Shown: in pieces, positions 1 to 64,000 of the stretch | How positions within the stretch are numbered: the first letter of the stretch is position 1 | How the letters are laid out: every line of letters begins with the position of its first letter | NCBI GenBank assembly: GCA_003220535.1 | Contig: QHSU01000054.1 | Location: forward strand, 1 to 64,000 | DNA from: Candidatus Rokuibacteriota bacterium | Lineage (GTDB): Bacteria; Methylomirabilota; Methylomirabilia; Rokubacteriales; CSP1-6 | DNA length: 64,000 nt | Direction of reading: 5' to 3' | Made by a program: the position numbers and the translations under genes | The notes under the pieces: model-generated | What the model saw: only the letters and a program-made list of their open reading frames with translations | Told to the model about the DNA's origin: nothing | The model's database searches: none

Positions 1-186
1 GCCAAGGCCGTCGCGAGCGAGGCGTACCTCGAGGCCTGCAACGCCGCCCACGAGGTGCACGCCGGCATGGGCGTCCTCGTCGAGTACGGGCTGGCGGCGC
101 ACACGCAGATGTCGCGGACGCTGTTCCACTACCTCGGCGATCCGCGATGGCACAAGCGCCGCATGGCCGACGCGCTCGAGTGGTGA
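1..186 (+). CDS. Acyl-CoA dehydrogenase, C-terminal end (partial)
   Basis: The last 61 codons of a gene that enters from the left edge, read in frame 1 and ending in TGA at 184-186. The text VHAGMGVLVEYGL followed by HTQMSRTLFHYLGDPRWHK resembles the final helical domain of acyl-CoA dehydrogenases, flavoproteins that oxidise acyl-CoA thioesters at the alpha-beta carbons. The FAD and substrate domains lie outside the window, so substrate class cannot be given. It is convergent with the exonuclease III gene that follows after 16 bases. Confidence 0.65.
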   Translation, partial: AKAVASEAYLEACNAAHEVHAGMGVLVEYGLAAHTQMSRTLFHYLGDPRWHKRRMADALEW

Positions 187-202
187 CCGCCCGGCGCCCT
201 CG

Positions 203-1075
203 CTAGAGGCGGCGCGCGGCCTTCCGACTCTCCGCCGACGCCCACCCCGGGTCGAACGCGTGTCCGGCCTGGTCGAGGTCGATGGCGAGCGGCGCGTGGT
301 CGGAGGGCAGCGGCTTACCCTTCCGGGCCTCGCGGTCGATCTCCACCCATACCGTGCGCGCGGCGACCGATTTCGTGACGAGCAGGTGGTCGATCCGCAT
401 CCCGAAGTTCTTGTGAAAGTTGCCGGCGCGATAGTCCCACCAGGTGTAGCGCCCGGGCTCGGGCCGATGCAGGCGATAGATGTCGACCAGCCCCCAGCTG
501 CAGAGCTTGGCGAACGCGAGCCGCTCGGGCTCCGAGACGTGAGTTCTCCCGTGGCAGGCTAGGGGGTCCCAGACGTCGGCGTCGGCGGGCGCGATGTTGT
601 AGTCGCCGCCGAGCGCCATCGGCTCGCCGGGGTCGCGCGCCTCGGCGAGCCACCGCGCGAGGCGCTCGTACCACGCGAGCTTGGCCTGATAGAAGGGCGA
701 ATCCACCGAGCGCCCGTTCGGGGCGTAGAGGCTCACGACCCGCACGCCGCCACAGACCGCGGAGACCATCCGCGCCTCGGCGAGCGGCTCGTCGTCCGGA
801 ACGTCCGGCGTCACGGGCGCGCGGAGCGGCTGACCGAAGTTGCTGCTCACCTCGGCGATACCGACTCGACTCGCGATGGCCACCCCGTTCCACCGGCCCT
901 CGCCATGGTGCGCGAGCTCGTAGCCGGCGGCCTGGAAGGCCTCGACCGGCGCGTCTGCGTCGGCGAGCTTCGTCTCTTGCATCAGCAAGACGTCGGGCTT
1001 CGCGCGATCGAGCCACCAGACGACCTTGTCGAGGCGCGCTTTCAGCGAGTTGACGTTCCAGGTCGCGATCCGCAT
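203..1075 (-). CDS. xth: Exodeoxyribonuclease III
   Basis: 290 residues, a normal length for the ExoIII/AP-endonuclease family, which cuts DNA 5' of abasic sites and removes 3' blocking groups in base excision repair. Family motifs appear in order: TWNVNS near residue 5, the metal-binding glutamate in QETK near 35, YAPNG, GGDYNIAP near 156 and the terminal SDHAPL near 258 that carries the catalytic histidine. The start is the ATG opening MRIATWNVNS. It is a single gene, convergent with the acyl-CoA dehydrogenase and followed upstream by the amidohydrolase on the same strand. Confidence 0.93.
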   Translation of the reverse strand: MRIATWNVNSLKARLDKVVWWLDRAKPDVLLMQETKLADADAPVEAFQAAGYELAHHGEGRWNGVAIASRVGIAEVSSNFGQPLRAPVTPDVPDDEPLAEARMVSAVCGGVRVVSLYAPNGRSVDSPFYQAKLAWYERLARWLAEARDPGEPMALGGDYNIAPADADVWDPLACHGRTHVSEPERLAFAKLCSWGLVDIYRLHRPEPGRYTWWDYRAGNFHKNFGMRIDHLLVTKSVAARTVWVEIDREARKGKPLPSDHAPLAIDLDQAGHAFDPGWASAESRKAARRL

Positions 1076-1103
1076 GGTTCTCGCTCCGTGCTCGCAAAAT
1101 AGT

Positions 1104-2495
1104 TTACCGCGGGCGGACGTCGAGGCCGGGCGGGCGGGGAAGCTCGGGCCGCCTCTCGAAGAGCCGTCGCCAGGCGCCCCGCGCGATGCGATCGGCCTCC
1201 GCGACGACCGCCGGCTCGTCCAGCGTGAGCACGCGGCCGTTCAGCATGATCCATCGCCCGTCCACCATGACCGCCTCGACGTCGCTGGCCTGGCCCTGGT
1301 GCACGAAGCAGGAGACGAGCCGCACCGCGGGCGTGAGATGGGGCTTTTGTAGATCTATCAAGATGAGATCCGCTCGATTCCCGGGCGCGAGCCAGCCGCC
1401 GTCGGCGATCCCGAGCGCCCGATAGCCGTTGCGAGTGGCCCAGCGCAATGCCTCCTCGGGCGTCGGCAGCCGTCCGTCCTCGCGGCGGACGCGCTCCATG
1501 AAGAGCGCCGTCCGCATGACCTCGACCATGTCTTCGGCCATGTTGTCGGTGCCGAGCGTGATGAGGCAGCCGGCTCGCTCGAGGTCGGCGATTCGAGGTG
1601 AGAGCCCGCGGCGCGCCGCGATGGCCGAGTTGATGGCGACCGCGGCATGGGACGCGCCGAGGATCTCTTCCTCTTCCGCCGTCATGCAGCGGCAGTGCGC
1701 CGCGACGAGCCGGTCCGAGAGGAAGCCAGCGCTCGCCACATACTCCGTCGGCAGGACACCGCGCTGCTCCGTGACGGCTGCCACCTCGCCCCAGATCTGA
1801 TTGAGATGCATCGTGGCGATCGCGTCGCGCTCCGACTGGAGCTTGCGCAGATGGCCGAGGAGCCCGGGAGAGCACGTGTCGGGCGCCCACGCCGCCAGCC
1901 CAGCGCGCAGGCGGCCGTCGCCCTTGCCGTGCCAGCGCGCATGGAAATCGGCGGCGCGGGTGAGCCCTGTCTCGGCGAGCGCCGGATCGAGCACGAAGGG
2001 ACCAGTCTGCCCGATGGACGCGTTCGCCCGATCCCACACACGCTCGCACAGGACCAGACGCAGCCCCGTGTCGATCAGCGCGCCCGCGTAGCCGTCGAGC
2101 CCCACGCCCTCCTCGAGCACGAGCGTCGTGCCGCTCCGGATCGCCTCCAGGGCGCCGAGCGTTGCCATGACCCGTTCTTCGTCCGGCGTGAGCGGGGGCA
2201 ACGGCAGGGGCGCCAGGCCGCCGGAGAACGGCGGCCGGTGAGAGGGCGAGAGGTCCTCGTAGATGCCGCGCGCCAGCACGCGGGAGAGGTGGGTGTGCGT
2301 GTTGGCGAAGCCCGGCAGGATCGCCCGGCCGCGCCCATCGATCCGCTCCGCGTCCGGATGACGCGCGAGCAGCTCGGTGGTCGGCCCGAGCGCGGCGATG
2401 CGGCCGTCGCGGACGAGGAGCGCGGCGTCGTAGAGAATCGCGTCGCTGTCGTCGACTGTGACGATCGTTGCGTCGTGGATCAGCGTGGCGGCCAT
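1104..2495 (-). CDS. Amidohydrolase, SAH/MTA deaminase-chlorohydrolase type
   Basis: 463 residues from the ATG at 2495; the frame is open to a TTG at 2531 but that extension adds nothing conserved. The protein is a metal-dependent TIM-barrel hydrolase: the HxH pair sits in NTHTHLSR near residue 67, a later ligand in MHLNQIW, and the catalytic aspartate in TLGTDNM. This set matches the family that deaminates S-adenosylhomocysteine, methylthioadenosine or guanine and dechlorinates triazines. The true substrate cannot be read from the sequence. It is divergent from the serine-hydrolase gene at 2631. Confidence 0.82.
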   Translation of the reverse strand: MAATLIHDATIVTVDDSDAILYDAALLVRDGRIAALGPTTELLARHPDAERIDGRGRAILPGFANTHTHLSRVLARGIYEDLSPSHRPPFSGGLAPLPLPPLTPDEERVMATLGALEAIRSGTTLVLEEGVGLDGYAGALIDTGLRLVLCERVWDRANASIGQTGPFVLDPALAETGLTRAADFHARWHGKGDGRLRAGLAAWAPDTCSPGLLGHLRKLQSERDAIATMHLNQIWGEVAAVTEQRGVLPTEYVASAGFLSDRLVAAHCRCMTAEEEEILGASHAAVAINSAIAARRGLSPRIADLERAGCLITLGTDNMAEDMVEVMRTALFMERVRREDGRLPTPEEALRWATRNGYRALGIADGGWLAPGNRADLILIDLQKPHLTPAVRLVSCFVHQGQASDVEAVMVDGRWIMLNGRVLTLDEPAVVAEADRIARGAWRRLFERRPELPRPPGLDVRPR

Positions 2496-2630
2496 GCTCG
2501 GTACTCTCACGTGGACGTGGGTCGCAGTCAAGATGGGGGCGCGGCGGCGCCGTGAGGGCTTCCTGAGGGGATCGGTCCGCGGTATGGTACGGGCCGGATC
2601 TCACGGTGCAAGATCGAAAGGAGCCCTTCG

Positions 2631-3473
2631 ATGCGTGACCTCGCCAAGCGCCTCAACGAGCTGTGCGACGCGGAGAAATTCCAGGCCAGCTGGTATCTCA
2701 AAGATCTCGGCACGGGTGCCAGCGCCGATCGACGCGGCGCCGTCCCCGTCCCGTCGGCCAGCACCCGCAAGATCTCGATCATGATGGCGGCACTGGCGGC
2801 CGTCCACGCCGGCAAGCTCTCGCTCGACCAGAAGGTGACGATCGACGCCCGGTACCAGGACAACGACTCGGGCACGTTCCAGCACCTGACGCCAGGTTTT
2901 TCGATCACCCTGCGGGACGCCCTGGTGATGATGATCATCGTCAGCGACAACACGTGCACGGGCACCGTCGTCGATCTGGTGGGGCTCGCGAACGTCCAGC
3001 GCTACAGCGAATCGGTCGGCCTGACCGGGACGGTTCACCGCTACGGGATTCCGCCGAAGCTCGCCCCGGACCACTCGCTCGACCGGGTCACCACGACGAC
3101 GCCCAACGACCAGGGGCTTCTGCTCGCGCTCATCTTGCAAGGAACCGACGACGCAGCGGTGGCCACGCGGCTTCAGTGCACGACGGCGCTCTGCCGTCTG
3201 GGCCTCGACATCCTCTCCTTGCAGAAGCTCAAGACGCGGCTGCCGTCGCTCTTGCCGCTCGGCACGAAGGTCGCCCACAAGACCGGCACGGGTCACCGCT
3301 GCTACAACGACGCCGGCATCATCTTCAAGGCCGATCGCCCGCTGTGCGTGCTGACGGCCTACACGGTCGACGTGCCAGAGACGCTCGCGGACGGCACGCC
3401 GGGCTTCGCCGCCGCCTATCGGCTGATCGGCCGTATGGCGCGTCTCTGCTACGACGATCTCGGATGCGGATGA
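2631..3473 (+). CDS. Class A beta-lactamase-fold serine hydrolase
   Basis: 280 residues, start ATG with GGAG about eight bases upstream. Three class A active-site elements are visible: STRK (residues 44-47, nucleophilic serine and lysine), SDN (105-107) and KTG (217-219), plus a TTTTP stretch near 154 that matches the conserved TTTP after the omega loop. The omega-loop glutamate that activates the deacylating water in true beta-lactamases is not seen: residues 130-153 contain no glutamate. There is also no signal peptide. It is therefore more likely a cytoplasmic esterase or peptidase-like enzyme than a resistance determinant. A RidA gene follows ten bases downstream. Confidence 0.75.
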   Translation: MRDLAKRLNELCDAEKFQASWYLKDLGTGASADRRGAVPVPSASTRKISIMMAALAAVHAGKLSLDQKVTIDARYQDNDSGTFQHLTPGFSITLRDALVMMIIVSDNTCTGTVVDLVGLANVQRYSESVGLTGTVHRYGIPPKLAPDHSLDRVTTTTPNDQGLLLALILQGTDDAAVATRLQCTTALCRLGLDILSLQKLKTRLPSLLPLGTKVAHKTGTGHRCYNDAGIIFKADRPLCVLTAYTVDVPETLADGTPGFAAAYRLIGRMARLCYDDLGCG

Positions 3474-3483
3474 GGAGGCTCGT

Positions 3484-4005
3484 ATGAACGTCGAGGCGAA
3501 GCTCGTGAAGCTGGGACTGGAGCTTCCGAATCTGGAGGATCTCTACCGCACGAACGCGTCGGGCGCTCACTACATCTCTCATTTCCCCGTTCAGAACCTG
3601 CTCTATCTGTCAGGCACCACACCGAGGAGGAACGGGGAGCCCTATCTGCCCGGCGTGGTTGGCAAGGACCTCACCTTGGCCCAGGGCTACGACGCCGCTC
3701 GCCACGCGGCCGTCATGACGCTGGCCGCCGTCACGTACGCCCTCGGCGACCTCGACAGGGTCCAGCAGGTAGTGCACCTGCTGGGCTTTGTGAACTCGGC
3801 CCCCGGCTTCGGCGATCAGCCGCGCGTCATCAATGGGGCGGCGGACCTCCTCGTCGAGCTCTTCGGTGAGCGCGGCAAGCCGACGCGCGCCGCGATCGGC
3901 TGCCAGGGGCTCGGCGGGAATGCCTCGGTCGAGATCATCGTGACGCTGCTCTTCTCGGGCGCCGACGTGCGACCGCCGCTGGCCCGCGATCACTTCGTGC
4001 GGTAG
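3484..4005 (+). CDS. RidA/YjgF-family protein
   Basis: 173 residues, start ATG with GAGGAGG ideally placed. The core from about residue 30 to 155 (LYLSGTTPR, then RVQQVVHLLGFVNSAPGF and TRAAIGCQGLGGNASVEI) fits the YjgF/RidA fold, trimeric proteins of which some hydrolyse reactive enamine/imine intermediates. This is the longer 150-170-residue subfamily rather than canonical RidA. In place of the arginine that anchors the substrate carboxylate in RidA the region reads AAIGCQG, so imine deaminase activity is uncertain. It shares a likely transcript with the serine hydrolase and is convergent with the PAP2 gene. Confidence 0.8.
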   Translation: MNVEAKLVKLGLELPNLEDLYRTNASGAHYISHFPVQNLLYLSGTTPRRNGEPYLPGVVGKDLTLAQGYDAARHAAVMTLAAVTYALGDLDRVQQVVHLLGFVNSAPGFGDQPRVINGAADLLVELFGERGKPTRAAIGCQGLGGNASVEIIVTLLFSGADVRPPLARDHFVR

Positions 4006-4607
4006 GCGCTCCGGCAAGCGAGCAGAGCCGCGAGGGAAGCGAACGTCAGGCCGAGCGCGATACCGGCGAGCGCGTCCATCGGCCAGTGCGCGCGCAAGAT
4101 CACGCGCGCCACGGCCACCAGCACGATCAGCAGGACGGCGCCCGCCCGCACGATGACACGGACGCGGGGCGGCGTCGACCCCACGAGGTAGATCACCGCG
4201 CCGAAAAACGCCGCCGCCGCCGTGGCGTGTCCGCTCGGGAAGCCCATCGACGGCCCCTCCGGGCGCGCCCGGCCAATAAGAATTTTCAGCAGCCCTTCGG
4301 CGGCCGGCGCCGCGAGCATCAGCCCGACCCAGACCCACCAGCGCGCTCTCGCTCGCGGGAACGCGACGAGGAGCAGGAGCGTCGCGGGCAAGAGCAGCCT
4401 CCAGCTCCCGAGGTAGTTGATCACTCGCATGACCCGGACGACGCCGGGCGACCCGAGACCGACCAGCCACGCTCGCGCCGCGGCGTCACCGGGCACCTGA
4501 TGAAGGACGACCACGACGAGCGCCAGAGCGAGGAAGCAGCCGGCGCTGACGAGCAGGACCCAGCGAGCGTTATTTCGTCGGCGTGAGCTCGGCGCCACCG
4601 CCACCAC
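3990..4607 (-). CDS. PAP2-superfamily membrane phosphatase
   Basis: 205 residues with about six hydrophobic segments. The three phosphatase signatures are complete: KILIGRARP (KX6RP), PSGH, and RVILRAHWPMD (RX5HX3D). Such enzymes remove phosphate from membrane lipids, for example phosphatidic acid or undecaprenyl pyrophosphate, at the outer face of the inner membrane. The start ATG overlaps the end of the upstream lipoprotein gene by 38 bases; a GTG lies one codon later. It is the last gene of the metal-transport run and overlaps the convergent RidA gene by 16 bases. Confidence 0.85.
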   Translation of the reverse strand: MVAVAPSSRRRNNARWVLLVSAGCFLALALVVVVLHQVPGDAAARAWLVGLGSPGVVRVMRVINYLGSWRLLLPATLLLLVAFPRARARWWVWVGLMLAAPAAEGLLKILIGRARPEGPSMGFPSGHATAAAAFFGAVIYLVGSTPPRVRVIVRAGAVLLIVLVAVARVILRAHWPMDALAGIALGLTFASLAALLACRSAYRTK

Positions 4608-4947
4608 CGTCGCGGACGAACCGCAGCACGCGCTTGCCGCTCTCCTCGCGGAGGGTGACTCGGCCGTTGCCGTCGGTGCCTTCGTACCGGAGGGTCCCCG
4701 GTCGGATCACGCTGATCGCGCCGCTGATCTCCTTGTACGTCGGCTCGACGTAGAGGAGCCCTTGAAAGGATCCGTCTTCGCGGATCGTCAAGAGGAGCGG
4801 GGCGTTCCCCAGGGGGCCGGACATCCGGCCGCGCCACACCCCCGCGAGCCCGGCGATGGCGTCGTCCAGGCTCGAGGGCGGCACGCTGACGCAGCCGGCC
4901 AGGAGCATCGCGAGGAGGACGATCGCTCGGGCGGGTCGGGTCGTCAC
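4570..4947 (-). CDS. Small lipoprotein, unknown function
   Basis: 125 residues from GTG 4947. The N-terminus has arginines, a hydrophobic run and the lipobox LLAGC, so it is probably exported and lipidated at the cysteine. The mature part is a beta-rich domain (VWRGRMSGPLG, SFQGLLYVEP, TLRYEGTDGNGRVTL) that looks like a small barrel or lipocalin-like sheet but matches no family I can name. It lies 14 bases after the permease stop and overlaps the PAP2 start, so it is co-transcribed with the transporter genes. The larger open frame up to 5847 is a shadow of the permease. Confidence 0.65.
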   Translation of the reverse strand: MTTRPARAIVLLAMLLAGCVSVPPSSLDDAIAGLAGVWRGRMSGPLGNAPLLLTIREDGSFQGLLYVEPTYKEISGAISVIRPGTLRYEGTDGNGRVTLREESGKRVLRFVRDGGGGGAELTPTK

Positions 4948-4961
4948 GCGGCCCGAGTGTA

Positions 4962-5786
4962 TCAGGGGCGCCGGATCCACACCGTGACAGCCCAGAGCGC
5001 GACGAGGCTCACGCCGAAGACGCACACGATCGTGGCGCCGGTCGGCAGGTCGAGACCCGCCGAGGCGGTCACCCCGAGCACGCTCACCACCGTGCCGAAC
5101 CCCCAGCCGACGAGCAGGCGCGTGGCGGTCGACCCGCCGAGGATGGTGGCGGCGAGCGCCGGGACGATGAGGTAGGAGAAGACGAGCAGCACGCCGGCGA
5201 TGCGGACCGAGCTGGTCACGACGACCCCGAAGGAGGCGTAGAAGATGAAATCCCAGAGCCGCACGCGCCAGCCCTCGGCGTACGCCCGGCGGGCATCCGT
5301 CGAGATCAAGAAGAATGGACGGCGGCAGCACCAGTGCAGGACGCCGATCAGGCCGTAGAGGATCGCGACCGTCACGACGTCCTCGCCGCTCACCGTGAGG
5401 AGCGATCCGACGAGCATCGCCCGGATGTGTTCGACGCCGTGCGGGGCGCGGTCGGACAGCAGGACGGCCCCGGCCGCGGACGCGGCGTACACGACGCCGA
5501 TCACGGCCTCCTGCGAGACACGCCGCTCGCGGGTGCGCGTGAGCGAGAGGACGAGCGCGCCCACGAGCGTCGCGAAGAGACCGGCGCCGTACGACTCCCA
5601 GGTGTGAAGCTCGTGGCCGAAGAGAAACGCCGCAGTCGCGCCGAGCGCGGCGATCTGGGCAAGCGCGATATCGACGAAGACGACCTCGCGCGCGAGCACG
5701 TGGACGCCGAGATAGGCATGGATGCCGGTGAGGACGAGACACATGAGGAACGGCGCCCACAGGAGCGCCAGGAGATCGCCGAGCAT
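4962..5786 (-). CDS. znuB: Zinc/manganese ABC transporter permease
   Basis: 274 residues with about eight membrane segments, in the ABC-3 permease family that moves Zn2+ or Mn2+ delivered by a TroA/ZnuA-type binding protein. Family features include HAYLGVHVLAREVVFVDIALAQ near the start and the loop SYLIVPALAATILGG near residue 200 that contacts the ATPase. It sits downstream of the binding-protein gene and a 24-codon ORF. No gene for the ATP-hydrolysing subunit is present anywhere in the window, so the transporter must borrow an ATPase encoded elsewhere. The metal cannot be told from sequence. Confidence 0.86.
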   Translation of the reverse strand: MLGDLLALLWAPFLMCLVLTGIHAYLGVHVLAREVVFVDIALAQIAALGATAAFLFGHELHTWESYGAGLFATLVGALVLSLTRTRERRVSQEAVIGVVYAASAAGAVLLSDRAPHGVEHIRAMLVGSLLTVSGEDVVTVAILYGLIGVLHWCCRRPFFLISTDARRAYAEGWRVRLWDFIFYASFGVVVTSSVRIAGVLLVFSYLIVPALAATILGGSTATRLLVGWGFGTVVSVLGVTASAGLDLPTGATIVCVFGVSLVALWAVTVWIRRP

Positions 5787-5803
5787 GCGGGCGCTCGTCG
5801 GCC

Positions 5804-5878
5804 CTAGCGCAGTGCTTGAGCCAGGGCGAGCAGGATGAGGACACCACAGAGCGCCGAGGCCGAGGCTCTGAACCGCAT
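5804..5878 (-). CDS. Candidate 24-residue membrane peptide
   Basis: A tiny ORF whose ATG (5878-5876) overlaps the TGA of the binding-protein gene in a TGATG junction and whose TAG is 17 bases before the permease start. The product begins MRFRASASALCGV and is hydrophobic through LILLALAQAL, enough for one membrane helix. The junction suits translational coupling and would fill the 91-base gap between the two transporter genes. There is no homology I recognise; it could equally be a chance ORF or the relic of a lost gene at the place where an ATPase gene would often sit. Confidence 0.3.
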   Translation of the reverse strand: MRFRASASALCGVLILLALAQALR

Positions 5879-6795
5879 CACTTCATCGCCGTGACGAGCG
5901 CGTTGACGTTGTGGTCGATGGCGGCGATGTACGAGTCGGCGCCCTTCACGCCACCCACCATGGACGCGAGCACGACGGCTTTGGCGCCGGCCTCGTCGGC
6001 CACGCGGGTCGCCAGCTTCAAGTCATTCCACGGCTCGACGATGATCACCTTGATCCCCTCGTCCTTCATCTGGCGGATGACGCGCGTCAGATGAGTGGGC
6101 GACGCTGGGATCCCGGGTCGGTCCTCGAGCGTCGCGGCCTGACTCAGTCCGAATCGGCTCAAGATGTAGATCCACTGCGGATGATACACGACGACCTTGA
6201 CTCCCTTGAACGGCTCCATCGCGCGCGCCCAGCGCGCCATCGCCTCGTCGAGGCGGGCCAGGAAGGCCTGGCGGTTCTTCTCGAACTCGGCGCGGTGCTC
6301 AGGGGCGAATCGGCCGAGGCCGTCCGCGATGTTCTGGGTGATGATCGGCGCCATGCCCGGATCCAGAGAGTAGTGAGGATTGCCGAGGGGATGCACGTCG
6401 CCCATCGAGCGGTCCACTCGTGTCGAGGGCACCTCGAGCACCTGGATGCCGCGCGACACGTCGACGCGGCCTGGCGCGCCACGAACGATGTTGGGGTTGT
6501 TCGCCCCCTGCACGGCGACCTCGGCCCACGAATCCAGCTCGAGGCCGTTCTCGACCAGCATGTCCGCGCGCCGGAGCTTCAGCATGAGGCTCGGGCGGAT
6601 CTCGAGCTCGTGGGCGTTCTGCGTGCCCCGCGCGAGCGACTCGACGTCGACGAGCTTGCCACCGACCTCCTCGGTGAGCGCCTTGAGGTCTGGGATCGTC
6701 GCCACCACGCGGATCTTGTCGGCCGCCGAGGCGGCCGGGAGTAGCGGGCCGATCATGAAGAGGGCGGCCAGAGAGATCAGGATCGCACGTCGCAT
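5878..6795 (-). CDS. znuA: Metal ABC transporter substrate-binding protein, ZnuA/TroA family
   Basis: 305 residues with a signal peptide (MRRAILISLAALFMIG, cleavage near ASAA). The mature protein follows the cluster A-I fold: histidines in NAHELEIRP and in VHPLGNPHYSLDPG near 140, a third in VVYHPQW near 210, and an acidic ligand in IIVEPWND near 255, the usual metal site set. It captures zinc or manganese in the periplasm and passes it to the downstream permease. The histidine-rich loop typical of many ZnuA proteins is missing, so manganese or another divalent metal is possible. It lies ten bases after the barrel gene, implying joint transcription. Confidence 0.88.
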   Translation of the reverse strand: MRRAILISLAALFMIGPLLPAASAADKIRVVATIPDLKALTEEVGGKLVDVESLARGTQNAHELEIRPSLMLKLRRADMLVENGLELDSWAEVAVQGANNPNIVRGAPGRVDVSRGIQVLEVPSTRVDRSMGDVHPLGNPHYSLDPGMAPIITQNIADGLGRFAPEHRAEFEKNRQAFLARLDEAMARWARAMEPFKGVKVVVYHPQWIYILSRFGLSQAATLEDRPGIPASPTHLTRVIRQMKDEGIKVIIVEPWNDLKLATRVADEAGAKAVVLASMVGGVKGADSYIAAIDHNVNALVTAMK

Positions 6796-6805
6796 GGATC
6801 GCCTC

Positions 6806-8185
6806 CTAAAAGGGGTGCGCAGGATGGGCGCCGAGGATGAACGAGCCCTGGAAGAGGATCTCGTCCACCCTCCTGGCGCTCGAGTCGTTCAGGTTGAAGG
6901 CGTCGCGAGTTTGCGGGCTGCGGTCGGTGTGCTTGTACGCCAGCCGGAAGCGGAGAAACTCCGACGTCCAGAACGTGAGATACGGCTCGACCGACCACTC
7001 CCGGCCGGGATTCACCGGGTACTGCGACCAGTCGTAGCGGACGCCGCCGGCCCAGCGGCGGAAGGGCTGCACCTCGAGCCCGGTGTACCAGCCGAAATGA
7101 TCGCGCTGACGCTTGTCGACCTGATCGATCGCGCCGTCTCCGTCCACGTCGACGCCGACGTCCGCTTTGCGCAGCGAGTAGAGCGCTTCGCCCGTGACCG
7201 TGATCAATGGATGGAGCCAGCCGTCCGGGCGGTATTTGTAACGGCCCTCCCAGCCCAGGATCGTGGAGCGGTTTCTGTCGTCCGTCTGGCCGCTCGCGAC
7301 CGACATGCCCAGCTGGAGCGCGTGCTCGTCGCCGAGCTCTATGAACGTCCGGAGCCGGCCGGTGGCGAGCGGGTGCTGCAGGGTGCCGCGGCCGAACGCG
7401 GTCTCGTTGTCGCCGTTGAAGACACCGGCGAGCGCCTCGATGTAGAAGGGCAGGTCGGGGACGAGCGTCACTTCAAGCCCCTTTTCCTGCAGCCCCTCGC
7501 CGCCCAAGAAGTTGCGCATGACGTTGGGCCGATCGACCCACGGCAGATCGTGCTCGTGGACCTCGTTCGAGTAGCCGAAACGGTTTCGCATCTGACCGAA
7601 GCGAGCCTGGGTGCCAAAGGGGAGCGTGAGCATGGTGACGTGGGCCTCGGCCAGGTGCACGCCTGTGTCAGCGCCGCGCGCTTCTTCTCCCGCTTCGATC
7701 CGGACGACCGCGGAGGCGTAGGGATCGATCTGACCGAAGAGGGACAGCTCGACCTCGCGCGGGAAGAACCGGTTCTCCTGCCCCGCGAAGGTTCCGCCCC
7801 CAGCTCTCTCGACGTTCCGCTGCGTGATGTTGCCGACGAAGTCGCCGGCGATACCCATGTCGAACAGGAGCTGGCCCGCCCCCCGTTGCTGATAGAGGGC
7901 GTAGGGTTGACGTGGGCGCAGAAGGTCGATCGCCGACGGCGCCGGTGCCGCGGATGGCGCGGCGGCGCCAGGGGCGACCGGCGCGGGGGGTGCTGCAGCG
8001 CCCGGGGCCACCGGCGGCGGCGCCGGTGGCTGGGCCTCGAGCCGCTGCAGGCGCTCGGTCACGGACTGCAACTGCCGCTGAAGCTGCTCGATTTCCCTCT
8101 TGAGCGCGGCCGCGTCTTGCGCCGCGGCGACCGCGGGCGCCAGGACCGCGCACAGCAGGGCGAAGGCCAAGGCCAGTGCACGCAT
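6806..8185 (-). CDS. Outer-membrane beta-barrel (porin-like) with N-terminal coiled coil
   Basis: 459 residues from ATG 8185, chosen because GGAGG lies just upstream and MRALALAFALL opens a good signal peptide ending near AVAAAQ. Residues about 25-52 form a short coiled coil (KREIEQLQRQLQ), followed by a proline/alanine-rich linker to about 85. The rest alternates aromatic and polar residues in strand-like stretches and ends in phenylalanine (AHPAHPF), the signature of BAM-assembled barrels. The position directly before the binding-protein and permease genes suggests a metal-uptake porin. The specific family is not recognised with certainty. Confidence 0.72.
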   Translation of the reverse strand: MRALALAFALLCAVLAPAVAAAQDAAALKREIEQLQRQLQSVTERLQRLEAQPPAPPPVAPGAAAPPAPVAPGAAAPSAAPAPSAIDLLRPRQPYALYQQRGAGQLLFDMGIAGDFVGNITQRNVERAGGGTFAGQENRFFPREVELSLFGQIDPYASAVVRIEAGEEARGADTGVHLAEAHVTMLTLPFGTQARFGQMRNRFGYSNEVHEHDLPWVDRPNVMRNFLGGEGLQEKGLEVTLVPDLPFYIEALAGVFNGDNETAFGRGTLQHPLATGRLRTFIELGDEHALQLGMSVASGQTDDRNRSTILGWEGRYKYRPDGWLHPLITVTGEALYSLRKADVGVDVDGDGAIDQVDKRQRDHFGWYTGLEVQPFRRWAGGVRYDWSQYPVNPGREWSVEPYLTFWTSEFLRFRLAYKHTDRSPQTRDAFNLNDSSARRVDEILFQGSFILGAHPAHPF

Positions 8186-8287
8186 GACGATCCTCCAGTG
8201 TGAAGCGGGTTCGTCGGCCATTCGCGCGACGTGGAGCGCGCGAGGGCTCGAAGCTCGAGCCGGGCTAGGCGGACGGGTGGAGGAGTC

Positions 8288-8569
8288 TTAGAAGAGCGGT
8301 GGTGCGCGCGAGTCGGAGAGGCTCAGCGGAACGCTGCCGACGTGCGCGGCGACCAGCGTGATCGTCGTCGCGAATGCCAGGATCGGCCCGAGGACGGGGA
8401 TGGCGTCGGGCTGAGTCGCGTACGTCCCGAACGCCGCCATCAGCGTCAGGTCGTGCTCGGCGTTCCAGAGCCCGGGCTGCGCGCCGGCGTGCACGTGGGG
8501 TACGGTCGCGCCGGCGAGAAGAAACGCCACGAGTCCCAGGAGGAGCGTGAGGGCGCGGCATTTCGACAT
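8288..8569 (-). CDS. Small copper-locus membrane protein (DUF2946-like)
   Basis: 93 residues from the ATG at 8569 (MSKCRALTLLLG). A hydrophobic N-terminal segment is followed by HVHAGAQPGLWNAEHDLTL, a histidine-bearing stretch, a second hydrophobic segment and the C-terminal tail SDSRAPPLF. Small proteins with this plan and a terminal R-A/G-P-P motif accompany copper genes in many proteobacteria; the 171-residue protein at 12387 ends in the same way. A periplasmic copper-handling role is inferred from context. The frame is open upstream to 8644, but that extension enters CopC and is unlikely. Confidence 0.55.
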   Translation of the reverse strand: MSKCRALTLLLGLVAFLLAGATVPHVHAGAQPGLWNAEHDLTLMAAFGTYATQPDAIPVLGPILAFATTITLVAAHVGSVPLSLSDSRAPPLF

Positions 8570-8591
8570 TGCGCCTACAACACCACGATCA

Positions 8592-8603
8592 GCAATCGAT
8601 TGC
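8592..8603. promoter_or_regulatory. Perfect 12-bp palindrome upstream of the small copper-locus gene
   Basis: GCAATCGATTGC is a perfect inverted repeat lying 23 bases before the start of the gene ending at 8288 and inside a locally AT-rich patch in otherwise GC-rich DNA. On the minus strand TTGCAA, a 17-base spacer and TGTTGT could act as a weak promoter overlapping it. A dimeric metal sensor could bind here, but the assignment rests on symmetry and position alone. Confidence 0.25.
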
Positions 8604-8640
8604 AAGCCACACGCCTTCGCCAGGGGACCGAGCACGCGCG

Positions 8641-9003
8641 TCACCGCCGGCCCTTGACCGTGAACGTCAAGGTCGATTCGACGACGTGACCGTCGACCGA
8701 CAGGACGCGGAAGCGCACCGTGTAGCGGCCGGGGCCGAGGGGGGGCAGCGAGACGGAGAGACGCTTCGGATACGCGGGGGACACTGCGACATCTCGGAGA
8801 TCGACCTGGGCCCCGGCCTCATCGGTCACCGACGCGCGCGAATAGGCGGGCTCGAGCCGCTCGTTGAACCAGAGCTCTACCCGCGCGGGGGATTCCGCGA
8901 GAGCCGCCCGCTGAGCGGGGACCGACTTCACGAGCACGGCGTGCGGCAGGGCGGGCGCCGGCAGCAGCAGGAGACCGAGCAGCGCCGCCCAGGCGGCGCG
9001 CAC
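8641..9003 (-). CDS. copC: CopC-domain copper-binding protein
   Basis: 120 residues with a signal peptide ending near ALPHA. After processing the N-terminus is the histidine-led HAVLVKSVPA typical of CopC, where the amino group and His1 bind Cu(II). ELWFNERLEPAYSRASV and VLSVDGHVVESTLTFTV complete the CopC beta-sandwich, including the later histidine. It carries copper in the periplasm, probably to a CopD-type membrane protein. The GTG start overlaps the TAG of the upstream YVTN gene (TAGTG), so translation is coupled. A second CopC is encoded at 13930. Confidence 0.9.
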   Translation of the reverse strand: MRAAWAALLGLLLLPAPALPHAVLVKSVPAQRAALAESPARVELWFNERLEPAYSRASVTDEAGAQVDLRDVAVSPAYPKRLSVSLPPLGPGRYTVRFRVLSVDGHVVESTLTFTVKGRR

Positions 9004-9968
9004 TAACGGGGACGCAGCGCCATGCCGTGCGGGGCCTTGCCGACGGCAATCGTCCGCACCTGCGCGTGCGACGCGAGGTCGATCACGCTGACCAGGTCGG
9101 CCCAGCGGTTGGTGACGAGCGCGTACCGCCCGGTCGGCTCCATGACGACGAGGTCGGGGTATCCCTTCTGGGAAATCGTCGCGACGACCTTGTCGTCGGA
9201 GATTCTGACGACGACGATTTTGTTGGTCTTCCGAAGGGTTGTGTACAAGTACTTGCCATCGAGGGTCAGCGTCGCCTCGTGGACGATTCCGGGCAGGGGG
9301 ATCTCGCCGACCGCTTTGTTCGTGCTCGGGTCGATCTTGATGATCGCCTTGTTCTCGCCGGCGGCGGCGTACAGCGTCTTGCCGTCGGCCGGCAGCGCCA
9401 GGCCCATCGCGTCGCCCCCGCCGTGGACGATCCGACCCACGACCGTCCGCTGGGCGACGTCGATGACGGTCACGTCGCCGGCCGTCTCGCCCGAGACGTA
9501 GAGCAGCTTGGCGTCGCGGGCGAAGATCGCGTGGGCCGGCCAGGTCGAGACCTCGACCCGGCCGTCGATTTTCTCCGCCTTCAGGTCATAGAAGATGACT
9601 TCGTCGTTGCTCGTGTCGCTCGACCAGTCGAGCACCAGCAGGTGACGGCCGTCGGGGGTGAAGGCCAGATTGTAGGGATTGCCCCCGATCTTCACGCGGC
9701 GGACGAGCTTCCGCGTCTCGGCGTCGATCACGCCCAGGTCGCGGCTCTTGTCGTAGACGACCCACGCCGTCTTGCCGTCGGGGTGGAAGACGATCCGGTT
9801 GGGCTTGCCCTGGCCGAGCGGAATCGTGCCCACGGCCTCGAAGGTCTCGGTGTCGAGGATCGAGACCGAATCGGACTTGGTATTGGTGATGTAGAGCGTC
9901 GCCCCCGCCGCCGGCGCGGCGGCGGCCAGCACCACGACCAGGAGGAGGACACTGAAGGATTTCAGCAC
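9003..9968 (-). CDS. YVTN-type beta-propeller protein
   Basis: 321 residues with a signal peptide (VLLLVVVLAAAAPAAGA). The mature protein is made of about seven blade repeats of the YVTN/lactonase-like type (TLYITNTKSDSVSILDTET, LYVSGETAGDVTVIDV, YALVTNRWADLVSVIDL). Such propellers are periplasmic; some hold quinone or metal cofactors, others are binding scaffolds. Here it lies between a CusF-like gene and copC in one run, so a role in copper or cytochrome handling is inferred from context only. Confidence 0.8.
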   Translation of the reverse strand: MLKSFSVLLLVVVLAAAAPAAGATLYITNTKSDSVSILDTETFEAVGTIPLGQGKPNRIVFHPDGKTAWVVYDKSRDLGVIDAETRKLVRRVKIGGNPYNLAFTPDGRHLLVLDWSSDTSNDEVIFYDLKAEKIDGRVEVSTWPAHAIFARDAKLLYVSGETAGDVTVIDVAQRTVVGRIVHGGGDAMGLALPADGKTLYAAAGENKAIIKIDPSTNKAVGEIPLPGIVHEATLTLDGKYLYTTLRKTNKIVVVRISDDKVVATISQKGYPDLVVMEPTGRYALVTNRWADLVSVIDLASHAQVRTIAVGKAPHGMALRPR

Positions 9969-9975
9969 GGCTACC

Positions 9976-10344
9976 TCACTTGATCTTCTCGATCGTGGTC
10001 ACCGCCACGTTCGGTGGTACCCCTCTCAGTGTAAAGCGTACCGCGTCTCCCACGGAAACGGCCTCCTGAATCTTTGGAGACGCCGCGCGAAACCCCATTG
10101 TCATCGCGGGCATGAACCCGGGGATATCCCCGTGCGTGAGGACGAGCACGCCGAGCTGCGGGAAGATCGCGCGCACGACGCCCTCGACGACCCACTGGCG
10201 CTCGACCCCGGTCAGGGCCGCGGCGCGCGCGACAGCCAGGTCGCGCTCGAGCCCCGTGGCCCGCAGGCCCCAGAAGACGTAGCCCCAGCCGACGCCGATG
10301 ACGAGGGCCAGGTTGATCAGCAGCACGGCTTTCCACGCCCGCAT
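9976..10344 (-). CDS. CusF-like copper-binding protein with membrane anchor
   Basis: 122 residues. Residues 5-27 form a membrane anchor, and the C-terminal 80 residues form a small beta-barrel of the CusF type. The stretch GFMPAMTMGF near residue 80 carries the methionines used by CusF to bind Cu(I), although the partner aromatic and histidine are not certain. The first methionine codon (10344-10342) overlaps the end of the CopD-cytochrome gene, so the two are coupled. It lies seven bases before the YVTN gene. A periplasmic copper chaperone is the most likely role. Confidence 0.75.
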   Translation of the reverse strand: MRAWKAVLLINLALVIGVGWGYVFWGLRATGLERDLAVARAAALTGVERQWVVEGVVRAIFPQLGVLVLTHGDIPGFMPAMTMGFRAASPKIQEAVSVGDAVRFTLRGVPPNVAVTTIEKIK

Positions 10345-12320
10345 CAGTGCACGTGCTCCTCCGGCGCGGCTTGCGCCGGAGCTTTCTCGTCGTTGAGCTG
10401 CTGGATCTGGGCGAGCAGCGCGTCGAGCTCGGCGGCTTCGCCGCGACTCTTCGCGATGGCGCGGACGTAGCCCTGGCGGTCGATGAGGAGCTCGGCGTGG
10501 GGCGACGCAGCAAAGAGCCGGTACGCGGTCACGATCGCTTCGGCGCCCTCGGTGACGACCGGGAAGAGCACTCGCGGCTCGGCGCCGAGTCGACGGATCG
10601 CGTCGGGGTCGGCATCGATCGGCACCGCGATGACCTCGACTCCGAGAGTCGCCAGCGTGCCCTCACGCTCCGCAAGCTGGCTCATGCGCGGGCGCGAGCC
10701 CGGCAGCGCATAGAGCACCAGCAGCACGTTGCGCCCGCGAAACTCCTTGAGGGTGCGTGCCGGGGTGGGGCCCACCGAGAAGGTGAAATCGGGGGCGACG
10801 AGCCAGCGGCGGTCGGGCTCGACGACGGACCCCATCCCCCGCGCGGCGTATCCCGACGACAGCGCGCGCAGGAAGTTGATCAGCTCCCAGCGCTGGTCCT
10901 CGGTGAATTGTGTGCCGAACCCCGGCATCCCGGCGGCCGGGATGCCATTGGTGATCCACCAGAAGAGGTCCCCGGCGGTGTGCTGTGCGGTGTGCGGCGC
11001 GCGCAGGTCCGCTGGAAGTCGAGGCAGGCCGCGGCCTTGGGGCCCGTCGCCGGCGCCCGTTCCACCGTGACATCGCATGCAGGTCTCGCGGTAGAGCGTC
11101 GCGCCGGCGGCGATCGAAGCCGCCTGATAGGGCACCGAGGGACGGAGGTACGTGGTCGGGTACGCGTCGATGGCGAGGGGCGGAAGCGCCAGGCCGGCTC
11201 CCGCCCCGAGGCCGACGAGCGCGCCCGCGACGAGCGGCAAGCGCCACGCGCGAACGACCGTGCCCGCGACCAGGGCAGCGAGCCCGAGCACGCCGACCTG
11301 GCTTCCGATCAGCGCGCGCGTCGCCTCGACCGGCGCTCCCTCGAGCGCCGCGAGAGACAGGCGGATGCCGAACGGCCACACCGGCGCCTCGTGCCGCGCC
11401 GGCGGCGTCACGCTCAGCGCTGAAACGACCGCCAGGATCGTCAGCGCGAGCGCCGCCTCGGCGGCGACGAATCCAGAGAGACGGCGCATCGTGGGGCGCC
11501 CGACGGTCGGCCCGTCGCCGGCGAGGCGGGCGAGGAGCACCGAGCGGTTCACCGCGGCGAAGGCCAGGATTCCGACCAGGAGGCCAAGCTTGACGAGCAG
11601 GAGACGGCCGTAGCTCGTGCCCACCAGCCCCGCGACGCTCCCAACGTGGGTGATGGCGAGCAGCGCTCCGGTGACGGCGAGCAGGAGGATCACGCCGAGC
11701 GCCACGCGCGAGAAGCGTCGCGCCGCGAGGACTGCGTGCGGGCGCGCGTCGGCGCCGTTCTCCGTCGCCGCCGTCCGGAGGAGCAGCGCGAGCGGCAGGA
11801 GCCCACCGACCCAGACGCCCGCGGCGATCACGTGCAGCCCGTCGAACGCGATCGCGCGCGCGGTCCCTGGCTCCACGGCGGCGGCATGACCCGCGGCGGC
11901 GAGCGGGACCAGCGCGGCGACGCCGAGCAGCAGCGCTTCGCCCCGCGCGGCGCGCCAGTCCGCGCGGCGGTCGACCGAGAGACGCAGCCACAAGAAGGTC
12001 GCGAGGATCGCGAGGAAGCCGAAGCGAACGAGCCACACGTGTCCGGCCTGGGTCTCGAGGAGCACGCGGGCGATCGCGTGCCGGTCGAGGGCTGCTCCCG
12101 CGCGTCCTTCGAAGAGCGCGGTCTGGACCGCGAGCACGACGAGCCCCGAGGCGAGTGCAAGGAGTGCCAGGCCACGCGCCCCCGCGAGCACGCGATCCTC
12201 CCAGCGCCGGGCCGTCGGACGGTCGGAGCGGCCCGCCATCACGATCATGGCCGAGGCGCCGACGAGGAGGATCGAGCTGGCGAGATGAATCCAGCGGGCG
12301 CTGAGTCCGAGCGCGTACAC
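10344..12320 (-). CDS. CopD - cytochrome c - SCO1-like redoxin fusion
   Basis: 658 residues from GTG 12320; the open frame continues to 12536 but that part overlaps the divergent gene and is arginine-rich nonsense. Domains in order: a CopD-type copper-resistance membrane domain with about eight helices (1-300) plus further helices to 385; a class I cytochrome c with CMRCH at 414-418 and the axial methionine in GMPGF near 465; and a thioredoxin-fold SCO1-like domain (505-640). In that last domain the CxxxC copper/redox pair is missing: the place reads YALPGSRPRM. A terminal EEHVH could bind metal. It probably links copper import or assembly to electron transfer in the membrane. Confidence 0.8.
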   Translation of the reverse strand: MYALGLSARWIHLASSILLVGASAMIVMAGRSDRPTARRWEDRVLAGARGLALLALASGLVVLAVQTALFEGRAGAALDRHAIARVLLETQAGHVWLVRFGFLAILATFLWLRLSVDRRADWRAARGEALLLGVAALVPLAAAGHAAAVEPGTARAIAFDGLHVIAAGVWVGGLLPLALLLRTAATENGADARPHAVLAARRFSRVALGVILLLAVTGALLAITHVGSVAGLVGTSYGRLLLVKLGLLVGILAFAAVNRSVLLARLAGDGPTVGRPTMRRLSGFVAAEAALALTILAVVSALSVTPPARHEAPVWPFGIRLSLAALEGAPVEATRALIGSQVGVLGLAALVAGTVVRAWRLPLVAGALVGLGAGAGLALPPLAIDAYPTTYLRPSVPYQAASIAAGATLYRETCMRCHGGTGAGDGPQGRGLPRLPADLRAPHTAQHTAGDLFWWITNGIPAAGMPGFGTQFTEDQRWELINFLRALSSGYAARGMGSVVEPDRRWLVAPDFTFSVGPTPARTLKEFRGRNVLLVLYALPGSRPRMSQLAEREGTLATLGVEVIAVPIDADPDAIRRLGAEPRVLFPVVTEGAEAIVTAYRLFAASPHAELLIDRQGYVRAIAKSRGEAAELDALLAQIQQLNDEKAPAQAAPEEHVH

Positions 12321-12386
12321 CCGGGTAGTGTACCGGATGGTGAACCGACGTTGAGTCGACGGGCTTTCTTCGATAGAGTGCTCGGC

Positions 12387-12902
12387 ATGTTCCGGGTCGC
12401 GGCCTTGCTCGCCGTTCTGGCGGCCGTTCTTCTCGGCGGAGTCGTGCCGGCAGGCGCCCACCCGCGCCCCGTGGAGCTTCTCGCGTCGGCGGCGCCGCCG
12501 ACCGTCGCGGTGTCGGATGTGTCCAGCGTGTTGCACGCCGCTGGCGGCCTCGAAGAATCTGCGATGTTCTGGCCGATCGTCCTGGCGGTCTTCCTCGGGT
12601 CGGCGGTGCTCGCTGGCCGACGATCACCGAGGCTTGTCGTGGTGGCCCTCGTCGTCGTCCTGGCGGCCTTCGGTGTGGAGACCGCCGTGCATTCGGTGCA
12701 CCACGCGTTCGACGATGGAGCCGTCGCGTGCCCGGCCGCGTCGATCGCGGAGCACCTGGACGGCACGACGATCGACGGCCTCGCCGTCGACGTTCCGAGG
12801 CTCTACCTGGGCACGATTTCCGCTGCGTCCGGCCCAGATATCTCGCCCCTCAGCTCGCTCGATCCGCCGCACGGACGCGCGCCACCCTCCGCGCTCGTCT
12901 AG
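12387..12902 (+). CDS. Copper-locus membrane protein with histidine-rich centre and RAPP tail
   Basis: 171 residues from ATG 12387 (MFRVAALLAVLAA); a GTG nine bases upstream is an alternative. Two or three hydrophobic segments are followed by ETAVHSVHHAFDDGAVACP, clustering histidines and a cysteine, and the C-terminus reads HGRAPPSALV, the same R-A-P-P ending as the small protein at 8288. It is the first gene of the rightward copper cluster and is divergent from the CopD-cytochrome-SCO fusion 66 bases away. I recognise no named family; metal binding is inferred from the histidines and neighbours. Confidence 0.6.
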   Translation: MFRVAALLAVLAAVLLGGVVPAGAHPRPVELLASAAPPTVAVSDVSSVLHAAGGLEESAMFWPIVLAVFLGSAVLAGRRSPRLVVVALVVVLAAFGVETAVHSVHHAFDDGAVACPAASIAEHLDGTTIDGLAVDVPRLYLGTISAASGPDISPLSSLDPPHGRAPPSALV

Positions 12903-12943
12903 ATCCCGCTCTCACCAATCCATCGCGATAGTTGGAGGGTCCC

Positions 12944-13930
12944 ATGACACGAGAGAGTCTGCTCGCGTGCGGTCTCGTCGTGATGCTCGTCGCCGTGACG
13001 CTCGAGCCGGCCTATGGGCACGGCCTCATCGGCAAGCGCTTCTTTCCCGCGACGCTGGCGACCGACGACCCCTTCGTCGCCGACGAGCTGTCGCTACCGA
13101 CCGTGTTTCACCAGAAGCTCCGCGGGGCCGAGGACACGCCCCCGACGAAGGAGACGGACGTCAGCGCCGAGCTCTCGAAGCGCCTGAGCCCCGATCTCGG
13201 GATCTCCTTCGGAGGCACGTTCAAGATCCTCGACCCTGATTCGGACAAGACCGTGAGCGGCTTCGACAACCTGGACGTCACGCTGAAGTACGTGTTCTTC
13301 AAGAGCGCCGAGCACGAGACGCTGCTGGCGCTGGGCCTCGGGTGGGGCGTGGGCGGCACCGGCAACAAGAGAGTCGACGCCGAGGGGTTCGACACCTGGA
13401 CACCGCAGCTGTTCTTCGGCAAGGGCTTCGGAGACCTCCCGGAGCAGCTCGAGCTGATGAAGCCTCTCGCGCTCACCGGCGTGCTCGGCCTGGCGGTGCC
13501 GTCCCGGATCCACACCAAAACGTTCGAGACCGCGGACACCGGCGAGGTGGATGTCAAGAAGCCGCTCAACCCGACGGTCTTCCAGTGGGGCTTCAGCTTC
13601 CAGTACAACCTGCAGTATCTCCAATCCTATGTGCGCGACGTCGGGCTGCCGGCGCCACTGAACCGAATGATCCCGATCGTCGAGCTCGCCCTGGAGACTC
13701 CGATCGACGGGCGCAACGCCGGACGTACGACCGGATCGGTCAACCCGGGCATCGTCTGGTTCGGGCGGTACCTGCAGCTCGGAATCGAGGCCGTGGTGCC
13801 GATCAACGACGACATCAGCAAGAACGTCGGGGTGCTCGCCCAGGTCCACTTCTATCTCGACGACATCCTGCCGCAGATCTTCACATGGACGCCGTTCCAC
13901 GGCGTTCTCGGGCCGACCCAGCCTCGCTAG
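12944..13930 (+). CDS. Probable outer-membrane barrel, copper cluster
   Basis: 328 residues. The ATG at 12944 is preferred over the TTG at 12932 because GGAGGG lies between them. A signal peptide ends near EPAYGHG. The mature protein has alternating strand-like patterns (VTLKYVFFKSAEHETLLALG, LQLGIEAVVPIND, NVGVLAQVHFYLDD) that suggest a beta-barrel of the transporter/phenol-degradation MetA-like kind. It sits between the histidine-rich membrane protein and CopC, whose GTG overlaps its TAG. A channel for copper or another small solute is possible; substrate is unknown. Confidence 0.62.
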   Translation: MTRESLLACGLVVMLVAVTLEPAYGHGLIGKRFFPATLATDDPFVADELSLPTVFHQKLRGAEDTPPTKETDVSAELSKRLSPDLGISFGGTFKILDPDSDKTVSGFDNLDVTLKYVFFKSAEHETLLALGLGWGVGGTGNKRVDAEGFDTWTPQLFFGKGFGDLPEQLELMKPLALTGVLGLAVPSRIHTKTFETADTGEVDVKKPLNPTVFQWGFSFQYNLQYLQSYVRDVGLPAPLNRMIPIVELALETPIDGRNAGRTTGSVNPGIVWFGRYLQLGIEAVVPINDDISKNVGVLAQVHFYLDDILPQIFTWTPFHGVLGPTQPR

Positions 13931-14280
13931 TGCGCCGACTGCTGGCGGTGGCGGTGTTCCTGCTCGCGCCGAGCCCGGTGGGTGCGCATGCCTTTCCCGA
14001 CCACTCCGAGCCCCGGGTCGGGCATACGCTGGACGCTTCCCCGCCAGCAGTCCGAATCTGGTTCGACGGTCAGATCGAGCCCGTGTTCAGCACGGTCCGT
14101 GTCGAGAACGCCGATAAGCAACGGGTCGACAAGGGCGACGCGGCGATCGATCCGAGAGACAACACGCTCCTCCACGTCAGTCTTCCGCCGTTGCCGCCAG
14201 GCCGGTACCGTGTCTTCTGGAGCGTCATCGCGCGCGACGGCCATCGGACCGAAGGCGATTTCTCCTTCCGGGTCAAGTGA
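13930..14280 (+). CDS. copC: CopC-domain copper-binding protein, second copy
   Basis: 116 residues, GTG start overlapping the stop of the barrel gene as TAGTG. The signal peptide ends at PVGAHAFPDHSEP, giving a mature N-terminal histidine region, and IWFDGQIEPVFSTVRV plus SVIARDGHRTEGDFSF match the CopC fold with its second histidine. It feeds copper to the CopD-type domain of the next gene, which starts 15 bases downstream. It resembles the copy at 8641 in fold and in the LPPLPPGRYRV strand, but the sequences differ widely enough that recent duplication is unlikely. Confidence 0.9.
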   Translation: MRRLLAVAVFLLAPSPVGAHAFPDHSEPRVGHTLDASPPAVRIWFDGQIEPVFSTVRVENADKQRVDKGDAAIDPRDNTLLHVSLPPLPPGRYRVFWSVIARDGHRTEGDFSFRVK

Positions 14281-14295
14281 CCCGAGCCACGTGAC

Positions 14296-15678
14296 GTGAT
14301 CGATCTGCCGCTGCACGAGCTCTTCCTGGCGACGATCGTCCGTTGGCTCGAGCTCCTGGGGCTGGCGGCGGTCACCGGCAGTCTCGTGCTCGATCTCCTC
14401 GTCCTACCCCGCGAGGCCGAGGAGGTCGCCGTCGCGCGTCGCCGTCTCCGGAAGTTGAGCGCCGCCGCGGTCGGCGTGCTGATCTTTGCAACCGCGGGCG
14501 AGCTCCTGATGCGCACGCGGGCCATGAGCGGGGGAGAGCTGACGCAGGTCCGTGCCGCGTTGCCGCTCGTGCTGACCCGAACGCACTTCGGCACGATCTG
14601 GATGGCGCGCGTCGCATCGCTCGGCCTGCTCCTGCTCGTTTCGTTCCTTCCTTCGACTGGGGCGCGGGCCACGGGGCTGCTGCTGGCCCTGGGTGTCGCG
14701 CTGACCACGAGCCTCACCGGGCACGCCGCGGATTGGGGAGATCGTTCGCTCACGGTTCTCGTCGACTGGGGCCACGCCGTTGCGGCGGGGGCGTGGGCCG
14801 GAGGGCTCTTCGGACTCGCGCTGGTGATCCTGGGAGGGCGAACACGGTGGTCCTCGACGCTCCTGGGCGTGGTCGCGAGGCGATTCTCACGGCTCGCGGG
14901 ATATTGTCTGCTCGTCGTCGTCGCGACCGGCGTCTACAACGTCTGGACCCAGGTGCCCGCCCTGGCCGCCCTGTGGACGACGACGTACGGTCGAGTGCTT
15001 CTGCTGAAGGTCGTGCTGGCCTCGATCCTGGCGTTTCTCGGAGCGATCAACCGCTTTGTCGTCCTGCCGGGCCTCGGCTCCGATCGAGCCCGGAGGCGAG
15101 GCGGTCGGTGGCTCCGGCTCGGACGGATCGTGGTGTTCGGGACGGCGACGGTCGCCCGTTCGTCGGCGGCGTCACGACTCTCGAGGTTCGTCGGACGGGA
15201 GGCTCTGGTTGCGTTGCTCGTATTCGGATGCACGGCCGTGCTCGGAGAGTCCACACCAAAACGCCACGAGGGCCACGCCTCACACGGGGCGGCGCCGGAG
15301 GGCGCGCCATTTCGCGTCACCATGGAGGCGCTGCACGCCGGTGACGGTGTCCCAAAGGGCTGGAGCTTCGCGCCGCCGGTCGGCGATGCGATGAAAGGAC
15401 GAGAGGTGTTCAGGCGGCTCGAGTGCTTCACCTGTCATGCCGTCGATGGCGAGCGCTTTCCCCGTCCATCGAAGCCCGGCCCGGCCCTGACGGGCGTCGG
15501 CCGACACCACCCGCCGGGCTATCTCCTCGAGTCGATCATGAATCCCAACGCCGTGATCGTCGAAGCGCCCGGCTATACTGGAGCGGACGGCCGCTCGACC
15601 ATGCCGGACTATCGGGACAGTCTTTCCGCCGGCGACCTGATCGATCTGGTCGCATATCTGAAGAGCCTCGGAGGCTAG
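14296..15678 (+). CDS. copD: CopD - cytochrome c fusion
   Basis: 460 residues, GTG start. The first 330 residues hold about eight membrane helices of the CopD family (THFGTIWMARVASLG, LTGHAADWGD, WGHAVAAGAWAGGLFGLAL). After a histidine-rich linker (KRHEGHASHGAA) comes a monohaem cytochrome c domain with CFTCH at 377-381 and a likely axial methionine in STMPDYRDSL near 435. Copper import through the membrane may thus be coupled to electron transfer. It is the last gene of the rightward copper cluster and the counterpart of the three-part fusion at 10344, without the SCO1-like domain. Confidence 0.85.
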   Translation: MIDLPLHELFLATIVRWLELLGLAAVTGSLVLDLLVLPREAEEVAVARRRLRKLSAAAVGVLIFATAGELLMRTRAMSGGELTQVRAALPLVLTRTHFGTIWMARVASLGLLLLVSFLPSTGARATGLLLALGVALTTSLTGHAADWGDRSLTVLVDWGHAVAAGAWAGGLFGLALVILGGRTRWSSTLLGVVARRFSRLAGYCLLVVVATGVYNVWTQVPALAALWTTTYGRVLLLKVVLASILAFLGAINRFVVLPGLGSDRARRRGGRWLRLGRIVVFGTATVARSSAASRLSRFVGREALVALLVFGCTAVLGESTPKRHEGHASHGAAPEGAPFRVTMEALHAGDGVPKGWSFAPPVGDAMKGREVFRRLECFTCHAVDGERFPRPSKPGPALTGVGRHHPPGYLLESIMNPNAVIVEAPGYTGADGRSTMPDYRDSLSAGDLIDLVAYLKSLGG

Positions 15679-15715
15679 CACGGCGACACCCGCCACGGAC
15701 GGCCCGATCCGCGCG

Positions 15716-16405
15716 GTGTTCTTCGACGCCGGCAACACGCTCTTGCGGATGAACTACGCGGTCATCGCCGCCGAGCTGGCGCGCCACGGCGTTCGAGTCT
15801 CGCCGGAGGACGTCCAGCGTGCCGAGTGGCGAGCGCGCGTTCGTGTGGACGACGAGGTCTTCAGCCACGGGCAGCCGGACGCCTCCACCGAGAGCCGGTC
15901 GTCGGTCAGCCGCTACCTGCGCTATCTGCTGGAGGGGCTCGGCGTCACCGACGAGGCCACGGTCGTCACGCTCGCCGAATGGCGTCGCACCTACAATCTC
16001 CCGATCGGCGTCTGGAACACCGCCGACCCTCAGGCGCAGGAGTCGCTCGCGCTCGTGCGCCGGGCTGGCCTGCGGGCTGCCGTGATCTCGAACTCCAACG
16101 GCTCCGTCCGATCAATCTTGAGCACGCTCGGCCTGGTGTCCGGCCTCGACTTCGTCCTCGATTCCTCCGAGGTCGGCGTCGAGAAGCCCGACCCGAAGAT
16201 CTTCGAGCTGGCCCTCGCCCAGGCGCGGCTCGCCCCCGCCGAGGTCGCCTACCTCGGTGACCTCTACTCGGTGGACGTTCGGGGTGCGCGGGCGGCCGGA
16301 ATGCGCCCGGTCCTTCTCGATCCCGGCGGCCACTGGGGCACCCGCGACTGCCCCATGGCGTCTGATCTACTGAGCGCGGTCCGCCTGATTCTCAGTTGGC
16401 GCTGA
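15716..16405 (+). CDS. HAD-superfamily hydrolase
   Basis: At least 229 residues. HAD motifs: DAGNTLL (nucleophile aspartate, residue 4 from this start), VISNSNG near 125 (motif II), VEKPDPKIF near 158 (motif III lysine) and LGDLYSVDVRGARAAG near 185 (motif IV). It removes phosphate from a small metabolite. The start is awkward: GTG 15716 begins directly at the first beta strand and has no ribosome site, and the in-frame stop at 15659-15661 leaves no ATG, GTG or TTG between. A rarer start codon such as the ATC at 15707 would add IRAV, as in homologues. Confidence 0.82.
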   Translation: MFFDAGNTLLRMNYAVIAAELARHGVRVSPEDVQRAEWRARVRVDDEVFSHGQPDASTESRSSVSRYLRYLLEGLGVTDEATVVTLAEWRRTYNLPIGVWNTADPQAQESLALVRRAGLRAAVISNSNGSVRSILSTLGLVSGLDFVLDSSEVGVEKPDPKIFELALAQARLAPAEVAYLGDLYSVDVRGARAAGMRPVLLDPGGHWGTRDCPMASDLLSAVRLILSWR

Positions 16406-16509
16406 GCCGCAGCCAGCCGCGCTCTGGTCGTGGCGACTCTGACCGCGAGCACCGGGGGCGTTAGTGAGAGGCGAATTCAAGCTGACTAAGGCGGCCGACT
16501 AACAGCTTC

Positions 16510-17880
16510 TCAACTCGGCAGCGTGACGAACGGGTAGCGGCGGAGCACGTCGTAAATCTCGCGCTTCATCTCTTCGATCTCCCTATCCGTCCGTGCTTCG
16601 AACCTGAGGGTCAGATACGGGTTCGTGTTCGAGGCACGGACCAGCCCCCAGCCGAGGCCGGGGAAGATCACGCGCGCGCCGTCGGTGTCGATCGTCTCGT
16701 ACCGTCGCTTCAGCTCGCGCGTCACTTCCTCGACGACCCTGAACTTCTCGCCGTCGGGACAGGGCGCCTTGAGCTCCGGCGTCGCGCGCAGGTGGGGAAC
16801 CGAGGCGAAGAGACGCGACATCGGCTCGGCGGCTTGCGACGCCATCTCGATGATCTTGCACGACGCGAGGATACCGTCGTCGACGCCATAGTAGTTCTCG
16901 GCGAAGAACATGTGGCCGCTCACCTCGCCGCCGAGCAGGATGTGGTCGTCGCGCATCTTGCGCTTGAGGTGCGAGTGGCCGGTCTTCCACATGACGGGCA
17001 CGCCCCCGTGCTTCTGGATGTCGTCCACGAGCGCCTGCGAGGACTTCACGTCGAAGACGATCTTGGCGCCGGGGTGGCGTGACAGCAGGTCGCGCGCGAG
17101 CAGGATCAGAATGAGATCGGCCTCGTGGCGGTGGCCGAGCTCGTCGATCACCCCGACCCGGTCCGCGTCGCCGTCGTAGGCGATGCCGAGGTCGGCCGCG
17201 ATCTCGACCACCTTGGCCTTGAGGTCCTCGACGTTGTGCTCGTCCTCGGGATCGGGCAGGTGGTTCGGGAACCGCCCGTCGGACTCGCAGTGGAGCTCGA
17301 CGACGTCGCAGCCGATGCGGCGCAGCAGCGCGGGCGCGTAGAGCCCGGCCACGCCGTTGCCGGCGTCGACGACGACCCGGAGGCGGCGGGCGGGATGGAC
17401 CATCCGCGCGATGGTCTCGAAATAGTCGTCGCGCGGGCTGCGCTCGGTCAGCCCGCCGGCGCCGGTCTCGTAGTCACCGCGCTCGGCCATCGTGCGCAGC
17501 GTCTGGATCTCCTCCTCGGAGAGCGGCGCCGCGCCGGGGTGGACCATCTTCACGCCGTTGTACTCGATGGGGTTGTGGCTCCCGGTGATGTTGGCGCCCC
17601 CGTCCAGCTTCCAGTGGGCGGTCGCGAAATAGAGGATCGGCGTGGTCACGAGACCCACGTCGACCACGCCCACGCCGGCCGCCCGCACACCGTCGACGAA
17701 CCCGGCCTTGAGCTCCTTCGACGACAGGCGGTTGTCCTGGCCGACGGCGATCTGGCGGCCGCCGTTGCGACGGATCATGGTCGCGTAGGCGCGGCCGACC
17801 AGACGGAAGACGTCGGGGTTGATGTCGGCGCCGACGAGGCCCCGCACGTCGTAGGCGCGGAACACGTGCGGGTTCAACAT
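16510..17880 (-). CDS. manB: Phosphomannomutase/phosphoglucomutase
   Basis: 456 residues from ATG 17880, with AGAGGA upstream. The alpha-D-phosphohexomutase signatures are complete: active serine loop TGSHNP near 100, metal loop DGDADRVG near 245, sugar loop GGEVSGHMFF near 330, and phosphate loop RASNTNPYLTLRFE near 425. It interconverts hexose-6-phosphate and hexose-1-phosphate for mannose or glucose nucleotide sugars used in surface polysaccharide. ManC, the next enzyme of GDP-mannose synthesis, is encoded far away at 44728. It is divergent from the AhpD-like gene. Confidence 0.92.
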   Translation of the reverse strand: MLNPHVFRAYDVRGLVGADINPDVFRLVGRAYATMIRRNGGRQIAVGQDNRLSSKELKAGFVDGVRAAGVGVVDVGLVTTPILYFATAHWKLDGGANITGSHNPIEYNGVKMVHPGAAPLSEEEIQTLRTMAERGDYETGAGGLTERSPRDDYFETIARMVHPARRLRVVVDAGNGVAGLYAPALLRRIGCDVVELHCESDGRFPNHLPDPEDEHNVEDLKAKVVEIAADLGIAYDGDADRVGVIDELGHRHEADLILILLARDLLSRHPGAKIVFDVKSSQALVDDIQKHGGVPVMWKTGHSHLKRKMRDDHILLGGEVSGHMFFAENYYGVDDGILASCKIIEMASQAAEPMSRLFASVPHLRATPELKAPCPDGEKFRVVEEVTRELKRRYETIDTDGARVIFPGLGWGLVRASNTNPYLTLRFEARTDREIEEMKREIYDVLRRYPFVTLPS

Positions 17881-17966
17881 TGTGCGGTCCTCTCGGCTAC
17901 GATATTGTGACGGCGCGATGCGCCGCCGACGTCGGAGGTTACCATGATTCATCGAAGGAGATCCGC

Positions 17967-18383
17967 ATGGCGCTCATGGACGATGCCGAGCTGAGAGCCC
18001 GAACGAAGCGAACCAGTGAGAAGCTCTTCCACACGCTGAAGGGCGGCTCGGGGTTCGAGACGTGGAAGAGGTTCGACAAGGGGCTGGCGCGGGAGCTCTC
18101 CCTGTTCTTCACGGGCGTTCTCTACAGCCGCGAGGTCATCTCGCAGAAACAGCGCGAGCTCTGCGCCGTCGCTGCGCTGACCGCGCTCCACCGTCCGAAC
18201 GAAGTGCGCGCGCACATTCACGCCGCCCTCAACGTGGGCGCCACGCGGCAGGAAGTGGCGGAAGTCATCTTCCAGATGGTCACGTACGGCGGCATGCCCG
18301 TCGTCGTCGACGCGCTCGAGATCTACGGGCAGGTGCTCGCCGAGCGCGGCGAGCCGTTCCCGGCGGAAGAGTCATCGCGGTGA
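17967..18383 (+). CDS. Carboxymuconolactone decarboxylase-family (AhpD-like) protein
   Basis: 138 residues; the ATG at 17967 has GAAGGAG before it. The helical CMD core reads SQKQRELCAVAALTALHRPNEVRAHIHAALNVGAT followed in the family by the alternating helix EVAEVIFQMVTYGGMP. It has a single cysteine (LCAV) rather than the CxxC of the peroxidase AhpD, so it is closer to gamma-carboxymuconolactone decarboxylase-like proteins, whose reactions vary. It heads a run of four overlapping or nearly touching genes; its TGA overlaps the GTG of the HisN-like gene. Confidence 0.83.
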   Translation: MALMDDAELRARTKRTSEKLFHTLKGGSGFETWKRFDKGLARELSLFFTGVLYSREVISQKQRELCAVAALTALHRPNEVRAHIHAALNVGATRQEVAEVIFQMVTYGGMPVVVDALEIYGQVLAERGEPFPAEESSR

Positions 18384-19153
18384 GCCAGGCGGCGCTGGCG
18401 GCCGCCATCGAGGCGGCCGAGGCGGCCGGACTCGTCGCGCTGAAGTACTACCGCGGCGGCTTCGAGGTGACGCTGAAGCCGGACGATACGCCGGTGACCC
18501 AGGCCGACCGCGAGGCCGAGCGAGCGATCGTCGAGGTTCTCAGCCGCGCCTTCCCGGAGCACGGCGTGCTCGGCGAGGAGTTCGGCGGCTCCGGGAACAC
18601 CGAGACGCGCTGGATCATCGATCCGATCGACGGCACGAAGAACTTCGTGCGTCACATCCCCCTGTGGGCGACGCTGATCGCGCTCGAGGAGCACGGCGAG
18701 ATCACGGTGGGGGTGATCCACAACCCGGTGACGGGAGACCTCTACACGGCCCGCCGGGGCGGGGGTGCCTTCCTCAACGGCGAGCGGATCTACGTTTCGG
18801 ACGAGGCCGATCTGGGCCGCGCGTTCCTCGTGCACGCGGGCCTCCGCCCGGCGCACGGGACCGGTCACTGGGAAGGGTTCCTGCGACTGGTCGATGCCAC
18901 CGACCGCCAGCGCGGCTTCGGCGACTACGCTGGCTACAGCCTGGTCGCGGAGGGCAAGGCCGAGATCTACGCCGAGATCTACCCCGAAGGGGCCGGCCTG
19001 AAACCGTGGGACCTGGCGCCCTGCAAGATCCTGGTCGAGGAGGCGGGCGGCCGCTTCACCGACCTTTCCGGCCGCGCCACGATCTATTCGAGCTCGGCGC
19101 TGGCGACGAACGGCCGCCTCCACGATGCCGCGCTCGCGCTCCTCCGCCCCTGA
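18380..19153 (+). CDS. hisN: Inositol monophosphatase-family enzyme, probably histidinol-phosphatase
   Basis: 257 residues from GTG 18380, overlapping the previous stop as GTGA. Li+-sensitive phosphatase motifs are clear: GEEFG near 63, WIIDPIDGTKNFVRH near 77 and KPWDLAPCKILVEEAGG near 213. The short loop between motifs and GDYAGYSLVAEGKAEIY resemble HisN-type histidinol-phosphate phosphatases more than animal-type inositol monophosphatase, but an inositol or nucleotide-sulphate substrate cannot be excluded. The downstream gene begins within its stop codon. Confidence 0.82.
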   Translation: MSQAALAAAIEAAEAAGLVALKYYRGGFEVTLKPDDTPVTQADREAERAIVEVLSRAFPEHGVLGEEFGGSGNTETRWIIDPIDGTKNFVRHIPLWATLIALEEHGEITVGVIHNPVTGDLYTARRGGGAFLNGERIYVSDEADLGRAFLVHAGLRPAHGTGHWEGFLRLVDATDRQRGFGDYAGYSLVAEGKAEIYAEIYPEGAGLKPWDLAPCKILVEEAGGRFTDLSGRATIYSSSALATNGRLHDAALALLRP

Positions 19154-20088
19154 CACTCGTCGTCCATCCCGGAGCGCTGGGCGACGTGCTCCTGGCGATT
19201 CCCGCCCTCCGCGCCGCCCGGCGGCGCTGGCCGCAGGACACTCTGATCCTCGCGGCTCAGCCGAGGATCGGGAGACTTCTCGTGGCGCTCGGCGTCGTGG
19301 ATCGTGCCGTCGACTTCGAGGCGCTCGGGCTCGACGCGCTGTTCGAGATCGAGCCTGCGGGCGCGGAGCTCGGATGGCCGGCGCGATGCGCCGACGACCT
19401 GCGCCGGGCGACGCGCGTGATCGCCTGGATCGGCTCGCGCGAGCCGCGCTTCGTGCGGCGGCTCACGTCGCTGGTTCCTGGCGCCGTCGTGGCCCCCTCC
19501 GTCGGCGCCGGCCGCCCAGTGTGGGAGCATCTGCTGGATACGGTCGGCGCGACCGGCGGGGGCCGAGCGCTGTGTGAGCCGGTCGTCGTCCAGTCCGCGC
19601 TCGTCGACGAGGCGCGAGGCGCGCTCGTCGACGAAGGCTGGGACGGGCGGGTACCGCTGCTCGTCATGCATCCCGGCGCCGGTGGGCGAGGGAAGCGATT
19701 TGCGCCGGCCGGATTTTCCGCCGTGATCGAGCGGGTGGCCGCGGCGCTCCCCCAGCTCGCGATCGTCGTTCACCAGGGTCCCGCCGATGCCGACGCCGTC
19801 GCGTCGCTCTCCGGGCGGTTGGCCGGTCGCGTGGTGGTCCTCCAGGAGCCCGAGCTCCCGCTCCTCGCGGGGGTGCTGAGCCATGCGACCGCGTATCTCG
19901 GGAACGACTCGGGAGTCAGCCACCTCGCGGCGGCAGTCGGCGCACGGTCGGTCGTGCTCTTCGGCGCCGACCGGATGGTCTGGCGGCCGTGGGCGAGCCA
20001 TGCCGCGCCGCTGGTCGTGGCGATGCCGATCCTGGACGAGCCCGACGTGGCGCGAGTGGAAGGCGCGCTCACGCCGCTCCTCTCTTGA
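19150..20088 (+). CDS. Glycosyltransferase family 9 (heptosyltransferase-like), CTG start
   Basis: 312 residues. The N-terminus LTLVVHPGALGDVLLAIPAL is the first Rossmann strand and GDVLLA loop of heptosyltransferases; LVMHPGAGGRGKRFAPAGF near 165 and YLGNDSGVSHLAAAVGARSVVLFG near 255 are the sugar-nucleotide site of family GT9. It likely adds a heptose or other sugar to lipopolysaccharide core. No ATG, GTG or TTG lies between the overlap and the first strand; CTG at 19150, overlapping the HisN TGA as CTGA, is the only start that keeps the fold, and it copies the GTGA overlap one gene earlier. Confidence 0.83.
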   Translation: MTLVVHPGALGDVLLAIPALRAARRRWPQDTLILAAQPRIGRLLVALGVVDRAVDFEALGLDALFEIEPAGAELGWPARCADDLRRATRVIAWIGSREPRFVRRLTSLVPGAVVAPSVGAGRPVWEHLLDTVGATGGGRALCEPVVVQSALVDEARGALVDEGWDGRVPLLVMHPGAGGRGKRFAPAGFSAVIERVAAALPQLAIVVHQGPADADAVASLSGRLAGRVVVLQEPELPLLAGVLSHATAYLGNDSGVSHLAAAVGARSVVLFGADRMVWRPWASHAAPLVVAMPILDEPDVARVEGALTPLLS

Positions 20089-20116
20089 TAGCCGCACCAC
20101 GGATGAGGTACTGGCG

Positions 20117-20287
20117 GTGAGTGGAAGACGATCGCGAATCGGCGTGATTCTCGCGGGGGGCGTGCTCGTCGCCGCGGGATTCGCCGTCGCGATCGTCGAG
20201 ATGCTGCGCCTTCCAAAGGGGACGATCTGGATCGTCGTGGCGGCGGCGGTCGTGCTCCTCACCGTGATCCGCGCCGCAACGCGCTAG
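20117..20287 (+). CDS. Small two-helix membrane protein
   Basis: 56 residues from GTG 20117 with GAGG nine bases upstream. The chain begins MSGRRSRIGVILAGG, has a hydrophobic helix to about residue 27, a short positively charged turn (MLRLPKGT) and a second helix (IWIVVAAAVVLLTVI). It follows the glycosyltransferase by 28 bases, the last gene of that run. No family is recognised. Reading frame and helix pattern look real, though the ORF is short. Confidence 0.45.
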   Translation: MSGRRSRIGVILAGGVLVAAGFAVAIVEMLRLPKGTIWIVVAAAVVLLTVIRAATR

Positions 20288-20303
20288 GGCCGGACGCCGG
20301 ACG

Positions 20304-20459
20304 CTAGGGCACCTCCGAGGGCGGATCCGCCAGGCGGTTGCCCCCGTCATCCGGGTCCAGATCGGCCCCGTCCTGGAGATGAAGTCGCGCGATTACGTCT
20401 TCCTCCAGGTCGGGCTCTCCCCTGACGGCCAGGTCGAACCAGAGGTCGTCCATATGCAT
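20304..20459 (-). CDS. Small acidic protein, unknown
   Basis: 51 residues from ATG 20459, which has a perfect GGAGG eight bases upstream. The product starts MHMDDLWFDLAVRGEPD and is strongly acidic, ending DGGNRLADPPSEVP. No domain, signal peptide or membrane segment is seen. The strong ribosome site and separate intergenic position (185 bases from the upstream gene) support a real gene. It is convergent with the small membrane protein at 20117. Confidence 0.5.
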   Translation of the reverse strand: MHMDDLWFDLAVRGEPDLEEDVIARLHLQDGADLDPDDGGNRLADPPSEVP

Positions 20460-20645
20460 TTCCGTTACCTCCGGGCGCCTTGCACCCAATTTCGGTCCCT
20501 TACTTCTGGTGAACGTTGTATAGCAGGAGCCGTGCCCGGTCGTGAATGCCAAATGAATCAGGAGCTTAGGACTCGAGACCTGAGACGTGATTGGGGCGTA
20601 TTGCCGGAACCTTCCGGAAATATGCCCGATGCTCCGGAGGTGCTC

Positions 20646-21677
20646 TTAGCGCTGACGCACGAGGTCGTCGAAGGGACCGGAGATGCGCACGACCTCGTTG
20701 ACGGGCCAGGTCCCGGACTTGATCGTGACGACGAAGAGGTCGCCGGCGACACCGGCTCGCCGCGTCTCGGGCGTGATCGGCGCGAAGCAAAGGCTGCGTG
20801 GCGCGTCGCCGTCGGTGAAGGTGGCGAACTCGATTCGGCGGCCGTCCTGGGCGATGACGAAGATCTGCTTCTCGTGACGATCGGCGACGAAGAGACTGTT
20901 GCCCGGACCCAGACCAAGCGCGGCGGCCACCGGTCCACGATGGACGGACCCCGAAAGCCCCTGCGGAGTGACCCTCACGATTTCCCCCGGTCCTTGCTGG
21001 GAGGGGAGCTCGGCATTGCCGTCGGTGCCGATCCAGAGCTGATCCCGGTCGTCGATCGCGAGGAGCCGTGGCCGCGCAAGCGTCAGATACCGTGGATCGA
21101 CCACCCGGCCCTCCGGATCGAGGCGCACGACGACGCCCTCGGCGCGATCGGCGATGTACACGTTGCCGGCCGCGTCCACCGCCGTCCCTTCGGGCTGCCT
21201 CAGGACCGGCCGACCGCGTCGCTCGGGCGTGCCGCCGGCGAACAGCTCGGCGCGCCCGTCGACGAGCCGATAGAGCGCCCCGATCTTCCGCTCGCGGTCG
21301 AAGGTGGTGACGAACAGCTCGCGCCCACTCCGCGCCGCAGCCACCTGCGGATTCGGCAGCGGAGGGCCGTAGAAGTAGCGCGCCTCGGTGTCGGGGCTCA
21401 GCCGCGCGCCGCCCGCGGGAATCCGATAGAGGGGCCAGAGGTCGTACGCCTCGCCGCCGAAGTAGCGCCGGCCCGTCCGCGCCAGGTAGAGGAGGCCGGT
21501 GTGATCGAACGCCAAGGTGGAGGTGGCCGGGATACCGCGGACGCCCCGCGCGGCGTCGGTGTCGAAGCCTTCACCCGTCACGTACACCTGGGCCGTGAAC
21601 CCGGCCGGCAACCGCAGCTCGGCCGTCGCCGGGAGCGGGACCAGCAGGAGCGCCAGGGCGAGGAGGCGGGCCGTCAC
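20646..21677 (-). CDS. NHL/SMP-30-like beta-propeller, exported
   Basis: 343 residues from GTG 21677, which overlaps the nitrilase-like gene stop as GTGA. A signal peptide (ARLLALALLLVPLPATA) precedes a six-bladed propeller with repeated GNVYIADRAEGVVVRLDPEG-like blades (LLYLARTGRRYF, LFVADRHEKQIFVIAQDG, LWIGTDGNAELPS). Related proteins include gluconolactonases and streptogramin-lyase-like propellers. Aspartate and asparagine residues on the strands could bind calcium but an active site cannot be assigned. Coupling with the upstream carbon-nitrogen-hydrolase-like gene suggests a shared pathway. Confidence 0.75.
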   Translation of the reverse strand: MTARLLALALLLVPLPATAELRLPAGFTAQVYVTGEGFDTDAARGVRGIPATSTLAFDHTGLLYLARTGRRYFGGEAYDLWPLYRIPAGGARLSPDTEARYFYGPPLPNPQVAAARSGRELFVTTFDRERKIGALYRLVDGRAELFAGGTPERRGRPVLRQPEGTAVDAAGNVYIADRAEGVVVRLDPEGRVVDPRYLTLARPRLLAIDDRDQLWIGTDGNAELPSQQGPGEIVRVTPQGLSGSVHRGPVAAALGLGPGNSLFVADRHEKQIFVIAQDGRRIEFATFTDGDAPRSLCFAPITPETRRAGVAGDLFVVTIKSGTWPVNEVVRISGPFDDLVRQR

Positions 21678-22741
21678 CGGGCGGGCCGCTTCCAGATGTC
21701 GCGGTCGTGCATCAGCCGGATCTGGCGCCGGATGACCTTCTCGCGGTACTCGGCGTGCTTCATCGGCGCCCGTTTCAAATAGAGGTTCTTCGGGTAGATC
21801 GGCCGCTCGTACAGAATCTGGTAGAGCTCGGTCCTGAGGTCCTTCACCCAGTTGTCCCACTGTGCCCGTGCCCGGTGGTCACGGAGTGCCTCGATGTCGA
21901 TCACGCCGCCGACGTACGTCGAGCCGGCGCCGTAGTCCTGACGGCCGACGATCCGCCCCTTGTAGTCGATGATAAAGGATCGTCCGCCAAACGTGTCGAT
22001 CGGTGTCGTCTCCTCCGGGAAGAGGTAGTACGTCCCCATGTTCGGCGCCACGATGTACATGTTGTTGTCGAGGGCGCGGGCGCGGCTCTGGATCTCGAAG
22101 ATCTCGTTGCCGGTCGCCGGATGGGGGTAGGAGGCGCGATAGACGACCTCGGCACCGTTCAGGGCGAGCGCCCGCGCGTTCTCGGGATACGAGCCCTCGT
22201 TGGCCATCATGATGCCGAGGCGGCCGATCTCGGTGTCGACGACCGGCCAGAACGCGTCGAGGGTCTTGCCGTACTTCTCGATCCACCAGTCGTAGACGTC
22301 GTGCGGACACACCGAGTGCTCCACCGGGAAGAGAGGGGAGACCTTGTAGTGCTTGAGGATCACCCGGCCGCGGGGGTTGATGATGAAGCCCACGTTGAAG
22401 AAGCGGTCCTTGAGATCGGGATGCTTCGCCTTCGCTTGCGCCATGACGAACGCGTTGTACTCCCGGGCGATCTTGCCGAGCGACTCGGTCTCCTCGCCCG
22501 GAATGTCGATCGCGCACTCCCGCGCGAACGTCGCGTGGTCGAGGTCGAGGACCTCGTCGTTGAAGGCTTGAAGGGCTCCCTCCGGAAAGGCGATCAATCT
22601 CACCGGGAGGTCGAGGCTCGACAGCCACGACGCCGCCTTCACGAGGTGCCCGAGATGCTCGAGGTTGATCTGGATGTCCTTGCGCTTGCGGATGCCCCGC
22701 ACGGTCGGAATGAGGCCGACCGCGGTGTACGGTTTGATCAT
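21674..22741 (-). CDS. Nitrilase-superfamily protein lacking the catalytic cysteine
   Basis: 355 residues from ATG 22741 with AAGGAG upstream. The carbon-nitrogen hydrolase fold is plain: FPEGALQ (catalytic Glu54), KHYKVSPLF (Lys133) and NEGSYPENARALALNGAEVVYRAS (residues 181 on). In active members the strand before that last motif ends in the nucleophilic cysteine (as in GVLIC); here the DNA reads ATG ATG GCC, giving IMMANEGSYPE with Ala180 in its place. The glutamate and lysine are kept. It may be a binding or regulatory pseudoenzyme, or use another nucleophile. It is coupled to the propeller gene downstream. Confidence 0.8.
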   Translation of the reverse strand: MIKPYTAVGLIPTVRGIRKRKDIQINLEHLGHLVKAASWLSSLDLPVRLIAFPEGALQAFNDEVLDLDHATFARECAIDIPGEETESLGKIAREYNAFVMAQAKAKHPDLKDRFFNVGFIINPRGRVILKHYKVSPLFPVEHSVCPHDVYDWWIEKYGKTLDAFWPVVDTEIGRLGIMMANEGSYPENARALALNGAEVVYRASYPHPATGNEIFEIQSRARALDNNMYIVAPNMGTYYLFPEETTPIDTFGGRSFIIDYKGRIVGRQDYGAGSTYVGGVIDIEALRDHRARAQWDNWVKDLRTELYQILYERPIYPKNLYLKRAPMKHAEYREKVIRRQIRLMHDRDIWKRPAR

Positions 22742-22766
22742 TCGCTCGCTCCTTGATCGCGAGTGG

Positions 22767-24020
22767 TCAGCGACTGGTGACGCACGTGACCTCGCGGACG
22801 CGGTCGTCGTACAGCTCGATCGCCACCTCGTGTTGCTCCGCACCGTTGGCCCCGCGATAGAGCAGGGTCCGCCGCCCCGGCGGCGTCACGCGCTCGTGCT
22901 CCTCGTCGGGTCGCCCGAACCGCGCGACGACCTCGTCGTAGGTGGTGCCGGCCGGGATCAGGGTGACGAGCGTCTCTCGCGACGGCACGGTCCCGTTCGG
23001 CGCGGTGGCGGCCGTCGCGAAGCGGCGCCGGGCGCGCCGCCGCCGTCGGATCCGGCGGCTCACATCCTTGCTCAAGATGAGCACCCCCGCGAAGTTCGTC
23101 ACGAGCAGGACCACGACGGAGACGACGACCGGCCGCCAGTTGATGCGGCCCGTGAAGTAGTGGAACTGCACCCGCAAGCTCTGGGCGCTGATGTCCTCGG
23201 ACGGCAGCAGCGTGAGCGCCACGACCTCGCCGCCGGCGCGCACGCGACTCTGGCGCCGGACGGCCGTGGCCGGCGCGATCTCCTCGATCTTGAGGTGATC
23301 CGAATCCCCGAAGGTCGCGATCACCAGCGAGTATGCTCGCGCCAGGGGCACGACGTGGTCGCGGCGCTCGTAGTAGAGCGAGAAGAGCCCCAGCACAGGC
23401 GGCCCGAGATCTCCGAAGCCCGTGGTGAGGACGTGGCGCCGTCCCCAGAAGAGCTCGTCGAGCCACGTCGCCGCCTTGGGCACGACGAGACCGCGGAGGG
23501 GGAGCACGAGCGTGACGAACGAGAGCGGGTCCGACAGCTCCGACGTCCACGGAATCTTGATGTAGGTCACGGCGCCGGTCTGACCGCCGGGACGCGTGAA
23601 GGTGACGTACGAGGCGAACACGCCGACGGGCTCACCGAGCGCCGCCGTGCCGAGCTGCAAACGGTCGCGGCTCCTCAAGATCAGCCGCCCGCTGCCCAGG
23701 ACGACGAGGCCCCGGGCCTCGATCTCGCGCGTTAGCTGAGGCTCCGCCGGGCCGGGCGCCGTGCTCTCCGCGACCTCCGCCGGCCACAGCAAGTAGAGGT
23801 CCTGCTGGATGTCGGCCACCGGATGTCCCGGTCTGGTCGTGAGACCCCACGAGAGGTTCACCGTGACGGGTCCGAGACCCGGGCTCACGTTGGCGACCGC
23901 GAACAGGGGACCGACCAGGAACTCCGGGTGCGGTCGGGAGGCCAGGAAGACTTGACCGTGACTCACAGCGGGCGTGGCCGCGCAGAGGAGAGCGGCCGCC
24001 GCCACGCACGATTTGATCAT
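22767..24020 (-). CDS. TIGR02186-type membrane protein with BamE-like C-terminal domain
   Basis: 417 residues from ATG 24020, GAGGAG upstream. A signal peptide (CVAAAALLCAATPAVSHG) is followed by an exported domain of about 270 residues (FAVANVSPGLGPVTVNLSWG, QQDLYLLWPAEV, SYVTFTRPGGQTGAVTYIKIPW) that resembles the Alph_Pro_TM/TIGR02186 family. One membrane helix follows (VVVSVVVLLVTNFAGVLIL, about 305-325), then an arginine-rich cytosolic-side segment and a small domain LIPAGTTYDEVVARFGRPDEE that looks like SmpA/BamE. The nitrilase-like gene follows by 25 bases. Function unknown; a sulfite-exporter partner role has been noted for relatives but is not shown here. Confidence 0.65.
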   Translation of the reverse strand: MIKSCVAAAALLCAATPAVSHGQVFLASRPHPEFLVGPLFAVANVSPGLGPVTVNLSWGLTTRPGHPVADIQQDLYLLWPAEVAESTAPGPAEPQLTREIEARGLVVLGSGRLILRSRDRLQLGTAALGEPVGVFASYVTFTRPGGQTGAVTYIKIPWTSELSDPLSFVTLVLPLRGLVVPKAATWLDELFWGRRHVLTTGFGDLGPPVLGLFSLYYERRDHVVPLARAYSLVIATFGDSDHLKIEEIAPATAVRRQSRVRAGGEVVALTLLPSEDISAQSLRVQFHYFTGRINWRPVVVSVVVLLVTNFAGVLILSKDVSRRIRRRRRARRRFATAATAPNGTVPSRETLVTLIPAGTTYDEVVARFGRPDEEHERVTPPGRRTLLYRGANGAEQHEVAIELYDDRVREVTCVTSR

Positions 24021-24124
24021 CGAACGCTCCTCTGCTAAGGTCGGCTGCGCTCGCCGGCCAGATCGAAACAGTGAACAGTTAGCACAGTTTTCTTCGCCAC
24101 GTACAGAGAGACCCGGGGGTATCG

Positions 24125-25138
24125 ATGAGCCGCGCACCCGTCGGCGTCAGCGTCATGCCGCTCGAGAACCGGCGCGAAGCGCTCGTCGGCGTCGCGACGA
24201 CGGCCGAGCGTCTGGGTTACGACGGCTTCTTTCTGCCGGAGACGTGGGCTCACGACGTCACGGTGCTGATGGCCGAGGCGGCGTTGCGGACCGAGCGTAT
24301 CACGTTGGGCTCGGGCATCCTCGGGATCTGGGGACGGAGCCCCGGGACGCTCGCCATGGCCGCTTCGACGCTCGGCGCGTTGTCGGCCGGTCGCTTCGTG
24401 CTGGGCCTCGGCGCCAGCACCTCGCAGCTCGGTGAAGGGCTCCACGACGTGCCGTTCGTGGCGCCCATCGCCAGAATGCGCCGGACAGTGATGCAGGTGC
24501 GGGCGCTCCTGCGCGGTGAGCGTATCCCGCTCGCGGTCGCGACCGGCGCCCGACCGCTCAAGCTCAACCTCGCTCCGGCGGCCGAGCTGCCGATCTTTCT
24601 CGCCGCGCTCACCGACGAGTCGGTGAGGCTCGCCGGCGAGCTGGCGGACGGGTGGCTGCCGTTTCTCTATCCGCGCCGGTGCCTCGAGGAGGGCCGCGCG
24701 CTGCTCCGGGAGGGGGCCGCCCGTGCCGGCGATGCCGAGCGGCGCCTCGCCATCTATCCCACGGTGCCCGCGGTCGTGGCCGACGACGCGGCCGAGGCGC
24801 GGGCGGGTGCCGCGTGGTTCGTGTCCTTCTATCTGACGACGATGGGGCCCCTCTATCGCCGATCGCTCGCCCGCCAGGGATTCGGCCGCGAGATCGACGC
24901 GGTGATCGCCGCGAACACGCCGCGCTTCGCGGCCGCGGTCCCGCCCGAGGCCGAGACGCTCCTGGAGGAGCTCACGGTGTTCGGCACGCCGGACGAGGCT
25001 CGGGCGCGGCTCGCGCGATGGCACGCCGCGGGCGCCGACATGCCGCTCGTGTTTCTCCGGCCGAACCTGACGCCCGAGGAGATCGAGCGCACCCTCAGCA
25101 CCTTCGCCCCGATGCTAGAATCGCGTGAGAGGTCGTGA
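24125..25138 (+). CDS. LLM-class flavin-dependent oxidoreductase
   Basis: 337 residues. A luciferase-like TIM barrel: GYDGFFLPETWAHDVTVLMAEAALRTERITLGSGI in the first third, RFVLGLGASTSQLGEG near 100, FLAALTDESVRLAGELADGWLPF near 160 and FGTPDEARARLARWHAAGAD near 290 are family-typical. Members use FMN or coenzyme F420; which one is used cannot be decided by eye. The ATG follows an extended intergenic region shared with the divergent TIGR02186-type gene. The MtaA-like methyltransferase gene begins about 90 bases downstream and may share its transcript. Confidence 0.86.
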   Translation: MSRAPVGVSVMPLENRREALVGVATTAERLGYDGFFLPETWAHDVTVLMAEAALRTERITLGSGILGIWGRSPGTLAMAASTLGALSAGRFVLGLGASTSQLGEGLHDVPFVAPIARMRRTVMQVRALLRGERIPLAVATGARPLKLNLAPAAELPIFLAALTDESVRLAGELADGWLPFLYPRRCLEEGRALLREGAARAGDAERRLAIYPTVPAVVADDAAEARAGAAWFVSFYLTTMGPLYRRSLARQGFGREIDAVIAANTPRFAAAVPPEAETLLEELTVFGTPDEARARLARWHAAGADMPLVFLRPNLTPEEIERTLSTFAPMLESRERS

Positions 25139-25228
25139 GGTCGTGCGCGCCGCAGGCCGTCGCGGGGCTGGGCCCCGCCGGCCGAGGTGCGGCTATCAAC
25201 GAGGCGCGGCTATGAAAGCGAGGAGCGC

Positions 25229-26338
25229 GTGGGGCAGGGCCAGGCGGCGGTGACGGGGCGCGAGCGGATCGTGGCGGCCTACAAAGGCGGGTACGCCGAC
25301 TGCGTGCCGGCGTACCCGATCGCGGGCTCGTTCGCCGGATGCCTCGACGGCCTGTCGATCGAGGAGTACTGCACGAATCCGACGAAGGCCGTGCGCGCCA
25401 TGCTCAACTACTACGAGCGCTACCAGCCGGACATCATGATCGCCTTCAACGACCTTGCCAAGGAGGCGGAGGCCGTCGGCTGCCACGTGAAGTATTCGGA
25501 CTACGTCGTGCCGTCCATCGACCGGCACGTGCTCCAGGACGACAAGGCGCGGCTCGCGACGCTCGAGATCCCCGACCCGCGGACGGCCGGGCGCCTGCCG
25601 GCGTTCCTCGAGCAGTGCGAGGCGCTCTCGGCGGCGCGGCTGCCGAGCGGGCTCGGCGCCGTCCTGGTGGGACCCTGGACGATCGCCATGCTCCTGCGCA
25701 ATCCGGAGCTGATGTGCCTGGACACGATCGACGACCCGCCGTTCGTCCACGAGCTGATGCGCTTCGCCACCGAGTACGCCAAGCAGTTCGGCGACGCGGT
25801 GCTCGCGACGAAGATCGGCCTCAGCTACACCGATCCGACCGCGTCGTGCTCGCTGGTGGGGCCCGATACCTACCGCGAGTTCATCAAGCCGTACCACCAG
25901 GAGCTGGTGGAGTACTTCCGGGCGAAGAAGGTCGGGACGACGATCCACATCTGCGGGACCACCCACCAGATCCACGAGGACCTGGTCGACGTGGGCTTCG
26001 TCGCGATCACCATCGACCTCGATCAGCAGGCCGATCCCGCGCTGAAGGTGGACCAGCTCGACAAGCTGGTCACGCTCGGGAACCAGCGCGGCGTGGTCGC
26101 GATCGGCAACGTCGACGTAACGATCTTCGAGCGCGCGACGCAGGCCGAGATCGAGGCGGAGGTGCGGCGCTGCATCGACACGGTGGGGCGGCGCTCGCGC
26201 TTCGTCCTGTCGACCTCGTGCGAGCTGCCGCCGCGCGCCAACCCCGACTGCGTCAAGTGGATGATGGACGCCGCGCGCGACTACGGCCGCTATGACCGCA
26301 TCCTCTCCGCCGCCTCGGTTCCCGGGGAAGCGCGGTAG
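25229..26338 (+). CDS. Uroporphyrinogen-decarboxylase-family / MtaA-like methyltransferase
   Basis: 369 residues from GTG 25229 with GAGGAG close upstream (GTG 25250 is an alternative). The UroD/MtaA fold is seen in PDIMIAFNDLAKEAEAVG, VGPWTIAMLLRNPE and SYTDPTASCSLVGPDTYREF. A zinc-thiolate signature HIC (in TTIHICGTT) and a later cysteine in STSCELPP match corrinoid-dependent methylcobamide:thiol methyltransferases rather than haem-pathway UroD. Its last codons, AASVPGEAR then TAG, lie inside a 39-bp inverted repeat and are shared with the unrelated convergent gene, so the natural C-terminus has probably been changed. Confidence 0.8.
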   Translation: MGQGQAAVTGRERIVAAYKGGYADCVPAYPIAGSFAGCLDGLSIEEYCTNPTKAVRAMLNYYERYQPDIMIAFNDLAKEAEAVGCHVKYSDYVVPSIDRHVLQDDKARLATLEIPDPRTAGRLPAFLEQCEALSAARLPSGLGAVLVGPWTIAMLLRNPELMCLDTIDDPPFVHELMRFATEYAKQFGDAVLATKIGLSYTDPTASCSLVGPDTYREFIKPYHQELVEYFRAKKVGTTIHICGTTHQIHEDLVDVGFVAITIDLDQQADPALKVDQLDKLVTLGNQRGVVAIGNVDVTIFERATQAEIEAEVRRCIDTVGRRSRFVLSTSCELPPRANPDCVKWMMDAARDYGRYDRILSAASVPGEAR

Positions 26339-26476
26339 GGGTCGAAAGGACCCGTTCCCTCCAAGAGGGCGACGGGCGCCGCGAGCCCGGATGGAGCCCA
26401 GCCGCCGCGAGGCAGCGGGCGCGTGCAGCGTGGTCCGTCGACCCCTACCGCGCTTCCCCGGGAACCGAGGCGGCGG
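26307..26476. repeat. 170-bp element bounded by perfect 39-bp inverted repeats
   Basis: The 39 bases at 26307-26345 are repeated exactly, in reverse complement, at 26438-26476, with 92 bases between. Each arm contains the last nine codons and the stop of a gene: the methyltransferase on the plus strand and the cyclase on the minus strand both end AASVPGEAR. Folded as RNA this makes a very strong hairpin and would stop transcription from both sides. It may be a miniature inverted-repeat element, a large bidirectional terminator, or, less likely, an assembly inversion. Confidence 0.9.
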
Positions 26477-28121
26477 GCAGGCTCGCGACCCGCTCGATGA
26501 TGCGGACGATCACGGGAGTCGCGCGGTTGCGTAGCGTGACTTCGTGGCGCGGGAAAGCGCCGACATCGACTCCGGCGCGCGTGACGACGTCCTCGGAGAT
26601 CACCAGCTCGCAGCCGTAATCCTTCGTCGCTTGCTCGAGCCTGGCGGCGACGTGGACGGTGTCGCCCACCGCGGTGAAGTAGGTGCTGTCGCCGTAGCCC
26701 ATGCGCCCGACGACCGCGTGGCCGACGTGAATGCCGATGCCCAGGCGCAGCGGCTGCGGGAGCTCGCCGCTCAGCTCGCGGCTCAGTGAGTCCACGCGCA
26801 CGATCATGGCCCGGGCCGCGACCAGTGCCTGACGGCAGCCGGCCTCGGGCCCGCTCTCGACGCCGAAGAGCGCCATGACCCCATCGCCGGTGAACTGGTT
26901 GGCGATGCCGCCCGCGCGCTCGATCGCCGAACCCACGGCCTCGAAGTATCGGTTGAGGAGGTAGACGACGTCGTAGGGCAGCCGCTTCTCGGCCATTCGC
27001 GTGAAGCCGCGGAGGTCGGCGAAGACCACGACGATCTCTTGCTCGACGCCCTGGCGCTCGTGGCCGAGGACCGTGGCGAGGGCGTCGCGGGCTGCCAGCA
27101 GCGGCACGACCTCCGTGCTATGCACGGGCCGGAGCTGGCACGCCAGGCGTACGTCGGGCGGCGCGCCGATGCGGCGGAGCACGCGCCGCTCGGCGTCGCG
27201 CGCCGGCGGCAGCGTGTCGAGGCCGCGCGCAATGCGGACACGGCAGGTCGAGCAGCGCCCGCGTCCCCCGCAGACCGCCGCGTGCGGGAGGCCGGCGTAG
27301 CGGCTTGCCTCGAGGACCGTGAACCCGATGGGTACCGTCACCACCCGGCCGCTCGGGTATGTCAAGCTGACCGAGCGCCAGCGCCAGAGGTACGCGGCCC
27401 GCGCCCCGCGTGCCGCGAGCGTGAGTGCGAGCAGCGCGCCGTAGACCGCGACGATGTTCTCGGCCAGGCCCGTGAGTGTCGCACGTGTCGTGGGCGTGTC
27501 TCGGGGCGTGACGGTCGCGACCCATCCGGGGGAACGCGCCAGCTCGGTGACCTCGATGCCGCCCTGAACGAAGCCGGCGAGCGCCAGCACCGGCACCGCC
27601 ACCGCGATGCCGACGAGCCACACCGCCGAGCGCGGATACCACGGCCTGAACCGAAGCCAGAAGTGGATGCCCATGCAGCCGTGAATCCAGGCGATCAGCA
27701 CCAGGGCCGTCTGGAATGCCCCGCGCCACGGCGAGGCCACCCAGAACACGAGCAACACCCGCGCGTAGGAGTCGTCGATGCCGTAGAAGTCGTGAGCGAG
27801 GCGATTGCCGACGACGTGGGCGGTCAGGAGCGGCGGAATCGTCAAGCCGAGCACGAGCTGCGTCGCCTCCCACGCCGGCATCCTGAGCGTGCGTCGCCGG
27901 TAGAGCGCCCAGAGCCCGAGCAGCGCGTGGGTGACGAGCGCTCCGTAGAGCGCGCCGGCAGCAACGGGATGGCGCCAGAGCAGGAGGAACCACACTCGCC
28001 CGGATTCCATCGCCGCGAGCGAAACGATGCCGAGCGCGTGGTTCAGGAAGTGCGTGGTCAGGTAGGTGAGCAGGATGAGCCCGGTGCCGAGACGGACGAC
28101 GCGGACCGCGTGCGAGCTCAC
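26445..28121 (-). CDS. Membrane - [2Fe-2S] ferredoxin - class III adenylate/guanylate cyclase
   Basis: 558 residues, GTG start. Residues 1-245 carry about six membrane helices with histidines facing the bilayer (H24, H28, H65, H102, H147, H153), reminiscent of haem b anchors. Residues 250-345 are a plant-type ferredoxin: C284, C290, C293 and C328. Residues 362-550 are a class III cyclase with metal aspartates in VFADLRGFT (D369) and FTGDGVMALFG (D413). It probably makes cyclic AMP or GMP in response to redox state or a haem ligand. Its last nine codons come from the inverted repeat at 26438. Confidence 0.86.
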   Translation of the reverse strand: MSSHAVRVVRLGTGLILLTYLTTHFLNHALGIVSLAAMESGRVWFLLLWRHPVAAGALYGALVTHALLGLWALYRRRTLRMPAWEATQLVLGLTIPPLLTAHVVGNRLAHDFYGIDDSYARVLLVFWVASPWRGAFQTALVLIAWIHGCMGIHFWLRFRPWYPRSAVWLVGIAVAVPVLALAGFVQGGIEVTELARSPGWVATVTPRDTPTTRATLTGLAENIVAVYGALLALTLAARGARAAYLWRWRSVSLTYPSGRVVTVPIGFTVLEASRYAGLPHAAVCGGRGRCSTCRVRIARGLDTLPPARDAERRVLRRIGAPPDVRLACQLRPVHSTEVVPLLAARDALATVLGHERQGVEQEIVVVFADLRGFTRMAEKRLPYDVVYLLNRYFEAVGSAIERAGGIANQFTGDGVMALFGVESGPEAGCRQALVAARAMIVRVDSLSRELSGELPQPLRLGIGIHVGHAVVGRMGYGDSTYFTAVGDTVHVAARLEQATKDYGCELVISEDVVTRAGVDVGAFPRHEVTLRNRATPVIVRIIERVASLPAASVPGEAR

Positions 28122-28187
28122 CCGGCGTGGCCTCCCGATCGGGTGGCGGGCGCTGCGCCCTGCCGGCGCTCGACCTGCGTCGCCCGC

Positions 28188-29573
28188 CTACGCCGTGACC
28201 TTCGGCAGCTGCCTGAGCGCTTCTTCGACCTTCGCGGTCGGGTACTCGTAGTCCTGAAGCTTCCCGGCGAGGTGGGCCTCGTAGGCACCGAGGTCGAAGT
28301 GGCCGTGGCCCGAGAGGTTGAAGAGAATCGTCCGACGCTTGCCGTCGCGCTTGCAGCGTCGCGCCTCGTCGATCGCCACGCGGATGGCGTGCGCCGACTC
28401 CGGCGCCGGGATGATGCCCTCGGTGCGCGCAAACTGCAAGGCCGCTTCGAACGTCGCCAGCTGCGGCACCGCCGTCGCCTCGATCACGCCCTCGTCGTAG
28501 AGCTTGCAGACCAGCGGGGCCATGCCGTGGTACCTGAGCCCACCGGCGTGCAGCGGCGCCGGGATGAACGTGTGGCCGAGCGTGTGCATCTTCACCAGGG
28601 GCGTCAGGCCGACCGTGTCACCGAAGTCGTAGGCGTAGCGTCCCTTCGTGAGGCTCGGGCACGCCGCCGGCTCGACGGCGATGATCCGCACCTTCTTGTT
28701 CTTCCCCGTGAGCTTGTCCGCGGCGAAGGGGAATGACAAGCCGGCGAAGTTCGAGCCGCCGCCGGCGCAGCCGATGACGACGTCGGCGGCGTCATCGGCC
28801 CTCTCGAGCTGCTTCTTCGCTTCCTGGCCGATGACCGTCTGATGCATGAGCACGTGGTTGAGCACGCTGCCCAGCGAGTACTTGGTGTCGTCGCGCGTCG
28901 CGGCGTCCTCGACCGCCTCGCTGATCGCGATGCCGAGCGAGCCCGGCGAGTTGGGATCCTGCTCGAGGACCTTCTTGCCGGACTGCGTGTCAGGGCTGGG
29001 ACTGGCCACGACTTGCGCGCCCCAGGTCTCCATCATGATTCGCCGGTAGGGCTTCTGCTGGTACGAGACCTTCACCATGTAGACCTTGCACTGCAGGCCG
29101 AACAGCTGGCAGGCGAGCGCCAGCGCCGAGCCCCACTGGCCAGCACCCGTCTCGGTCGACAGACGGGTGACTTTCTCGCGCTTGTTGTAGTAGGCCTGGG
29201 CGACCGCGGTGTTCGGCTTGTGACTTCCCGCGGGGCTCACCCCTTCGTACTTGTAGTAGATGCGCGCGGGGGTGCCCAGCGCTTTTTCGAGCCGGCGCGC
29301 CCGGTAGAGCGGCGAGGGCCGCCACAGGCGATAGACGTCGCGGATCTCCTCGGGAATCTCGATCCAGCGCTCCTGACTGACCTCTTGCTTGATCAGCTCC
29401 ATCGGGAAGAGCGGGGCCAGATCTTGAGGACCGATCGGCTGCTTGGTGCCGGGATGGAGCACGGGCGGCGCCGGCGTCTTGAGGTCGGCCTGGATGTTGT
29501 ACCACTTGGTCGGGATGTCCTTCTCGTCGAGCAGGAACTTGGTGCGATTCCTGTCGGTCGCCTTGGTCGCCAT
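28188..29573 (-). CDS. trpB: TrpB-like pyridoxal-phosphate enzyme (TrpB2)
   Basis: 461 residues from ATG 29573 with GGAGG six bases upstream. The PLP lysine lies in GSHKPNTA near 130, phosphate binding in [10 protein letters not shown] near 245 and the carboxylate site in [14 protein letters not shown] near 155. Length and the extended N-terminus ([13 protein letters not shown]) mark the TrpB2 branch, which makes tryptophan from indole and serine but lacks the parts that contact TrpA. No other trp gene is nearby, in keeping with a stand-alone indole-salvage role. It lies 66 bases before the cyclase gene. Confidence 0.9.
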
Positions 29574-29676
29574 GCCGGCCTCCTTCGGAGGGACCCCCTG
29601 CGAAAAGTGCGCTAACCATACAGAACCCGGTCCGAGCCTGTCAATGCGGCGGCCGTGGGGTACACTAACGTCAGCG

Positions 29677-30843
29677 ATGCCACCGACGCTCAAACTCCCT
29701 CGCCGCGACGGGATCCTCACGCGATACACGCTCTCGGGCAGGACGCCGGTGCTGGTGCCGCCCGGCCCCATCCGGAGCCGCATCGGCATGGCGGCCGTCC
29801 ACGTCGTCGCCGATCCGCTCGCTTCGATCAATCCGTCGCTCGAAGTCGCTCTCGACTGGGACGCGACCTTGCGTTTCCGGCACCACATCTGGTCGCTGGG
29901 CCTGGCGGTCGCCGAGGCGATGGACACGTCCCAGCGGGGGATGGGCTTCGACTGGCGGACGGCGAAGGAGCTGATCCGGCGCTCGGTGGCGGAGTCGAAG
30001 ACGGTACCGGGCGCCGTGCTGGCGTCGGGCGCGGGCACCGATCACCTCGAGCCCGGACCGCACGTGACGCTCGCCGCCGTCGAGGCCGCCTACGAGGAGC
30101 AGTGTGCGTGGGTCGAAGGCTGCGGCGGCCGGATCATCCTGATGGCGAGCCGCGCCCTGGCGGCGTGCGCCAAGGAGCCCGGCGACTATCTGAAGGTCTA
30201 TGGCCGGATCCTCACCCAGGTCCGCGAGCCCGTGATCATCCACTGGCTCGGCGAGATGTTCGACCCGGCGCTCGAAGGCTACTGGGGCTCGCGCGACCTC
30301 GACCAGGCGACCGAGACCTTGCTCGCGATCGTGCGGGAATATGACGCCCGGATCGACGGCGTGAAGATCTCGCTCCTCGATCAGGCCCGCGAGATCGCGA
30401 TGCGGAAGCGGTTCCCCCCGGGCGTGCGCATGTACACCGGCGACGATTTCGACTACCCGACGACGATCCGCGGTGACGGCGACCGGTATTCGGACGCGCT
30501 GCTCGGCATCTTCGACGTCATCGCGCCGGCGGCGGCGGCCGCGCTCAAGGCCCTCGACGCCGGCGATGCGGCCCGCTACACGCACATTCTCGCGCCGACC
30601 CTTACGCTCTCGCGCCAGGTCTTCGGCGCGCCCACGCGCTTCTACAAGACCGGCGTGGTCTTCGCCGCGTATCTCAACGGCCACCAGTCGCACTTCCGGA
30701 TGGTCGGGGGCCAGGAGAGCGCGCGCTCGGTCGTGCACCTCGCCGAGCAGTTCGCGCTGATGGATCGCGCGGGCCTCCTGCGTGATCCGGAGCTCGCCGC
30801 CGAGCGGATGCGGCGCGTTCTCGCCGTCGCCGGCGTCGAGTAG
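29677..30843 (+). CDS. DUF993 / dihydrodipicolinate-synthase-like protein
   Basis: 388 residues from ATG 29677; no strong ribosome site. The barrel resembles the DHDPS/N-acetylneuraminate lyase superfamily in the DUF993 branch: [21 protein letters not shown] near 45, [13 protein letters not shown] near 115, [19 protein letters not shown] near 190, and GVKISLLDQ near 225 where the Schiff-base lysine would sit. The reaction is unknown; an aldol-type cleavage of a sugar acid is plausible. It stands alone, divergent from TrpB2. Confidence 0.75.
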
Positions 30844-30876
30844 TCGCGCCGCTCGTTCGGCGGCGACCGGCGAGCG

Positions 30877-31074
30877 TCAGTGGTGATCGAGGGCCCAGCG
30901 TCGCGACCCAGGCCGATCACCGCGCGTCGAGAACGCCAGCGCGACCTGCTCACGATTCTCATCGTCGTCGCTGAAAGAGGCCCGGGCCGCGCGTCGTGCG
31001 GCATCTCGCGCCATGATGACTCGCCGGAGGTGCTCGTCGATTTCGAGCCAGCCGAGGAAGCCGTTCGGATCCAT
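30877..31074 (-). CDS. Small ORF, 65 residues, unknown
   Basis: ATG 31074 with GGAG about nine bases upstream. The product starts MDPNGFLGWLEIDEHLRRVI and is helical, basic and alanine-rich in the middle (MARDAARRAARASF). It follows the stop of the 74-residue gene by about 40 bases on the same strand, so the two could be one transcript. No family is known to me. Composition looks coding rather than random, but the length alone cannot prove it. Confidence 0.4.
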   Translation of the reverse strand: MDPNGFLGWLEIDEHLRRVIMARDAARRAARASFSDDDENREQVALAFSTRGDRPGSRRWALDHH

Positions 31075-31114
31075 CCGGACTACTCCGATCCGCCCGCTGT
31101 GGGCGCGTCGTGAG

Positions 31115-31339
31115 CTAGCGTCGTACGATCACCCATCCAAACTTCTCGAGGTCCGTCGTCGGGGTCGGTCCACGCCGGTCGCCGCGGCGCCTCTCGACGG
31201 TGACCGGGCGCCTGTCGGACCGCCGCTCTCCGAGCCGCCGGTCGAGGATCACGTCCAGCGTGTCACTCGCGAAGACGTGTCTGACATAGGCGTAGCGGGT
31301 CGGTTCCGAGCGCGACACGACGAGGATGACGCGGGCCAT
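31115..31339 (-). CDS. Small basic protein with RRLGERR motif
   Basis: 74 residues from ATG 31339. The chain opens MARVILVVSRSEPTRYAYVRH, a beta strand and helix like the start of a receiver or DNA-binding fold, then VILDRRLGERRSDRRPVTVERRRGDRR, a run of arginine-glutamate repeats. Short proteins with the D-RR-GERR pattern are common in GC-rich bacteria and of unknown function. It is preceded by 192 bases of non-coding DNA that could be a leader. Confidence 0.6.
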   Translation of the reverse strand: MARVILVVSRSEPTRYAYVRHVFASDTLDVILDRRLGERRSDRRPVTVERRRGDRRGPTPTTDLEKFGWVIVRR

Positions 31340-31531
31340 TAGCTGGCTCAGGACCGACACTCTCGGCCCACATAACCGGCCGTGGCGCCGAGCAAAAGTG
31401 CCGGCGCGAAGTCACGCCAAAGACATCGCAACGTGGCAAAACCCTACTGCCCTTCTCGGTGGCCCGAAAGCAGGAAAATACCGCAGCGGGCGATGGGGAA
31501 ATCCTTGATGCGGCGTCGCCCGTCGAGCGGA
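31340..31531. other. 192-bp non-coding region with A-rich patches
   Basis: No ORF of interest is seen between the YCII gene and the 74-residue gene, which both read leftward. The central 90 bases (31420-31510) are markedly richer in A than their surroundings and on the minus strand contain CTGC and GCAG arms that can pair around GGGCCACC. A structured 5' leader of the 74-residue gene is possible. I compared it with c-di-GMP riboswitch conserved blocks and it does not fit. Confidence 0.25.
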
Positions 31532-32068
31532 CTACAGAACGTGGAGCCAGGGACGCGCGCTGAGCGCGCCGGGCTTCCAGAAGCCGGTGTCCGTGAACCA
31601 CCGAAGCGCCTCGTCCGCATCGGCGGTCTTGGCGACCGCGAGCGTGGCGCCGTGCTCGAAGAATCCACCGAACGCCACCCGGCCCGCGCCCCGCATCTCG
31701 ATCAGGGCGAACTGGGCCATGTCGTGGTCGGCCGTCGGGCCCTCGATGAGCGTCGCCCGGCGCGAGCCGTCGAGCACGACGGGCACCATCTCCCATGGCT
31801 CGACGAACTGGCTGAAGCTCCGCGGCTCGTAGCGGGTCCACACGCCGCCGGTCCAGTACGGGTCCTCCTCGATCGCGAAGGTCAGCTGGGCCGGCTGCTG
31901 GAGGCGATAGAAGATGTCCGCGGTCTTGCCGTCGGCGGACGGGCCGCCGCCGATGAGGATGCCGTTGGCGCGGAGGCCCTGGAGCCTCTCGATGTGGGCG
32001 CGCCGGTGAGTCTCACGACGGGTCAGGTAGTCGTCGGCCGCGGTCACGGCGATGTGAAAGACGATCAC
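31532..32068 (-). CDS. Tandem YCII-related protein
   Basis: 178 residues. The first half (MIVFHIAVTAADDYLTRR, LRANGILIGGGPSADGKTADIF, AEEDPYWTGGVWTRYEPRSF-like strand) and the second half (RRATLIEGPTADHDMAQFALIEM, RVAFGGFFEHGATLAVAKTADADEALRWF) each fit the ferredoxin-like YCII fold, giving a fused pair where most relatives are single domains forming dimers. Such proteins resemble muconolactone isomerase and EthD-like enzymes; the reaction is unknown. It is divergent from the helicase gene. Confidence 0.7.
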   Translation of the reverse strand: MIVFHIAVTAADDYLTRRETHRRAHIERLQGLRANGILIGGGPSADGKTADIFYRLQQPAQLTFAIEEDPYWTGGVWTRYEPRSFSQFVEPWEMVPVVLDGSRRATLIEGPTADHDMAQFALIEMRGAGRVAFGGFFEHGATLAVAKTADADEALRWFTDTGFWKPGALSARPWLHVL

Positions 32069-32155
32069 GCGCGTTCCTCACTTTTTAGCCGCACTGCCTG
32101 TTGAAGACGGGGGCGATGCCCCCCTCTCGAGTCCCCCGTGTTACTGTGTCTCGGG

Positions 32156-34780
32156 ATGGAGCTATTCGAGCGATTCCGCTCGCGCTATCCGTTCCCGCTC
32201 GACGAGTTCCAGGTCGAGGCCATTCGCGCCATCGAGGCCGACCAGTCGGTCATCGTCTCGGCGCCCACCGGATCGGGCAAGACCCTGGTCGCCGAATTCG
32301 CCATCCACGCCGCCCTCGCGGCTGGCCGCCGCCTAGCCTACACGACTCCGCTCAAGGCGCTCTCGAACCAGAAGTTCGCCGACTTCACGCGCGAGTTCGG
32401 CGCGGACGCGGTCGGGATCCTCACCGGCGACGTCAAGGTGAACCCCCACGCCCCCATCCTCGTCATGACCACCGAGATCCTCCGCAACGCGCTCTACGGG
32501 AGCGGCCTCGACGGGCTCCGCTACATCGTACTCGACGAGTGTCACTACATGGGCGACGAGGGGCGCGGCACCGTCTGGGAGGAGATCATCGTCAGCGCTC
32601 CCACGGACGTCGTGCTGGTTGGCCTCTCCGCGACCGTCGCCAACGTCAAGGAGATCGCCGACTGGATCTCGATCGTCCACCGGCCGATCGTTCCGATCTA
32701 CCATCCCCATCGCCCGGTGCCGCTCAGCTACGTGATCGCGGATCTGGCCGGCGAGATCCATGAGGTCGCGCGGGTCCGCACCGGCCGTGCGCGCCTCGTG
32801 GGCGACGAGTCCCGCGGCCCGGACGAGCGGGGACGATGGTACACGCGACGCGTGGTCCATCCCACCGTGCTGATCGACGCGCTCGAGGCGCGGGGCTGGT
32901 TGCCCACTATCTACTTCATCTTCAGCCGAGTCGGGTGCGAGCGGGCCATGCAGGACGTGCTCACCGAGGGCAAGAGCCTGCTCGGACCCCCGCAGCAGCG
33001 CGAGGTGGACACGGCGATCGGCGAGCTGATCCGCGATAGCCCGACCGTCGCCGAGTCCGTGCTCAATCAGAGCGTGTTCGAGGCGCTGCGGCTCGGCATC
33101 GGGCTCCACCACGCCGGGATCCTGCCGAGCCTCAAGCGGCTCATCGAGGGACTCTTCGAGCGCGGGCTCTGCAAGGCCGTCTTCGCGACGGAGACGATGT
33201 CTCTGGGCATCCACATGCCGGCCCGGTCGGTCGTCCTCCAGGGGCTGACCAAGCGCACGGACCGGGGGTTCCGCGCGCTGTCGCACAACGAGCTGACCCA
33301 GATGGCCGGGCGCGCCGGGCGTCGCGGGATCGACCCCGAAGGTACGTGCGTCATCGCCCTCGACGCCCGCGATGGACTCGACGACGTGCTGCGCGTGATC
33401 GACGGCTCGCCCGAGCCCATCGAGAGCCAGTTCAAGCTCGGCTACGGGTCGGTGGCGCTCCTGCTCTCCACCGGTGCTCCGCCGGACGCCCTGCGCCGGC
33501 GGATCGAGTCGTCGTTCGGCCAGTATCAGAACCTCAAGCGCATCCGCGAGATCGAGGCCGACGTCCACGCCCTCGAGGCCTCGCTCGGTGAGGCCCGCGG
33601 CTATCCGGCGCCCTGCGGCGACTTTCAGCGCATCGGCCGGTACCGGCGGGCCCGTCAGGAGGTCGAGGCGCGCCGTCAGGCGCTCGGCCGCGGGGCGCGG
33701 CGTGGGGAGCGTACCGTCACGGAGGCTGAACCCGGGCGTCTCGTCCTGGTGCGGCGCAGCGGGGCGCCGACCCTCGCGATGGTGCTCGGTGTCCACTCGA
33801 TTCGCGGTCACCGTGTGCTCATCGACGCGCTCCTGCCCCACGGAGTCACGGTGCGGGTGAAGAGCGGCGTCATCAAGCGCATCTTCTGGGCGACGCCACC
33901 GCTCCACGTGCCGCACGACCGCGGGCGCGATCGGCGCGGGCACGCGCCGGAAGGGCGCGGCTCCGACGGCCACCGGCTGCGGCACCTGGCCGCCGAGCTC
34001 GAGCGCCTGTCGGTGGCCGAGCTGATCGAGCGCGAGCGCACCCAGGGGCCCGAGGCCGCGCTCGCCTCGATCGAGTGCCATCGCTGCCCGTGGGGCGCCA
34101 CCGCCCGGTGCGATCGGGAGTGGCGGGAGCTCGAGACCATCACCGAGCGGCTCGGGGTGCGGCGGCGACAGCTCGAGCAGCTCCGCGGCGCCTACTGGCA
34201 GGAGTTCCTGCGGGTGGTGGAGGTGCTGGAGCAGTTCGGCGCGGTGAGGGACCGGCAGCTCGAGTGGAAAGGACGGCTCATCGCGGGTCTCCGCCACGAC
34301 AACGAGCTCCTCGTCGCCGAGAGCGTGGCGCACGGCGTCTTCAACGACGTGTCCGCGCCCGAGGCGGCGGCGATCTGCTCGGCGCTGATCGAGGAGGCGC
34401 GGTCGGGCGACCCGGCGCTGGCGCGCGTGTTTCTGAGAAAGCGGTCGAAGCTCAAGCGCAAGCTCGAGCAGCTCATGCGCATCGCCGATACCGTGCACGA
34501 GGCCCAGCGGGCGCGTCATCTTCGGGTCCCGCTGGCGGTGCACTCCGGCTTCATGCCCTCGGTCTTTCGCTGGGCGTCCGGTGAGGACGACTGGAGTGGG
34601 ATCGTCGAGGAATCGTTCGGCGGCCACGAGGGCGACCTGATTCGCGCCATGCGTCGGCTGATCGACCTGCTCCGTCAGCTGGCGGAGAGCGCCGAGGTGC
34701 CGGCCGAGACGGGTCGCCTGCTGGCCCACGTCGCCCGGGCCATCGATCGTGGCATCGTTCTGGAGTCCGCCCTGATATGA
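32156..34780 (+). CDS. Ski2/Dob1-like superfamily 2 RNA helicase
   Basis: 874 residues from ATG 32156. SF2 helicase motifs: Walker A SAPTGSGKT near 40, motif II DECH (LDECHYMGD) near 131, motif III LSATVANVKEIADWI near 163, and motif VI QMAGRAGRRGIDPEG near 385. After the RecA domains come a winged-helix part, a beta-barrel insert (VLVRRSGAPTLAMVLGV, about 525-560) and the C-terminal DSHCT helical domain (from about 690, ending LAHVARAIDRGI). The architecture is that of Ski2/Mtr4-type enzymes that feed RNA to exosome or RNase; bacterial members occur in actinobacteria and some others. Confidence 0.88.
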   Translation: MELFERFRSRYPFPLDEFQVEAIRAIEADQSVIVSAPTGSGKTLVAEFAIHAALAAGRRLAYTTPLKALSNQKFADFTREFGADAVGILTGDVKVNPHAPILVMTTEILRNALYGSGLDGLRYIVLDECHYMGDEGRGTVWEEIIVSAPTDVVLVGLSATVANVKEIADWISIVHRPIVPIYHPHRPVPLSYVIADLAGEIHEVARVRTGRARLVGDESRGPDERGRWYTRRVVHPTVLIDALEARGWLPTIYFIFSRVGCERAMQDVLTEGKSLLGPPQQREVDTAIGELIRDSPTVAESVLNQSVFEALRLGIGLHHAGILPSLKRLIEGLFERGLCKAVFATETMSLGIHMPARSVVLQGLTKRTDRGFRALSHNELTQMAGRAGRRGIDPEGTCVIALDARDGLDDVLRVIDGSPEPIESQFKLGYGSVALLLSTGAPPDALRRRIESSFGQYQNLKRIREIEADVHALEASLGEARGYPAPCGDFQRIGRYRRARQEVEARRQALGRGARRGERTVTEAEPGRLVLVRRSGAPTLAMVLGVHSIRGHRVLIDALLPHGVTVRVKSGVIKRIFWATPPLHVPHDRGRDRRGHAPEGRGSDGHRLRHLAAELERLSVAELIERERTQGPEAALASIECHRCPWGATARCDREWRELETITERLGVRRRQLEQLRGAYWQEFLRVVEVLEQFGAVRDRQLEWKGRLIAGLRHDNELLVAESVAHGVFNDVSAPEAAAICSALIEEARSGDPALARVFLRKRSKLKRKLEQLMRIADTVHEAQRARHLRVPLAVHSGFMPSVFRWASGEDDWSGIVEESFGGHEGDLIRAMRRLIDLLRQLAESAEVPAETGRLLAHVARAIDRGIVLESALI

Positions 34781-34787
34781 TCCAGGC

Positions 34788-35264
34788 GTGAAGCGCATCG
34801 TCCTCGTCGCGGGTCTTCTGATCCTGGCCGCGTGCGCGTCGTACCGGGTCAAGGAGCAGCGGACGACCCAGGGTCCTCTGGCCGAGGATCTCTGGATGAC
34901 GAACGTCATCCTGGCCAACGGACGAGAGCCGAACTTCGACGAGCGCCGCCACTGGAACAACCAGATCGAGTACCGGATCTCGCAGTACCTGCATCAGCAC
35001 CCGGAGGCCGCGAACTCCCTCGACGTGTCGACGTTCCGCTTCGTGCGCCAGGTGTCGGTCGGACAGACCGCGGAACAGGTCTTGATTCTCCTGGGGCGGC
35101 CGATCTCCGTGACCAGCGACGAGGCCGAGATGGAGAAGCTGGCGCGCGCGTACTGGCCGACGATCAAGGGCACGGTGACCGAGGCGTGGGTGTACCCGGT
35201 CGGCTGGCGCCTCTACTTCAAGGACTCGAAAGTGGTCGACATCACGCAGTATCTGGTGCCCTGA
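34788..35264 (+). CDS. Lipoprotein with BamE/SmpA-like fold
   Basis: 158 residues, GTG start seven bases after the helicase stop. The signal peptide ends in the lipobox LAAC (residues 13-16), so the protein is membrane-anchored by lipid. The C-terminal part FVRQVSVGQTAEQVLILLGRPISVTSD followed by EAWVYPVGWRLYFKDSKV looks like the SmpA/OmlA/BamE domain, with the VSVGQTAEQVLILLGRP helix-turn typical of that fold. A role in outer-membrane maintenance is possible but it is not the canonical BamE. Confidence 0.65.
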   Translation: MKRIVLVAGLLILAACASYRVKEQRTTQGPLAEDLWMTNVILANGREPNFDERRHWNNQIEYRISQYLHQHPEAANSLDVSTFRFVRQVSVGQTAEQVLILLGRPISVTSDEAEMEKLARAYWPTIKGTVTEAWVYPVGWRLYFKDSKVVDITQYLVP

Positions 35265-35268
35265 CGCG

Positions 35269-35580
35269 GTGGCGGACGTTAGTCTCACGGCCGCGTTCTC
35301 GACGGTGCCGGCGGCGGAGGCCGAGGAGATCAAGCGCGTCATCGTCGAAACCGTGGAGCAGCTCGCCCAGGACGACCGCACGTTCAAGAAGGCGAGGATC
35401 GTCTTCACGGAATCGGACGAGCGCTGCGGGCTCACCGCCGAGCTCGACGGGGTGAAGCGCGAAGGGGTCCCGCTCCAGCTCGACATCGAGCAGCTCGAGG
35501 ACGCGAAGACCTCGGCTGGGGCGCGTGCCCAGCTCAAAGAAGCGCTCCGGCTCTACTTCCGGCGCGTCCTTGGAAAGTAG
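35269..35580 (+). CDS. Conserved-looking hypothetical protein
   Basis: 103 residues from GTG 35269, four bases after the lipoprotein stop. The chain alternates helix (AAEAEEIKRVIVETVEQLAQD) and strand (KKARIVFTESDERCGLTAEL) and has no signal peptide or membrane segment. It is part of a compact run with the lipoprotein and the methyltransferase, whose start lies inside its 3' end. I recognise no family. Confidence 0.55.
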   Translation: MADVSLTAAFSTVPAAEAEEIKRVIVETVEQLAQDDRTFKKARIVFTESDERCGLTAELDGVKREGVPLQLDIEQLEDAKTSAGARAQLKEALRLYFRRVLGK

Positions 35581-36271
35581 CGACGCCGGCACTCTGCTGT
35601 TCGCCTGGCGCGGCTGTCTCTTCCGGGTCCCCGACCAGGTCCAGCCGCCGAAGGCCGGCTCGCTCTTCTTCTGCCGGCACCTCGCCGTGCGTCCGGGCGA
35701 GCGCGTGCTCGAGATCGGCGCCGGGCTCGGGCTGGCCGCGGTTCTCGCCGCCAGGGGCGGCGCGAGTGTCGTCGCGACCGACATCATCCCCGAAGCGGTC
35801 GAGATCATCAGGGCGAATGCGATGCTCAACGGTGTCGCCGTGGAGGCGCGGCTCGGCGACTGCTACGCGCCCGTCGCGGGCGAGCGATTCGACCTGGTCT
35901 GCACGAACCCGCCACAGATGCCGACGCCGCCCGGCCGCACGCGTCGCGACCCGGTAGCGGCCGCCGACAACGGCGGTGCCGACGGCTGGGAGATCCTGGA
36001 CCGCGTGATCCGGGGCGCCCGGGAGCACCTCCGGCCCGGCGGCCGGCTGGTCTTCACGATCTTCGCGTTCCTCGGCCCCAAGACCGCGCTCGCGAAGGTC
36101 GAGGCGGCGGGGCTGGCGCCCACGATCGTCGCGAGCGAGCTCCAGTCGTTCCCGAGGATCGCGTACGAGCGGCTCGAGCACATCCGGTCCGTCGACGCGG
36201 AGGCCACGGTACCGGCCGGCGTTCCCGAGACCGTCGAGCGGTTCGTGATCCAGGGGATCGTCCCGCGGTGA
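35570..36271 (+). CDS. Class I SAM-dependent methyltransferase, HemK/PrmC-like
   Basis: 233 residues if TTG 35570 is the start; GTG 35525 would add 15 residues and overlap the previous gene more. The SAM site is RVLEIGAGLGLAAVLAARG near 40, an acidic residue for the ribose is in VVATDIIPEAV near 65, and the catalytic loop CTNPPQMPTPP near 110 is the NPPY-type motif of enzymes that methylate amide or exocyclic amino nitrogens (HemK, RsmC, TrmN6). The substrate is unknown. Downstream genes read in the same direction. Confidence 0.8.
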   Translation: MESSDAGTLLFAWRGCLFRVPDQVQPPKAGSLFFCRHLAVRPGERVLEIGAGLGLAAVLAARGGASVVATDIIPEAVEIIRANAMLNGVAVEARLGDCYAPVAGERFDLVCTNPPQMPTPPGRTRRDPVAAADNGGADGWEILDRVIRGAREHLRPGGRLVFTIFAFLGPKTALAKVEAAGLAPTIVASELQSFPRIAYERLEHIRSVDAEATVPAGVPETVERFVIQGIVPR

Positions 36272-36304
36272 CGATCCAGAGGATCGTCCCGAGGTGACGG
36301 GCGC

Positions 36305-37048
36305 ATGACCCGCCGGCTCATCGTCAACGCCGACGACTTCGGCCTCACGCCCGGAGTCAACGCCGGGATCCTCGGCGCGCATCGCCACGGCATCGTGAGC
36401 AGCACGACGGTCCTCACCACCGCGGCGATCGACGCCGAGTCGGTGAGCGCGCTCCGCGACTCCGATCTCGGCGTCGGGATTCATCTGAACCTGACGCTCG
36501 GCCGGCCCCTCTCCCGGGCGCGCTCGCTCGTGGACGCCGACGGTCGGTTCGTGCGCGACGCGCGCCACGCCGCGGCCCGAGCGGACGCGAAGGACGTGGA
36601 GCGCGAGGTGAGGGCGCAGATCGAGAAGTTCGTGTCGCTGATGCGTCGAGCGCCGACTCACCTCGACACACACCATCACGTGGGGCTCCTGGTTCCGGTG
36701 ACCGAGGTGATGCTCGAGGCGGCGCGACGCCTCGGGGTGCCGATCAGGAGCCAGAACGAGCTGGCGCGCGCCCGGGCGTTGACGGCGGGCCTGCGCACTC
36801 CGGATCACTTCTTCGGCGAGTCGGGTCCCGGGCCGTACTGGTCGCTGCCCAGAACCCTGGCTCAGCTGAGGGTCCTGCCGCCCGGCGTCTCCGAGTTCAT
36901 GTCGCATCCCGGCTGGTTCGACGAGGCGCTGGCCTATAGCCGCTATGGACGGCAGCGCGAGACCGAGATGGTCGGTCTCGGGACACCCGCCGCCCGTGCG
37001 GCACTCGCGAGTCTCGGGATCACCCTCTGCCACTTCGGCGAGCTGTAG
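36305..37048 (+). CDS. ChbG/HpnK-family (YdjC) carbohydrate deacetylase
   Basis: 247 residues. YdjC-fold metal ligands are present: NADDFGLTPGVN at residue 8, GIHLNLTLG near 57 and THLDTHHHVGL near 119. Such enzymes remove acetyl groups from chito-oligosaccharides or, as HpnK, act near hopanoid genes. No hopanoid gene is seen in the window, so the sugar role is favoured. It is followed 22 bases later by a ROK kinase, a pairing that would fit amino-sugar use. Confidence 0.84.
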   Translation: MTRRLIVNADDFGLTPGVNAGILGAHRHGIVSSTTVLTTAAIDAESVSALRDSDLGVGIHLNLTLGRPLSRARSLVDADGRFVRDARHAAARADAKDVEREVRAQIEKFVSLMRRAPTHLDTHHHVGLLVPVTEVMLEAARRLGVPIRSQNELARARALTAGLRTPDHFFGESGPGPYWSLPRTLAQLRVLPPGVSEFMSHPGWFDEALAYSRYGRQRETEMVGLGTPAARAALASLGITLCHFGEL

Positions 37049-37070
37049 ATCTCGTGACAGCCTTCCCGTA

Positions 37071-38045
37071 TTGATCGTCGGCGTCGATGTCGGGGGCACC
37101 ACGATCGCGGCTGGGGCGCTGTCCGCCGATGGTGAGGTGGTTGTCGACGCGAGCGCGCCGACGCCAGGCGCGGGGACGGGCGGGGCGCTCGCGACGATCG
37201 TCGCACTGATCGGCAAGGTGATCGACCAGTCCCGGCATCGCGGGCGGCCGATCGACGCCATCGGGGTCGGCGTCCCCGGGCCGGTCGACGCGGCGCTCGG
37301 GCGTATCGGCGAGCCCGTGAGCCATGTCCCCGAGCTCGCGGGCCACGCCCTCGCCGCAGAGCTCACGACACGATTCGGGCTGTTCGCGTGCGTCGACAAC
37401 GATGTCAACGCGCTGGCCCTCGGCGAGTGGATGTTCGGGGCCGGCCGGGGCGCCCGATCGCTCGTCGTACTCGCGGCCGGGACCGGGTTCGGAGCCGGGC
37501 TCGTGCTCGACGGTCGGCTCGTCCGGGGCGCCGTGGGCTTCGGCGGCGAGTTCGGCCACGCGCCCGTCAAGTTCGACGGCCCGCCGTGCTGGTGCGGCGG
37601 CCGTGGTTGTCTGGCCCTCTACGCGAGCGGGCGGGGCATCGCGGATGCGGCCCGGGCCCGCGTCGCGAGCCAGGCGGAGGCCGTCTTGCTGAGGGCGGCG
37701 GGAGGCGATCCAATGGCGATCACGGCTGCCCTCGTCTTCCGCGCCGCGGCGGAGGGCGACTCCCTCGCCACGTCGGTCGTGGACGAGGCGTGCCAGGCGC
37801 TCGGCGCGATGATCGGGACGGTCGTGAACGGCCTGAACCCGGACGTCGTCGTCATCACCGGCGGGGTCGCGCGGTCGCTGGCGCTCCTCGAGGCGAAGCT
37901 CCTCGGCGCGGCCGGCGAGTACGCGTTCCCGCGCGCGCTGGCGGCCACACGCGTGACGATCGTCCCGGGCGAGAAGCGACACGGTGTACGCGGCGCCGCC
38001 GCGCTCGCGCTCTACGCGCGAAACAGCAACGCGAAGGATAGTTAG
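37071..38045 (+). CDS. ROK-family sugar kinase
   Basis: 324 residues from TTG 37071, the only start that keeps the first strand LIVGVDVGGTTIAAG (phosphate loop). Other signatures are GVGVPGPVDAALG near 70, VDNDVNALALGEWMFG near 107 with the catalytic aspartate, GTGFGAGLVLDGRLVRGA near 138, and the zinc motif CWCGGRGC near 174. The residue after the zinc motif is alanine instead of the usual glutamate (CLALYAS). It phosphorylates glucose or another hexose. The neighbouring deacetylase suggests an amino sugar. Confidence 0.86.
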   Translation: MIVGVDVGGTTIAAGALSADGEVVVDASAPTPGAGTGGALATIVALIGKVIDQSRHRGRPIDAIGVGVPGPVDAALGRIGEPVSHVPELAGHALAAELTTRFGLFACVDNDVNALALGEWMFGAGRGARSLVVLAAGTGFGAGLVLDGRLVRGAVGFGGEFGHAPVKFDGPPCWCGGRGCLALYASGRGIADAARARVASQAEAVLLRAAGGDPMAITAALVFRAAAEGDSLATSVVDEACQALGAMIGTVVNGLNPDVVVITGGVARSLALLEAKLLGAAGEYAFPRALAATRVTIVPGEKRHGVRGAAALALYARNSNAKDS

Positions 38046-38058
38046 AGGGGAATACCTC

Positions 38059-38957
38059 ATGAAAGCCATCACGTTTCACGGCGTGGGCGACGTGCGAGCC
38101 GGGGAGGTTGCCGATCCGAAGGTCGTGGACCCGACCAACGTCGTGCTCCGGATCACCACGAGCGCGGTGTGCGGCTCGGACCTCCACCAGTACCACGGTC
38201 GCGGCGGGGCGCTCGTCCAGACTGGAGCCGTCATGGGCCACGAGTTCATGGGCACGGTGGAGGACCTCGGGCCGGAAGTCCGACAGGTCCGCCGTGGCGA
38301 CCGGGTCATCGTTCCGTTCTCCGTCTCGTGCGGGCGCTGCGAGTGGTGCCAGCGCCGGCTGCCGACCCAGTGCGCGACGACCGGGCGCGCGGTCTTCGGC
38401 GGCCGATTCGGCCACGTCTGGGGCGGCGGACAGGCCGAGTGGATCCGCGTCCCCTTCGCGGATCATCTCTGCGAGCGAGTGCTGCCGGAGATGTCCGATC
38501 ACGACGCCATCTTTCTGGGCGACATTCTCTCCACCGGCTACTGTTGCGCCGAGAACGGGGGGATCCGTCCGGGCGACACCGTCGCGGTCTTCGGAGCCGG
38601 ACCGGTCGGGCTGCTCGCGATGCAGGCCGCCCAGCTCTTTGGGCCAGCGCGACTCTTCGCCGTCGATCGCGTCGACTATCGTCTGGAGCTCGCCGAGGAG
38701 CTCGGTGCCGAGCCCGTGAGCCTCGAGCGGGGGGACCCGGCCGAGCAGCTCCGTGCCCTTTCAAGGACCTCTCGCTGAAGATGGGCATCTGCAACGCGCG
38801 CAACTACATGGCGCCGCTCTTGCCGCTCGTTCGGGCGGGCAAGCTCCGGCCGGCGCGGATCATCACCCACACGATGGCGCTCGGCGAGGCCCCGAGGGGC
38901 TACGCGATCTTCGACCGGAAAGAAGACCGCGCGATCAAGGTGATGCTCAGGCCCTGA
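38059..38957 (+). pseudogene. Zinc-dependent alcohol dehydrogenase, broken by internal deletion
   Basis: The first part (38059-38759) reads well as a medium-chain dehydrogenase: catalytic zinc motif VCGSDLHQY near 38, GHEFMGTVE, structural-zinc cysteines CGRCEWCQ, Rossmann GAGPVGLLAMQ near 178. At about 38757 the frame changes: this frame ends at 38778, and the C-terminal part (FKDLSLKMGICNARNYMAPL to RAIKVMLRP, stop at 38957) is in the +2 frame. Against the usual plan about 60 residues of the coenzyme domain (after AEQLRAL) are missing. So the gene has lost around 200 bases plus the frame and cannot make a normal enzyme. Confidence 0.85.
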
Positions 38958-38958
38958 C

Positions 38959-39450
38959 TCACGAGGACGGCGGGTTCTTCTTCAAGAGCTCGTCGAGGAT
39001 GCGGGGCAGGCGCGCGACCGCCGACTCGCCGTGGATCTGCGCCACCATCTCGCCCTTCTGGTCGATCACGACGGTGTACGGCGAGCCCTTGAAGCCGAAG
39101 GGATTGCCGATCGTCAGCTTCGTGTCGAGCGCGACGGGATACGTGACCTTGTACTTTCGGACGAAGGCCCGCGCGTCCTTGGCGGTGTCCTGGACGTGGA
39201 TCGCCAGGAGCTCGACCCCGCGCGACCGATAGCGGTCGTAGACCCGAGCGAGCCCCGGGGCCTCCTTCGCGCACGGTTTGCAATAGGACGCCTGGAAACG
39301 CAGCACCAGGATCTTCTTGCCGATGACGTCGTGGGAATCGAGCGCCTTGCCGTCGAGGAGCTTCACCTTGAAACCCGGCGCGGCCGGCGCCGCCTCGCCG
39401 CGGACCGCGAGGACGAGCAGCAGCACGAGGGTGAGCAAGCGGAGGGCCAC
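38959..39450 (-). CDS. TlpA/ResA-like thioredoxin-fold protein, exported
   Basis: 163 residues from GTG 39450. Signal peptide LRLLTLVLLLVLAVRGEA, then an AhpC/TSA-redoxin domain with the active-site pair in ASYCKPCAKEAPGL near 57-60, a cis-proline region in GSPYTVVIDQKGEM near 122 and a C-terminal helix. It most likely reduces or exchanges disulfides in the periplasm, for example for cytochrome c maturation. The longer open frame to 40155 is a shadow of the oxidase gene, which is divergent. Confidence 0.83.
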   Translation of the reverse strand: MALRLLTLVLLLVLAVRGEAAPAAPGFKVKLLDGKALDSHDVIGKKILVLRFQASYCKPCAKEAPGLARVYDRYRSRGVELLAIHVQDTAKDARAFVRKYKVTYPVALDTKLTIGNPFGFKGSPYTVVIDQKGEMVAQIHGESAVARLPRILDELLKKNPPSS

Positions 39451-39495
39451 GCCACTATAGTACCCATAAGGATCGCCCCGCGACCACCGGGTATA

Positions 39496-42423
39496 ATGTC
39501 GGGCGTGAACGACCTCGAGCACGAGCTGCGCACGGCGATCCGCGGCGACGTCCGCTTCGATGCTGGATCCCGCCTGCTCTATTCGACCGACGCGTCCATG
39601 TACCAGATGGAGCCCGTCGGTGTCGTGATCCCGCGTGACGCCGACGACGTGCGAGCGGCCATCGAGCTCGCCGGCCGGCACCACGTCGCGGTCCTGCCGC
39701 GCGGCGGTGGGACGTCGCTCACCGGCCAGACGGTCAACAACGCCCTCGTGCTCGATTTCTCCCGGCACCTGGACCGCGTGCTCGAGGTGAACACCGAGGA
39801 GCTGTGGGCGCGGGTGCAGCCGGGGCTCGTGCAGGACAACCTGAACCACCACGTGCGCCCGCTCGGGCTGCTCTTCGGTCCCGACACCTCGACATCGAAC
39901 CGGGCGACGCTGGGCGGCATGCTCGGCAACAACTCCGGCGGCTCGCACTCCATCGCCTACGGTCTCACCGTCGAGCACGTCATCGAGCTGACGACGTTGC
40001 TGGCCGACGGCTCGCGCGTCGTGTTCGGCGAGGTGACCCCCGGTGAGTTTGCGGCCAAGTGCCGAGCGCCCGGGCTCGAGGGCCAGATTTACCGCGAGAT
40101 CGCCCGGATCCGGGAGACGTACGCCGCCGAGATCCAGGCCCGCTATCCCGCTCACTGGCGCCGCGTCTCCGGCTACAACCTGAACGAGTTAGTTGGAGCG
40201 GGGTCCGCGAGGCCGGGTCGGACCGAGGGTGGCCTGATACAGGCACGACCCGGCTCCGCAACGCTCAATGTCGCCCGCCTGATCGTCGGCTCCGAGGGCA
40301 CGCTGGTGACGGTGCTCGAGGCGAAGGTCCGGCTCGTGCGCCGCCCGAAGGCGACGGCGCTCGAGGTCATCCACTACCGCGACATCCAGGAGGCGCTCGA
40401 GTCGTCGCAGTCGATCCTCGAGACGGGCCCGTACGCCGTCGAGTTGACCGACAAGATGATCCTCGACCTCGCCCGGAACAATATCGAGCAGTCGCAGCGC
40501 ATGGCCTTCGTCCAGGGCGACCCGGCCGCGATCATGATCGTCGAGTACGCGGGGGACACGGACGCCGAGGTCCGGGCCAAGGTCGAGACGCTCGAGGCGC
40601 GACGGCAGCGCGAGCGGTTCGGCTACGCCGCCCACGCCGCCCACGATGCCGGCGAGCAGCAGTCGATCTGGAAGCTGCGCAAGGCGGGGCTCGGCCTCTT
40701 GCTCGGCATGAAGGGCGACAAGAAGCCGATCGCCTTCGTGGAGGACACGGCCGTCGAGCCCCGGCACCTCGCCGAGTTCGTGACGCGCTTCCGAGAGATC
40801 TTCGCCAAGCACGACACCGTCGGCGCCTACTACGGCCACTGCTCGGTCGGGTGCTTGCACATCCGCCCGGTCATCGACCTCAAGACGCCGCGCGGCCTCG
40901 AGCAGGTGCGCACGATCGCGGACGAGATCGCCGACCTGGTCGTGCGATTCGGCGGCACGCTCTCGAGCGAGCACGGCGACGGGCGGGCGCGCAGCCCGTT
41001 CCTCGAGCGCATGTACGGACCGCGGATCATGCAGGCCTTCCGCGAGCTCAAGCGCGCCTTCGATCCCGACAACCGCATGAATCCCGGCAACATCGTCGCC
41101 CCGGCCGGCCTCACCGACCACTTGCGGTACGGGACCCAGTACACGACCTGGGAGCCCACGACGCTCCTCGACTTCTCCGAGCAGGGTGGGTTCGCGGCGT
41201 CGGTCGAGATGTGCAACGGCGTGGGCGCCTGTCGCAAGACGCTCGAGGGCACCATGTGTCCGTCGTACATGGCGACGAAGGACGAAGAGCACTCGACCCG
41301 CGGTCGCGCCAACGCCCTCCGCGCCGTGCTCTCCGGGCGTCTGCCGCCGGCGGAGTTCACGGGCCGGCGGCTCTACGAGGTGATGGACCTGTGTCTGGAG
41401 TGCAAGGGGTGCAAGGCCGAGTGCCCGGCCAACGTGGACATGGCGAAGCTCAAGTACGAGTTTCTCCATCACTACTACCAGGCCAACGGGCTGCCGCTCC
41501 GCAATCGCCTGTTCGGACGCATCGCGCGGATGAATCGCCTGGGCTCCCGGATGCCGGCGCTTGTCAACTGGGTCTCGGGCCTCGCCCCGAGCCGCTGGGC
41601 GCTCGAGAAGCTCGCGGGGATCGATCGGCGCCGGCCCCTGCCGTCGCTGGCGGCGCAGACGTTCACCGACTGGTTCGCGCGACGGGTACCGCCCGCGGCG
41701 GCGCCGCGCGGCGAGGTCGTGCTGTTCAACGACACCTTCACGACCTACAACGTGCCGGAGATCGCGCAGGCCGCCGTGGAGGTGCTCGAGGCGGCGGGCT
41801 ATCGCGTCGTGCTCGTCGACCGAGAGTGCTGTGGGCGGCCGCTCATCTCCAAGGGCATGCTCGCCGAGGCGCGCGAGCACGCCGCCTGGAACGTCGCGCG
41901 ACTGGCGCCCTACGCGCGGCGCGGCGTGTCGATCGTCGGGCTCGAGCCCTCGTGCCTCTTGACCTTGCGTGACGAGACGGTGGACCTTGTGCGCACCGAC
42001 GACGCGCGGGCCGTCGCCCGGCAGTCCTTCCTGTTCGAGGAGTTCCTGCTCCGCGAGCGCGCCCGTGGGCTGGTCCTGGCGTTCGGCGGCAACGGCCGGA
42101 AGGCGCTGCTCCATGGGCACTGTCATCAGAAGGCGCTCGTCGGGACGGCGCCGACGGTCGGGGCGCTCCGCTGGGCGGGCTTCGCGGTCGAGGAAGTGGA
42201 TTCCGGCTGCTGCGGCATGGCCGGCTCGTTCGGCTTCGAGCGCGAGCATTACGACATCTCGGTCGCGCTCGGCAACCGCCGGCTGGCCCCCGCCGTGAAG
42301 GCGGCCCCGTTGGAGACCGAGATCGTCGCGCCCGGCATCTCCTGTCGTCAGCAGATCCAGCACCTGGCCGGTCGCCGGGCCAAGCACCCGGCCGAAGTTC
42401 TGAGAGAGGCGCTCTCGCGCTAG
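39496..42423 (+). CDS. FAD-linked oxidase fused to iron-sulfur subunit (GlcD-GlcF / D-lactate dehydrogenase type), with in-frame repeat insertion
   Basis: 975 residues from ATG 39496 (GTG 39505 possible). The N-terminal half is a FAD_binding_4/VAO flavoprotein (PRGGGTSLTGQTVNNALVLD near 70; LGGMLGNNSGGSHS near 138), followed by the FAD-oxidase C domain (GDGRARSPFLERMYGP near 495). The C-terminal part carries ferredoxin-like cysteines (CNGVGACRKTLEGTMCPS; CLECKGCKAECP) and two CCG motifs (ECCGRPL, SGCCGMAGSFG) binding clusters. It oxidises a 2-hydroxyacid such as lactate or glycolate. Residues 235-256 (AGSARPGRTEGGLIQARPGSAT) come from the dispersed 68-bp repeat and interrupt GYNLNELV...LNVARLIVGSEGT. 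Confidence 0.88.
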   Translation: MSGVNDLEHELRTAIRGDVRFDAGSRLLYSTDASMYQMEPVGVVIPRDADDVRAAIELAGRHHVAVLPRGGGTSLTGQTVNNALVLDFSRHLDRVLEVNTEELWARVQPGLVQDNLNHHVRPLGLLFGPDTSTSNRATLGGMLGNNSGGSHSIAYGLTVEHVIELTTLLADGSRVVFGEVTPGEFAAKCRAPGLEGQIYREIARIRETYAAEIQARYPAHWRRVSGYNLNELVGAGSARPGRTEGGLIQARPGSATLNVARLIVGSEGTLVTVLEAKVRLVRRPKATALEVIHYRDIQEALESSQSILETGPYAVELTDKMILDLARNNIEQSQRMAFVQGDPAAIMIVEYAGDTDAEVRAKVETLEARRQRERFGYAAHAAHDAGEQQSIWKLRKAGLGLLLGMKGDKKPIAFVEDTAVEPRHLAEFVTRFREIFAKHDTVGAYYGHCSVGCLHIRPVIDLKTPRGLEQVRTIADEIADLVVRFGGTLSSEHGDGRARSPFLERMYGPRIMQAFRELKRAFDPDNRMNPGNIVAPAGLTDHLRYGTQYTTWEPTTLLDFSEQGGFAASVEMCNGVGACRKTLEGTMCPSYMATKDEEHSTRGRANALRAVLSGRLPPAEFTGRRLYEVMDLCLECKGCKAECPANVDMAKLKYEFLHHYYQANGLPLRNRLFGRIARMNRLGSRMPALVNWVSGLAPSRWALEKLAGIDRRRPLPSLAAQTFTDWFARRVPPAAAPRGEVVLFNDTFTTYNVPEIAQAAVEVLEAAGYRVVLVDRECCGRPLISKGMLAEAREHAAWNVARLAPYARRGVSIVGLEPSCLLTLRDETVDLVRTDDARAVARQSFLFEEFLLRERARGLVLAFGGNGRKALLHGHCHQKALVGTAPTVGALRWAGFAVEEVDSGCCGMAGSFGFEREHYDISVALGNRRLAPAVKAAPLETEIVAPGISCRQQIQHLAGRRAKHPAEVLREALSR
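40197..40264 (+). repeat. Dispersed 68-bp repeat, copy A, in frame inside the oxidase gene
   Basis: Aligns without gaps to the copies at 62451 and 63793 (56 of 68 positions match copy C by hand count). An 8-bp outer inverted repeat (CCGGGTCG at 40213, CGACCCGG at 40246) surrounds an inner GCCTG-ATA-CAGGC hairpin. It lies between GYNLNELV and LNVARLIVGSEGT of the oxidase and keeps the frame open. In flavoprotein relatives these two motifs are much closer together. Confidence 0.85.
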
Positions 42424-42425
42424 CC

Positions 42426-43145
42426 CTGGCCGCGGCCGCCGCCGTCCTCGCCGCCGCCTTCGTCAAGGGCGCGATCGGCTTCGGGTTCCCCACGCTGGGC
42501 ACGCCGCTGCTCGCCCTCGTGGTCGACGTGAAGACCGCCGTGGCGGTGCTGGTCATCCCGAACCTCGTGATGGACGGCCTCCAGCTGCGCCGGCAGGGGC
42601 CCCTCGGCGACGCGCCGCGCCGGCTGGCCCCGCTGCTGGTCTTCACCATCGTGGGCACGATCGTTGGCACGAAGCTTCTCGTCATGCTCTCCGCGCGCGC
42701 GGTGACGCTGATCCTGGGCGCATTCGTCCTCGGGTTCGTCGTCCTCGATCTCGCGCGCTTCGCGCCGAAAATCTCACCGGGCCGGGAGCGTCTGCTCTCG
42801 GCGCCCGTCGGGCTCGTCGCCGGTGTCATGGGGGGCATCACCAACGCGCCGGGCACGGCGCTGGCGCTCTACTTCGTGGCGCTCGGCATGGACAAGCGCG
42901 AGTTCGTCCGCTCGATCGCGTTCACGTTCCTGGTCGTCAAGGCCGTGCAGCTCGCGACGCTCGTCTGGTACGGGCTCTTCGGCTGGTCTCTCGTGCTGAT
43001 GTCGCTGGGGCTGACCGCGGCTGGCCTCGCGGGCTTCGGGCTGGGCCTCCGCTTGCAAGATCGGCTCGATCAGCGCGCCTTCAATCGAGCGGTGCTGGTC
43101 TTCCTGGCCGCGCTGGGTACCTGGCTGGTGGTGCGAAGCCTCTGA
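42426..43145 (+). CDS. TauE/SafE-family permease, probable CTG start
   Basis: 239 residues if CTG 42426 is used; the next GTG at 42519 would delete the first helix, including FVKGAIGFGFPTLGTPLLALVVD, which is the most conserved TauE part. No ATG, GTG or TTG is in frame upstream for more than 100 bases. About eight helices follow, and MGGITNAPGTALALYFVALGMDKREFVRSIAF near 140-170 is the second half-repeat. The family exports sulfite, sulfonates or small carboxylates. It sits two bases after the oxidase stop, suggesting transport of a related hydroxy acid or sulfonate. Confidence 0.82.
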   Translation: MAAAAAVLAAAFVKGAIGFGFPTLGTPLLALVVDVKTAVAVLVIPNLVMDGLQLRRQGPLGDAPRRLAPLLVFTIVGTIVGTKLLVMLSARAVTLILGAFVLGFVVLDLARFAPKISPGRERLLSAPVGLVAGVMGGITNAPGTALALYFVALGMDKREFVRSIAFTFLVVKAVQLATLVWYGLFGWSLVLMSLGLTAAGLAGFGLGLRLQDRLDQRAFNRAVLVFLAALGTWLVVRSL

Positions 43146-43152
43146 GTCGCCC

Positions 43153-43641
43153 TCAGGGCGCCGCGCCGGTCAGCAGGGAGAAGATGCGCCGAATCAGCTC
43201 CTCGTGGTCCTCGATGTTGTGCTGAAAGATCTTGAGCTCCTTCAGCTCGACCACGTCGACGGTGCGGAAGGGCTCGCCCGGGCGCATCGCGCCGAAGGCG
43301 ATCGCCTGGAAGCAGGAGCGCCCCGCCTCGGGCCGGTCGGTGACCAGGACGAAGTAGAGGTTCGGCCACTGGCGGCGCGCCATGTAGAAGATCGAGCGCT
43401 CGCCGCGCTGATTTTCGACCGAGACGAACTGGTAGGCCGAGGGCCGGTACTTCACCTCGACGAGGAACTCCGCGCCGTTCTCGCCTTCCGAGGTGACACG
43501 GAAGTCGGGGGAAAAGTCCTCGCGCCCGAAGCGCAGCGGCGAGGCGTGGTTGCGGAACGGGCTGATCTGGTAGCGCGCGCGGCGGAAAATGGACTCGACG
43601 AGAGCTTCAGCAATACGGCTCTTGACTTCGAGCAGATCCAT
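43153..43641 (-). CDS. PD-(D/E)XK nuclease-like hypothetical protein
   Basis: 162 residues, ATG with GGAGG upstream. SPDFRVTS (Asp46) followed by FLVEVKYR (Glu62, Lys64) has the spacing of the PD-(D/E)XK nuclease core, preceded by a helix with glutamates (EVKSRIAEALVESIF) and followed by two strand-helix units (RSIFYMARRQWPNLYFVLVT). No target-recognition or helicase domain is attached and no methylase is nearby, so restriction is not suggested. The match is by pattern, not alignment; it might instead be a structural relative. It is convergent with the TauE gene. Confidence 0.5.
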   Translation of the reverse strand: MDLLEVKSRIAEALVESIFRRARYQISPFRNHASPLRFGREDFSPDFRVTSEGENGAEFLVEVKYRPSAYQFVSVENQRGERSIFYMARRQWPNLYFVLVTDRPEAGRSCFQAIAFGAMRPGEPFRTVDVVELKELKIFQHNIEDHEELIRRIFSLLTGAAP

Positions 43642-43712
43642 TGGTCCTCCCCGGACCGGGAAGAAGTGCTGAAACCCACACCGATCTGGTGCACCCTCAT
43701 AGTATCATCCGA

Positions 43713-43727
43713 CGGGGCTCCGCCCCG
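43713..43727. promoter_or_regulatory. Short GC-rich inverted repeat between divergent genes
   Basis: CGGGGC-TCC-GCCCCG is a perfect 6-bp stem with a 3-base loop in the 150-base region between the nuclease-like gene (minus) and the dienelactone hydrolase gene (plus). On the minus strand it lies just before TACTAT, a possible -10 element. It may be an operator, but symmetry in GC-rich DNA often arises by chance. Confidence 0.2.
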
Positions 43728-43794
43728 AGACCCAAAGTCACGTCCTAGGCGCCGCCGACCGTCGCGGGACGGTAGACGAATGAGGAGGTCGATG

Positions 43795-44625
43795 ATGTTG
43801 ACTCGCCGCGAAATGCTCGCCACCAGCGGCACGTTTGCCGGCTACGCGCTGTCCGTCGACACCGTGCTGGCCCAGGCGATCAAGACCGACACCGACGGCA
43901 TTGTGGCCGGCGACCAGGTCGTCAAGATCGGCAGTTACGAGATGCCGGTGTACGAGGCGCGGCCCACGACCGGGAAGGACCACTCGATCCTGCTCGTGAT
44001 CTCCGAGATCTGGGGGGTCCACGAGTACATCCGCGACTGCACGCGCCGGTTCGCCAAGGCGGGCTATTGCGCCGTCGCCCCCGAGCTGTTCAAGCGCGAA
44101 GGTGGGGTGGCGCAGCTGCCCAACATCCAGGACATCCTGAAGATCGTCCTGGCCCAGAAGCGCGAGCAGACGCTCGGCGATCTCAAGGCGGCCGTGGACT
44201 GGGCCAAGACGCGGCCCAACGTGAAGCCGACCAGCGTCGGCGTCACCGGCTGGTGCTGGGGAGGATCGACGGTGTACCAGGTGGCGGCCACGAACAAGGA
44301 CATGAAGGGCGCCGTCGCGTGGTACGGCCCGCCGGCGCGGCCCTATCAGGGCGCCGCGGGACCCGTGACGGGATTCGACCTCGCCAAGGACATCAACATC
44401 CCGTTGCTCGGGCTCTACGGCGAGACAGACCAGAATCCAAAGCCGGAGGATGCCCGACGCCTCGGTGATCTCGTGAAGCAGCACAACCCGAACGTCGAGA
44501 TCGTCGTCTACCCGGGCGCGGGTCACGGCTTCCACGCGGACTACCGCCCGTCCTACAACGCGGCGGCGGCTGCCGACGCCTGGAAGCGTTGCACGGACTT
44601 CTTCGGCAAGAACCTCCGCGCGTAG
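43795..44625 (+). CDS. Dienelactone hydrolase-family protein with Tat signal
   Basis: 276 residues from ATG 43795 (ATG 43792 one codon earlier), with AGGAGG upstream. The N-terminus TRREMLATSGTFAGYALS is a twin-arginine signal, so the folded enzyme is exported. The alpha/beta hydrolase core has the family nucleophile elbow GWCWGGST (cysteine, near 142), an acidic residue in LYGETDQNPKPEDARR near 207 and the histidine in GAGHGFHADYR near 241. It hydrolyses dienelactone or similar esters. No ortho-cleavage genes are adjacent, so the substrate is open. Confidence 0.86.
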   Translation: MLTRREMLATSGTFAGYALSVDTVLAQAIKTDTDGIVAGDQVVKIGSYEMPVYEARPTTGKDHSILLVISEIWGVHEYIRDCTRRFAKAGYCAVAPELFKREGGVAQLPNIQDILKIVLAQKREQTLGDLKAAVDWAKTRPNVKPTSVGVTGWCWGGSTVYQVAATNKDMKGAVAWYGPPARPYQGAAGPVTGFDLAKDINIPLLGLYGETDQNPKPEDARRLGDLVKQHNPNVEIVVYPGAGHGFHADYRPSYNAAAAADAWKRCTDFFGKNLRA

Positions 44626-44727
44626 CGCGGCGCGGGAGTTCGCGGCCGCCTTACGCGGCGGTCGGGCAGAGAGCCGGCGAAGCCAGCTTGATGCCGGATG
44701 CGTCGTCGCGAGCTGGGTCGTCCCGCC

Positions 44728-45789
44728 TCATCGGATCGTTCTCAGGTTTGCCGGCGGACCCTGGAAGATGGCGGTCAACGCGTTGACGGTCCGGCGTCCG
44801 GAGGTCATCCACAGCGGGCGAACCGGCAGGCTGCTCGCGGCGGCGACGACGCGGCGGGGCGTGCCGAGATCGGACCAGGTCAGTGGTGGCAGTGGCGAGA
44901 CGGCCAGACACGACGGGCACCGCTCAAGGACCGCTCGAGAGAAATCGCTCTTCGGCGCCAGAGAGTAGGCCTGGCGGATCGCCCATCCCTCGTGCCGGCT
45001 TCGTGCGAAGGCGTTGATGAGCTTGAGGCGCGCGTCGACCGCGGGAAGGAACTCCTGGCCCGCGTCCAGGAGCGTCGGCAGGGTCGTCACGAACGCGAAG
45101 GTGTTCCAGAGCCAGCCCGTCGTCAGGCACCGCTGGGCGGTCTCCACCGCCGGCTTCTCCAGGAAGCCTTGCACGCGGCAGACGAGACCATCGGTGGTCT
45201 CGCTGACGGGCGTTCCGGGCTTGATCCAGCCGTATTCGGGCTCCGGTGTCGTCGGACGCGCGCCCAGCAGCACCATCCGCTCAGGATGTCGCTCGACGAC
45301 GGCGACGACCTCGGCGACGTGCGTCAGGAAGGTGTCTTCCTCGCGGATGAAGTGATCGGACGGGAAGACGGCAACCGTCGCGTCGGGGTCCCATCGACGA
45401 ATCGTATGCGCCGCGAAGAGCACCGCCGCGCCGGTGCCGCGATCTTCGGGCTGCAGGAGCACGTGCGGCGCCGGCCCGTCGGGAAACTCGTGAGCGATGT
45501 ACTGCGCATGCTCATCCCGGCTGACGACGACCGTACGCTCGGGAGGCACGAGGCGTCCCACCCGGCTCAAGGTCTGCCGAAGGAGCGAGGCCGGCCCCAG
45601 GAGCGGCACGTACTGCTTGGGGCGCTCGTCGCCGAAGAGCCGCCGCACGAGCGGCCGCAATCGACGGCCCTCGCCGCCGGCGAGCACGATCGCCCAGGTC
45701 TGGAGGGAGCGGAGCGTCCGCGGGGAGCGCTGGTAGATGGGTTCCGGGCCTGGCAGAGACTCGAGCGCAAGGGCGGCGGTCTGATTCAT
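44728..45789 (-). CDS. manC: Mannose-1-phosphate guanylyltransferase
   Basis: 353 residues from ATG 45789 with GAGGAGG upstream. The nucleotide site is VLAGGEGRRLRPL near 35, followed by FGDERPKQYVPLLG, PEDRGTGAAV near 100, VFPSDHFI near 125 and FLEKPAVE near 190; these match GDP-mannose pyrophosphorylase. It makes GDP-mannose from GTP and mannose-1-phosphate for exopolysaccharide or LPS. The C-terminal isomerase part found in bifunctional AlgA-type enzymes is absent. The partner mutase is encoded at 16510. Confidence 0.86.
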   Translation of the reverse strand: MNQTAALALESLPGPEPIYQRSPRTLRSLQTWAIVLAGGEGRRLRPLVRRLFGDERPKQYVPLLGPASLLRQTLSRVGRLVPPERTVVVSRDEHAQYIAHEFPDGPAPHVLLQPEDRGTGAAVLFAAHTIRRWDPDATVAVFPSDHFIREEDTFLTHVAEVVAVVERHPERMVLLGARPTTPEPEYGWIKPGTPVSETTDGLVCRVQGFLEKPAVETAQRCLTTGWLWNTFAFVTTLPTLLDAGQEFLPAVDARLKLINAFARSRHEGWAIRQAYSLAPKSDFSRAVLERCPSCLAVSPLPPLTWSDLGTPRRVVAAASSLPVRPLWMTSGRRTVNALTAIFQGPPANLRTIR

Positions 45790-46008
45790 GAGCCCTCCTC
45801 CATTCCTCACACATTTCCAGAAATACGTCGTTCGTCAGCCAAATGGGGTCATGACAGGGTTCATCACACGCAGGGGAGCGGGCAATAGGGGAAATCCCTC
45901 ACGCGATCGCCGGCAAATCCCTGCGGGCGCGCTTTCGCGGGTGGACAGTGCAGGCTGGGCGGAGACTTACAGCCTGGGCAGAGGCTTACCGCTCACGTAG
46001 GGGAGCCC

Positions 46009-46674
46009 TCAAATCGTCGCGAAGAAGCGGGCCGGGGCGCCCTCCGTACCGGCGATTTTGTAGAAGGGGGCACCGAAGTCCACGCGCCGTCGGGGCAGCA
46101 CGCCGAGGCTCGTCAGGCCTTCCATGATGACGACACCCGCGCCGAGGATCACGCGGTGCATCGGGAAGTCCTCCGAGGAGAAGTCGGGCAGCCGGGCGCA
46201 GTACTCCTCGAAGAAGTCGAAGCCGATGTTCTTCGGGCCGCGCGCGACCAGCCACTCCGCCGACTCGGGTGGAAAATAGGGCGACTGGGTGAAATAGTCG
46301 GGCCACCGGCCGTACATCTTGTCCGTCCAGTCCGTGCGCAGCAGCACAATGTCGCCCTGACGCACGTCGTCGGCGCCCCCGCGCTTGAGGTCGTCGATCG
46401 TGATCGCGTGATTCGGCCCCGCGAACGAGAGGTCGACCACCAGTGCCTCACCCATCACCTGGTCGAGCGAGATCTCGGCGGTGGTGATGCCGTCCCGGAA
46501 GACGTGCAGGGGCGAGTCGATGTGGGCGCCGGTGTGGAGGCTCTGGTTCACGCTCGAGACCTGCCAGAACCCCGGGCCGCGCCGGTGCGGCGTGATCTCG
46601 AGCCGCATATTGGTGGAAGGCGGTGAGAGCGTCGCGTCGTCCACCGTGACCGACAGATCGATGTAGCGCTTCAT
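46009..46674 (-). CDS. Cyclase-family metal hydrolase (kynurenine formamidase-like)
   Basis: 221 residues. The family metal motif HTGAHIDSPLH at residues 46-56 is the HxGTHxDxPxH signature with alanine instead of threonine. IDLSVTVDD at the start and GDIVLLRTDWTDKMYGRWPDYF near 105 and SAEWLVARGPKNIGFDFF near 145 complete the fold. Relatives hydrolyse N-formylkynurenine or isatin. A UbiD-type decarboxylase gene lies 35 bases upstream on the same strand, so the two may act on one aromatic compound. Confidence 0.84.
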   Translation of the reverse strand: MKRYIDLSVTVDDATLSPPSTNMRLEITPHRRGPGFWQVSSVNQSLHTGAHIDSPLHVFRDGITTAEISLDQVMGEALVVDLSFAGPNHAITIDDLKRGGADDVRQGDIVLLRTDWTDKMYGRWPDYFTQSPYFPPESAEWLVARGPKNIGFDFFEEYCARLPDFSSEDFPMHRVILGAGVVIMEGLTSLGVLPRRRVDFGAPFYKIAGTEGAPARFFATI

Positions 46675-46709
46675 GACGACGGGTCTCCCTCAGTGCGCGC
46701 CACTATGGA

Positions 46710-48086
46710 TTACGATTGCGTCAGCCGGTCCACGAAGGCCCGTGCCCAGGTCATCTTCTCAGCTGACATCACGAGCTTCGTCGCGAACGGCTCGCCGAAG
46801 GGCCGCGTGGCGTCGATGCCGAGCTTGGCGGTGACGCCCCGCTCGTCCGCGCTCGGGTCGAGCAGCGCGCCGAGACTGCCCGAGACGACGACCAGGTCGC
46901 GGTCGGCCTGCATTCGCGTGGCGACCGCCCAGAGCACCTCCGATTCGTCGAAGACGTCGATGTCGTCGTCGACGACGATGACCAGCTTCACGTAGTGATC
47001 CACGCCCAGGACGATCGGAATGACGTGCTTGGCCTCGCCGGGCCGGCTCTGCGTGATGGACACGTAGGCCGTGAACGACGACGTCCCGGAGAGCGGGACG
47101 TGCACCGCGCGGACGTTCGGGATCGCGCGTGCGAGCGCATTGGCGATCTCGGCCTCGCGGATCAGGCCGAGCGTCGTGATGTGGTCGCCCGCGCGCCCGG
47201 AGCCGATCGACTGGAACCACGGCCGCTCGCGCATTGCGATCGCCTTCGCGACGAAGACGTGCTCGGTGGACCGGCGCGAGACGTAGCCGGTGAACTCGCC
47301 GAAGGGGCCCTCGGGCTCGCGCACGTTGGGGAGGATCTCGCCCTCGATCACGATCTCGGCCGCCGCGGGGACGTGCAGGTCGATGGTCGCGCACGGCGCG
47401 ACCTCCAGCGGCTCGCCCAGGAGCCCGCCCACCACCTCGAACTTGCCGACGTCGGGCGGGGGATAGGCGAGGGAGCCCATCGATACCAGCGGGTGGAGTC
47501 CCAGCACGATCGCGCACGACAGCGCGCGGCCCTTGGCCTCGGCGCGCCGCTGGTACTCGAACATGCGCCGGCGGGAGTGGAGGCTGACCCCCATGCGGTC
47601 GCGGGCCTTGAGCTGAAAGCGGTGATACCCCTCGGTCTCGACGCCGGTGTCGGGGTCGCGCGCGACGAGCATTCCGGCGGTGAGGTAGCGACCCGCGTCG
47701 CCGGGGAAGTAGCGCGGCATGGGTAGCGCGGCCAGGTCCAGGGCTGCGCCGCTCAGCGTTCGGTGGCGGAAAGGAGGAGTGGGGACGACGACCGGCTTGA
47801 CGTGGTCCTTGATGCGGCGTGCGTACTCCGCGGCGAGCGCCCGCTCGTCGACGCCGAGCGCCCACGCGAGCGCGCGGCGGCTCGCCACGACGTTGCATAC
47901 CATCGGCATGTCGTGGCCCGTGATCCGATCGAAGAAGAGAATCGGGTAGCGGCGACGGCGCTCGTACTCGAGGACGAGCGCCATCACGTCCTCCTCGATC
48001 GAGACCGGCTCGGCCACGTGGATCACCTCGCCGGGGTGGGCCTGCCCGTACGCGGAGACGAAGCTCCTGAGATCCTGGTCGGCCAT
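46710..48086 (-). CDS. UbiD-family decarboxylase
   Basis: 458 residues. UbiD features are MARDPDTG-type strand (VARDPDTGVETEGYHRFQ near 145), SLHSRRRMFEYQRRAEAKG, EIVIEGEILPNVREPEGPFGEFTGY near 245-265 with the acid residues E-x(n)-EGPFGE, and a C-terminal DVFDESEVLWAVATRM near 380. These enzymes use prenylated FMN to decarboxylate or carboxylate aromatic or unsaturated acids. The flavin prenyltransferase UbiX is not in the window. It shares a transcript direction with the cyclase-family gene. Confidence 0.89.
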   Translation of the reverse strand: MADQDLRSFVSAYGQAHPGEVIHVAEPVSIEEDVMALVLEYERRRRYPILFFDRITGHDMPMVCNVVASRRALAWALGVDERALAAEYARRIKDHVKPVVVPTPPFRHRTLSGAALDLAALPMPRYFPGDAGRYLTAGMLVARDPDTGVETEGYHRFQLKARDRMGVSLHSRRRMFEYQRRAEAKGRALSCAIVLGLHPLVSMGSLAYPPPDVGKFEVVGGLLGEPLEVAPCATIDLHVPAAAEIVIEGEILPNVREPEGPFGEFTGYVSRRSTEHVFVAKAIAMRERPWFQSIGSGRAGDHITTLGLIREAEIANALARAIPNVRAVHVPLSGTSSFTAYVSITQSRPGEAKHVIPIVLGVDHYVKLVIVVDDDIDVFDESEVLWAVATRMQADRDLVVVSGSLGALLDPSADERGVTAKLGIDATRPFGEPFATKLVMSAEKMTWARAFVDRLTQS

Positions 48087-48113
48087 GGCAGTCGATCCTA
48101 CCCCGGGACGGGC

Positions 48114-49211
48114 TCAGAAGTGGAAATGCGTGCCGAGGCCGAAGTACTCCACCTTGTCCTTGTAGAATTGCCCGTTGGGCGAATGGCCCCTGAAGTACTC
48201 GAGCAGGATCTGCAGCTTGCGCGTGGCCAGGACGCCTTCGATCTGGAGCCCGGCGCGGACCGACAGATCGGCGTTCCAGTTGTTCTCCTCGCGCTGTTGA
48301 ACGTCGACCGCGGCGATCGGCCGCCACCGGGCCTCGGGCGGCGGCCAGGGGCTGGTCAGCTCCACGCCGTATTGCACCGACAGCGGGTCGAGGTTCGACG
48401 GGTCCTGGTTGAAGAGGTAGCCGCCACCACCGTACAGGCGGAGCACGTCGCCGACCTCGTACGAGAGCTTGAGATCGATGCTCTCGTAGCTCAGGTTGAT
48501 CCGGTTGGTGCGCGTCCGGAGCAGGAACTCGTCCCCGAGGTGACTGCTCTGGTGGAACACGCGGAAGAGCGCCGTGAAGTCCTCGTACCGGTACGTGAGC
48601 GGAATTCCGACGAGGTAGTCGGCGTTGACCAGGTCGAACGAGCGGGAGTCGATGTCGAAGACCGAGAACACACCGGCATGGAGGCCGAGCTCCCACCAGC
48701 CACGACCGACCCTGTCCCGGTAGAACGCGAAGGTTTCGCCGAAGTTGACCGCCGCGACATCGGTGAGCTGCCGGTCGTCGAGATAGTGCTGCCACGCGGC
48801 CGCGAAGTGCGGCCAGCGCGGGTCGGCCACCAAGGGCTTGAAGAGCACGCCGCCCGGTAACAGGCCGGCCTGCCATTCGGCGAGAACCCGCGGCGGTTCC
48901 GTCGTCGGCATCGGCGGTGCGGGCGGCGGCGCCTGGACGCCCGCCTCGAGGACTTCGACCCGCGCCACACCGCGGATCCGCTGGAGCTGCGCGACCACGC
49001 GCGCGCGGTCGGCGGTCGCGAGGTCCAAGGCGGCCAGCGTGATGACCCCACCTTGAACGCGCAGCGACGGCGCCGTCAGAGCGAACTCACGCTCGAGGAC
49101 GGCCGCGGCATAGCCTGCGATGAAGGCGTCGTCGGTGGGCGCGGCGCCCGCGGCGGGGGCCAGCAGCAGCATCAGCAGCAACACGCGACACGTCGTGCGT
49201 GGCGTCACCAT
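48114..49211 (-). CDS. DUF1207 outer-membrane barrel with N-terminal BON-like domain
   Basis: 365 residues from ATG 49211 with GAGG upstream. Signal peptide VLLLMLLLAPAAGAA, then a small domain of about 65 residues (LTAPSLRVQGGVITLAALDLATADRARVVAQLQRIRGV) resembling a BON fold, a proline linker and the DUF1207 domain from about 115 (LPGGVLFKPLVADPRWPHF, VNFGETFAFYRDRVG, GIPLTYRYEDFTALFRVFHQSSHLGDEFLLR). The terminal phenylalanine (GTHFHF) fits an outer-membrane barrel. Function of the family is unknown. Confidence 0.78.
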   Translation of the reverse strand: MVTPRTTCRVLLLMLLLAPAAGAAPTDDAFIAGYAAAVLEREFALTAPSLRVQGGVITLAALDLATADRARVVAQLQRIRGVARVEVLEAGVQAPPPAPPMPTTEPPRVLAEWQAGLLPGGVLFKPLVADPRWPHFAAAWQHYLDDRQLTDVAAVNFGETFAFYRDRVGRGWWELGLHAGVFSVFDIDSRSFDLVNADYLVGIPLTYRYEDFTALFRVFHQSSHLGDEFLLRTRTNRINLSYESIDLKLSYEVGDVLRLYGGGGYLFNQDPSNLDPLSVQYGVELTSPWPPPEARWRPIAAVDVQQREENNWNADLSVRAGLQIEGVLATRKLQILLEYFRGHSPNGQFYKDKVEYFGLGTHFHF

Positions 49212-49258
49212 CGTGGTCCTCCGCGAGCGGACGAGACACGGGTGGGCGTGCGCCCCGA

Positions 49259-49360
49259 TCAGGCGCGCTCGTCCTCGTGGGTGATCGGGAGGGCGACCGG
49301 CCGCTTCCGGCGCGCCGAGAGGTCGAGAGCTTTCGTGAGCATCGAGATCCGTCCTTGCAT
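49259..49360 (-). CDS. Candidate 33-residue basic peptide
   Basis: A short ORF between the DUF1207 gene and the divergent IclR gene: start MQGRISMLTKALDLSARRK, ending PITHEDERA. A second ATG at 49342 would give 27 residues. It is basic in the middle with an acidic end, no clear ribosome site is seen, and its start overlaps the region just upstream of the IclR promoter. It may be no gene at all. Confidence 0.2.
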   Translation of the reverse strand: MQGRISMLTKALDLSARRKRPVALPITHEDERA

Positions 49361-49366
49361 TTCGGT

Positions 49367-49396
49367 TTGACAGGCTAGCAGCGTGGCTGCTATGAA
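49367..49396 (+). promoter_or_regulatory. Sigma70-type promoter for the IclR gene with palindrome in the spacer
   Basis: TTGACA (49367-49372), an 18-base spacer and TATGAA (49391-49396) make a strong match to the sigma70 consensus about 55 bases before the IclR start. The spacer holds a perfect inverted repeat AGCAGC-GTG-GCTGCT at 49377-49391, exactly where a repressor would block polymerase. Confidence 0.55.
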
Positions 49397-49417
49397 GCAA
49401 GCGCTGCGCGGAATGTC

Positions 49418-49434
49418 GTTCTTCTGTGGAGAAC
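49418..49434. promoter_or_regulatory. Inverted repeat in the IclR leader
   Basis: GTTCT-N7-AGAAC is a perfect 5-bp half-site pair between the predicted promoter and the IclR start codon. IclR proteins bind as dimers or tetramers to paired palindromes near their own promoters, so this and the spacer palindrome could be the two operator parts. Confidence 0.35.
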
Positions 49435-49450
49435 AGCTGAGGGTAGGAGA

Positions 49451-50215
49451 GTGACGCGCGTTCTGCGATCGGTCAACAACGCCCTCGCGGTCCTCGAGTC
49501 CTTCAGCGTCGAGCGGCCCGAGCTCGGTGTCACCGAGCTGAGCCAGGCGCTCGGACTGGGCAAGAGCACCGTCCATCGCTTGCTCACGTCGCTGGCGGCG
49601 CGGGGATACGTGCGGAAGAATCCCCAGACCGAGCGCTACTGCCTGGGGTTCAAGGCCTTCGAGGTCGGCTCGCTCGCCGCCGGCCGCGGCGCCATTCGGG
49701 AGATCGTCGCGCCGTTCCTCCGGAGCCTCATGCTGGCGTCGAAGGAGACCGTGCACCTCGGGGTCCTCGATGAGGGGGATGTCGTCTACATCGACAAGAT
49801 CGAGAGCGACCAGCCGCTGCAGATGTACTCGCGCATCGGGCGCCGCGCACCGCTCCACTGCACGGCGCTCGGCAAGGCGCTCCTGGCGTGGGAGCCCAAA
49901 GAGTCGGTCGAGCGCTTTCTCCGCCGGCGTCTGCGGGCCTACACGCCGTCGACCCGGACCGATCCGGACCTGTTGCGCCAGGAGCTCGCGAAGATCCGCG
50001 CCAGCCGGCACGCGCTCGACGAAGAGGAGTTCGCGGTCGGGCTCAAGTGTGTCGCGGCGCCGCTCTTCGACCACACGCGCCGCGCCGTGGCATCGCTCGG
50101 GATCGCGGGACCTGCCGTGCGGTTGTCCGACGAGCGCCTGCCGCGCCTCACCTCGCTCGTTCGAGAGGCGGCGGGTGGCGCCTCGCGAGCCCTCGGCGGC
50201 GATCTGAACAGCTGA
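49451..50215 (+). CDS. IclR-family transcriptional regulator
   Basis: 254 residues, GTG start with AGGAGAG upstream. The winged helix-turn-helix occupies residues 5-60 (ALAVLESFSVERPELGVTELSQALGLGKSTVHRLLTSL-like order) and the ligand domain follows (GVLDEGDVVYIDKIESDQPL, RRAPLHCTALGKALLAW, FAVGLKCVAAPLFD), with the usual conserved GKALLA helix. It probably controls itself and the three following genes, which overlap or follow closely (M24 protein, alcohol dehydrogenase, PEP-enzyme half). Two inverted repeats sit in its promoter region. Confidence 0.9.
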   Translation: MTRVLRSVNNALAVLESFSVERPELGVTELSQALGLGKSTVHRLLTSLAARGYVRKNPQTERYCLGFKAFEVGSLAAGRGAIREIVAPFLRSLMLASKETVHLGVLDEGDVVYIDKIESDQPLQMYSRIGRRAPLHCTALGKALLAWEPKESVERFLRRRLRAYTPSTRTDPDLLRQELAKIRASRHALDEEEFAVGLKCVAAPLFDHTRRAVASLGIAGPAVRLSDERLPRLTSLVREAAGGASRALGGDLNS

Positions 50216-50228
50216 CGAAAGGACGGCC

Positions 50229-51464
50229 ATGGCGAACTTCGGGACGGTGGGGGTGGACTGGCAGCAGCGGGTGAACTGGGACCGCCTCAGGAAATACCGA
50301 CTCGAGCGGGCGCGAGAGCGAATGAAGGCGCACAACCTCGGCGCACTTCTCCTGATGTACGACGAGAACGTCCGGTACGTGACGAGCACGCTGACGCCGG
50401 GCTGGAACCGCCTGAAGCCAGGGCTCCGCTACGCGTTGCTGTGCGGCGACGCGGCGCCGGTGCTGTTCGAGCAGGGCGACATCGGATTTCAGATCCAGCG
50501 TCACGCCCCGTGGATCCCGCCCGAGAACATCCGGTGGTCGTACGCCTGGATCAAGGGCGCGGCGGGACCGGCGTCACGGCAGCAGGTCAAGAAGTTCACC
50601 GACTCTCTCGTGAAGGAGATGCGGCGCTTCGACGTGGGCGACCAGACGCTCGGCGTGGACTTCGTCGACATCAACATGTTGAACCAGTTCAACGAGGCGA
50701 AGATCAAGTGGGCGGACGGGATGACGCCGATGATGGAGGCGCGGGCGATCAAGAACGTGGACGAGCAGGAGTGCCTGCGCATCGTGGGCGCCATCGGGGA
50801 CGCGGCGCACTGGGAGACGATGCGCTTCCTCAAGCCGGGCCTCACCGAGAACCAGGTGACGGCGCACATCATGGAGTTCCTCTACAGGATTCCCGGGATG
50901 GAGGACGTGGAGGACGTGATCGTGTCGTCCGGGCCGAACACCTGGCCGAACTGGCGGAACTTCTCCGATCGGATCATCAAGCCCGGCGAGATCGTGTTCA
51001 TGGACCTGGCGGCGCTGACGTGGAACGGCTACAAGTCGTGCTACTACCGGACCTATTGCGTCGGCAAGCAACCGACTCAGGAGATGAAGGACTACTACGC
51101 CACGGCGCTCACGTGGCTCTACGACTCGATCCACGCGGTGCGTCCCGGAGCGACGACACGGGACATCGCGCTGAAGTGGCCGTCGGCCCAGGAGGCGTGG
51201 GGATACGCCGAGGAGGACCAGGCCGCCGCGAATCTCTGGGGACACGGGCTCGGGCTGGCGCAGTACGACCAGCCCGTGATCTCACGGATCTGGTCGCTCG
51301 ACCATCCGCTCGAGATCCGGCCGGGCATGGTGTTCGCGCTCGAGACGCAGCACGGCAAGAAGTACGAGTGGGGCGTGCGCATCGAGGAGATGCTGATCGT
51401 CCACGAAGACCGGACGGAGATCATCTCGAATTTCCCGGTTGAGCAGATCACGGTCGTAGTGTGA
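50229..51464 (+). CDS. M24-family (Xaa-Pro peptidase / DddP-like) metallohydrolase
   Basis: 411 residues, ATG with GAAAGGA upstream. A creatinase N-domain (residues 20-165) precedes the pita-bread domain. Of the five usual metal ligands four are visible: Asp259 (VFMDLAAL), His339 (LWGHGLGL), Glu372 (FALETQ) and Glu386/387 (RIEEM). The second aspartate, normally in GYxxD, is replaced: GYKSCYYRTY has Cys271. It may be a non-peptidase M24 member, as creatinase and the DMSP lyase DddP are. Its context with an IclR regulator and a dehydrogenase suggests small-molecule breakdown. Confidence 0.82.
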   Translation: MANFGTVGVDWQQRVNWDRLRKYRLERARERMKAHNLGALLLMYDENVRYVTSTLTPGWNRLKPGLRYALLCGDAAPVLFEQGDIGFQIQRHAPWIPPENIRWSYAWIKGAAGPASRQQVKKFTDSLVKEMRRFDVGDQTLGVDFVDINMLNQFNEAKIKWADGMTPMMEARAIKNVDEQECLRIVGAIGDAAHWETMRFLKPGLTENQVTAHIMEFLYRIPGMEDVEDVIVSSGPNTWPNWRNFSDRIIKPGEIVFMDLAALTWNGYKSCYYRTYCVGKQPTQEMKDYYATALTWLYDSIHAVRPGATTRDIALKWPSAQEAWGYAEEDQAAANLWGHGLGLAQYDQPVISRIWSLDHPLEIRPGMVFALETQHGKKYEWGVRIEEMLIVHEDRTEIISNFPVEQITVVV

Positions 51465-52495
51465 GCATGCTCGCGGCGGTGCTCCAGGCGCCGCGGCGTC
51501 TCGAGCTCTTGAGGCGACCGGAGCCGGTGGCGCGTCGGGGCGAGGCGCGCGTCCGGGTCGCGGCGACCGCCGTCTGCCACACCGATCTCGAGATCTACAC
51601 CGGCCGCCATCCTGGAGTGCGGCTCCCGGTGGTGATGGGCCACGAGGCCACCGGCGTGGTCGAGGCGGTCGGCGAGGGTGTGGAGCGCGTCCGGCCCGGC
51701 CAGCCGGTCCTGCTCAATCCGATCATCGAGTGTGGCTCGTGCGGGACCTGTCTCCGTGGCCATGGAAACCTGTGCGCGAACGCCGGCCTCTTCGGTCGAG
51801 AGATGGACGGCTCCCTCGCCGAGCACATCGTGCTGCCCGAGGTCTACCTCTATCCGCTCCCTGCGCATCTGCCGCTCGCGGCCGCGACGCTGATCGAGAC
51901 CCTCGCCACCGTGCGTCACGCGCAGCAGCGAGCGCGGATCGCGTCGGGCGAGTCCGTGGTCGTGCTGGGCCAGGGCGTGGCCGGGCTGCTCCACACGCAG
52001 CTCGCGAAGCTCTCGGGTGCGCGCCCGGTCATCGCCGTCTCCCGCAGCGCCTGGAAGCTCGAGCTTGCTCGACGCCGGAACGCCGACCGGATCGTGAACT
52101 CCACCCGCGAGGATGCCGTCGCCGCCGTCAGGGACGCCACCGCCGGGCGCGGCGCGGACGTGGTCGTCGACGCCGCGGGCGATCCGGCGCTCATCGCCCC
52201 CGCGATCGAGATGCTGGCGCCGGGCGGCCGGCTCCTCCTCTACGGCATCAGCCACCGACCGGTAGACGGCTTCACGACGTTCCCGCTCTATTACAAAGAG
52301 CTGACCGTCTACGGCTCGCGCGCCCTCACCCCCGCCGACTTCGCGCCCGCGATCGATCTGGTCGCTTCGGGTGCGGTCGCGGTCGACGGGTTCATCACCG
52401 CGTCGTATCCGCTCGAAGGGGTGGCGGGGGCGTTCGAGGAATACGAACGCGCCGCCGACTCCGTCCTGAGGCTCGTCATTGTCCCGGGTGCGTGA
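51461..52495 (+). CDS. Zinc-dependent medium-chain alcohol dehydrogenase
   Basis: 344 residues; the GTG start overlaps the M24 stop by four bases (GTGA). Catalytic zinc ligands are in AVCHTDLEIY and GHEATGVVEAVGEG; structural-zinc cysteines in CGSCGTCLRGHGNLC near 90-105; the coenzyme loop is VLGQGVAGLLHTQLAK near 170. Residue and motif order are complete, unlike the broken homologue at 38059. It oxidises an alcohol or reduces an aldehyde with NAD(P), probably a product handled by the preceding M24 enzyme. Confidence 0.88.
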   Translation: MSMLAAVLQAPRRLELLRRPEPVARRGEARVRVAATAVCHTDLEIYTGRHPGVRLPVVMGHEATGVVEAVGEGVERVRPGQPVLLNPIIECGSCGTCLRGHGNLCANAGLFGREMDGSLAEHIVLPEVYLYPLPAHLPLAAATLIETLATVRHAQQRARIASGESVVVLGQGVAGLLHTQLAKLSGARPVIAVSRSAWKLELARRRNADRIVNSTREDAVAAVRDATAGRGADVVVDAAGDPALIAPAIEMLAPGGRLLLYGISHRPVDGFTTFPLYYKELTVYGSRALTPADFAPAIDLVASGAVAVDGFITASYPLEGVAGAFEEYERAADSVLRLVIVPGA

Positions 52496-53783
52496 GCGGC
52501 GGCGGCTCGCGATCCCGCTCGACGACCCCGAGGCAGTCGACGCCGAGCGGGTGGGAGGGAAGGCCGGGACGCTCGCCCGGCTCCGCCAGGCCGGCCTGCC
52601 GGTGCCCGACGGCATTTGCTTGACCGCCGACGCCTACCGCCTGCAGCTCGACGCGGCGGGTGTGTCGGGCCCCGCCGAGAGCGTCGGCCGGGCCAGCGAG
52701 GAGCACGAGGCGCGCAAGCTCGCGCTCGAGGTCAGGCTGGGGTTTCTTCGCGCGCCGCTCGCGGCGGCGGTCGCCGATATGCTCGACGCCGCTCATGCGC
52801 GGATGACCGAGACTCTGGGACGAGTCCTCGCCGTGCGCTCCTCCGGCCTTCGGGAAGACGCGCCGAACGCCTCCTTCGCCGGGCAGTTCGATACGTTCCT
52901 CGGCAACGCGAGCCACGCGGACCTGGTCACCGCGGTACGGGCCTGCTGGGCGTGCCTCTGGTCCGCGCGTGCGCTCAGGTACATGCAATCCCACGATGTG
53001 GATCCAGCGCGCACGGCCATGGCAGTCCTCGTCCAGCGGATGGTCGAAGCCCGCGCCGCGGGCGGCGCCCTCAGCCGCACGGCCGCCGGCGGCGTGGTGG
53101 TGACCGGGACGTGGGGCCTCGGCTCGGCGCTGGCCCAGGGCGAGGTCGTGCCCGACTCCTGGGTGCTGGCGCCCGACGGATCGCTGGAAAGCACCGCGCC
53201 CGGGCGGAAGGATCAGCGCGTCGTCACGACCCCCGCGGGCGGTGCTCGCCCCGAGGCGGTCGCCCCGGAGCTGGTCCACGCTCCGTGCCTCTCCCCGGAC
53301 GAGGTGGTGACGCTCGGAAGGCTCGTATCACAAATCGAGTCGCTCCTCGGCGCGCCCGTCGAGGTCGAGTGGGCGAAGGACGAGAGCGGGTTCCAGATTC
53401 TTCAGGCGCGGCCGCTCCACGTCGAGCCGCCGCGGACGCGAGACGACGTATGGCTCCGGCATCCGGGCCTCAGGGGCCAGCCGGCGGGGGTCGGCTGGGC
53501 AACGGGCCGGGCGTGTGTCGTGATCCACGAGCACGATCTGGAGCACGTGCAGGTTGGCGATGTCCTCGTCACCCAGGTCGCCGGGCCGGCGCTGACCGCG
53601 GTCCTGCCGCGCGTCGTCGGCGTCGTCGCGGAGCTCGGGGGCAGCACGTCCCACCTCGCCGCCCTCGCGCGGGAGCGCGGGATTCCGGCGGTGCTCGGCG
53701 TCGGCGATGCGACCCGGCGGATTCCCGCGGGGGCGGTGGTCGCGGTCGACGGCGTGACGGGCGTGGTGCGCTGGGTCCACTGA
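52479..53783 (+). CDS. PEP-synthase-like protein lacking the PEP-binding barrel
   Basis: 434 residues from TTG 52479 (GTG 52488 three codons later is equally likely), overlapping the dehydrogenase. The N-terminal 300 residues are the ATP-grasp domain of PEP synthase/PPDK (VGGKAGTLARLRQAGLPVPDG, RSSGLREDAPNASFAGQFDTFL). Residues 350-430 are the swivelling phosphohistidine domain with the active histidine in GGSTSHLAALARERG. The large C-terminal PEP/pyruvate barrel is absent, so it cannot be a whole PEP synthase; it may phosphorylate another acceptor, as rifampin phosphotransferase-like relatives do, with a different partner domain. Confidence 0.8.
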   Translation: MSRVRERRRLAIPLDDPEAVDAERVGGKAGTLARLRQAGLPVPDGICLTADAYRLQLDAAGVSGPAESVGRASEEHEARKLALEVRLGFLRAPLAAAVADMLDAAHARMTETLGRVLAVRSSGLREDAPNASFAGQFDTFLGNASHADLVTAVRACWACLWSARALRYMQSHDVDPARTAMAVLVQRMVEARAAGGALSRTAAGGVVVTGTWGLGSALAQGEVVPDSWVLAPDGSLESTAPGRKDQRVVTTPAGGARPEAVAPELVHAPCLSPDEVVTLGRLVSQIESLLGAPVEVEWAKDESGFQILQARPLHVEPPRTRDDVWLRHPGLRGQPAGVGWATGRACVVIHEHDLEHVQVGDVLVTQVAGPALTAVLPRVVGVVAELGGSTSHLAALARERGIPAVLGVGDATRRIPAGAVVAVDGVTGVVRWVH

Positions 53784-54668
53784 CTACGCGGGCCCGAGCC
53801 CGGCCATCCGCTCCAGCGTCGTGATGAGCGCAGCCAGGTCCTGGGCGCCCCGCCCGGCGGCGGCGGTGGCCGTGCAGAGCTGCTGGGTGAGGCTCGTGAG
53901 CGGCAGCGGCACGCCCAGGCGCTGCGCTTCCTCCAGCATGAGCCGGAAGTCCTTGAGGAAGAGGTCGAGCTTCATCTGCGGTTCGAAGCGATGCTCGACC
54001 ATCAGCGGCCCACGGACCTCGACCATCTTCGAGGCGGCGGCGCTGTCCCGCAAGATGTCTAGCAGCGCCTGGGGGGCGAGTCCGCCCTTCACGCCGAAGA
54101 CGAGGGCTTCGGCCAGCGCGGCGGTGTTGAGGCCGACCAGAAGATTCGTCGCGAGCTTGGCGAGCGAGGCGCTGCCGACCGGCCCCACGTGGATCGTCTT
54201 TTTCGCGATGGCCGAGAAGACAGGACGGCAGGCGTCGACGAGGGCCGGGTCGCCCGCGGCGAAGATCACGCAGTCGCCGCGCTCTACCATGAAGCTGGTC
54301 CCGCTCATCGGCGTGTCGAGGAAGCCGAGCCCCGCGGCGGTGGCCGCCTCGGCGAGGCGGCGCGTCAGGGTGGGCGAGATCGTGCTCATCTGGATCACGG
54401 TGGCGGGGCGCCGCATGATCTCCAGCAGCCCGCCGGCGCCGAGGATCACCGCTTCCACCGACTCGGGCGACGGCAGGATCGTGAAGACGACGTCGGCGCC
54501 TGCCGCGGCCTCGTTGAGGCTCGGCGCGCCCTTGAGCCCGCGCGATCCGAGTCGCGCGAGCTGATCGGGCCGACTGTCGTAGCCGGTCACCGCGAAGCCG
54601 CCTTCGAGAAGGCGCAAGGCCACCGCGGACCCCAGGAGCCCGACGCCGACAATCGCGATCTGGTTCAC
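53784..54668 (-). CDS. 3-Hydroxyisobutyrate dehydrogenase-family oxidoreductase
   Basis: 294 residues, GTG start. NAD(P) site IAIVGVGLLGSAVALRLLEGG at residue 4; substrate motif DTPMSGTSFMVERG near 122; catalytic lysine in LAKLATNLLVGLNTAALAE near 171. This is the beta-hydroxyacid dehydrogenase family (hydroxyisobutyrate, tartronate semialdehyde, glyoxylate reductases). It closes the LIV-transporter operon, suggesting the imported compound is a branched acid or amino-acid derivative. Confidence 0.87.
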   Translation of the reverse strand: MNQIAIVGVGLLGSAVALRLLEGGFAVTGYDSRPDQLARLGSRGLKGAPSLNEAAAGADVVFTILPSPESVEAVILGAGGLLEIMRRPATVIQMSTISPTLTRRLAEAATAAGLGFLDTPMSGTSFMVERGDCVIFAAGDPALVDACRPVFSAIAKKTIHVGPVGSASLAKLATNLLVGLNTAALAEALVFGVKGGLAPQALLDILRDSAAASKMVEVRGPLMVEHRFEPQMKLDLFLKDFRLMLEEAQRLGVPLPLTSLTQQLCTATAAAGRGAQDLAALITTLERMAGLGPA

Positions 54669-54678
54669 TGGTAGGCCC

Positions 54679-55371
54679 TCACAGTCCGAGATACCGCGAC
54701 TTGATCTCCTCGTTCCTCCAGAGCGCGTCCGGCGAGCTCGAGTGAACGACCCGGCCCCGCGACAGGACGTGCACGTGGTCCGCCACGCGGAGGGCGAGCG
54801 GGAGATTCTGCTCGACGAGCAAGATCGAGAGCCCCTCGCCCTTGAGATTCTCGATGACCCGGCCGACCTCGCGGACCAGGAGTGGCGCCAGGCCCTCGGT
54901 GGGCTCGTCCATCAGCAAGAGCTCCGGGTTGGTCATCAGCGCGCGGGCGATGGCCAGCATCTGCTGCTCGCCACCCGACAGCTTGCCCGCGCGGTGGGCG
55001 CCGCGCTCGCGCAGGCGCGGAAAGAGATCCAGCACGCGCTCGATCGTCCAGGGCCCACCGTCGCCCTTGACGGCCACCATCAGATTCTCCATGACCGTCA
55101 GCGACGGGAAGACCCGGCGCCCCTGCGGCACCAGACCGAGCCCGAGCGTCACGGCCCGGTTCGAGGGCCAGGCGGTGATGTCCCGGTCCTTGAAGAGGAC
55201 CTGCCCGCGCCGTGGCCTCGTGAAGCCGATGATGGATCGGATGAGGGTGGTCTTGCCCATGCCGTTCCGGCCGAGGATGCCCACGACCTGGCCGCGCTCC
55301 ATGCGCAGGGAGATGCCCTGCAGCACGTGGCTGTCGCCGTAGTAGGTGTGGATGTCGCGCACCTCGAGCAT
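54679..55371 (-). CDS. livF: Branched-chain amino acid-type ABC transporter ATPase LivF
   Basis: 230 residues, ATG overlapping the LivG stop (ATGA). Walker A is GRNGMGKTTLIRS, the signature LSGGEQQMLAIARAL near 135 and Walker B LLLMDEPTEGLAP near 153. The short length and LVEQNLPLALRVADHVHVLSRG near 190 are LivF-typical. It hydrolyses ATP at the inner membrane to power LIV-type uptake together with LivG. Confidence 0.92.
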   Translation of the reverse strand: MLEVRDIHTYYGDSHVLQGISLRMERGQVVGILGRNGMGKTTLIRSIIGFTRPRRGQVLFKDRDITAWPSNRAVTLGLGLVPQGRRVFPSLTVMENLMVAVKGDGGPWTIERVLDLFPRLRERGAHRAGKLSGGEQQMLAIARALMTNPELLLMDEPTEGLAPLLVREVGRVIENLKGEGLSILLVEQNLPLALRVADHVHVLSRGRVVHSSSPDALWRNEEIKSRYLGL

Positions 55372-56126
55372 CAGGAGGTTCCCAGGTAGATCTCCTGCAC
55401 CAGGGCGTTCGCCTTCACCTCGTGGGCGAGGCCGTCGGCGACGACCTTCCCGTAGTGCAGGACGGTGATGCGGTCGGTGAGCGCGAATGCGACGTCCATG
55501 TCGTGCTCGATCACCAGCAGGGTGATGGCGGGGTCGAGCTTCTTCAAGAGCGCCGTCATCGCATGAGACTCCGCCGGCGAGAGCCCCGCGGTGGGCTCGT
55601 CGAGCAGCAGGAGCCGAGGCGCGCCGGCCAGCGCCAGCGCGATCTCGAGCTGGCGCTGCTCGCCGTGCGAGAGGTTTCGCACCGCCTCGCCCGCCTTGTC
55701 GTTGAGCCCGACCGCCTCGAGCACGCCGTGCGCGCGCGCGAAGAAGGCCGGATAGCGGTGCAGGGCGCGATGGAGATGGAATTTGGCGCCGGTCAGGGCC
55801 TGGACCGCCAGGAGACAGTTCTCGAGCGCGGTGAGGCGGGGGAAGAGATTGGTGATCTGGTACGTGCGCGCCAGCCCGAGCGCCGCGCGGCGATGCGGCG
55901 AGAATCGGGTGACGTCGCGGCCGAACAGGGCGATCCGGCCGGCGGTCGGCTCGGTCTCTCCGCTGATCAGGCTGAAGAGCGTCGTCTTGCCGGCGCCGTT
56001 TGGGCCGATGATGGCGCGGCGCTCGCCCCCCGCGACCTCGAGATTCACGCGGTCCACCGCGCTGAGCCCGCCGAAGGCCTTCGAGAGCCCGGCCAAGCTC
56101 AGCGCGATGGCGGCTCGATCCGTCAC
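55371..56126 (-). CDS. livG: Branched-chain amino acid-type ABC transporter ATPase LivG
   Basis: 251 residues, GTG start. Walker A GPNGAGKTTLFSLISG near 38, signature NLSHGEQRQLEIALALAG near 155, Walker B LLLLDEPTAGLSPAE near 178. LARTYQITNLFPRLTALENCLLA is typical of LivG. The gene is 25 bases after the substrate-binding-protein gene and overlaps livF. The signature reads LSHGE rather than LSGGE, a known variation in this subfamily. Confidence 0.92.
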   Translation of the reverse strand: MTDRAAIALSLAGLSKAFGGLSAVDRVNLEVAGGERRAIIGPNGAGKTTLFSLISGETEPTAGRIALFGRDVTRFSPHRRAALGLARTYQITNLFPRLTALENCLLAVQALTGAKFHLHRALHRYPAFFARAHGVLEAVGLNDKAGEAVRNLSHGEQRQLEIALALAGAPRLLLLDEPTAGLSPAESHAMTALLKKLDPAITLLVIEHDMDVAFALTDRITVLHYGKVVADGLAHEVKANALVQEIYLGTS

Positions 56127-56151
56127 GGCTCGGGCGCCGCCCCCACGGGCA

Positions 56152-57393
56152 TCAGCAGTGCTTGCAGGGCGGGAAGTTGCGATCGTACACGGGCTGTTTC
56201 AGGAATTCTTCGGCCTTGTACTTCCAGAATTGGGAGACGGCCGGGTAGGTGTGGACGACGGTGTTCCACAGCTCGCCGTCCTTCTTCTCGACCTTGCGGA
56301 CGTAGATGTTCTGGATCGGGTTGCCGTGCGAGTCGAGCTTGACGGGTCCGCGGGGCGCGTCGGGGATCTCCACGCGGCGCAGCGCCTCCAGGAACTTCTC
56401 GCGGTTCTCCACGTCGCCGCCGATGGCCTTCGCCGCTTCGTTGATCCAGCGGGTGCTCGTGTAGCAGGTCTCCGAGAAATACGAGGGGACCTTCCCGTAC
56501 TTCTTTCGGTAGTCCGTGACGAACCTCTTGTTCACCGGCGTGTCGAGCGCGGCGCTGTAGATGAGGGGACTCATCCCGCCGATAGCCTCGTCGCCGAGGG
56601 ACGGCAGCACGAACTCGTCGAACGTCGTGCCGCCGCCGATGAGGGGCAGCTTCGCCTTCAACCCGGCGTCCTGATACTGCTTGGGAAACCGCGACGCCGA
56701 GATCGACACCATCAACGCGAACACCGCGTCGGCGTCGCGCTTGATCTGAGAGAGGTACGGCGCGAAATCCGTGGTGTTGAGCGGCGCCCACAGCTTTTGG
56801 ACGATCTGGCCGCCGTTCTCCTCGAACGTTTTCTGAAATCCGCCGACGACCTCCCAGCCGAAGGCGTAGTCGATCGCGACGACCGCCACCCTCTTGTAGC
56901 CAAGGGTCTTCGCCGCGTATTCGCCGAACGGGTGCGAGGGCTGGCTCGACGCCCAGCCCGTGCGCACCACCCACTTGGCGGGCTTGCGCTGGGTGAGGTC
57001 GTCGGCGGCGATCACCGGATAGAGCATCGGGATGCGGTACTCCTCCACCCTGGGCGCCATCGCGTAGCCGATGTGCGCGAAGATCTCACCGACGAGCACG
57101 TGGACCCGGTCGCTCTCGACGAGCTTCTGCAACTTGGTCAGCGCGACGTTGGGCTGGCCCTGGCTGTCCTCGACGATCACCTCGACCTTGCGGCCGGCGA
57201 TCGTCTGGTTGTTCTCGTCGAGCCACATGGCGATGCCGTTCGTCATGTCCTTGCCGATCTGGGCGGCGCCGCCCGTCATGGCGGTGATCACGCCGATCTT
57301 GATCGGCCCCTTCTGCGCCCAGGCCGATCCCGCGTCGCCGATCGCGACCAGGACCAGTGTCAGCAGGATTGAAACGACGATCTTCTTCCCCAT
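56152..57393 (-). CDS. livK: LIV-type periplasmic substrate-binding protein
   Basis: 413 residues from ATG 57393, which has AAAGGAG before it. Signal peptide KKIVVSILLTLVLVAIG ends near GSAWAQ; the mature protein is a Peripla_BP_6 fold (IKIGVITAMTGGAAQIGKD, EVIVEDSQGQPNVALTKLQKL, RVAVVAIDYAFGWEVVGGF, PSYFSETCYTSTRWINEAAKA). It captures a branched-chain amino acid, amide or aromatic acid. The frame is open, without a stop, through to the permease gene upstream, so it could also be made as the C-terminal half of a LivM-LivK fusion. Confidence 0.9.
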   Translation of the reverse strand: MGKKIVVSILLTLVLVAIGDAGSAWAQKGPIKIGVITAMTGGAAQIGKDMTNGIAMWLDENNQTIAGRKVEVIVEDSQGQPNVALTKLQKLVESDRVHVLVGEIFAHIGYAMAPRVEEYRIPMLYPVIAADDLTQRKPAKWVVRTGWASSQPSHPFGEYAAKTLGYKRVAVVAIDYAFGWEVVGGFQKTFEENGGQIVQKLWAPLNTTDFAPYLSQIKRDADAVFALMVSISASRFPKQYQDAGLKAKLPLIGGGTTFDEFVLPSLGDEAIGGMSPLIYSAALDTPVNKRFVTDYRKKYGKVPSYFSETCYTSTRWINEAAKAIGGDVENREKFLEALRRVEIPDAPRGPVKLDSHGNPIQNIYVRKVEKKDGELWNTVVHTYPAVSQFWKYKAEEFLKQPVYDRNFPPCKHC

Positions 57394-58344
57394 GGCTCGC
57401 TCTCCTTTCGTCCACTGTCGCCAAGCGCCCACGATTCCCTCGGGCGCGTACACGATCGTGCCGATGTACACGCCGCCCAGGATCAAGAGCCAGCGGTGCG
57501 TGTAGACCGACACGAGATTCTTCAGGCCGACGATGACGGCCGCGCCCAGGGCGGGTCCCAACAGTGTCCCGCGGCCGCCGAGGGCGACCATCAAGAGGAT
57601 CTCGACCGACGTCGCGAGCTCGAGATCCGCCGGGCTGACGAAGCCGTTGTAGTACGCCCACAGCACGCCCGCGAACCCGCCGACGCCGCCCGCGATCACG
57701 AACCCGATGTACTTGTGCAGCCACACGTGATACCCGAGCGTCCGCATGCGGGACTCGCTCTCGCGGATGCCGACGAGCGTGTGCCCGAACGGCGACCGGA
57801 CGATCGTTCGCAGCAGCAGGAGCGCGAGGAGAAATCCGCCGAAGGCCAGGTAGTAGAAGGGGATTCCCCGCGAAAAGGACCACGGCAGCCCGAGCTCGGG
57901 CCGTGGCACGCCGGAGATGCCGTTGTCGCCCTGGGTCATCGACACCCATCGGTGCGCCAACCCCCAGACCACCATGCCGAGGGCCAGCGTGATCATGAGG
58001 AAGTACACGCCGGTCGCCCGCAGGGCGAGCAGGCCGAAGATCGACGCGACCGCCGCCGCCAGCAGGACGCCGACGGCCAGCGTGAGCCAGAACGGGGCGC
58101 CGTGGCGCGTCGTGAGGATGCCCACGCTGTACGCGCCGAGCCCGAGGTAGGCGGCATGCCCCAAGGAGGCCAGGCCGATGTAGCCGAGGATGATGTCGAG
58201 GCTCATGGCCAGCACCGCGTAGATCACCGCCTGGGTGAGGAGTGCCAGCAGGAACGACGAGATGAACGGAGGCGCCAGGAGGAGCGCCAGAAAGACGACG
58301 GCGAGGCCGATCCGCGTCGCGCCCGGCGGGAGCACGCCCCGCAT
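57394..58344 (-). CDS. livM: LIV-type permease LivM, continuous with LivK
   Basis: 317 codons from ATG 58344 (overlapping the LivH TGA) to the LivK start, with no stop codon: the C-terminal text IVGAWRQWTKGERA runs straight into MGKK of LivK. About ten membrane helices; LGYIGLASLGHAAYLGLGAYSVG near 55 and LVGIRESESRMRTLGYHVWLHKY near 190 (EAA-type loop) are LivM features. Relatives end a few residues after EGIVGAWR. Either a read-through fusion is made or the internal ribosome site starts LivK within the frame. Confidence 0.85.
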
Positions 58345-59198
58345 CAGGCGCGGCCGAAGAGGCCCGTGGGCCGCACGGCCAGGATCGCCGCCATCGGGGC
58401 GAACAGCGTGAAGTAGGACAGCTCGGGGAAGAGCGCTTTCCCGAAGTTGTCGAGTAACCCGACCATGAGGCTGCCGATCAGCGCCCCCTTGAGACTGCCC
58501 ATGCCGCCGACGATGACGACCACGAAGGCGTACGGCAGAATCTCGAAGTCCGCGCCCGGGTAGACGCCGACGAAGCCTCCGGCCACGACGCCCGCCAGGG
58601 CCGCCAGGGTCGCGCCGAGCGCGAACACCGCCATCGAGATCAGATAGACGTTGATCCCGACGCCGCGGGCCATCTCGGGGTCGTCCACGGTCGCGCGGAT
58701 CATCGCGCCGATTCGCGTCCGCTCGAGCGCCACCCAGAGGATCAGGGCGACGACCACCGCGACCACGACGATGAAGATGCGGTAGACGGGAAAGTAGAGC
58801 TCTCCGACCCGGTACGATCCGGAGAGCACGGCCGGCACGGGGATCGTGTACGGGTCGCCGCCCCAGAGCACCAGCGCCAGGTCCTGAAAGATGAGCGCGA
58901 AGCCCATCGTGGTCAAGACCTGGCCCAGCTCCTGCCCGCTCAGGCGCTTGAGGAAGGCGTTCCACTCGGCGATGCCCACGAGCGAAATGGTCAGGGCGCC
59001 CAGCAGCACCGCGAGCGGGAAGCTGCCGGTCCGCCAGATCACGGTCAGGGCGACATAGCCGCCCAGCAGGTAGTACGAGCCGTGCGTCATGTTGACGATG
59101 CGCATCATGCCGAAGATGAGCGAGAGGCCTCCGGCGAGGAGGAAGAGCAGCGCGCCGTAGGACACACCGTTGAAGAGCTGGCTGATCCAGAAATCCAC
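58344..59198 (-). CDS. livH: LIV-type permease LivH
   Basis: 284 residues from GTG 59198, seven bases after the amidohydrolase stop; the frame upstream (to 59519) is a shadow. About eight helices; SLIFGMMRIVNMTHGSYYLLGGYVAL near 30 and RTRIGAMIRATVDDPEMARGVGINV near 180 are the conserved LivH segments, followed by ALAGVVAGGFVGVYPG. It forms the membrane channel with LivM. The ATGA overlap couples it to livM. Confidence 0.9.
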   Translation of the reverse strand: MDFWISQLFNGVSYGALLFLLAGGLSLIFGMMRIVNMTHGSYYLLGGYVALTVIWRTGSFPLAVLLGALTISLVGIAEWNAFLKRLSGQELGQVLTTMGFALIFQDLALVLWGGDPYTIPVPAVLSGSYRVGELYFPVYRIFIVVVAVVVALILWVALERTRIGAMIRATVDDPEMARGVGINVYLISMAVFALGATLAALAGVVAGGFVGVYPGADFEILPYAFVVVIVGGMGSLKGALIGSLMVGLLDNFGKALFPELSYFTLFAPMAAILAVRPTGLFGRA

Positions 59199-59205
59199 GA
59201 GGCCG

Positions 59206-60207
59206 TCAGGCGACCCGCAGGAGCCGGACGGCGTTGCCGCCGAGGATCCGGGCCTGGTCGGCCGGCCGGAGGCGCGCCTGCTTGGTGATGATGTCACGCG
59301 GGCGCTCGTAGCCCATGTCGAAGCAGAAGTCGCTTCCGAGCATGACGCGGTCGGCACCGACGGTGGCGCCCAGGTACCGCAGGGCCTCGGCCGAGTGGCT
59401 GATCGTGTCGTAGGTGAAGCGGCGGAGATACGCGGCGACCGGCCGGCGCGCGCGATCGCGAGCTTCGGGCCGCACGCGCTGACCGCGCTGGAGGCGCCCG
59501 AAGAGGTACGGGAACGCACCGCCCGCGTGCGGCAGGCACACCTGGAGCTTCGGGCAGCGATCGAGGACGCCGCCGAAGATCAAATGGGCGGCGGCGATCG
59601 CGGTGTCGAAGGGATTGCCGAGAAGATTGTGGAGATAGAACGGCTGGAGTCGCTGGGCCCCGACGACGGACAGCGGATGCAAGAGCACCGGGAGCCGGAG
59701 CGCCTCGCACCGGGTGAAGATCGGCGCGAACCCAGGATCGGACAGCTCGCGGCCGTTGACGTTCGTGCCGAGATAGACCGCGCGGATCCCGCGGAGCTTC
59801 GCGACCCGCTCGAGTTCCTTGGCGGCGAAGCTCGGGTCCTGCATGGGGAGCGTCGCGCAGCCGACGAAGCGGTGGGGATACGCCGCGTGCGCCTCGGCCA
59901 TCGCGTCGTTGACCGCCTCGGCGGCGAGCCGGGCGACCGGGCCAGAGGCCCAGTGGGTCATGGGCATCGTCAGCGAGAGGGCGTGCACGGTCACGCCCGC
60001 GCGGTCCATCGCGCGCACGCGGCGATCGAGATCCCAGTAGGTCGCCTCGAGCGGCGGGCCCGCGACCCCGCCCACCACGATGGCGGGACCGCGAGCGTTC
60101 ACGCGGTCGATTCGCACGCCGAAGGGTGCACCGTGCTCCTCGATCAGCCTCAGAAACGACTCCGGAAAGAAATGGGCATGGATGTCGACGGCCGGGGCGC
60201 GGGTCAC
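59206..60207 (-). CDS. Amidohydrolase, ACMSD-like metal-dependent hydrolase/decarboxylase
   Basis: 333 residues from GTG 60207 (TRAPAVDIHAHFFPESF); an ATG-type start 14 codons upstream is less likely. The metal-binding HxH is in DIHAHFFPE near residue 10; LPVLLHPLSVVGAQR near 175 gives another histidine, and MLGSDFCFDMGYERP near 295 the late aspartate. This set fits aminocarboxymuconate-semialdehyde decarboxylase-like enzymes. As first gene of the LIV-transporter operon it may process the imported compound. Confidence 0.8.
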   Translation of the reverse strand: MTRAPAVDIHAHFFPESFLRLIEEHGAPFGVRIDRVNARGPAIVVGGVAGPPLEATYWDLDRRVRAMDRAGVTVHALSLTMPMTHWASGPVARLAAEAVNDAMAEAHAAYPHRFVGCATLPMQDPSFAAKELERVAKLRGIRAVYLGTNVNGRELSDPGFAPIFTRCEALRLPVLLHPLSVVGAQRLQPFYLHNLLGNPFDTAIAAAHLIFGGVLDRCPKLQVCLPHAGGAFPYLFGRLQRGQRVRPEARDRARRPVAAYLRRFTYDTISHSAEALRYLGATVGADRVMLGSDFCFDMGYERPRDIITKQARLRPADQARILGGNAVRLLRVA

Positions 60208-60281
60208 GACTGGGGATTGTACTATAGCCGCACCCGGCGTTCGCACCACCGGGTGTGCGAAACACGTGACAGGAGGCCCGC

Positions 60282-61151
60282 GTGAGACTGCCCCACGAGC
60301 GCTTCGATTACTCGCCGATCGCGGCTCGCCGCCCCTGGAAGCTCCCGCGAGGGGCGCGCATCGCCGTGTGGACCATCGTCAACGTCGAGGAATGGGATAT
60401 CGAGAAGCCGATGCCGCGTGGCGTGCTCTCGGCCCCGCAGGGCGTTACGACGGTGCCCGACGTGCCTAACTGGGCGTGGCACGACTACGGGATGCGCGTC
60501 GGGTTCTGGCGGCTCCACGAAGCCCTCGCGAAGCGGAAGATCCGCGCGACGACCGCCATCAACGCCAACGTGTGCCGGTCCTACGAGCCCATCGCGCGCG
60601 CGATGCTGGACGCGGGCTGGGAATTCATGGGCCACGGGGTCAAGCAGGGCGCGATGCACCTGGTGCCCGACCAGCGCGAGGCGATCCGGACGGCGGTCCA
60701 GATGCTCACCGAATTCACCGGCAAGAAACCCAAAGGGTGGCTCGGGCCGGGGCTGACCGAGACGTGGGAGACGCTCGACCTCCTGGCCGAAGAAGGCATC
60801 GAGTACGTGTCCGACTGGGTGAACGACGATCAACCCTACGAGATCAAGACGACGGCCGGCTCGCTGGTGTCGGTGCCTTATACGCTCGAGCTCAACGACA
60901 TTCCGATGATGCTCATCCAGCACCACGAGTCCCGCGCCTGGCTCGAGCGGGTGCGGGACCAGTTCGACCGCCTCTACCTGGAAGGCGCCAAGAACCCGCG
61001 GGTCATGGCCGTCGCGGTGCACCCCTACATCCACGGCGTGCCGCACCGGATCAAGTACTTCGAGGCGGTTTACGACTACATCCGGAAGCACAAGGGCGTC
61101 TGGATGACGACGGGCGAGGAAATCTACGAGTGGTTCAAGCGCGGACGATGA
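60282..61151 (+). CDS. Polysaccharide deacetylase-family protein (PuuE-like)
   Basis: 289 residues, GTG start with CAGGAGG upstream. The NodB-like fold begins late: RATTAINANVCRSYEPIARAMLDAGWEFMGHGVKQGAMH near 88-125 carries the GHG-type motif, KKPKGWLGPGLTETWETLDLLAEEGIEYVSDW near 147 and AVAVHPYIHGVPHRIKYFE near 245. It resembles the allantoinase/PuuE and imidase branch more than chitin deacetylase, since the first acidic motif is replaced. A cyclic amide or a carbohydrate may be the substrate. Confidence 0.8.
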   Translation: MRLPHERFDYSPIAARRPWKLPRGARIAVWTIVNVEEWDIEKPMPRGVLSAPQGVTTVPDVPNWAWHDYGMRVGFWRLHEALAKRKIRATTAINANVCRSYEPIARAMLDAGWEFMGHGVKQGAMHLVPDQREAIRTAVQMLTEFTGKKPKGWLGPGLTETWETLDLLAEEGIEYVSDWVNDDQPYEIKTTAGSLVSVPYTLELNDIPMMLIQHHESRAWLERVRDQFDRLYLEGAKNPRVMAVAVHPYIHGVPHRIKYFEAVYDYIRKHKGVWMTTGEEIYEWFKRGR

Positions 61152-61482
61152 AGGCCCAGAGCCGCCCGGCGCGCTCGACGACCGCATCCACGTCGTCGGC
61201 GAGCATGTGCGAGATACGCGGCGCGCGAGGCGTAGCGCTCCTCGATCGACACGCGCGGGTCGCCGCTCGCCTCCCGCGCGGCGCGGGTCAGCGGGAACGG
61301 AAGCGTCGAGCCCAGCAGGCTCATGAGATCCCCCGGCGCGCCCTGGTCGGGATGAGGTGGGTTCCAGCGACACCGAGACGGAGCACGCCCACGATCTTCT
61401 CGTAGCCGCCCGCCGCGCCGAACGGACGGCCGTCCAGGACCTTCGAGCGCCGCGTGATCTCGAGCGTCGTCACCCCCATCAT
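61136..61482 (-). pseudogene. Degenerate alpha/beta hydrolase (Abhydrolase_10-like)
   Basis: An ATG overlapping the dehydrogenase TGA (ATGA) opens TTLEITRRSKVLDGRPFGAAGGYEKIVG, the typical N-terminus of a roughly 450-residue alpha/beta hydrolase family. This joins within 40 bases to the family's C-terminus, which is spread over three frames: HPDQGAPGDLMSLLGSTLPF, then VSIEERYASRAAYLAH, then ADDVDAVVERAGRLWAF ending at 61136. The catalytic middle is missing. So it is a large internal deletion followed by frameshifts, and its tail overlaps the 3' end of the convergent deacetylase gene. Confidence 0.7.
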
Positions 61483-62477
61483 CGTCTCGACTTGACCGGC
61501 GCGACCACGACGTCCGTGGGCTTGCCGTCGAGGTAGTGCTCGACGTTCTCGATGGCGCGCAGCAGGCCATCGCGGATGACCTCCGGTGTCTGCCCGGCGT
61601 TGTGCGGCGAGAGCACCGCGCTCGACAACGCGAGGAGGGGGTCGCCCGGCTTGAGCGGCTCGTCGTGGAACACATCGAGCCCGGCCCCCGCGATCTTGTT
61701 TTGTCCGAGCGCGTCGAGCAGGGCGTCGCGCTCGACCAGAGCCCCGCGGCCGGTGTTGACGAGGATCGCGGTGGGCTTCATCAGCGAGAACTCGCGGCGC
61801 CCGAGAAAGCCGCGCGTCTCGGGTGCCAGACGCAGGTGGAGCGTGATGACGTCGGCCCGGCGGCAGATCTCGTCCTTCGACGCGGCGCGGGCGCCGAGCG
61901 CCGCGACCGAGGCGACGTCGCCGCGGGCGCTGTACGCCAGGACGTCCATCCCGAAGGCCTTCGCGAGCGCGATCACACGGGCACCGATCTTGCCGGTGCC
62001 GAAGACGCCGAGCGTCTTGCCCAGGAGCTGGGTCAGGAGATCACGGGGCCAGGCGCCGCCCCGCACCTCACGGTCGACGCGCGGGATCCTCCGGGCGGTC
62101 GCCAGCATGAGCGCCAATGTGTGCTCGGCCACGGCGAAGGCGTTGACGCCGGGGGTGTTGCAGACCGTGATCCCGTGCCGCCCGGCGGCGTCGAGGTCGA
62201 TGTTGTCGGTGCCGGTACCCCAGATCGAGATGAGCTCGAGCTTCCGGCACGCCGCCATCACGCCTTCGGTGAACCGCGCGTGCGCCCGGATGTTGATGGC
62301 GACGCGCGCGCTGTCGATGCGCTTGATCAGCTCCGCTTCGTCGTCGGCGCCCCTGGCACTGAAGACGCGCGTCTCGCCGAGTTTCTTGCAGCGGTCGTGC
62401 GCGGGCGTGCCGTTGAAGACGGACGGAAAGTCGTCCGGGATGACTATTGTAACGGGTGCCTTGAGGTCGGCGCTCAT
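61479..62477 (-). CDS. D-2-hydroxyacid dehydrogenase
   Basis: 332 residues. The NAD site is GVFGTGKIGARVIALAKAFG near 155; the catalytic arginine is in VNTGRGALVERD near 237, glutamate in DVFHDEPLKPGDP near 267 and histidine in LSPHNAGQTPEVI near 287, all in place. It interconverts a 2-oxoacid and D-2-hydroxyacid, for example hydroxypyruvate, phosphoglycerate or glyoxylate. The first nine residues (MSADLKAPV) are encoded by dispersed-repeat copy B, so the start codon may have been supplied by the repeat. The neighbouring serine/alanine-glyoxylate aminotransferase would produce such a 2-oxoacid. Confidence 0.88.
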   Translation of the reverse strand: MSADLKAPVTIVIPDDFPSVFNGTPAHDRCKKLGETRVFSARGADDEAELIKRIDSARVAINIRAHARFTEGVMAACRKLELISIWGTGTDNIDLDAAGRHGITVCNTPGVNAFAVAEHTLALMLATARRIPRVDREVRGGAWPRDLLTQLLGKTLGVFGTGKIGARVIALAKAFGMDVLAYSARGDVASVAALGARAASKDEICRRADVITLHLRLAPETRGFLGRREFSLMKPTAILVNTGRGALVERDALLDALGQNKIAGAGLDVFHDEPLKPGDPLLALSSAVLSPHNAGQTPEVIRDGLLRAIENVEHYLDGKPTDVVVAPVKSRR

Positions 62478-62518
62478 CGGGGGTGGCCTGACTCAAGAGC
62501 GACCCGGCTCTGACACGC
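62451..62518 (+). repeat. Dispersed 68-bp repeat, copy B, over the dehydrogenase start
   Basis: Aligns without gaps to copy C at 63793 (54 of 68 positions by hand count), sharing the blocks CGGGTGCC, GGGTGGCCTGA and GACCCGGCTC. Relative to the genes it is antisense: the dehydrogenase ATG (62477) and its first nine codons lie inside it. The inner hairpin is weaker than in copies A and C. Confidence 0.8.
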
Positions 62519-62562
62519 GCGTTCAACCGTAGGAGCGACCTGGCACCGACCCGACATGCCAA

Positions 62563-63777
62563 CTATCCCGCGTCGGCGAAGGCCGCCTGCGCGGCGGCCA
62601 CACCCGCGCCGGGCTCGCATTTGTAGCCGAGGTCCCGGAGCGCCAGCTCGAGCGCCGACAGGGTCGGCAGCACGTAGTGGGGGCTGGCGGTCATGGCCAT
62701 GGTGCCGATGCGTAGGGTGCTGGTGCGCATCTTGTCGAGGCCCGTGCCGATCAGGATGCCGTACTGGTCCCGCATCCGCGCGACGACGGCGGCCGGCTCG
62801 ATGGCCTTCGGCGTCTTCACGCACGACACGGTGTTGGACAGCAGCGAGGCGTCGGGAAACATCTCGAGCCCCATCGCGGCGAGGCCGCGCCGCACGGCGC
62901 CGCCCGCCACGGCGTGACGGCGGAAGCGGTGGGGCAGCCCTTCCTCGAGGATGAGGCGCGCGGCGACCCGCATCGCGCTGGTGAGGTGTGTCGGGATCGA
63001 CACCGGCTGTCGGCGGGCCGCCCCGTCGGGGACCTTGCCGCCGCGCGACACCGGGATCCAGTGCTCCTTCCACCGGAGCAGGTCGTAGACCAGGCTCGAC
63101 GCCGTGCGCTTGCGTCGCTCCATCGCCGTGAACGCCCGCGGGCTCACCGCGACCAGCCCCATCCCGAGCGGGGCGGCCAGGCACTTCTGCGAGCCGGTCA
63201 TATTGAGGTCGACACCCCACTCGTCGGTGCGCACGTCGATGCCCGCGATCGACGACACGGTGTCGAGGAGGTAGAGCGCGTCGACCGATTTCGCGATGCG
63301 GCCGACGTCCGCCGCCGGATAGGTCGTTCCCGTCGACGTCTCGTTGTGGACGAGCGTGATCGCCTTGGGCCGGAGGCGCTCGGCCTCCCGGGCGAGACGG
63401 TCCATGTCGAGGCGGGCGCCCCACTCGACCGGGAACTCGGTCCAGTCGGCGCCGACCCGGTTCATGATCTCGCGCATCAGCACGCCGAACTGGCCCGCGC
63501 CGACCACGAGCACTCGGTCACCCGGCTCGATCACCGAGAGCGCGCCGGCTTCGAGCGCCGTGCGGCCCGACCCGGGGAGCAGGATGACCTCGCTCTTCGT
63601 CTGGAACACCTCGCGGAGCGCGAGCGTCGTCGGCTCGAGAACTCCCTCGTCGAAGCTCCGGTCGTACTGGATCGCCGAGGGTTGATTCATCGCCTGGATC
63701 ACCGGGAACGGCAGCTCCGTGGGGCCAGGGATCATGAGGACTGGACGCGTGTGGCACTGGGCCCAATTGATCGTCAC
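62563..63777 (-). CDS. Class V aminotransferase (serine-pyruvate / alanine-glyoxylate type)
   Basis: 404 residues, GTG start with AAGGAG upstream. MIPGPTELPFPVIQAMNQ at the start, GSGRTALEAGALSVIEPGD near 69, HNETSTGTTYPAADVGRI near 143 and the PLP lysine in MTGSQKCLAAPLGMG near 193 are typical. It transfers the amino group of serine or alanine to glyoxylate or pyruvate. Together with the 2-hydroxyacid dehydrogenase downstream it could form a serine-cycle-like hydroxypyruvate branch. Repeat copy C lies just upstream of its ribosome site. Confidence 0.9.
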   Translation of the reverse strand: MTINWAQCHTRPVLMIPGPTELPFPVIQAMNQPSAIQYDRSFDEGVLEPTTLALREVFQTKSEVILLPGSGRTALEAGALSVIEPGDRVLVVGAGQFGVLMREIMNRVGADWTEFPVEWGARLDMDRLAREAERLRPKAITLVHNETSTGTTYPAADVGRIAKSVDALYLLDTVSSIAGIDVRTDEWGVDLNMTGSQKCLAAPLGMGLVAVSPRAFTAMERRKRTASSLVYDLLRWKEHWIPVSRGGKVPDGAARRQPVSIPTHLTSAMRVAARLILEEGLPHRFRRHAVAGGAVRRGLAAMGLEMFPDASLLSNTVSCVKTPKAIEPAAVVARMRDQYGILIGTGLDKMRTSTLRIGTMAMTASPHYVLPTLSALELALRDLGYKCEPGAGVAAAQAAFADAG

Positions 63778-63792
63778 CTGAAGCTCCTTTGT

Positions 63793-63860
63793 AGCGGGTG
63801 CCGTGAGATCGGCTCAGACCGAGGGTGGCCTGAGAGAGGCGCGACCCGGCTCCGACACGC
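63793..63860 (+). repeat. Dispersed 68-bp repeat, copy C, upstream of the aminotransferase
   Basis: The copy between the aminotransferase start (63777) and the LAB_N gene end, sharing AGCGGG, GACCGAGGGTGGCCTGA and CGACCCGGCTCCG with copy A. It contains the hairpin GCCT-GAGAG-AGGC; the three central bases differ from copy A but the stem is kept. It would lie in the 5' leader or promoter of the aminotransferase gene. Confidence 0.85.
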
Positions 63861-63913
63861 CCGAATGTCCCGATTCCCGATCCGCCTTCGCCGCCGGCAT
63901 TTTAGCACGCGCG

Positions 63914-64000
63914 TCAGTGGGCGATGGGCTCGGCGTTGCGGAAGATGAAATAGAGATTGCGCGCGTAGACGAAGAGGCCGGCCGCCTGGCCGAGGATGAA
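63914..64000 (-). CDS. LAB_N (lipid A biosynthesis N-domain) protein, C-terminal end (partial)
   Basis: The last 28 codons of a gene that continues beyond the right edge, ending TGA at 63914-63916. FILGQAAGLFVYARNLYFIF is the end of the small membrane domain found at the N-terminus of some lipid-A-disaccharide synthases and as a stand-alone protein in many Gram-negatives. Here the gene ends right after this domain, which suggests the stand-alone form. Its presence supports a Gram-negative envelope. Confidence 0.7.
   Translation of the reverse strand, partial: FILGQAAGLFVYARNLYFIFRNAEPIAH

Follow-up and report, generated by a model that had tools for sequence, protein, structure and literature searches.

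The repeat carried by the window (the whole 64,000-nt stretch of DNA that was analysed) is very probably a lineage-specific, dispersed and tandem-expanding element that works in the way of the mycobacterial MIRUs, and copy A, which lies inside a flavoprotein oxidase gene, belongs to it. Internal in-frame insertion of the kind seen in copy A is a minor mode; most copies stand between co-directional genes. The carrier is a soil/groundwater bacterium of the Rokubacteria, with Candidatus Rokuibacteriota as its closest named relatives. The source genome (G000, of which the window is contig C1) is a 7.18-Mb MAG that is 94% complete. Its estimated contamination of 8% weighs against our reading, yet the repeat was found in 35 of 95 genomes of the phylum, all of one family, and is absent from the nine other families searched.

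The repeat goes well beyond the three copies in the window: BLAST with copy C returned 57 matches in G000, many of them head to tail at a spacing of 66 nt. The genome holds about 50 dispersed copies in arrays of 1–4 units, and array length varies between orthologous sites. Read in the direction of coupling, the unit is GCGTGTCGGAGCCG...CTCAGGCCACCCTCGGTC...CCCGCTACAATGA. It measures 66–75 nt, and the 66-nt tandem unit corresponds to 22 codons. The copies are 70–94% alike and no population polymorphic for the repeat was observed, which counts against the preferred reading as regards recent movement.

Copy A (40193..40264, − strand, where it reads ...GCTCCAA) lies in frame within, and antisense to, a 975-residue FAD-linked oxidase of the GlcD/D-LDH type with C-terminal 4Fe-4S dicluster and CCG domains (39496..42423, + strand). 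Pfam domains FAD_binding_4, FAD-oxidase_C, Fer4_8 and CCG are all present, full-length homologues share 43–90% identity, and D-lactate dehydrogenases are the closest solved folds outside the insert. The sequence runs GYNLNELV-GAGSARPGRTEGGLIQARPGSAT-LNVARLIVGSEGTL. That the added peptide is the translation of copy A was correctly recognized from the sequence; its length was given as 22 residues, whereas GAGSARPGRTEGGLIQARPGSAT, encoded by 40195-40263, has 23, which stand in for the four (KERP, KDRP or KNRP) of insert-free homologues, a net gain of 19. The rest of the protein is whole, as had been claimed: the reading frame, the FAD motifs and the Fe-S motifs are undamaged. In the AlphaFold2 model (mean pLDDT 85), inserted residues 237–254 have pLDDT below 50 and no secondary structure, so that the copy A peptide is modelled as an unstructured loop; the sequence-only reading had named insertion in a surface loop as support for tolerance.

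Copy A matches copies B and C with 71–82% identity and the repeat profile over its full length (E = 1.8e-16), and zero chance matches to its core pattern are expected. These figures bear on the suggestion that the resemblance to the repeat is incidental and the insert a loop polymorphism fixed long ago. The loop is indeed variable in the family; after GYNLNEL (loci L031–L060) it is an insertion-tolerant spot throughout, with unrelated inserts of 8 to more than 20 residues in several genera. The DNA-level match nevertheless contradicts this explanation, and so do two sister genomes of the same genus, in which the loop has four residues (KERP in G002, KDRP in G004); we consider it scarcely credible. 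Outer genera of the family and genomes beyond it have KDRP, KNRP or similar, and no distant homologue with the identical 22 residues was found. In-frame insertion of the repeat, proposed from the sequence, is therefore borne out both by the profile match and by the short loop of the sisters.

Among the genomes of the genus that were compared, G001 and G008 have longer versions of the repeat in the oxidase loop, oriented as in G000, and G003, G005, G006 and G007 have other loops of 12–13 residues. In a tree of the oxidase computed with the loop removed, G002 and G004 come out as sisters to the remaining members of the genus. A genome of another genus, G033, has the repeat at the identical position in the opposite orientation (E = 4e-11). 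The site was therefore hit at least two times, once per orientation. The loop of G012 was also considered as an inverted copy and rejected: its profile match falls outside the gene, and the only inverted copy that matches is the loop of G033.

The oxidase is not the only conserved enzyme to have received the repeat. HisH has 35 extra residues where its solved homologue 4gud passes straight from residue 154 to 159, BirA has 22 between positions matching residues 197 and 199 of E. coli BirA, and an ABC transporter has 66, i.e., three units, at the linker joining its membrane and ATPase parts. Internal copies also keep to particular frames. All nine antisense ones, copy A included, use one frame, which is stop-free in 93% of copies, and five of the six sense ones share a common frame that differs from the antisense one. 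The sense frames of the repeat, and one of its antisense frames, nearly always lack stops, which is why a copy that lands within a gene can persist as an in-frame loop peptide. The earlier claim of tolerance is supported by these cases, with the short loop of G002, G004 and most of the family, and with the disordered-loop model; oxidase activity itself probably tolerates the insert.

It was this behavior that had suggested a parallel with the Rickettsia palindromic elements (RPEs). Taken as a full explanation, the parallel would make the repeat a selfish sequence that inserts anywhere, with in-frame cases selected and positions at gene ends reflecting mere tolerance. The copies in the oxidase, HisH, BirA and the ABC transporter, the modelled loop and the published behavior of RPEs (PMC2229807) all speak for it, and for the minority of copies that are internal and in frame the parallel holds. 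It does not extend to the majority, which lie at start/stop overlaps of gene junctions.

Placement was surveyed for 83 elements at 55 distinct sites from G000 and six sister genomes, with gene starts and upstream stops taken from a simple heuristic caller of our own. Of the elements, 60 are found where a co-directional gene starts, 15 are in frame within an ORF and 8 lie elsewhere. Some tallies count orthologous copies repeatedly; figures for distinct sites are given alongside. After the element end CTACA, the commonest sequences are ATGA (25 elements), ATAA (10) and GTGA (3), each with a stop codon, and in the TGA cases the stop at the element end overlaps the downstream start codon (CTACA-ATGA). 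At three distinct sites, copy C among them, the element end instead adjoins a Shine-Dalgarno-like AGGAG. Such ends recur at two orthologous sites (L001/L227/L253 and L002/L230/L246/L260, with AGGAC in L246).

Both remaining copies in the window are of the junction type. Copy C (63789..63860, −) runs directly up to a Shine-Dalgarno-like AGGAG (CTACAA-AGGAGCTTCAG-GTG) that belongs to the following gene, an aminotransferase-like one with a GTG start (62563..63777, −; family by reading of the sequence). Copy B (62447..62518, −) lies where the aminotransferase gene meets a D-3-phosphoglycerate-dehydrogenase-like gene (61479..62477, −), the latter assigned to its family by inspection of the protein and not by domain search. 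The best start of this gene (ATG 62477-62475, −) falls within copy B, so that its first ten residues (MSADLKAPVT) are repeat-encoded; apparently the element took the place of the original start. Elsewhere in the window, a 44-nt inverted repeat (26302-26345 and 26438-26481; 95% complementary, 92 nt apart) lies between genes that look tail-to-tail.

Most copies have the same orientation and immediately precede a start codon, which is also what a fixed regulatory 5′ leader of many genes, a riboswitch-like RNA occasionally misplaced, would look like. We regard a leader as highly improbable: no hit in the window reached an Rfam gathering score and those around copy C were at chance level only, folding is weak (z-scores of −0.08 to −1.98 for four copies/strands), the downstream genes (rplW, hslU, purD, ctaB, mutL) are functionally unrelated, and sister genomes differ in presence and absence of the repeat.

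The frame of the junction copies would suit translation across the MIRU-like element. A mini-ORF mostly opens at the ATGA or GTGA of the upstream stop and closes on the downstream start. We took its frame as the one that starts at the base preceding the upstream stop and runs to the stop at the element end. The count was confined to distinct sites where the gene upstream is co-directional and a stop falls exactly at the element end. The mini-ORF frame is present in 17 of 23 such non-fused sites against the one third expected (p = 8e-5), and in 14 of 18 for G000 alone (p = 1.5e-4). When all such elements are counted, the mini-ORF is open throughout in 24 of 26, and in 19 it starts with an ATG or GTG overlapping the upstream stop. 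Other junction copies form in-frame C-terminal tails of the upstream protein, e.g., of MutS and CtaA. Against the preferred reading, about a third of the junction copies have no stop codon exactly at the end, and a few are in other frames. Variability of the mini-ORF by codon position is flat (0.65, 0.51 and 0.61 bits), with no excess at the third position, and selection on the peptide was rejected on these grounds. The frame seems to be kept and the peptide not; together with the persistence of the frame over several insert lengths, this fits selection on the passage of ribosomes.

Further evidence on placement comes from sites that are empty in some genomes and filled in others. At rplD-rplW, 12 genomes are empty, with an exact 4-nt overlap (ATGA or GTGA) and an insert of 0, and 10 are filled, with ATGA or GTGA upstream of the repeat and ATGA downstream. 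In nine of these ten the insert (65, 98, 107, 128, 134, 152 or 188 nt) keeps the mini-ORF frame fully open. The exception, G029 (L193; 130 nt), has two tandem units each with its own ATGA, which amount to two successive relay ORFs. At hslV-hslU, most genomes have a bare GTGA or ATGA overlap, and G000, G004, G005 and G033 are filled without loss of the relay frame. Three of these (G000, G005 and G033) have GTGA at the upstream end and ATGA at the downstream end; the ATGA was thus carried by the element and is not a simple target duplication. The purD junction is a bare overlap in most genomes, is filled with the relay frame in G000, G001, G007 and G032, and has an out-of-frame insert in G008. 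At ctaA-ctaB the 4-nt overlap is retained in nearly all genomes, and between zero and four repeat units form the end of CtaA, its tails reaching about 98 residues. In G001, G000 and G011 (L267/L142/L277), tails of one to four units leave the ctaB overlap exact; the tails of G003 and G029 have the repeat in other frames or orientation.

Tolerance alone predicts no base-exact placement (at DTGA), whereas most junction copies end base-exactly at the stop/start overlap, with 17 of 23 in one mini-ORF frame, and the empty sites are exact ATGA or GTGA overlaps. In addition, the repeat has no strong palindrome (fold z-scores of about −0.1 to −2.0). An RPE-type selfish repeat is for these reasons unlikely as an account of the family.

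The MIRU-like mechanism that we propose is as follows. The repeat would land at the 4-nt start/stop overlaps (ATGA or GTGA) of co-transcribed genes, bringing its own terminal ATGA. The upstream stop would be retained, mostly overlapping the start of a new mini-ORF; alternatively, the upstream gene would gain an in-frame tail. In either case, the mini-ORF or the tail would terminate at the start codon of the gene that follows. A ribosome ending the upstream gene could then re-initiate first on the relay ORF and next on the gene downstream, i.e., twice, or once in the case of a tail, and re-initiation would keep both flanking genes expressed. By analogy with MIRUs, we infer translation, re-initiation and ribosome delivery across the repeat.

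The repeat presumably spreads by transposition. Its exact 38-nt core pattern is absent from IMG/VR contigs, and a phage vector was accordingly rejected. One end of the repeat is TTGTAGC, which contains GTAG, the tetranucleotide that, according to PMC3733652, tags many REPs; this would suit a REP/BIME-like element mobilized by a RAYT (Y1_Tnp) transposase. However, GTAG is often mutated (GGAG, GTAA, GTCG), and no RAYT gene was found in any of the 14 repeat-bearing genomes searched, the sole Y1_Tnp match being in G010, a genome without the repeat. Mobilization by RAYT is therefore very improbable. MIRUs, too, are not known to have a transposase.

A bolder reading, which we hold to be possible rather than probable, is that a mobile cassette aimed at ATGA/GTGA overlaps arose in Rokubacteria independently of mycobacteria; it would duplicate the overlap, insert a translated relay ORF, be moved by an enzyme with base-exact choice of target and also add disordered peptides to core enzymes. 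If this were true, MIRUs would be a single example within a wider class of translational-coupling parasites. In the literature searched, elements that insert at operon coupling points and leave expression unbroken are described for mycobacteria only, and no account of such repeats in Rokubacteria was found among open-access full texts. The present repeat would be a second such system, from an unrelated phylum, and it offers many pairs of empty and filled sites in core operons (ribosomal proteins, HslVU, heme synthesis). These pairs open questions of target recognition, of relay-ORF translation and of how conserved enzymes accept repeat-encoded loops.

Among known systems, RPEs share with the repeat the in-frame, seemingly tolerated insertion into genes of conserved proteins. 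Structurally the comparison fails: RPEs are 105–146 bp long, with terminal inverted repeats and long stem-loops (PMC2229807), whereas the repeat is 66–75 nt long, weakly structured, mostly at gene junctions and without a long palindrome, so that MIRUs fit better. The MITEs ERIC, RU-2/YPAL and NEMIS (PMC2229807) are likewise small and non-autonomous, and their open frames fuse to genes; the repeat differs in its base-exact DTGA placement and 22-codon tandem unit, and has no terminal inverted repeat beyond a few bases. REP/BIME elements resemble it as short dispersed repeats with GTAG near one end, but its carriers have no RAYT gene (0 of 14 searched).

The closest likeness is to MIRUs, for which a 2025 review cites Supply et al. 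1997 (PMC12548453; see also PMC2734929). According to the review, MIRUs insert at start codons, and a −4 nt spacing couples the ORF within a MIRU to the gene. MIRUs and the repeat are both 40–100 bp, dispersed and often head-to-tail, with variable array length; both go in at DTGA start/stop overlaps, leaving a −4 nt overlap to the gene downstream, and each contains an ORF that connects with the genes on its flanks. The likeness is one of mode of working, and we do not class the repeat in the MIRU sequence family. A search confined to five actinobacterial genomes gave no significant DNA match (best E 0.1). The Rokubacteria repeat differs from MIRUs in its phylum (Methylomirabilota/Rokubacteria), in its 66-nt unit and in its occurrence, in both orientations, in frame within genes.
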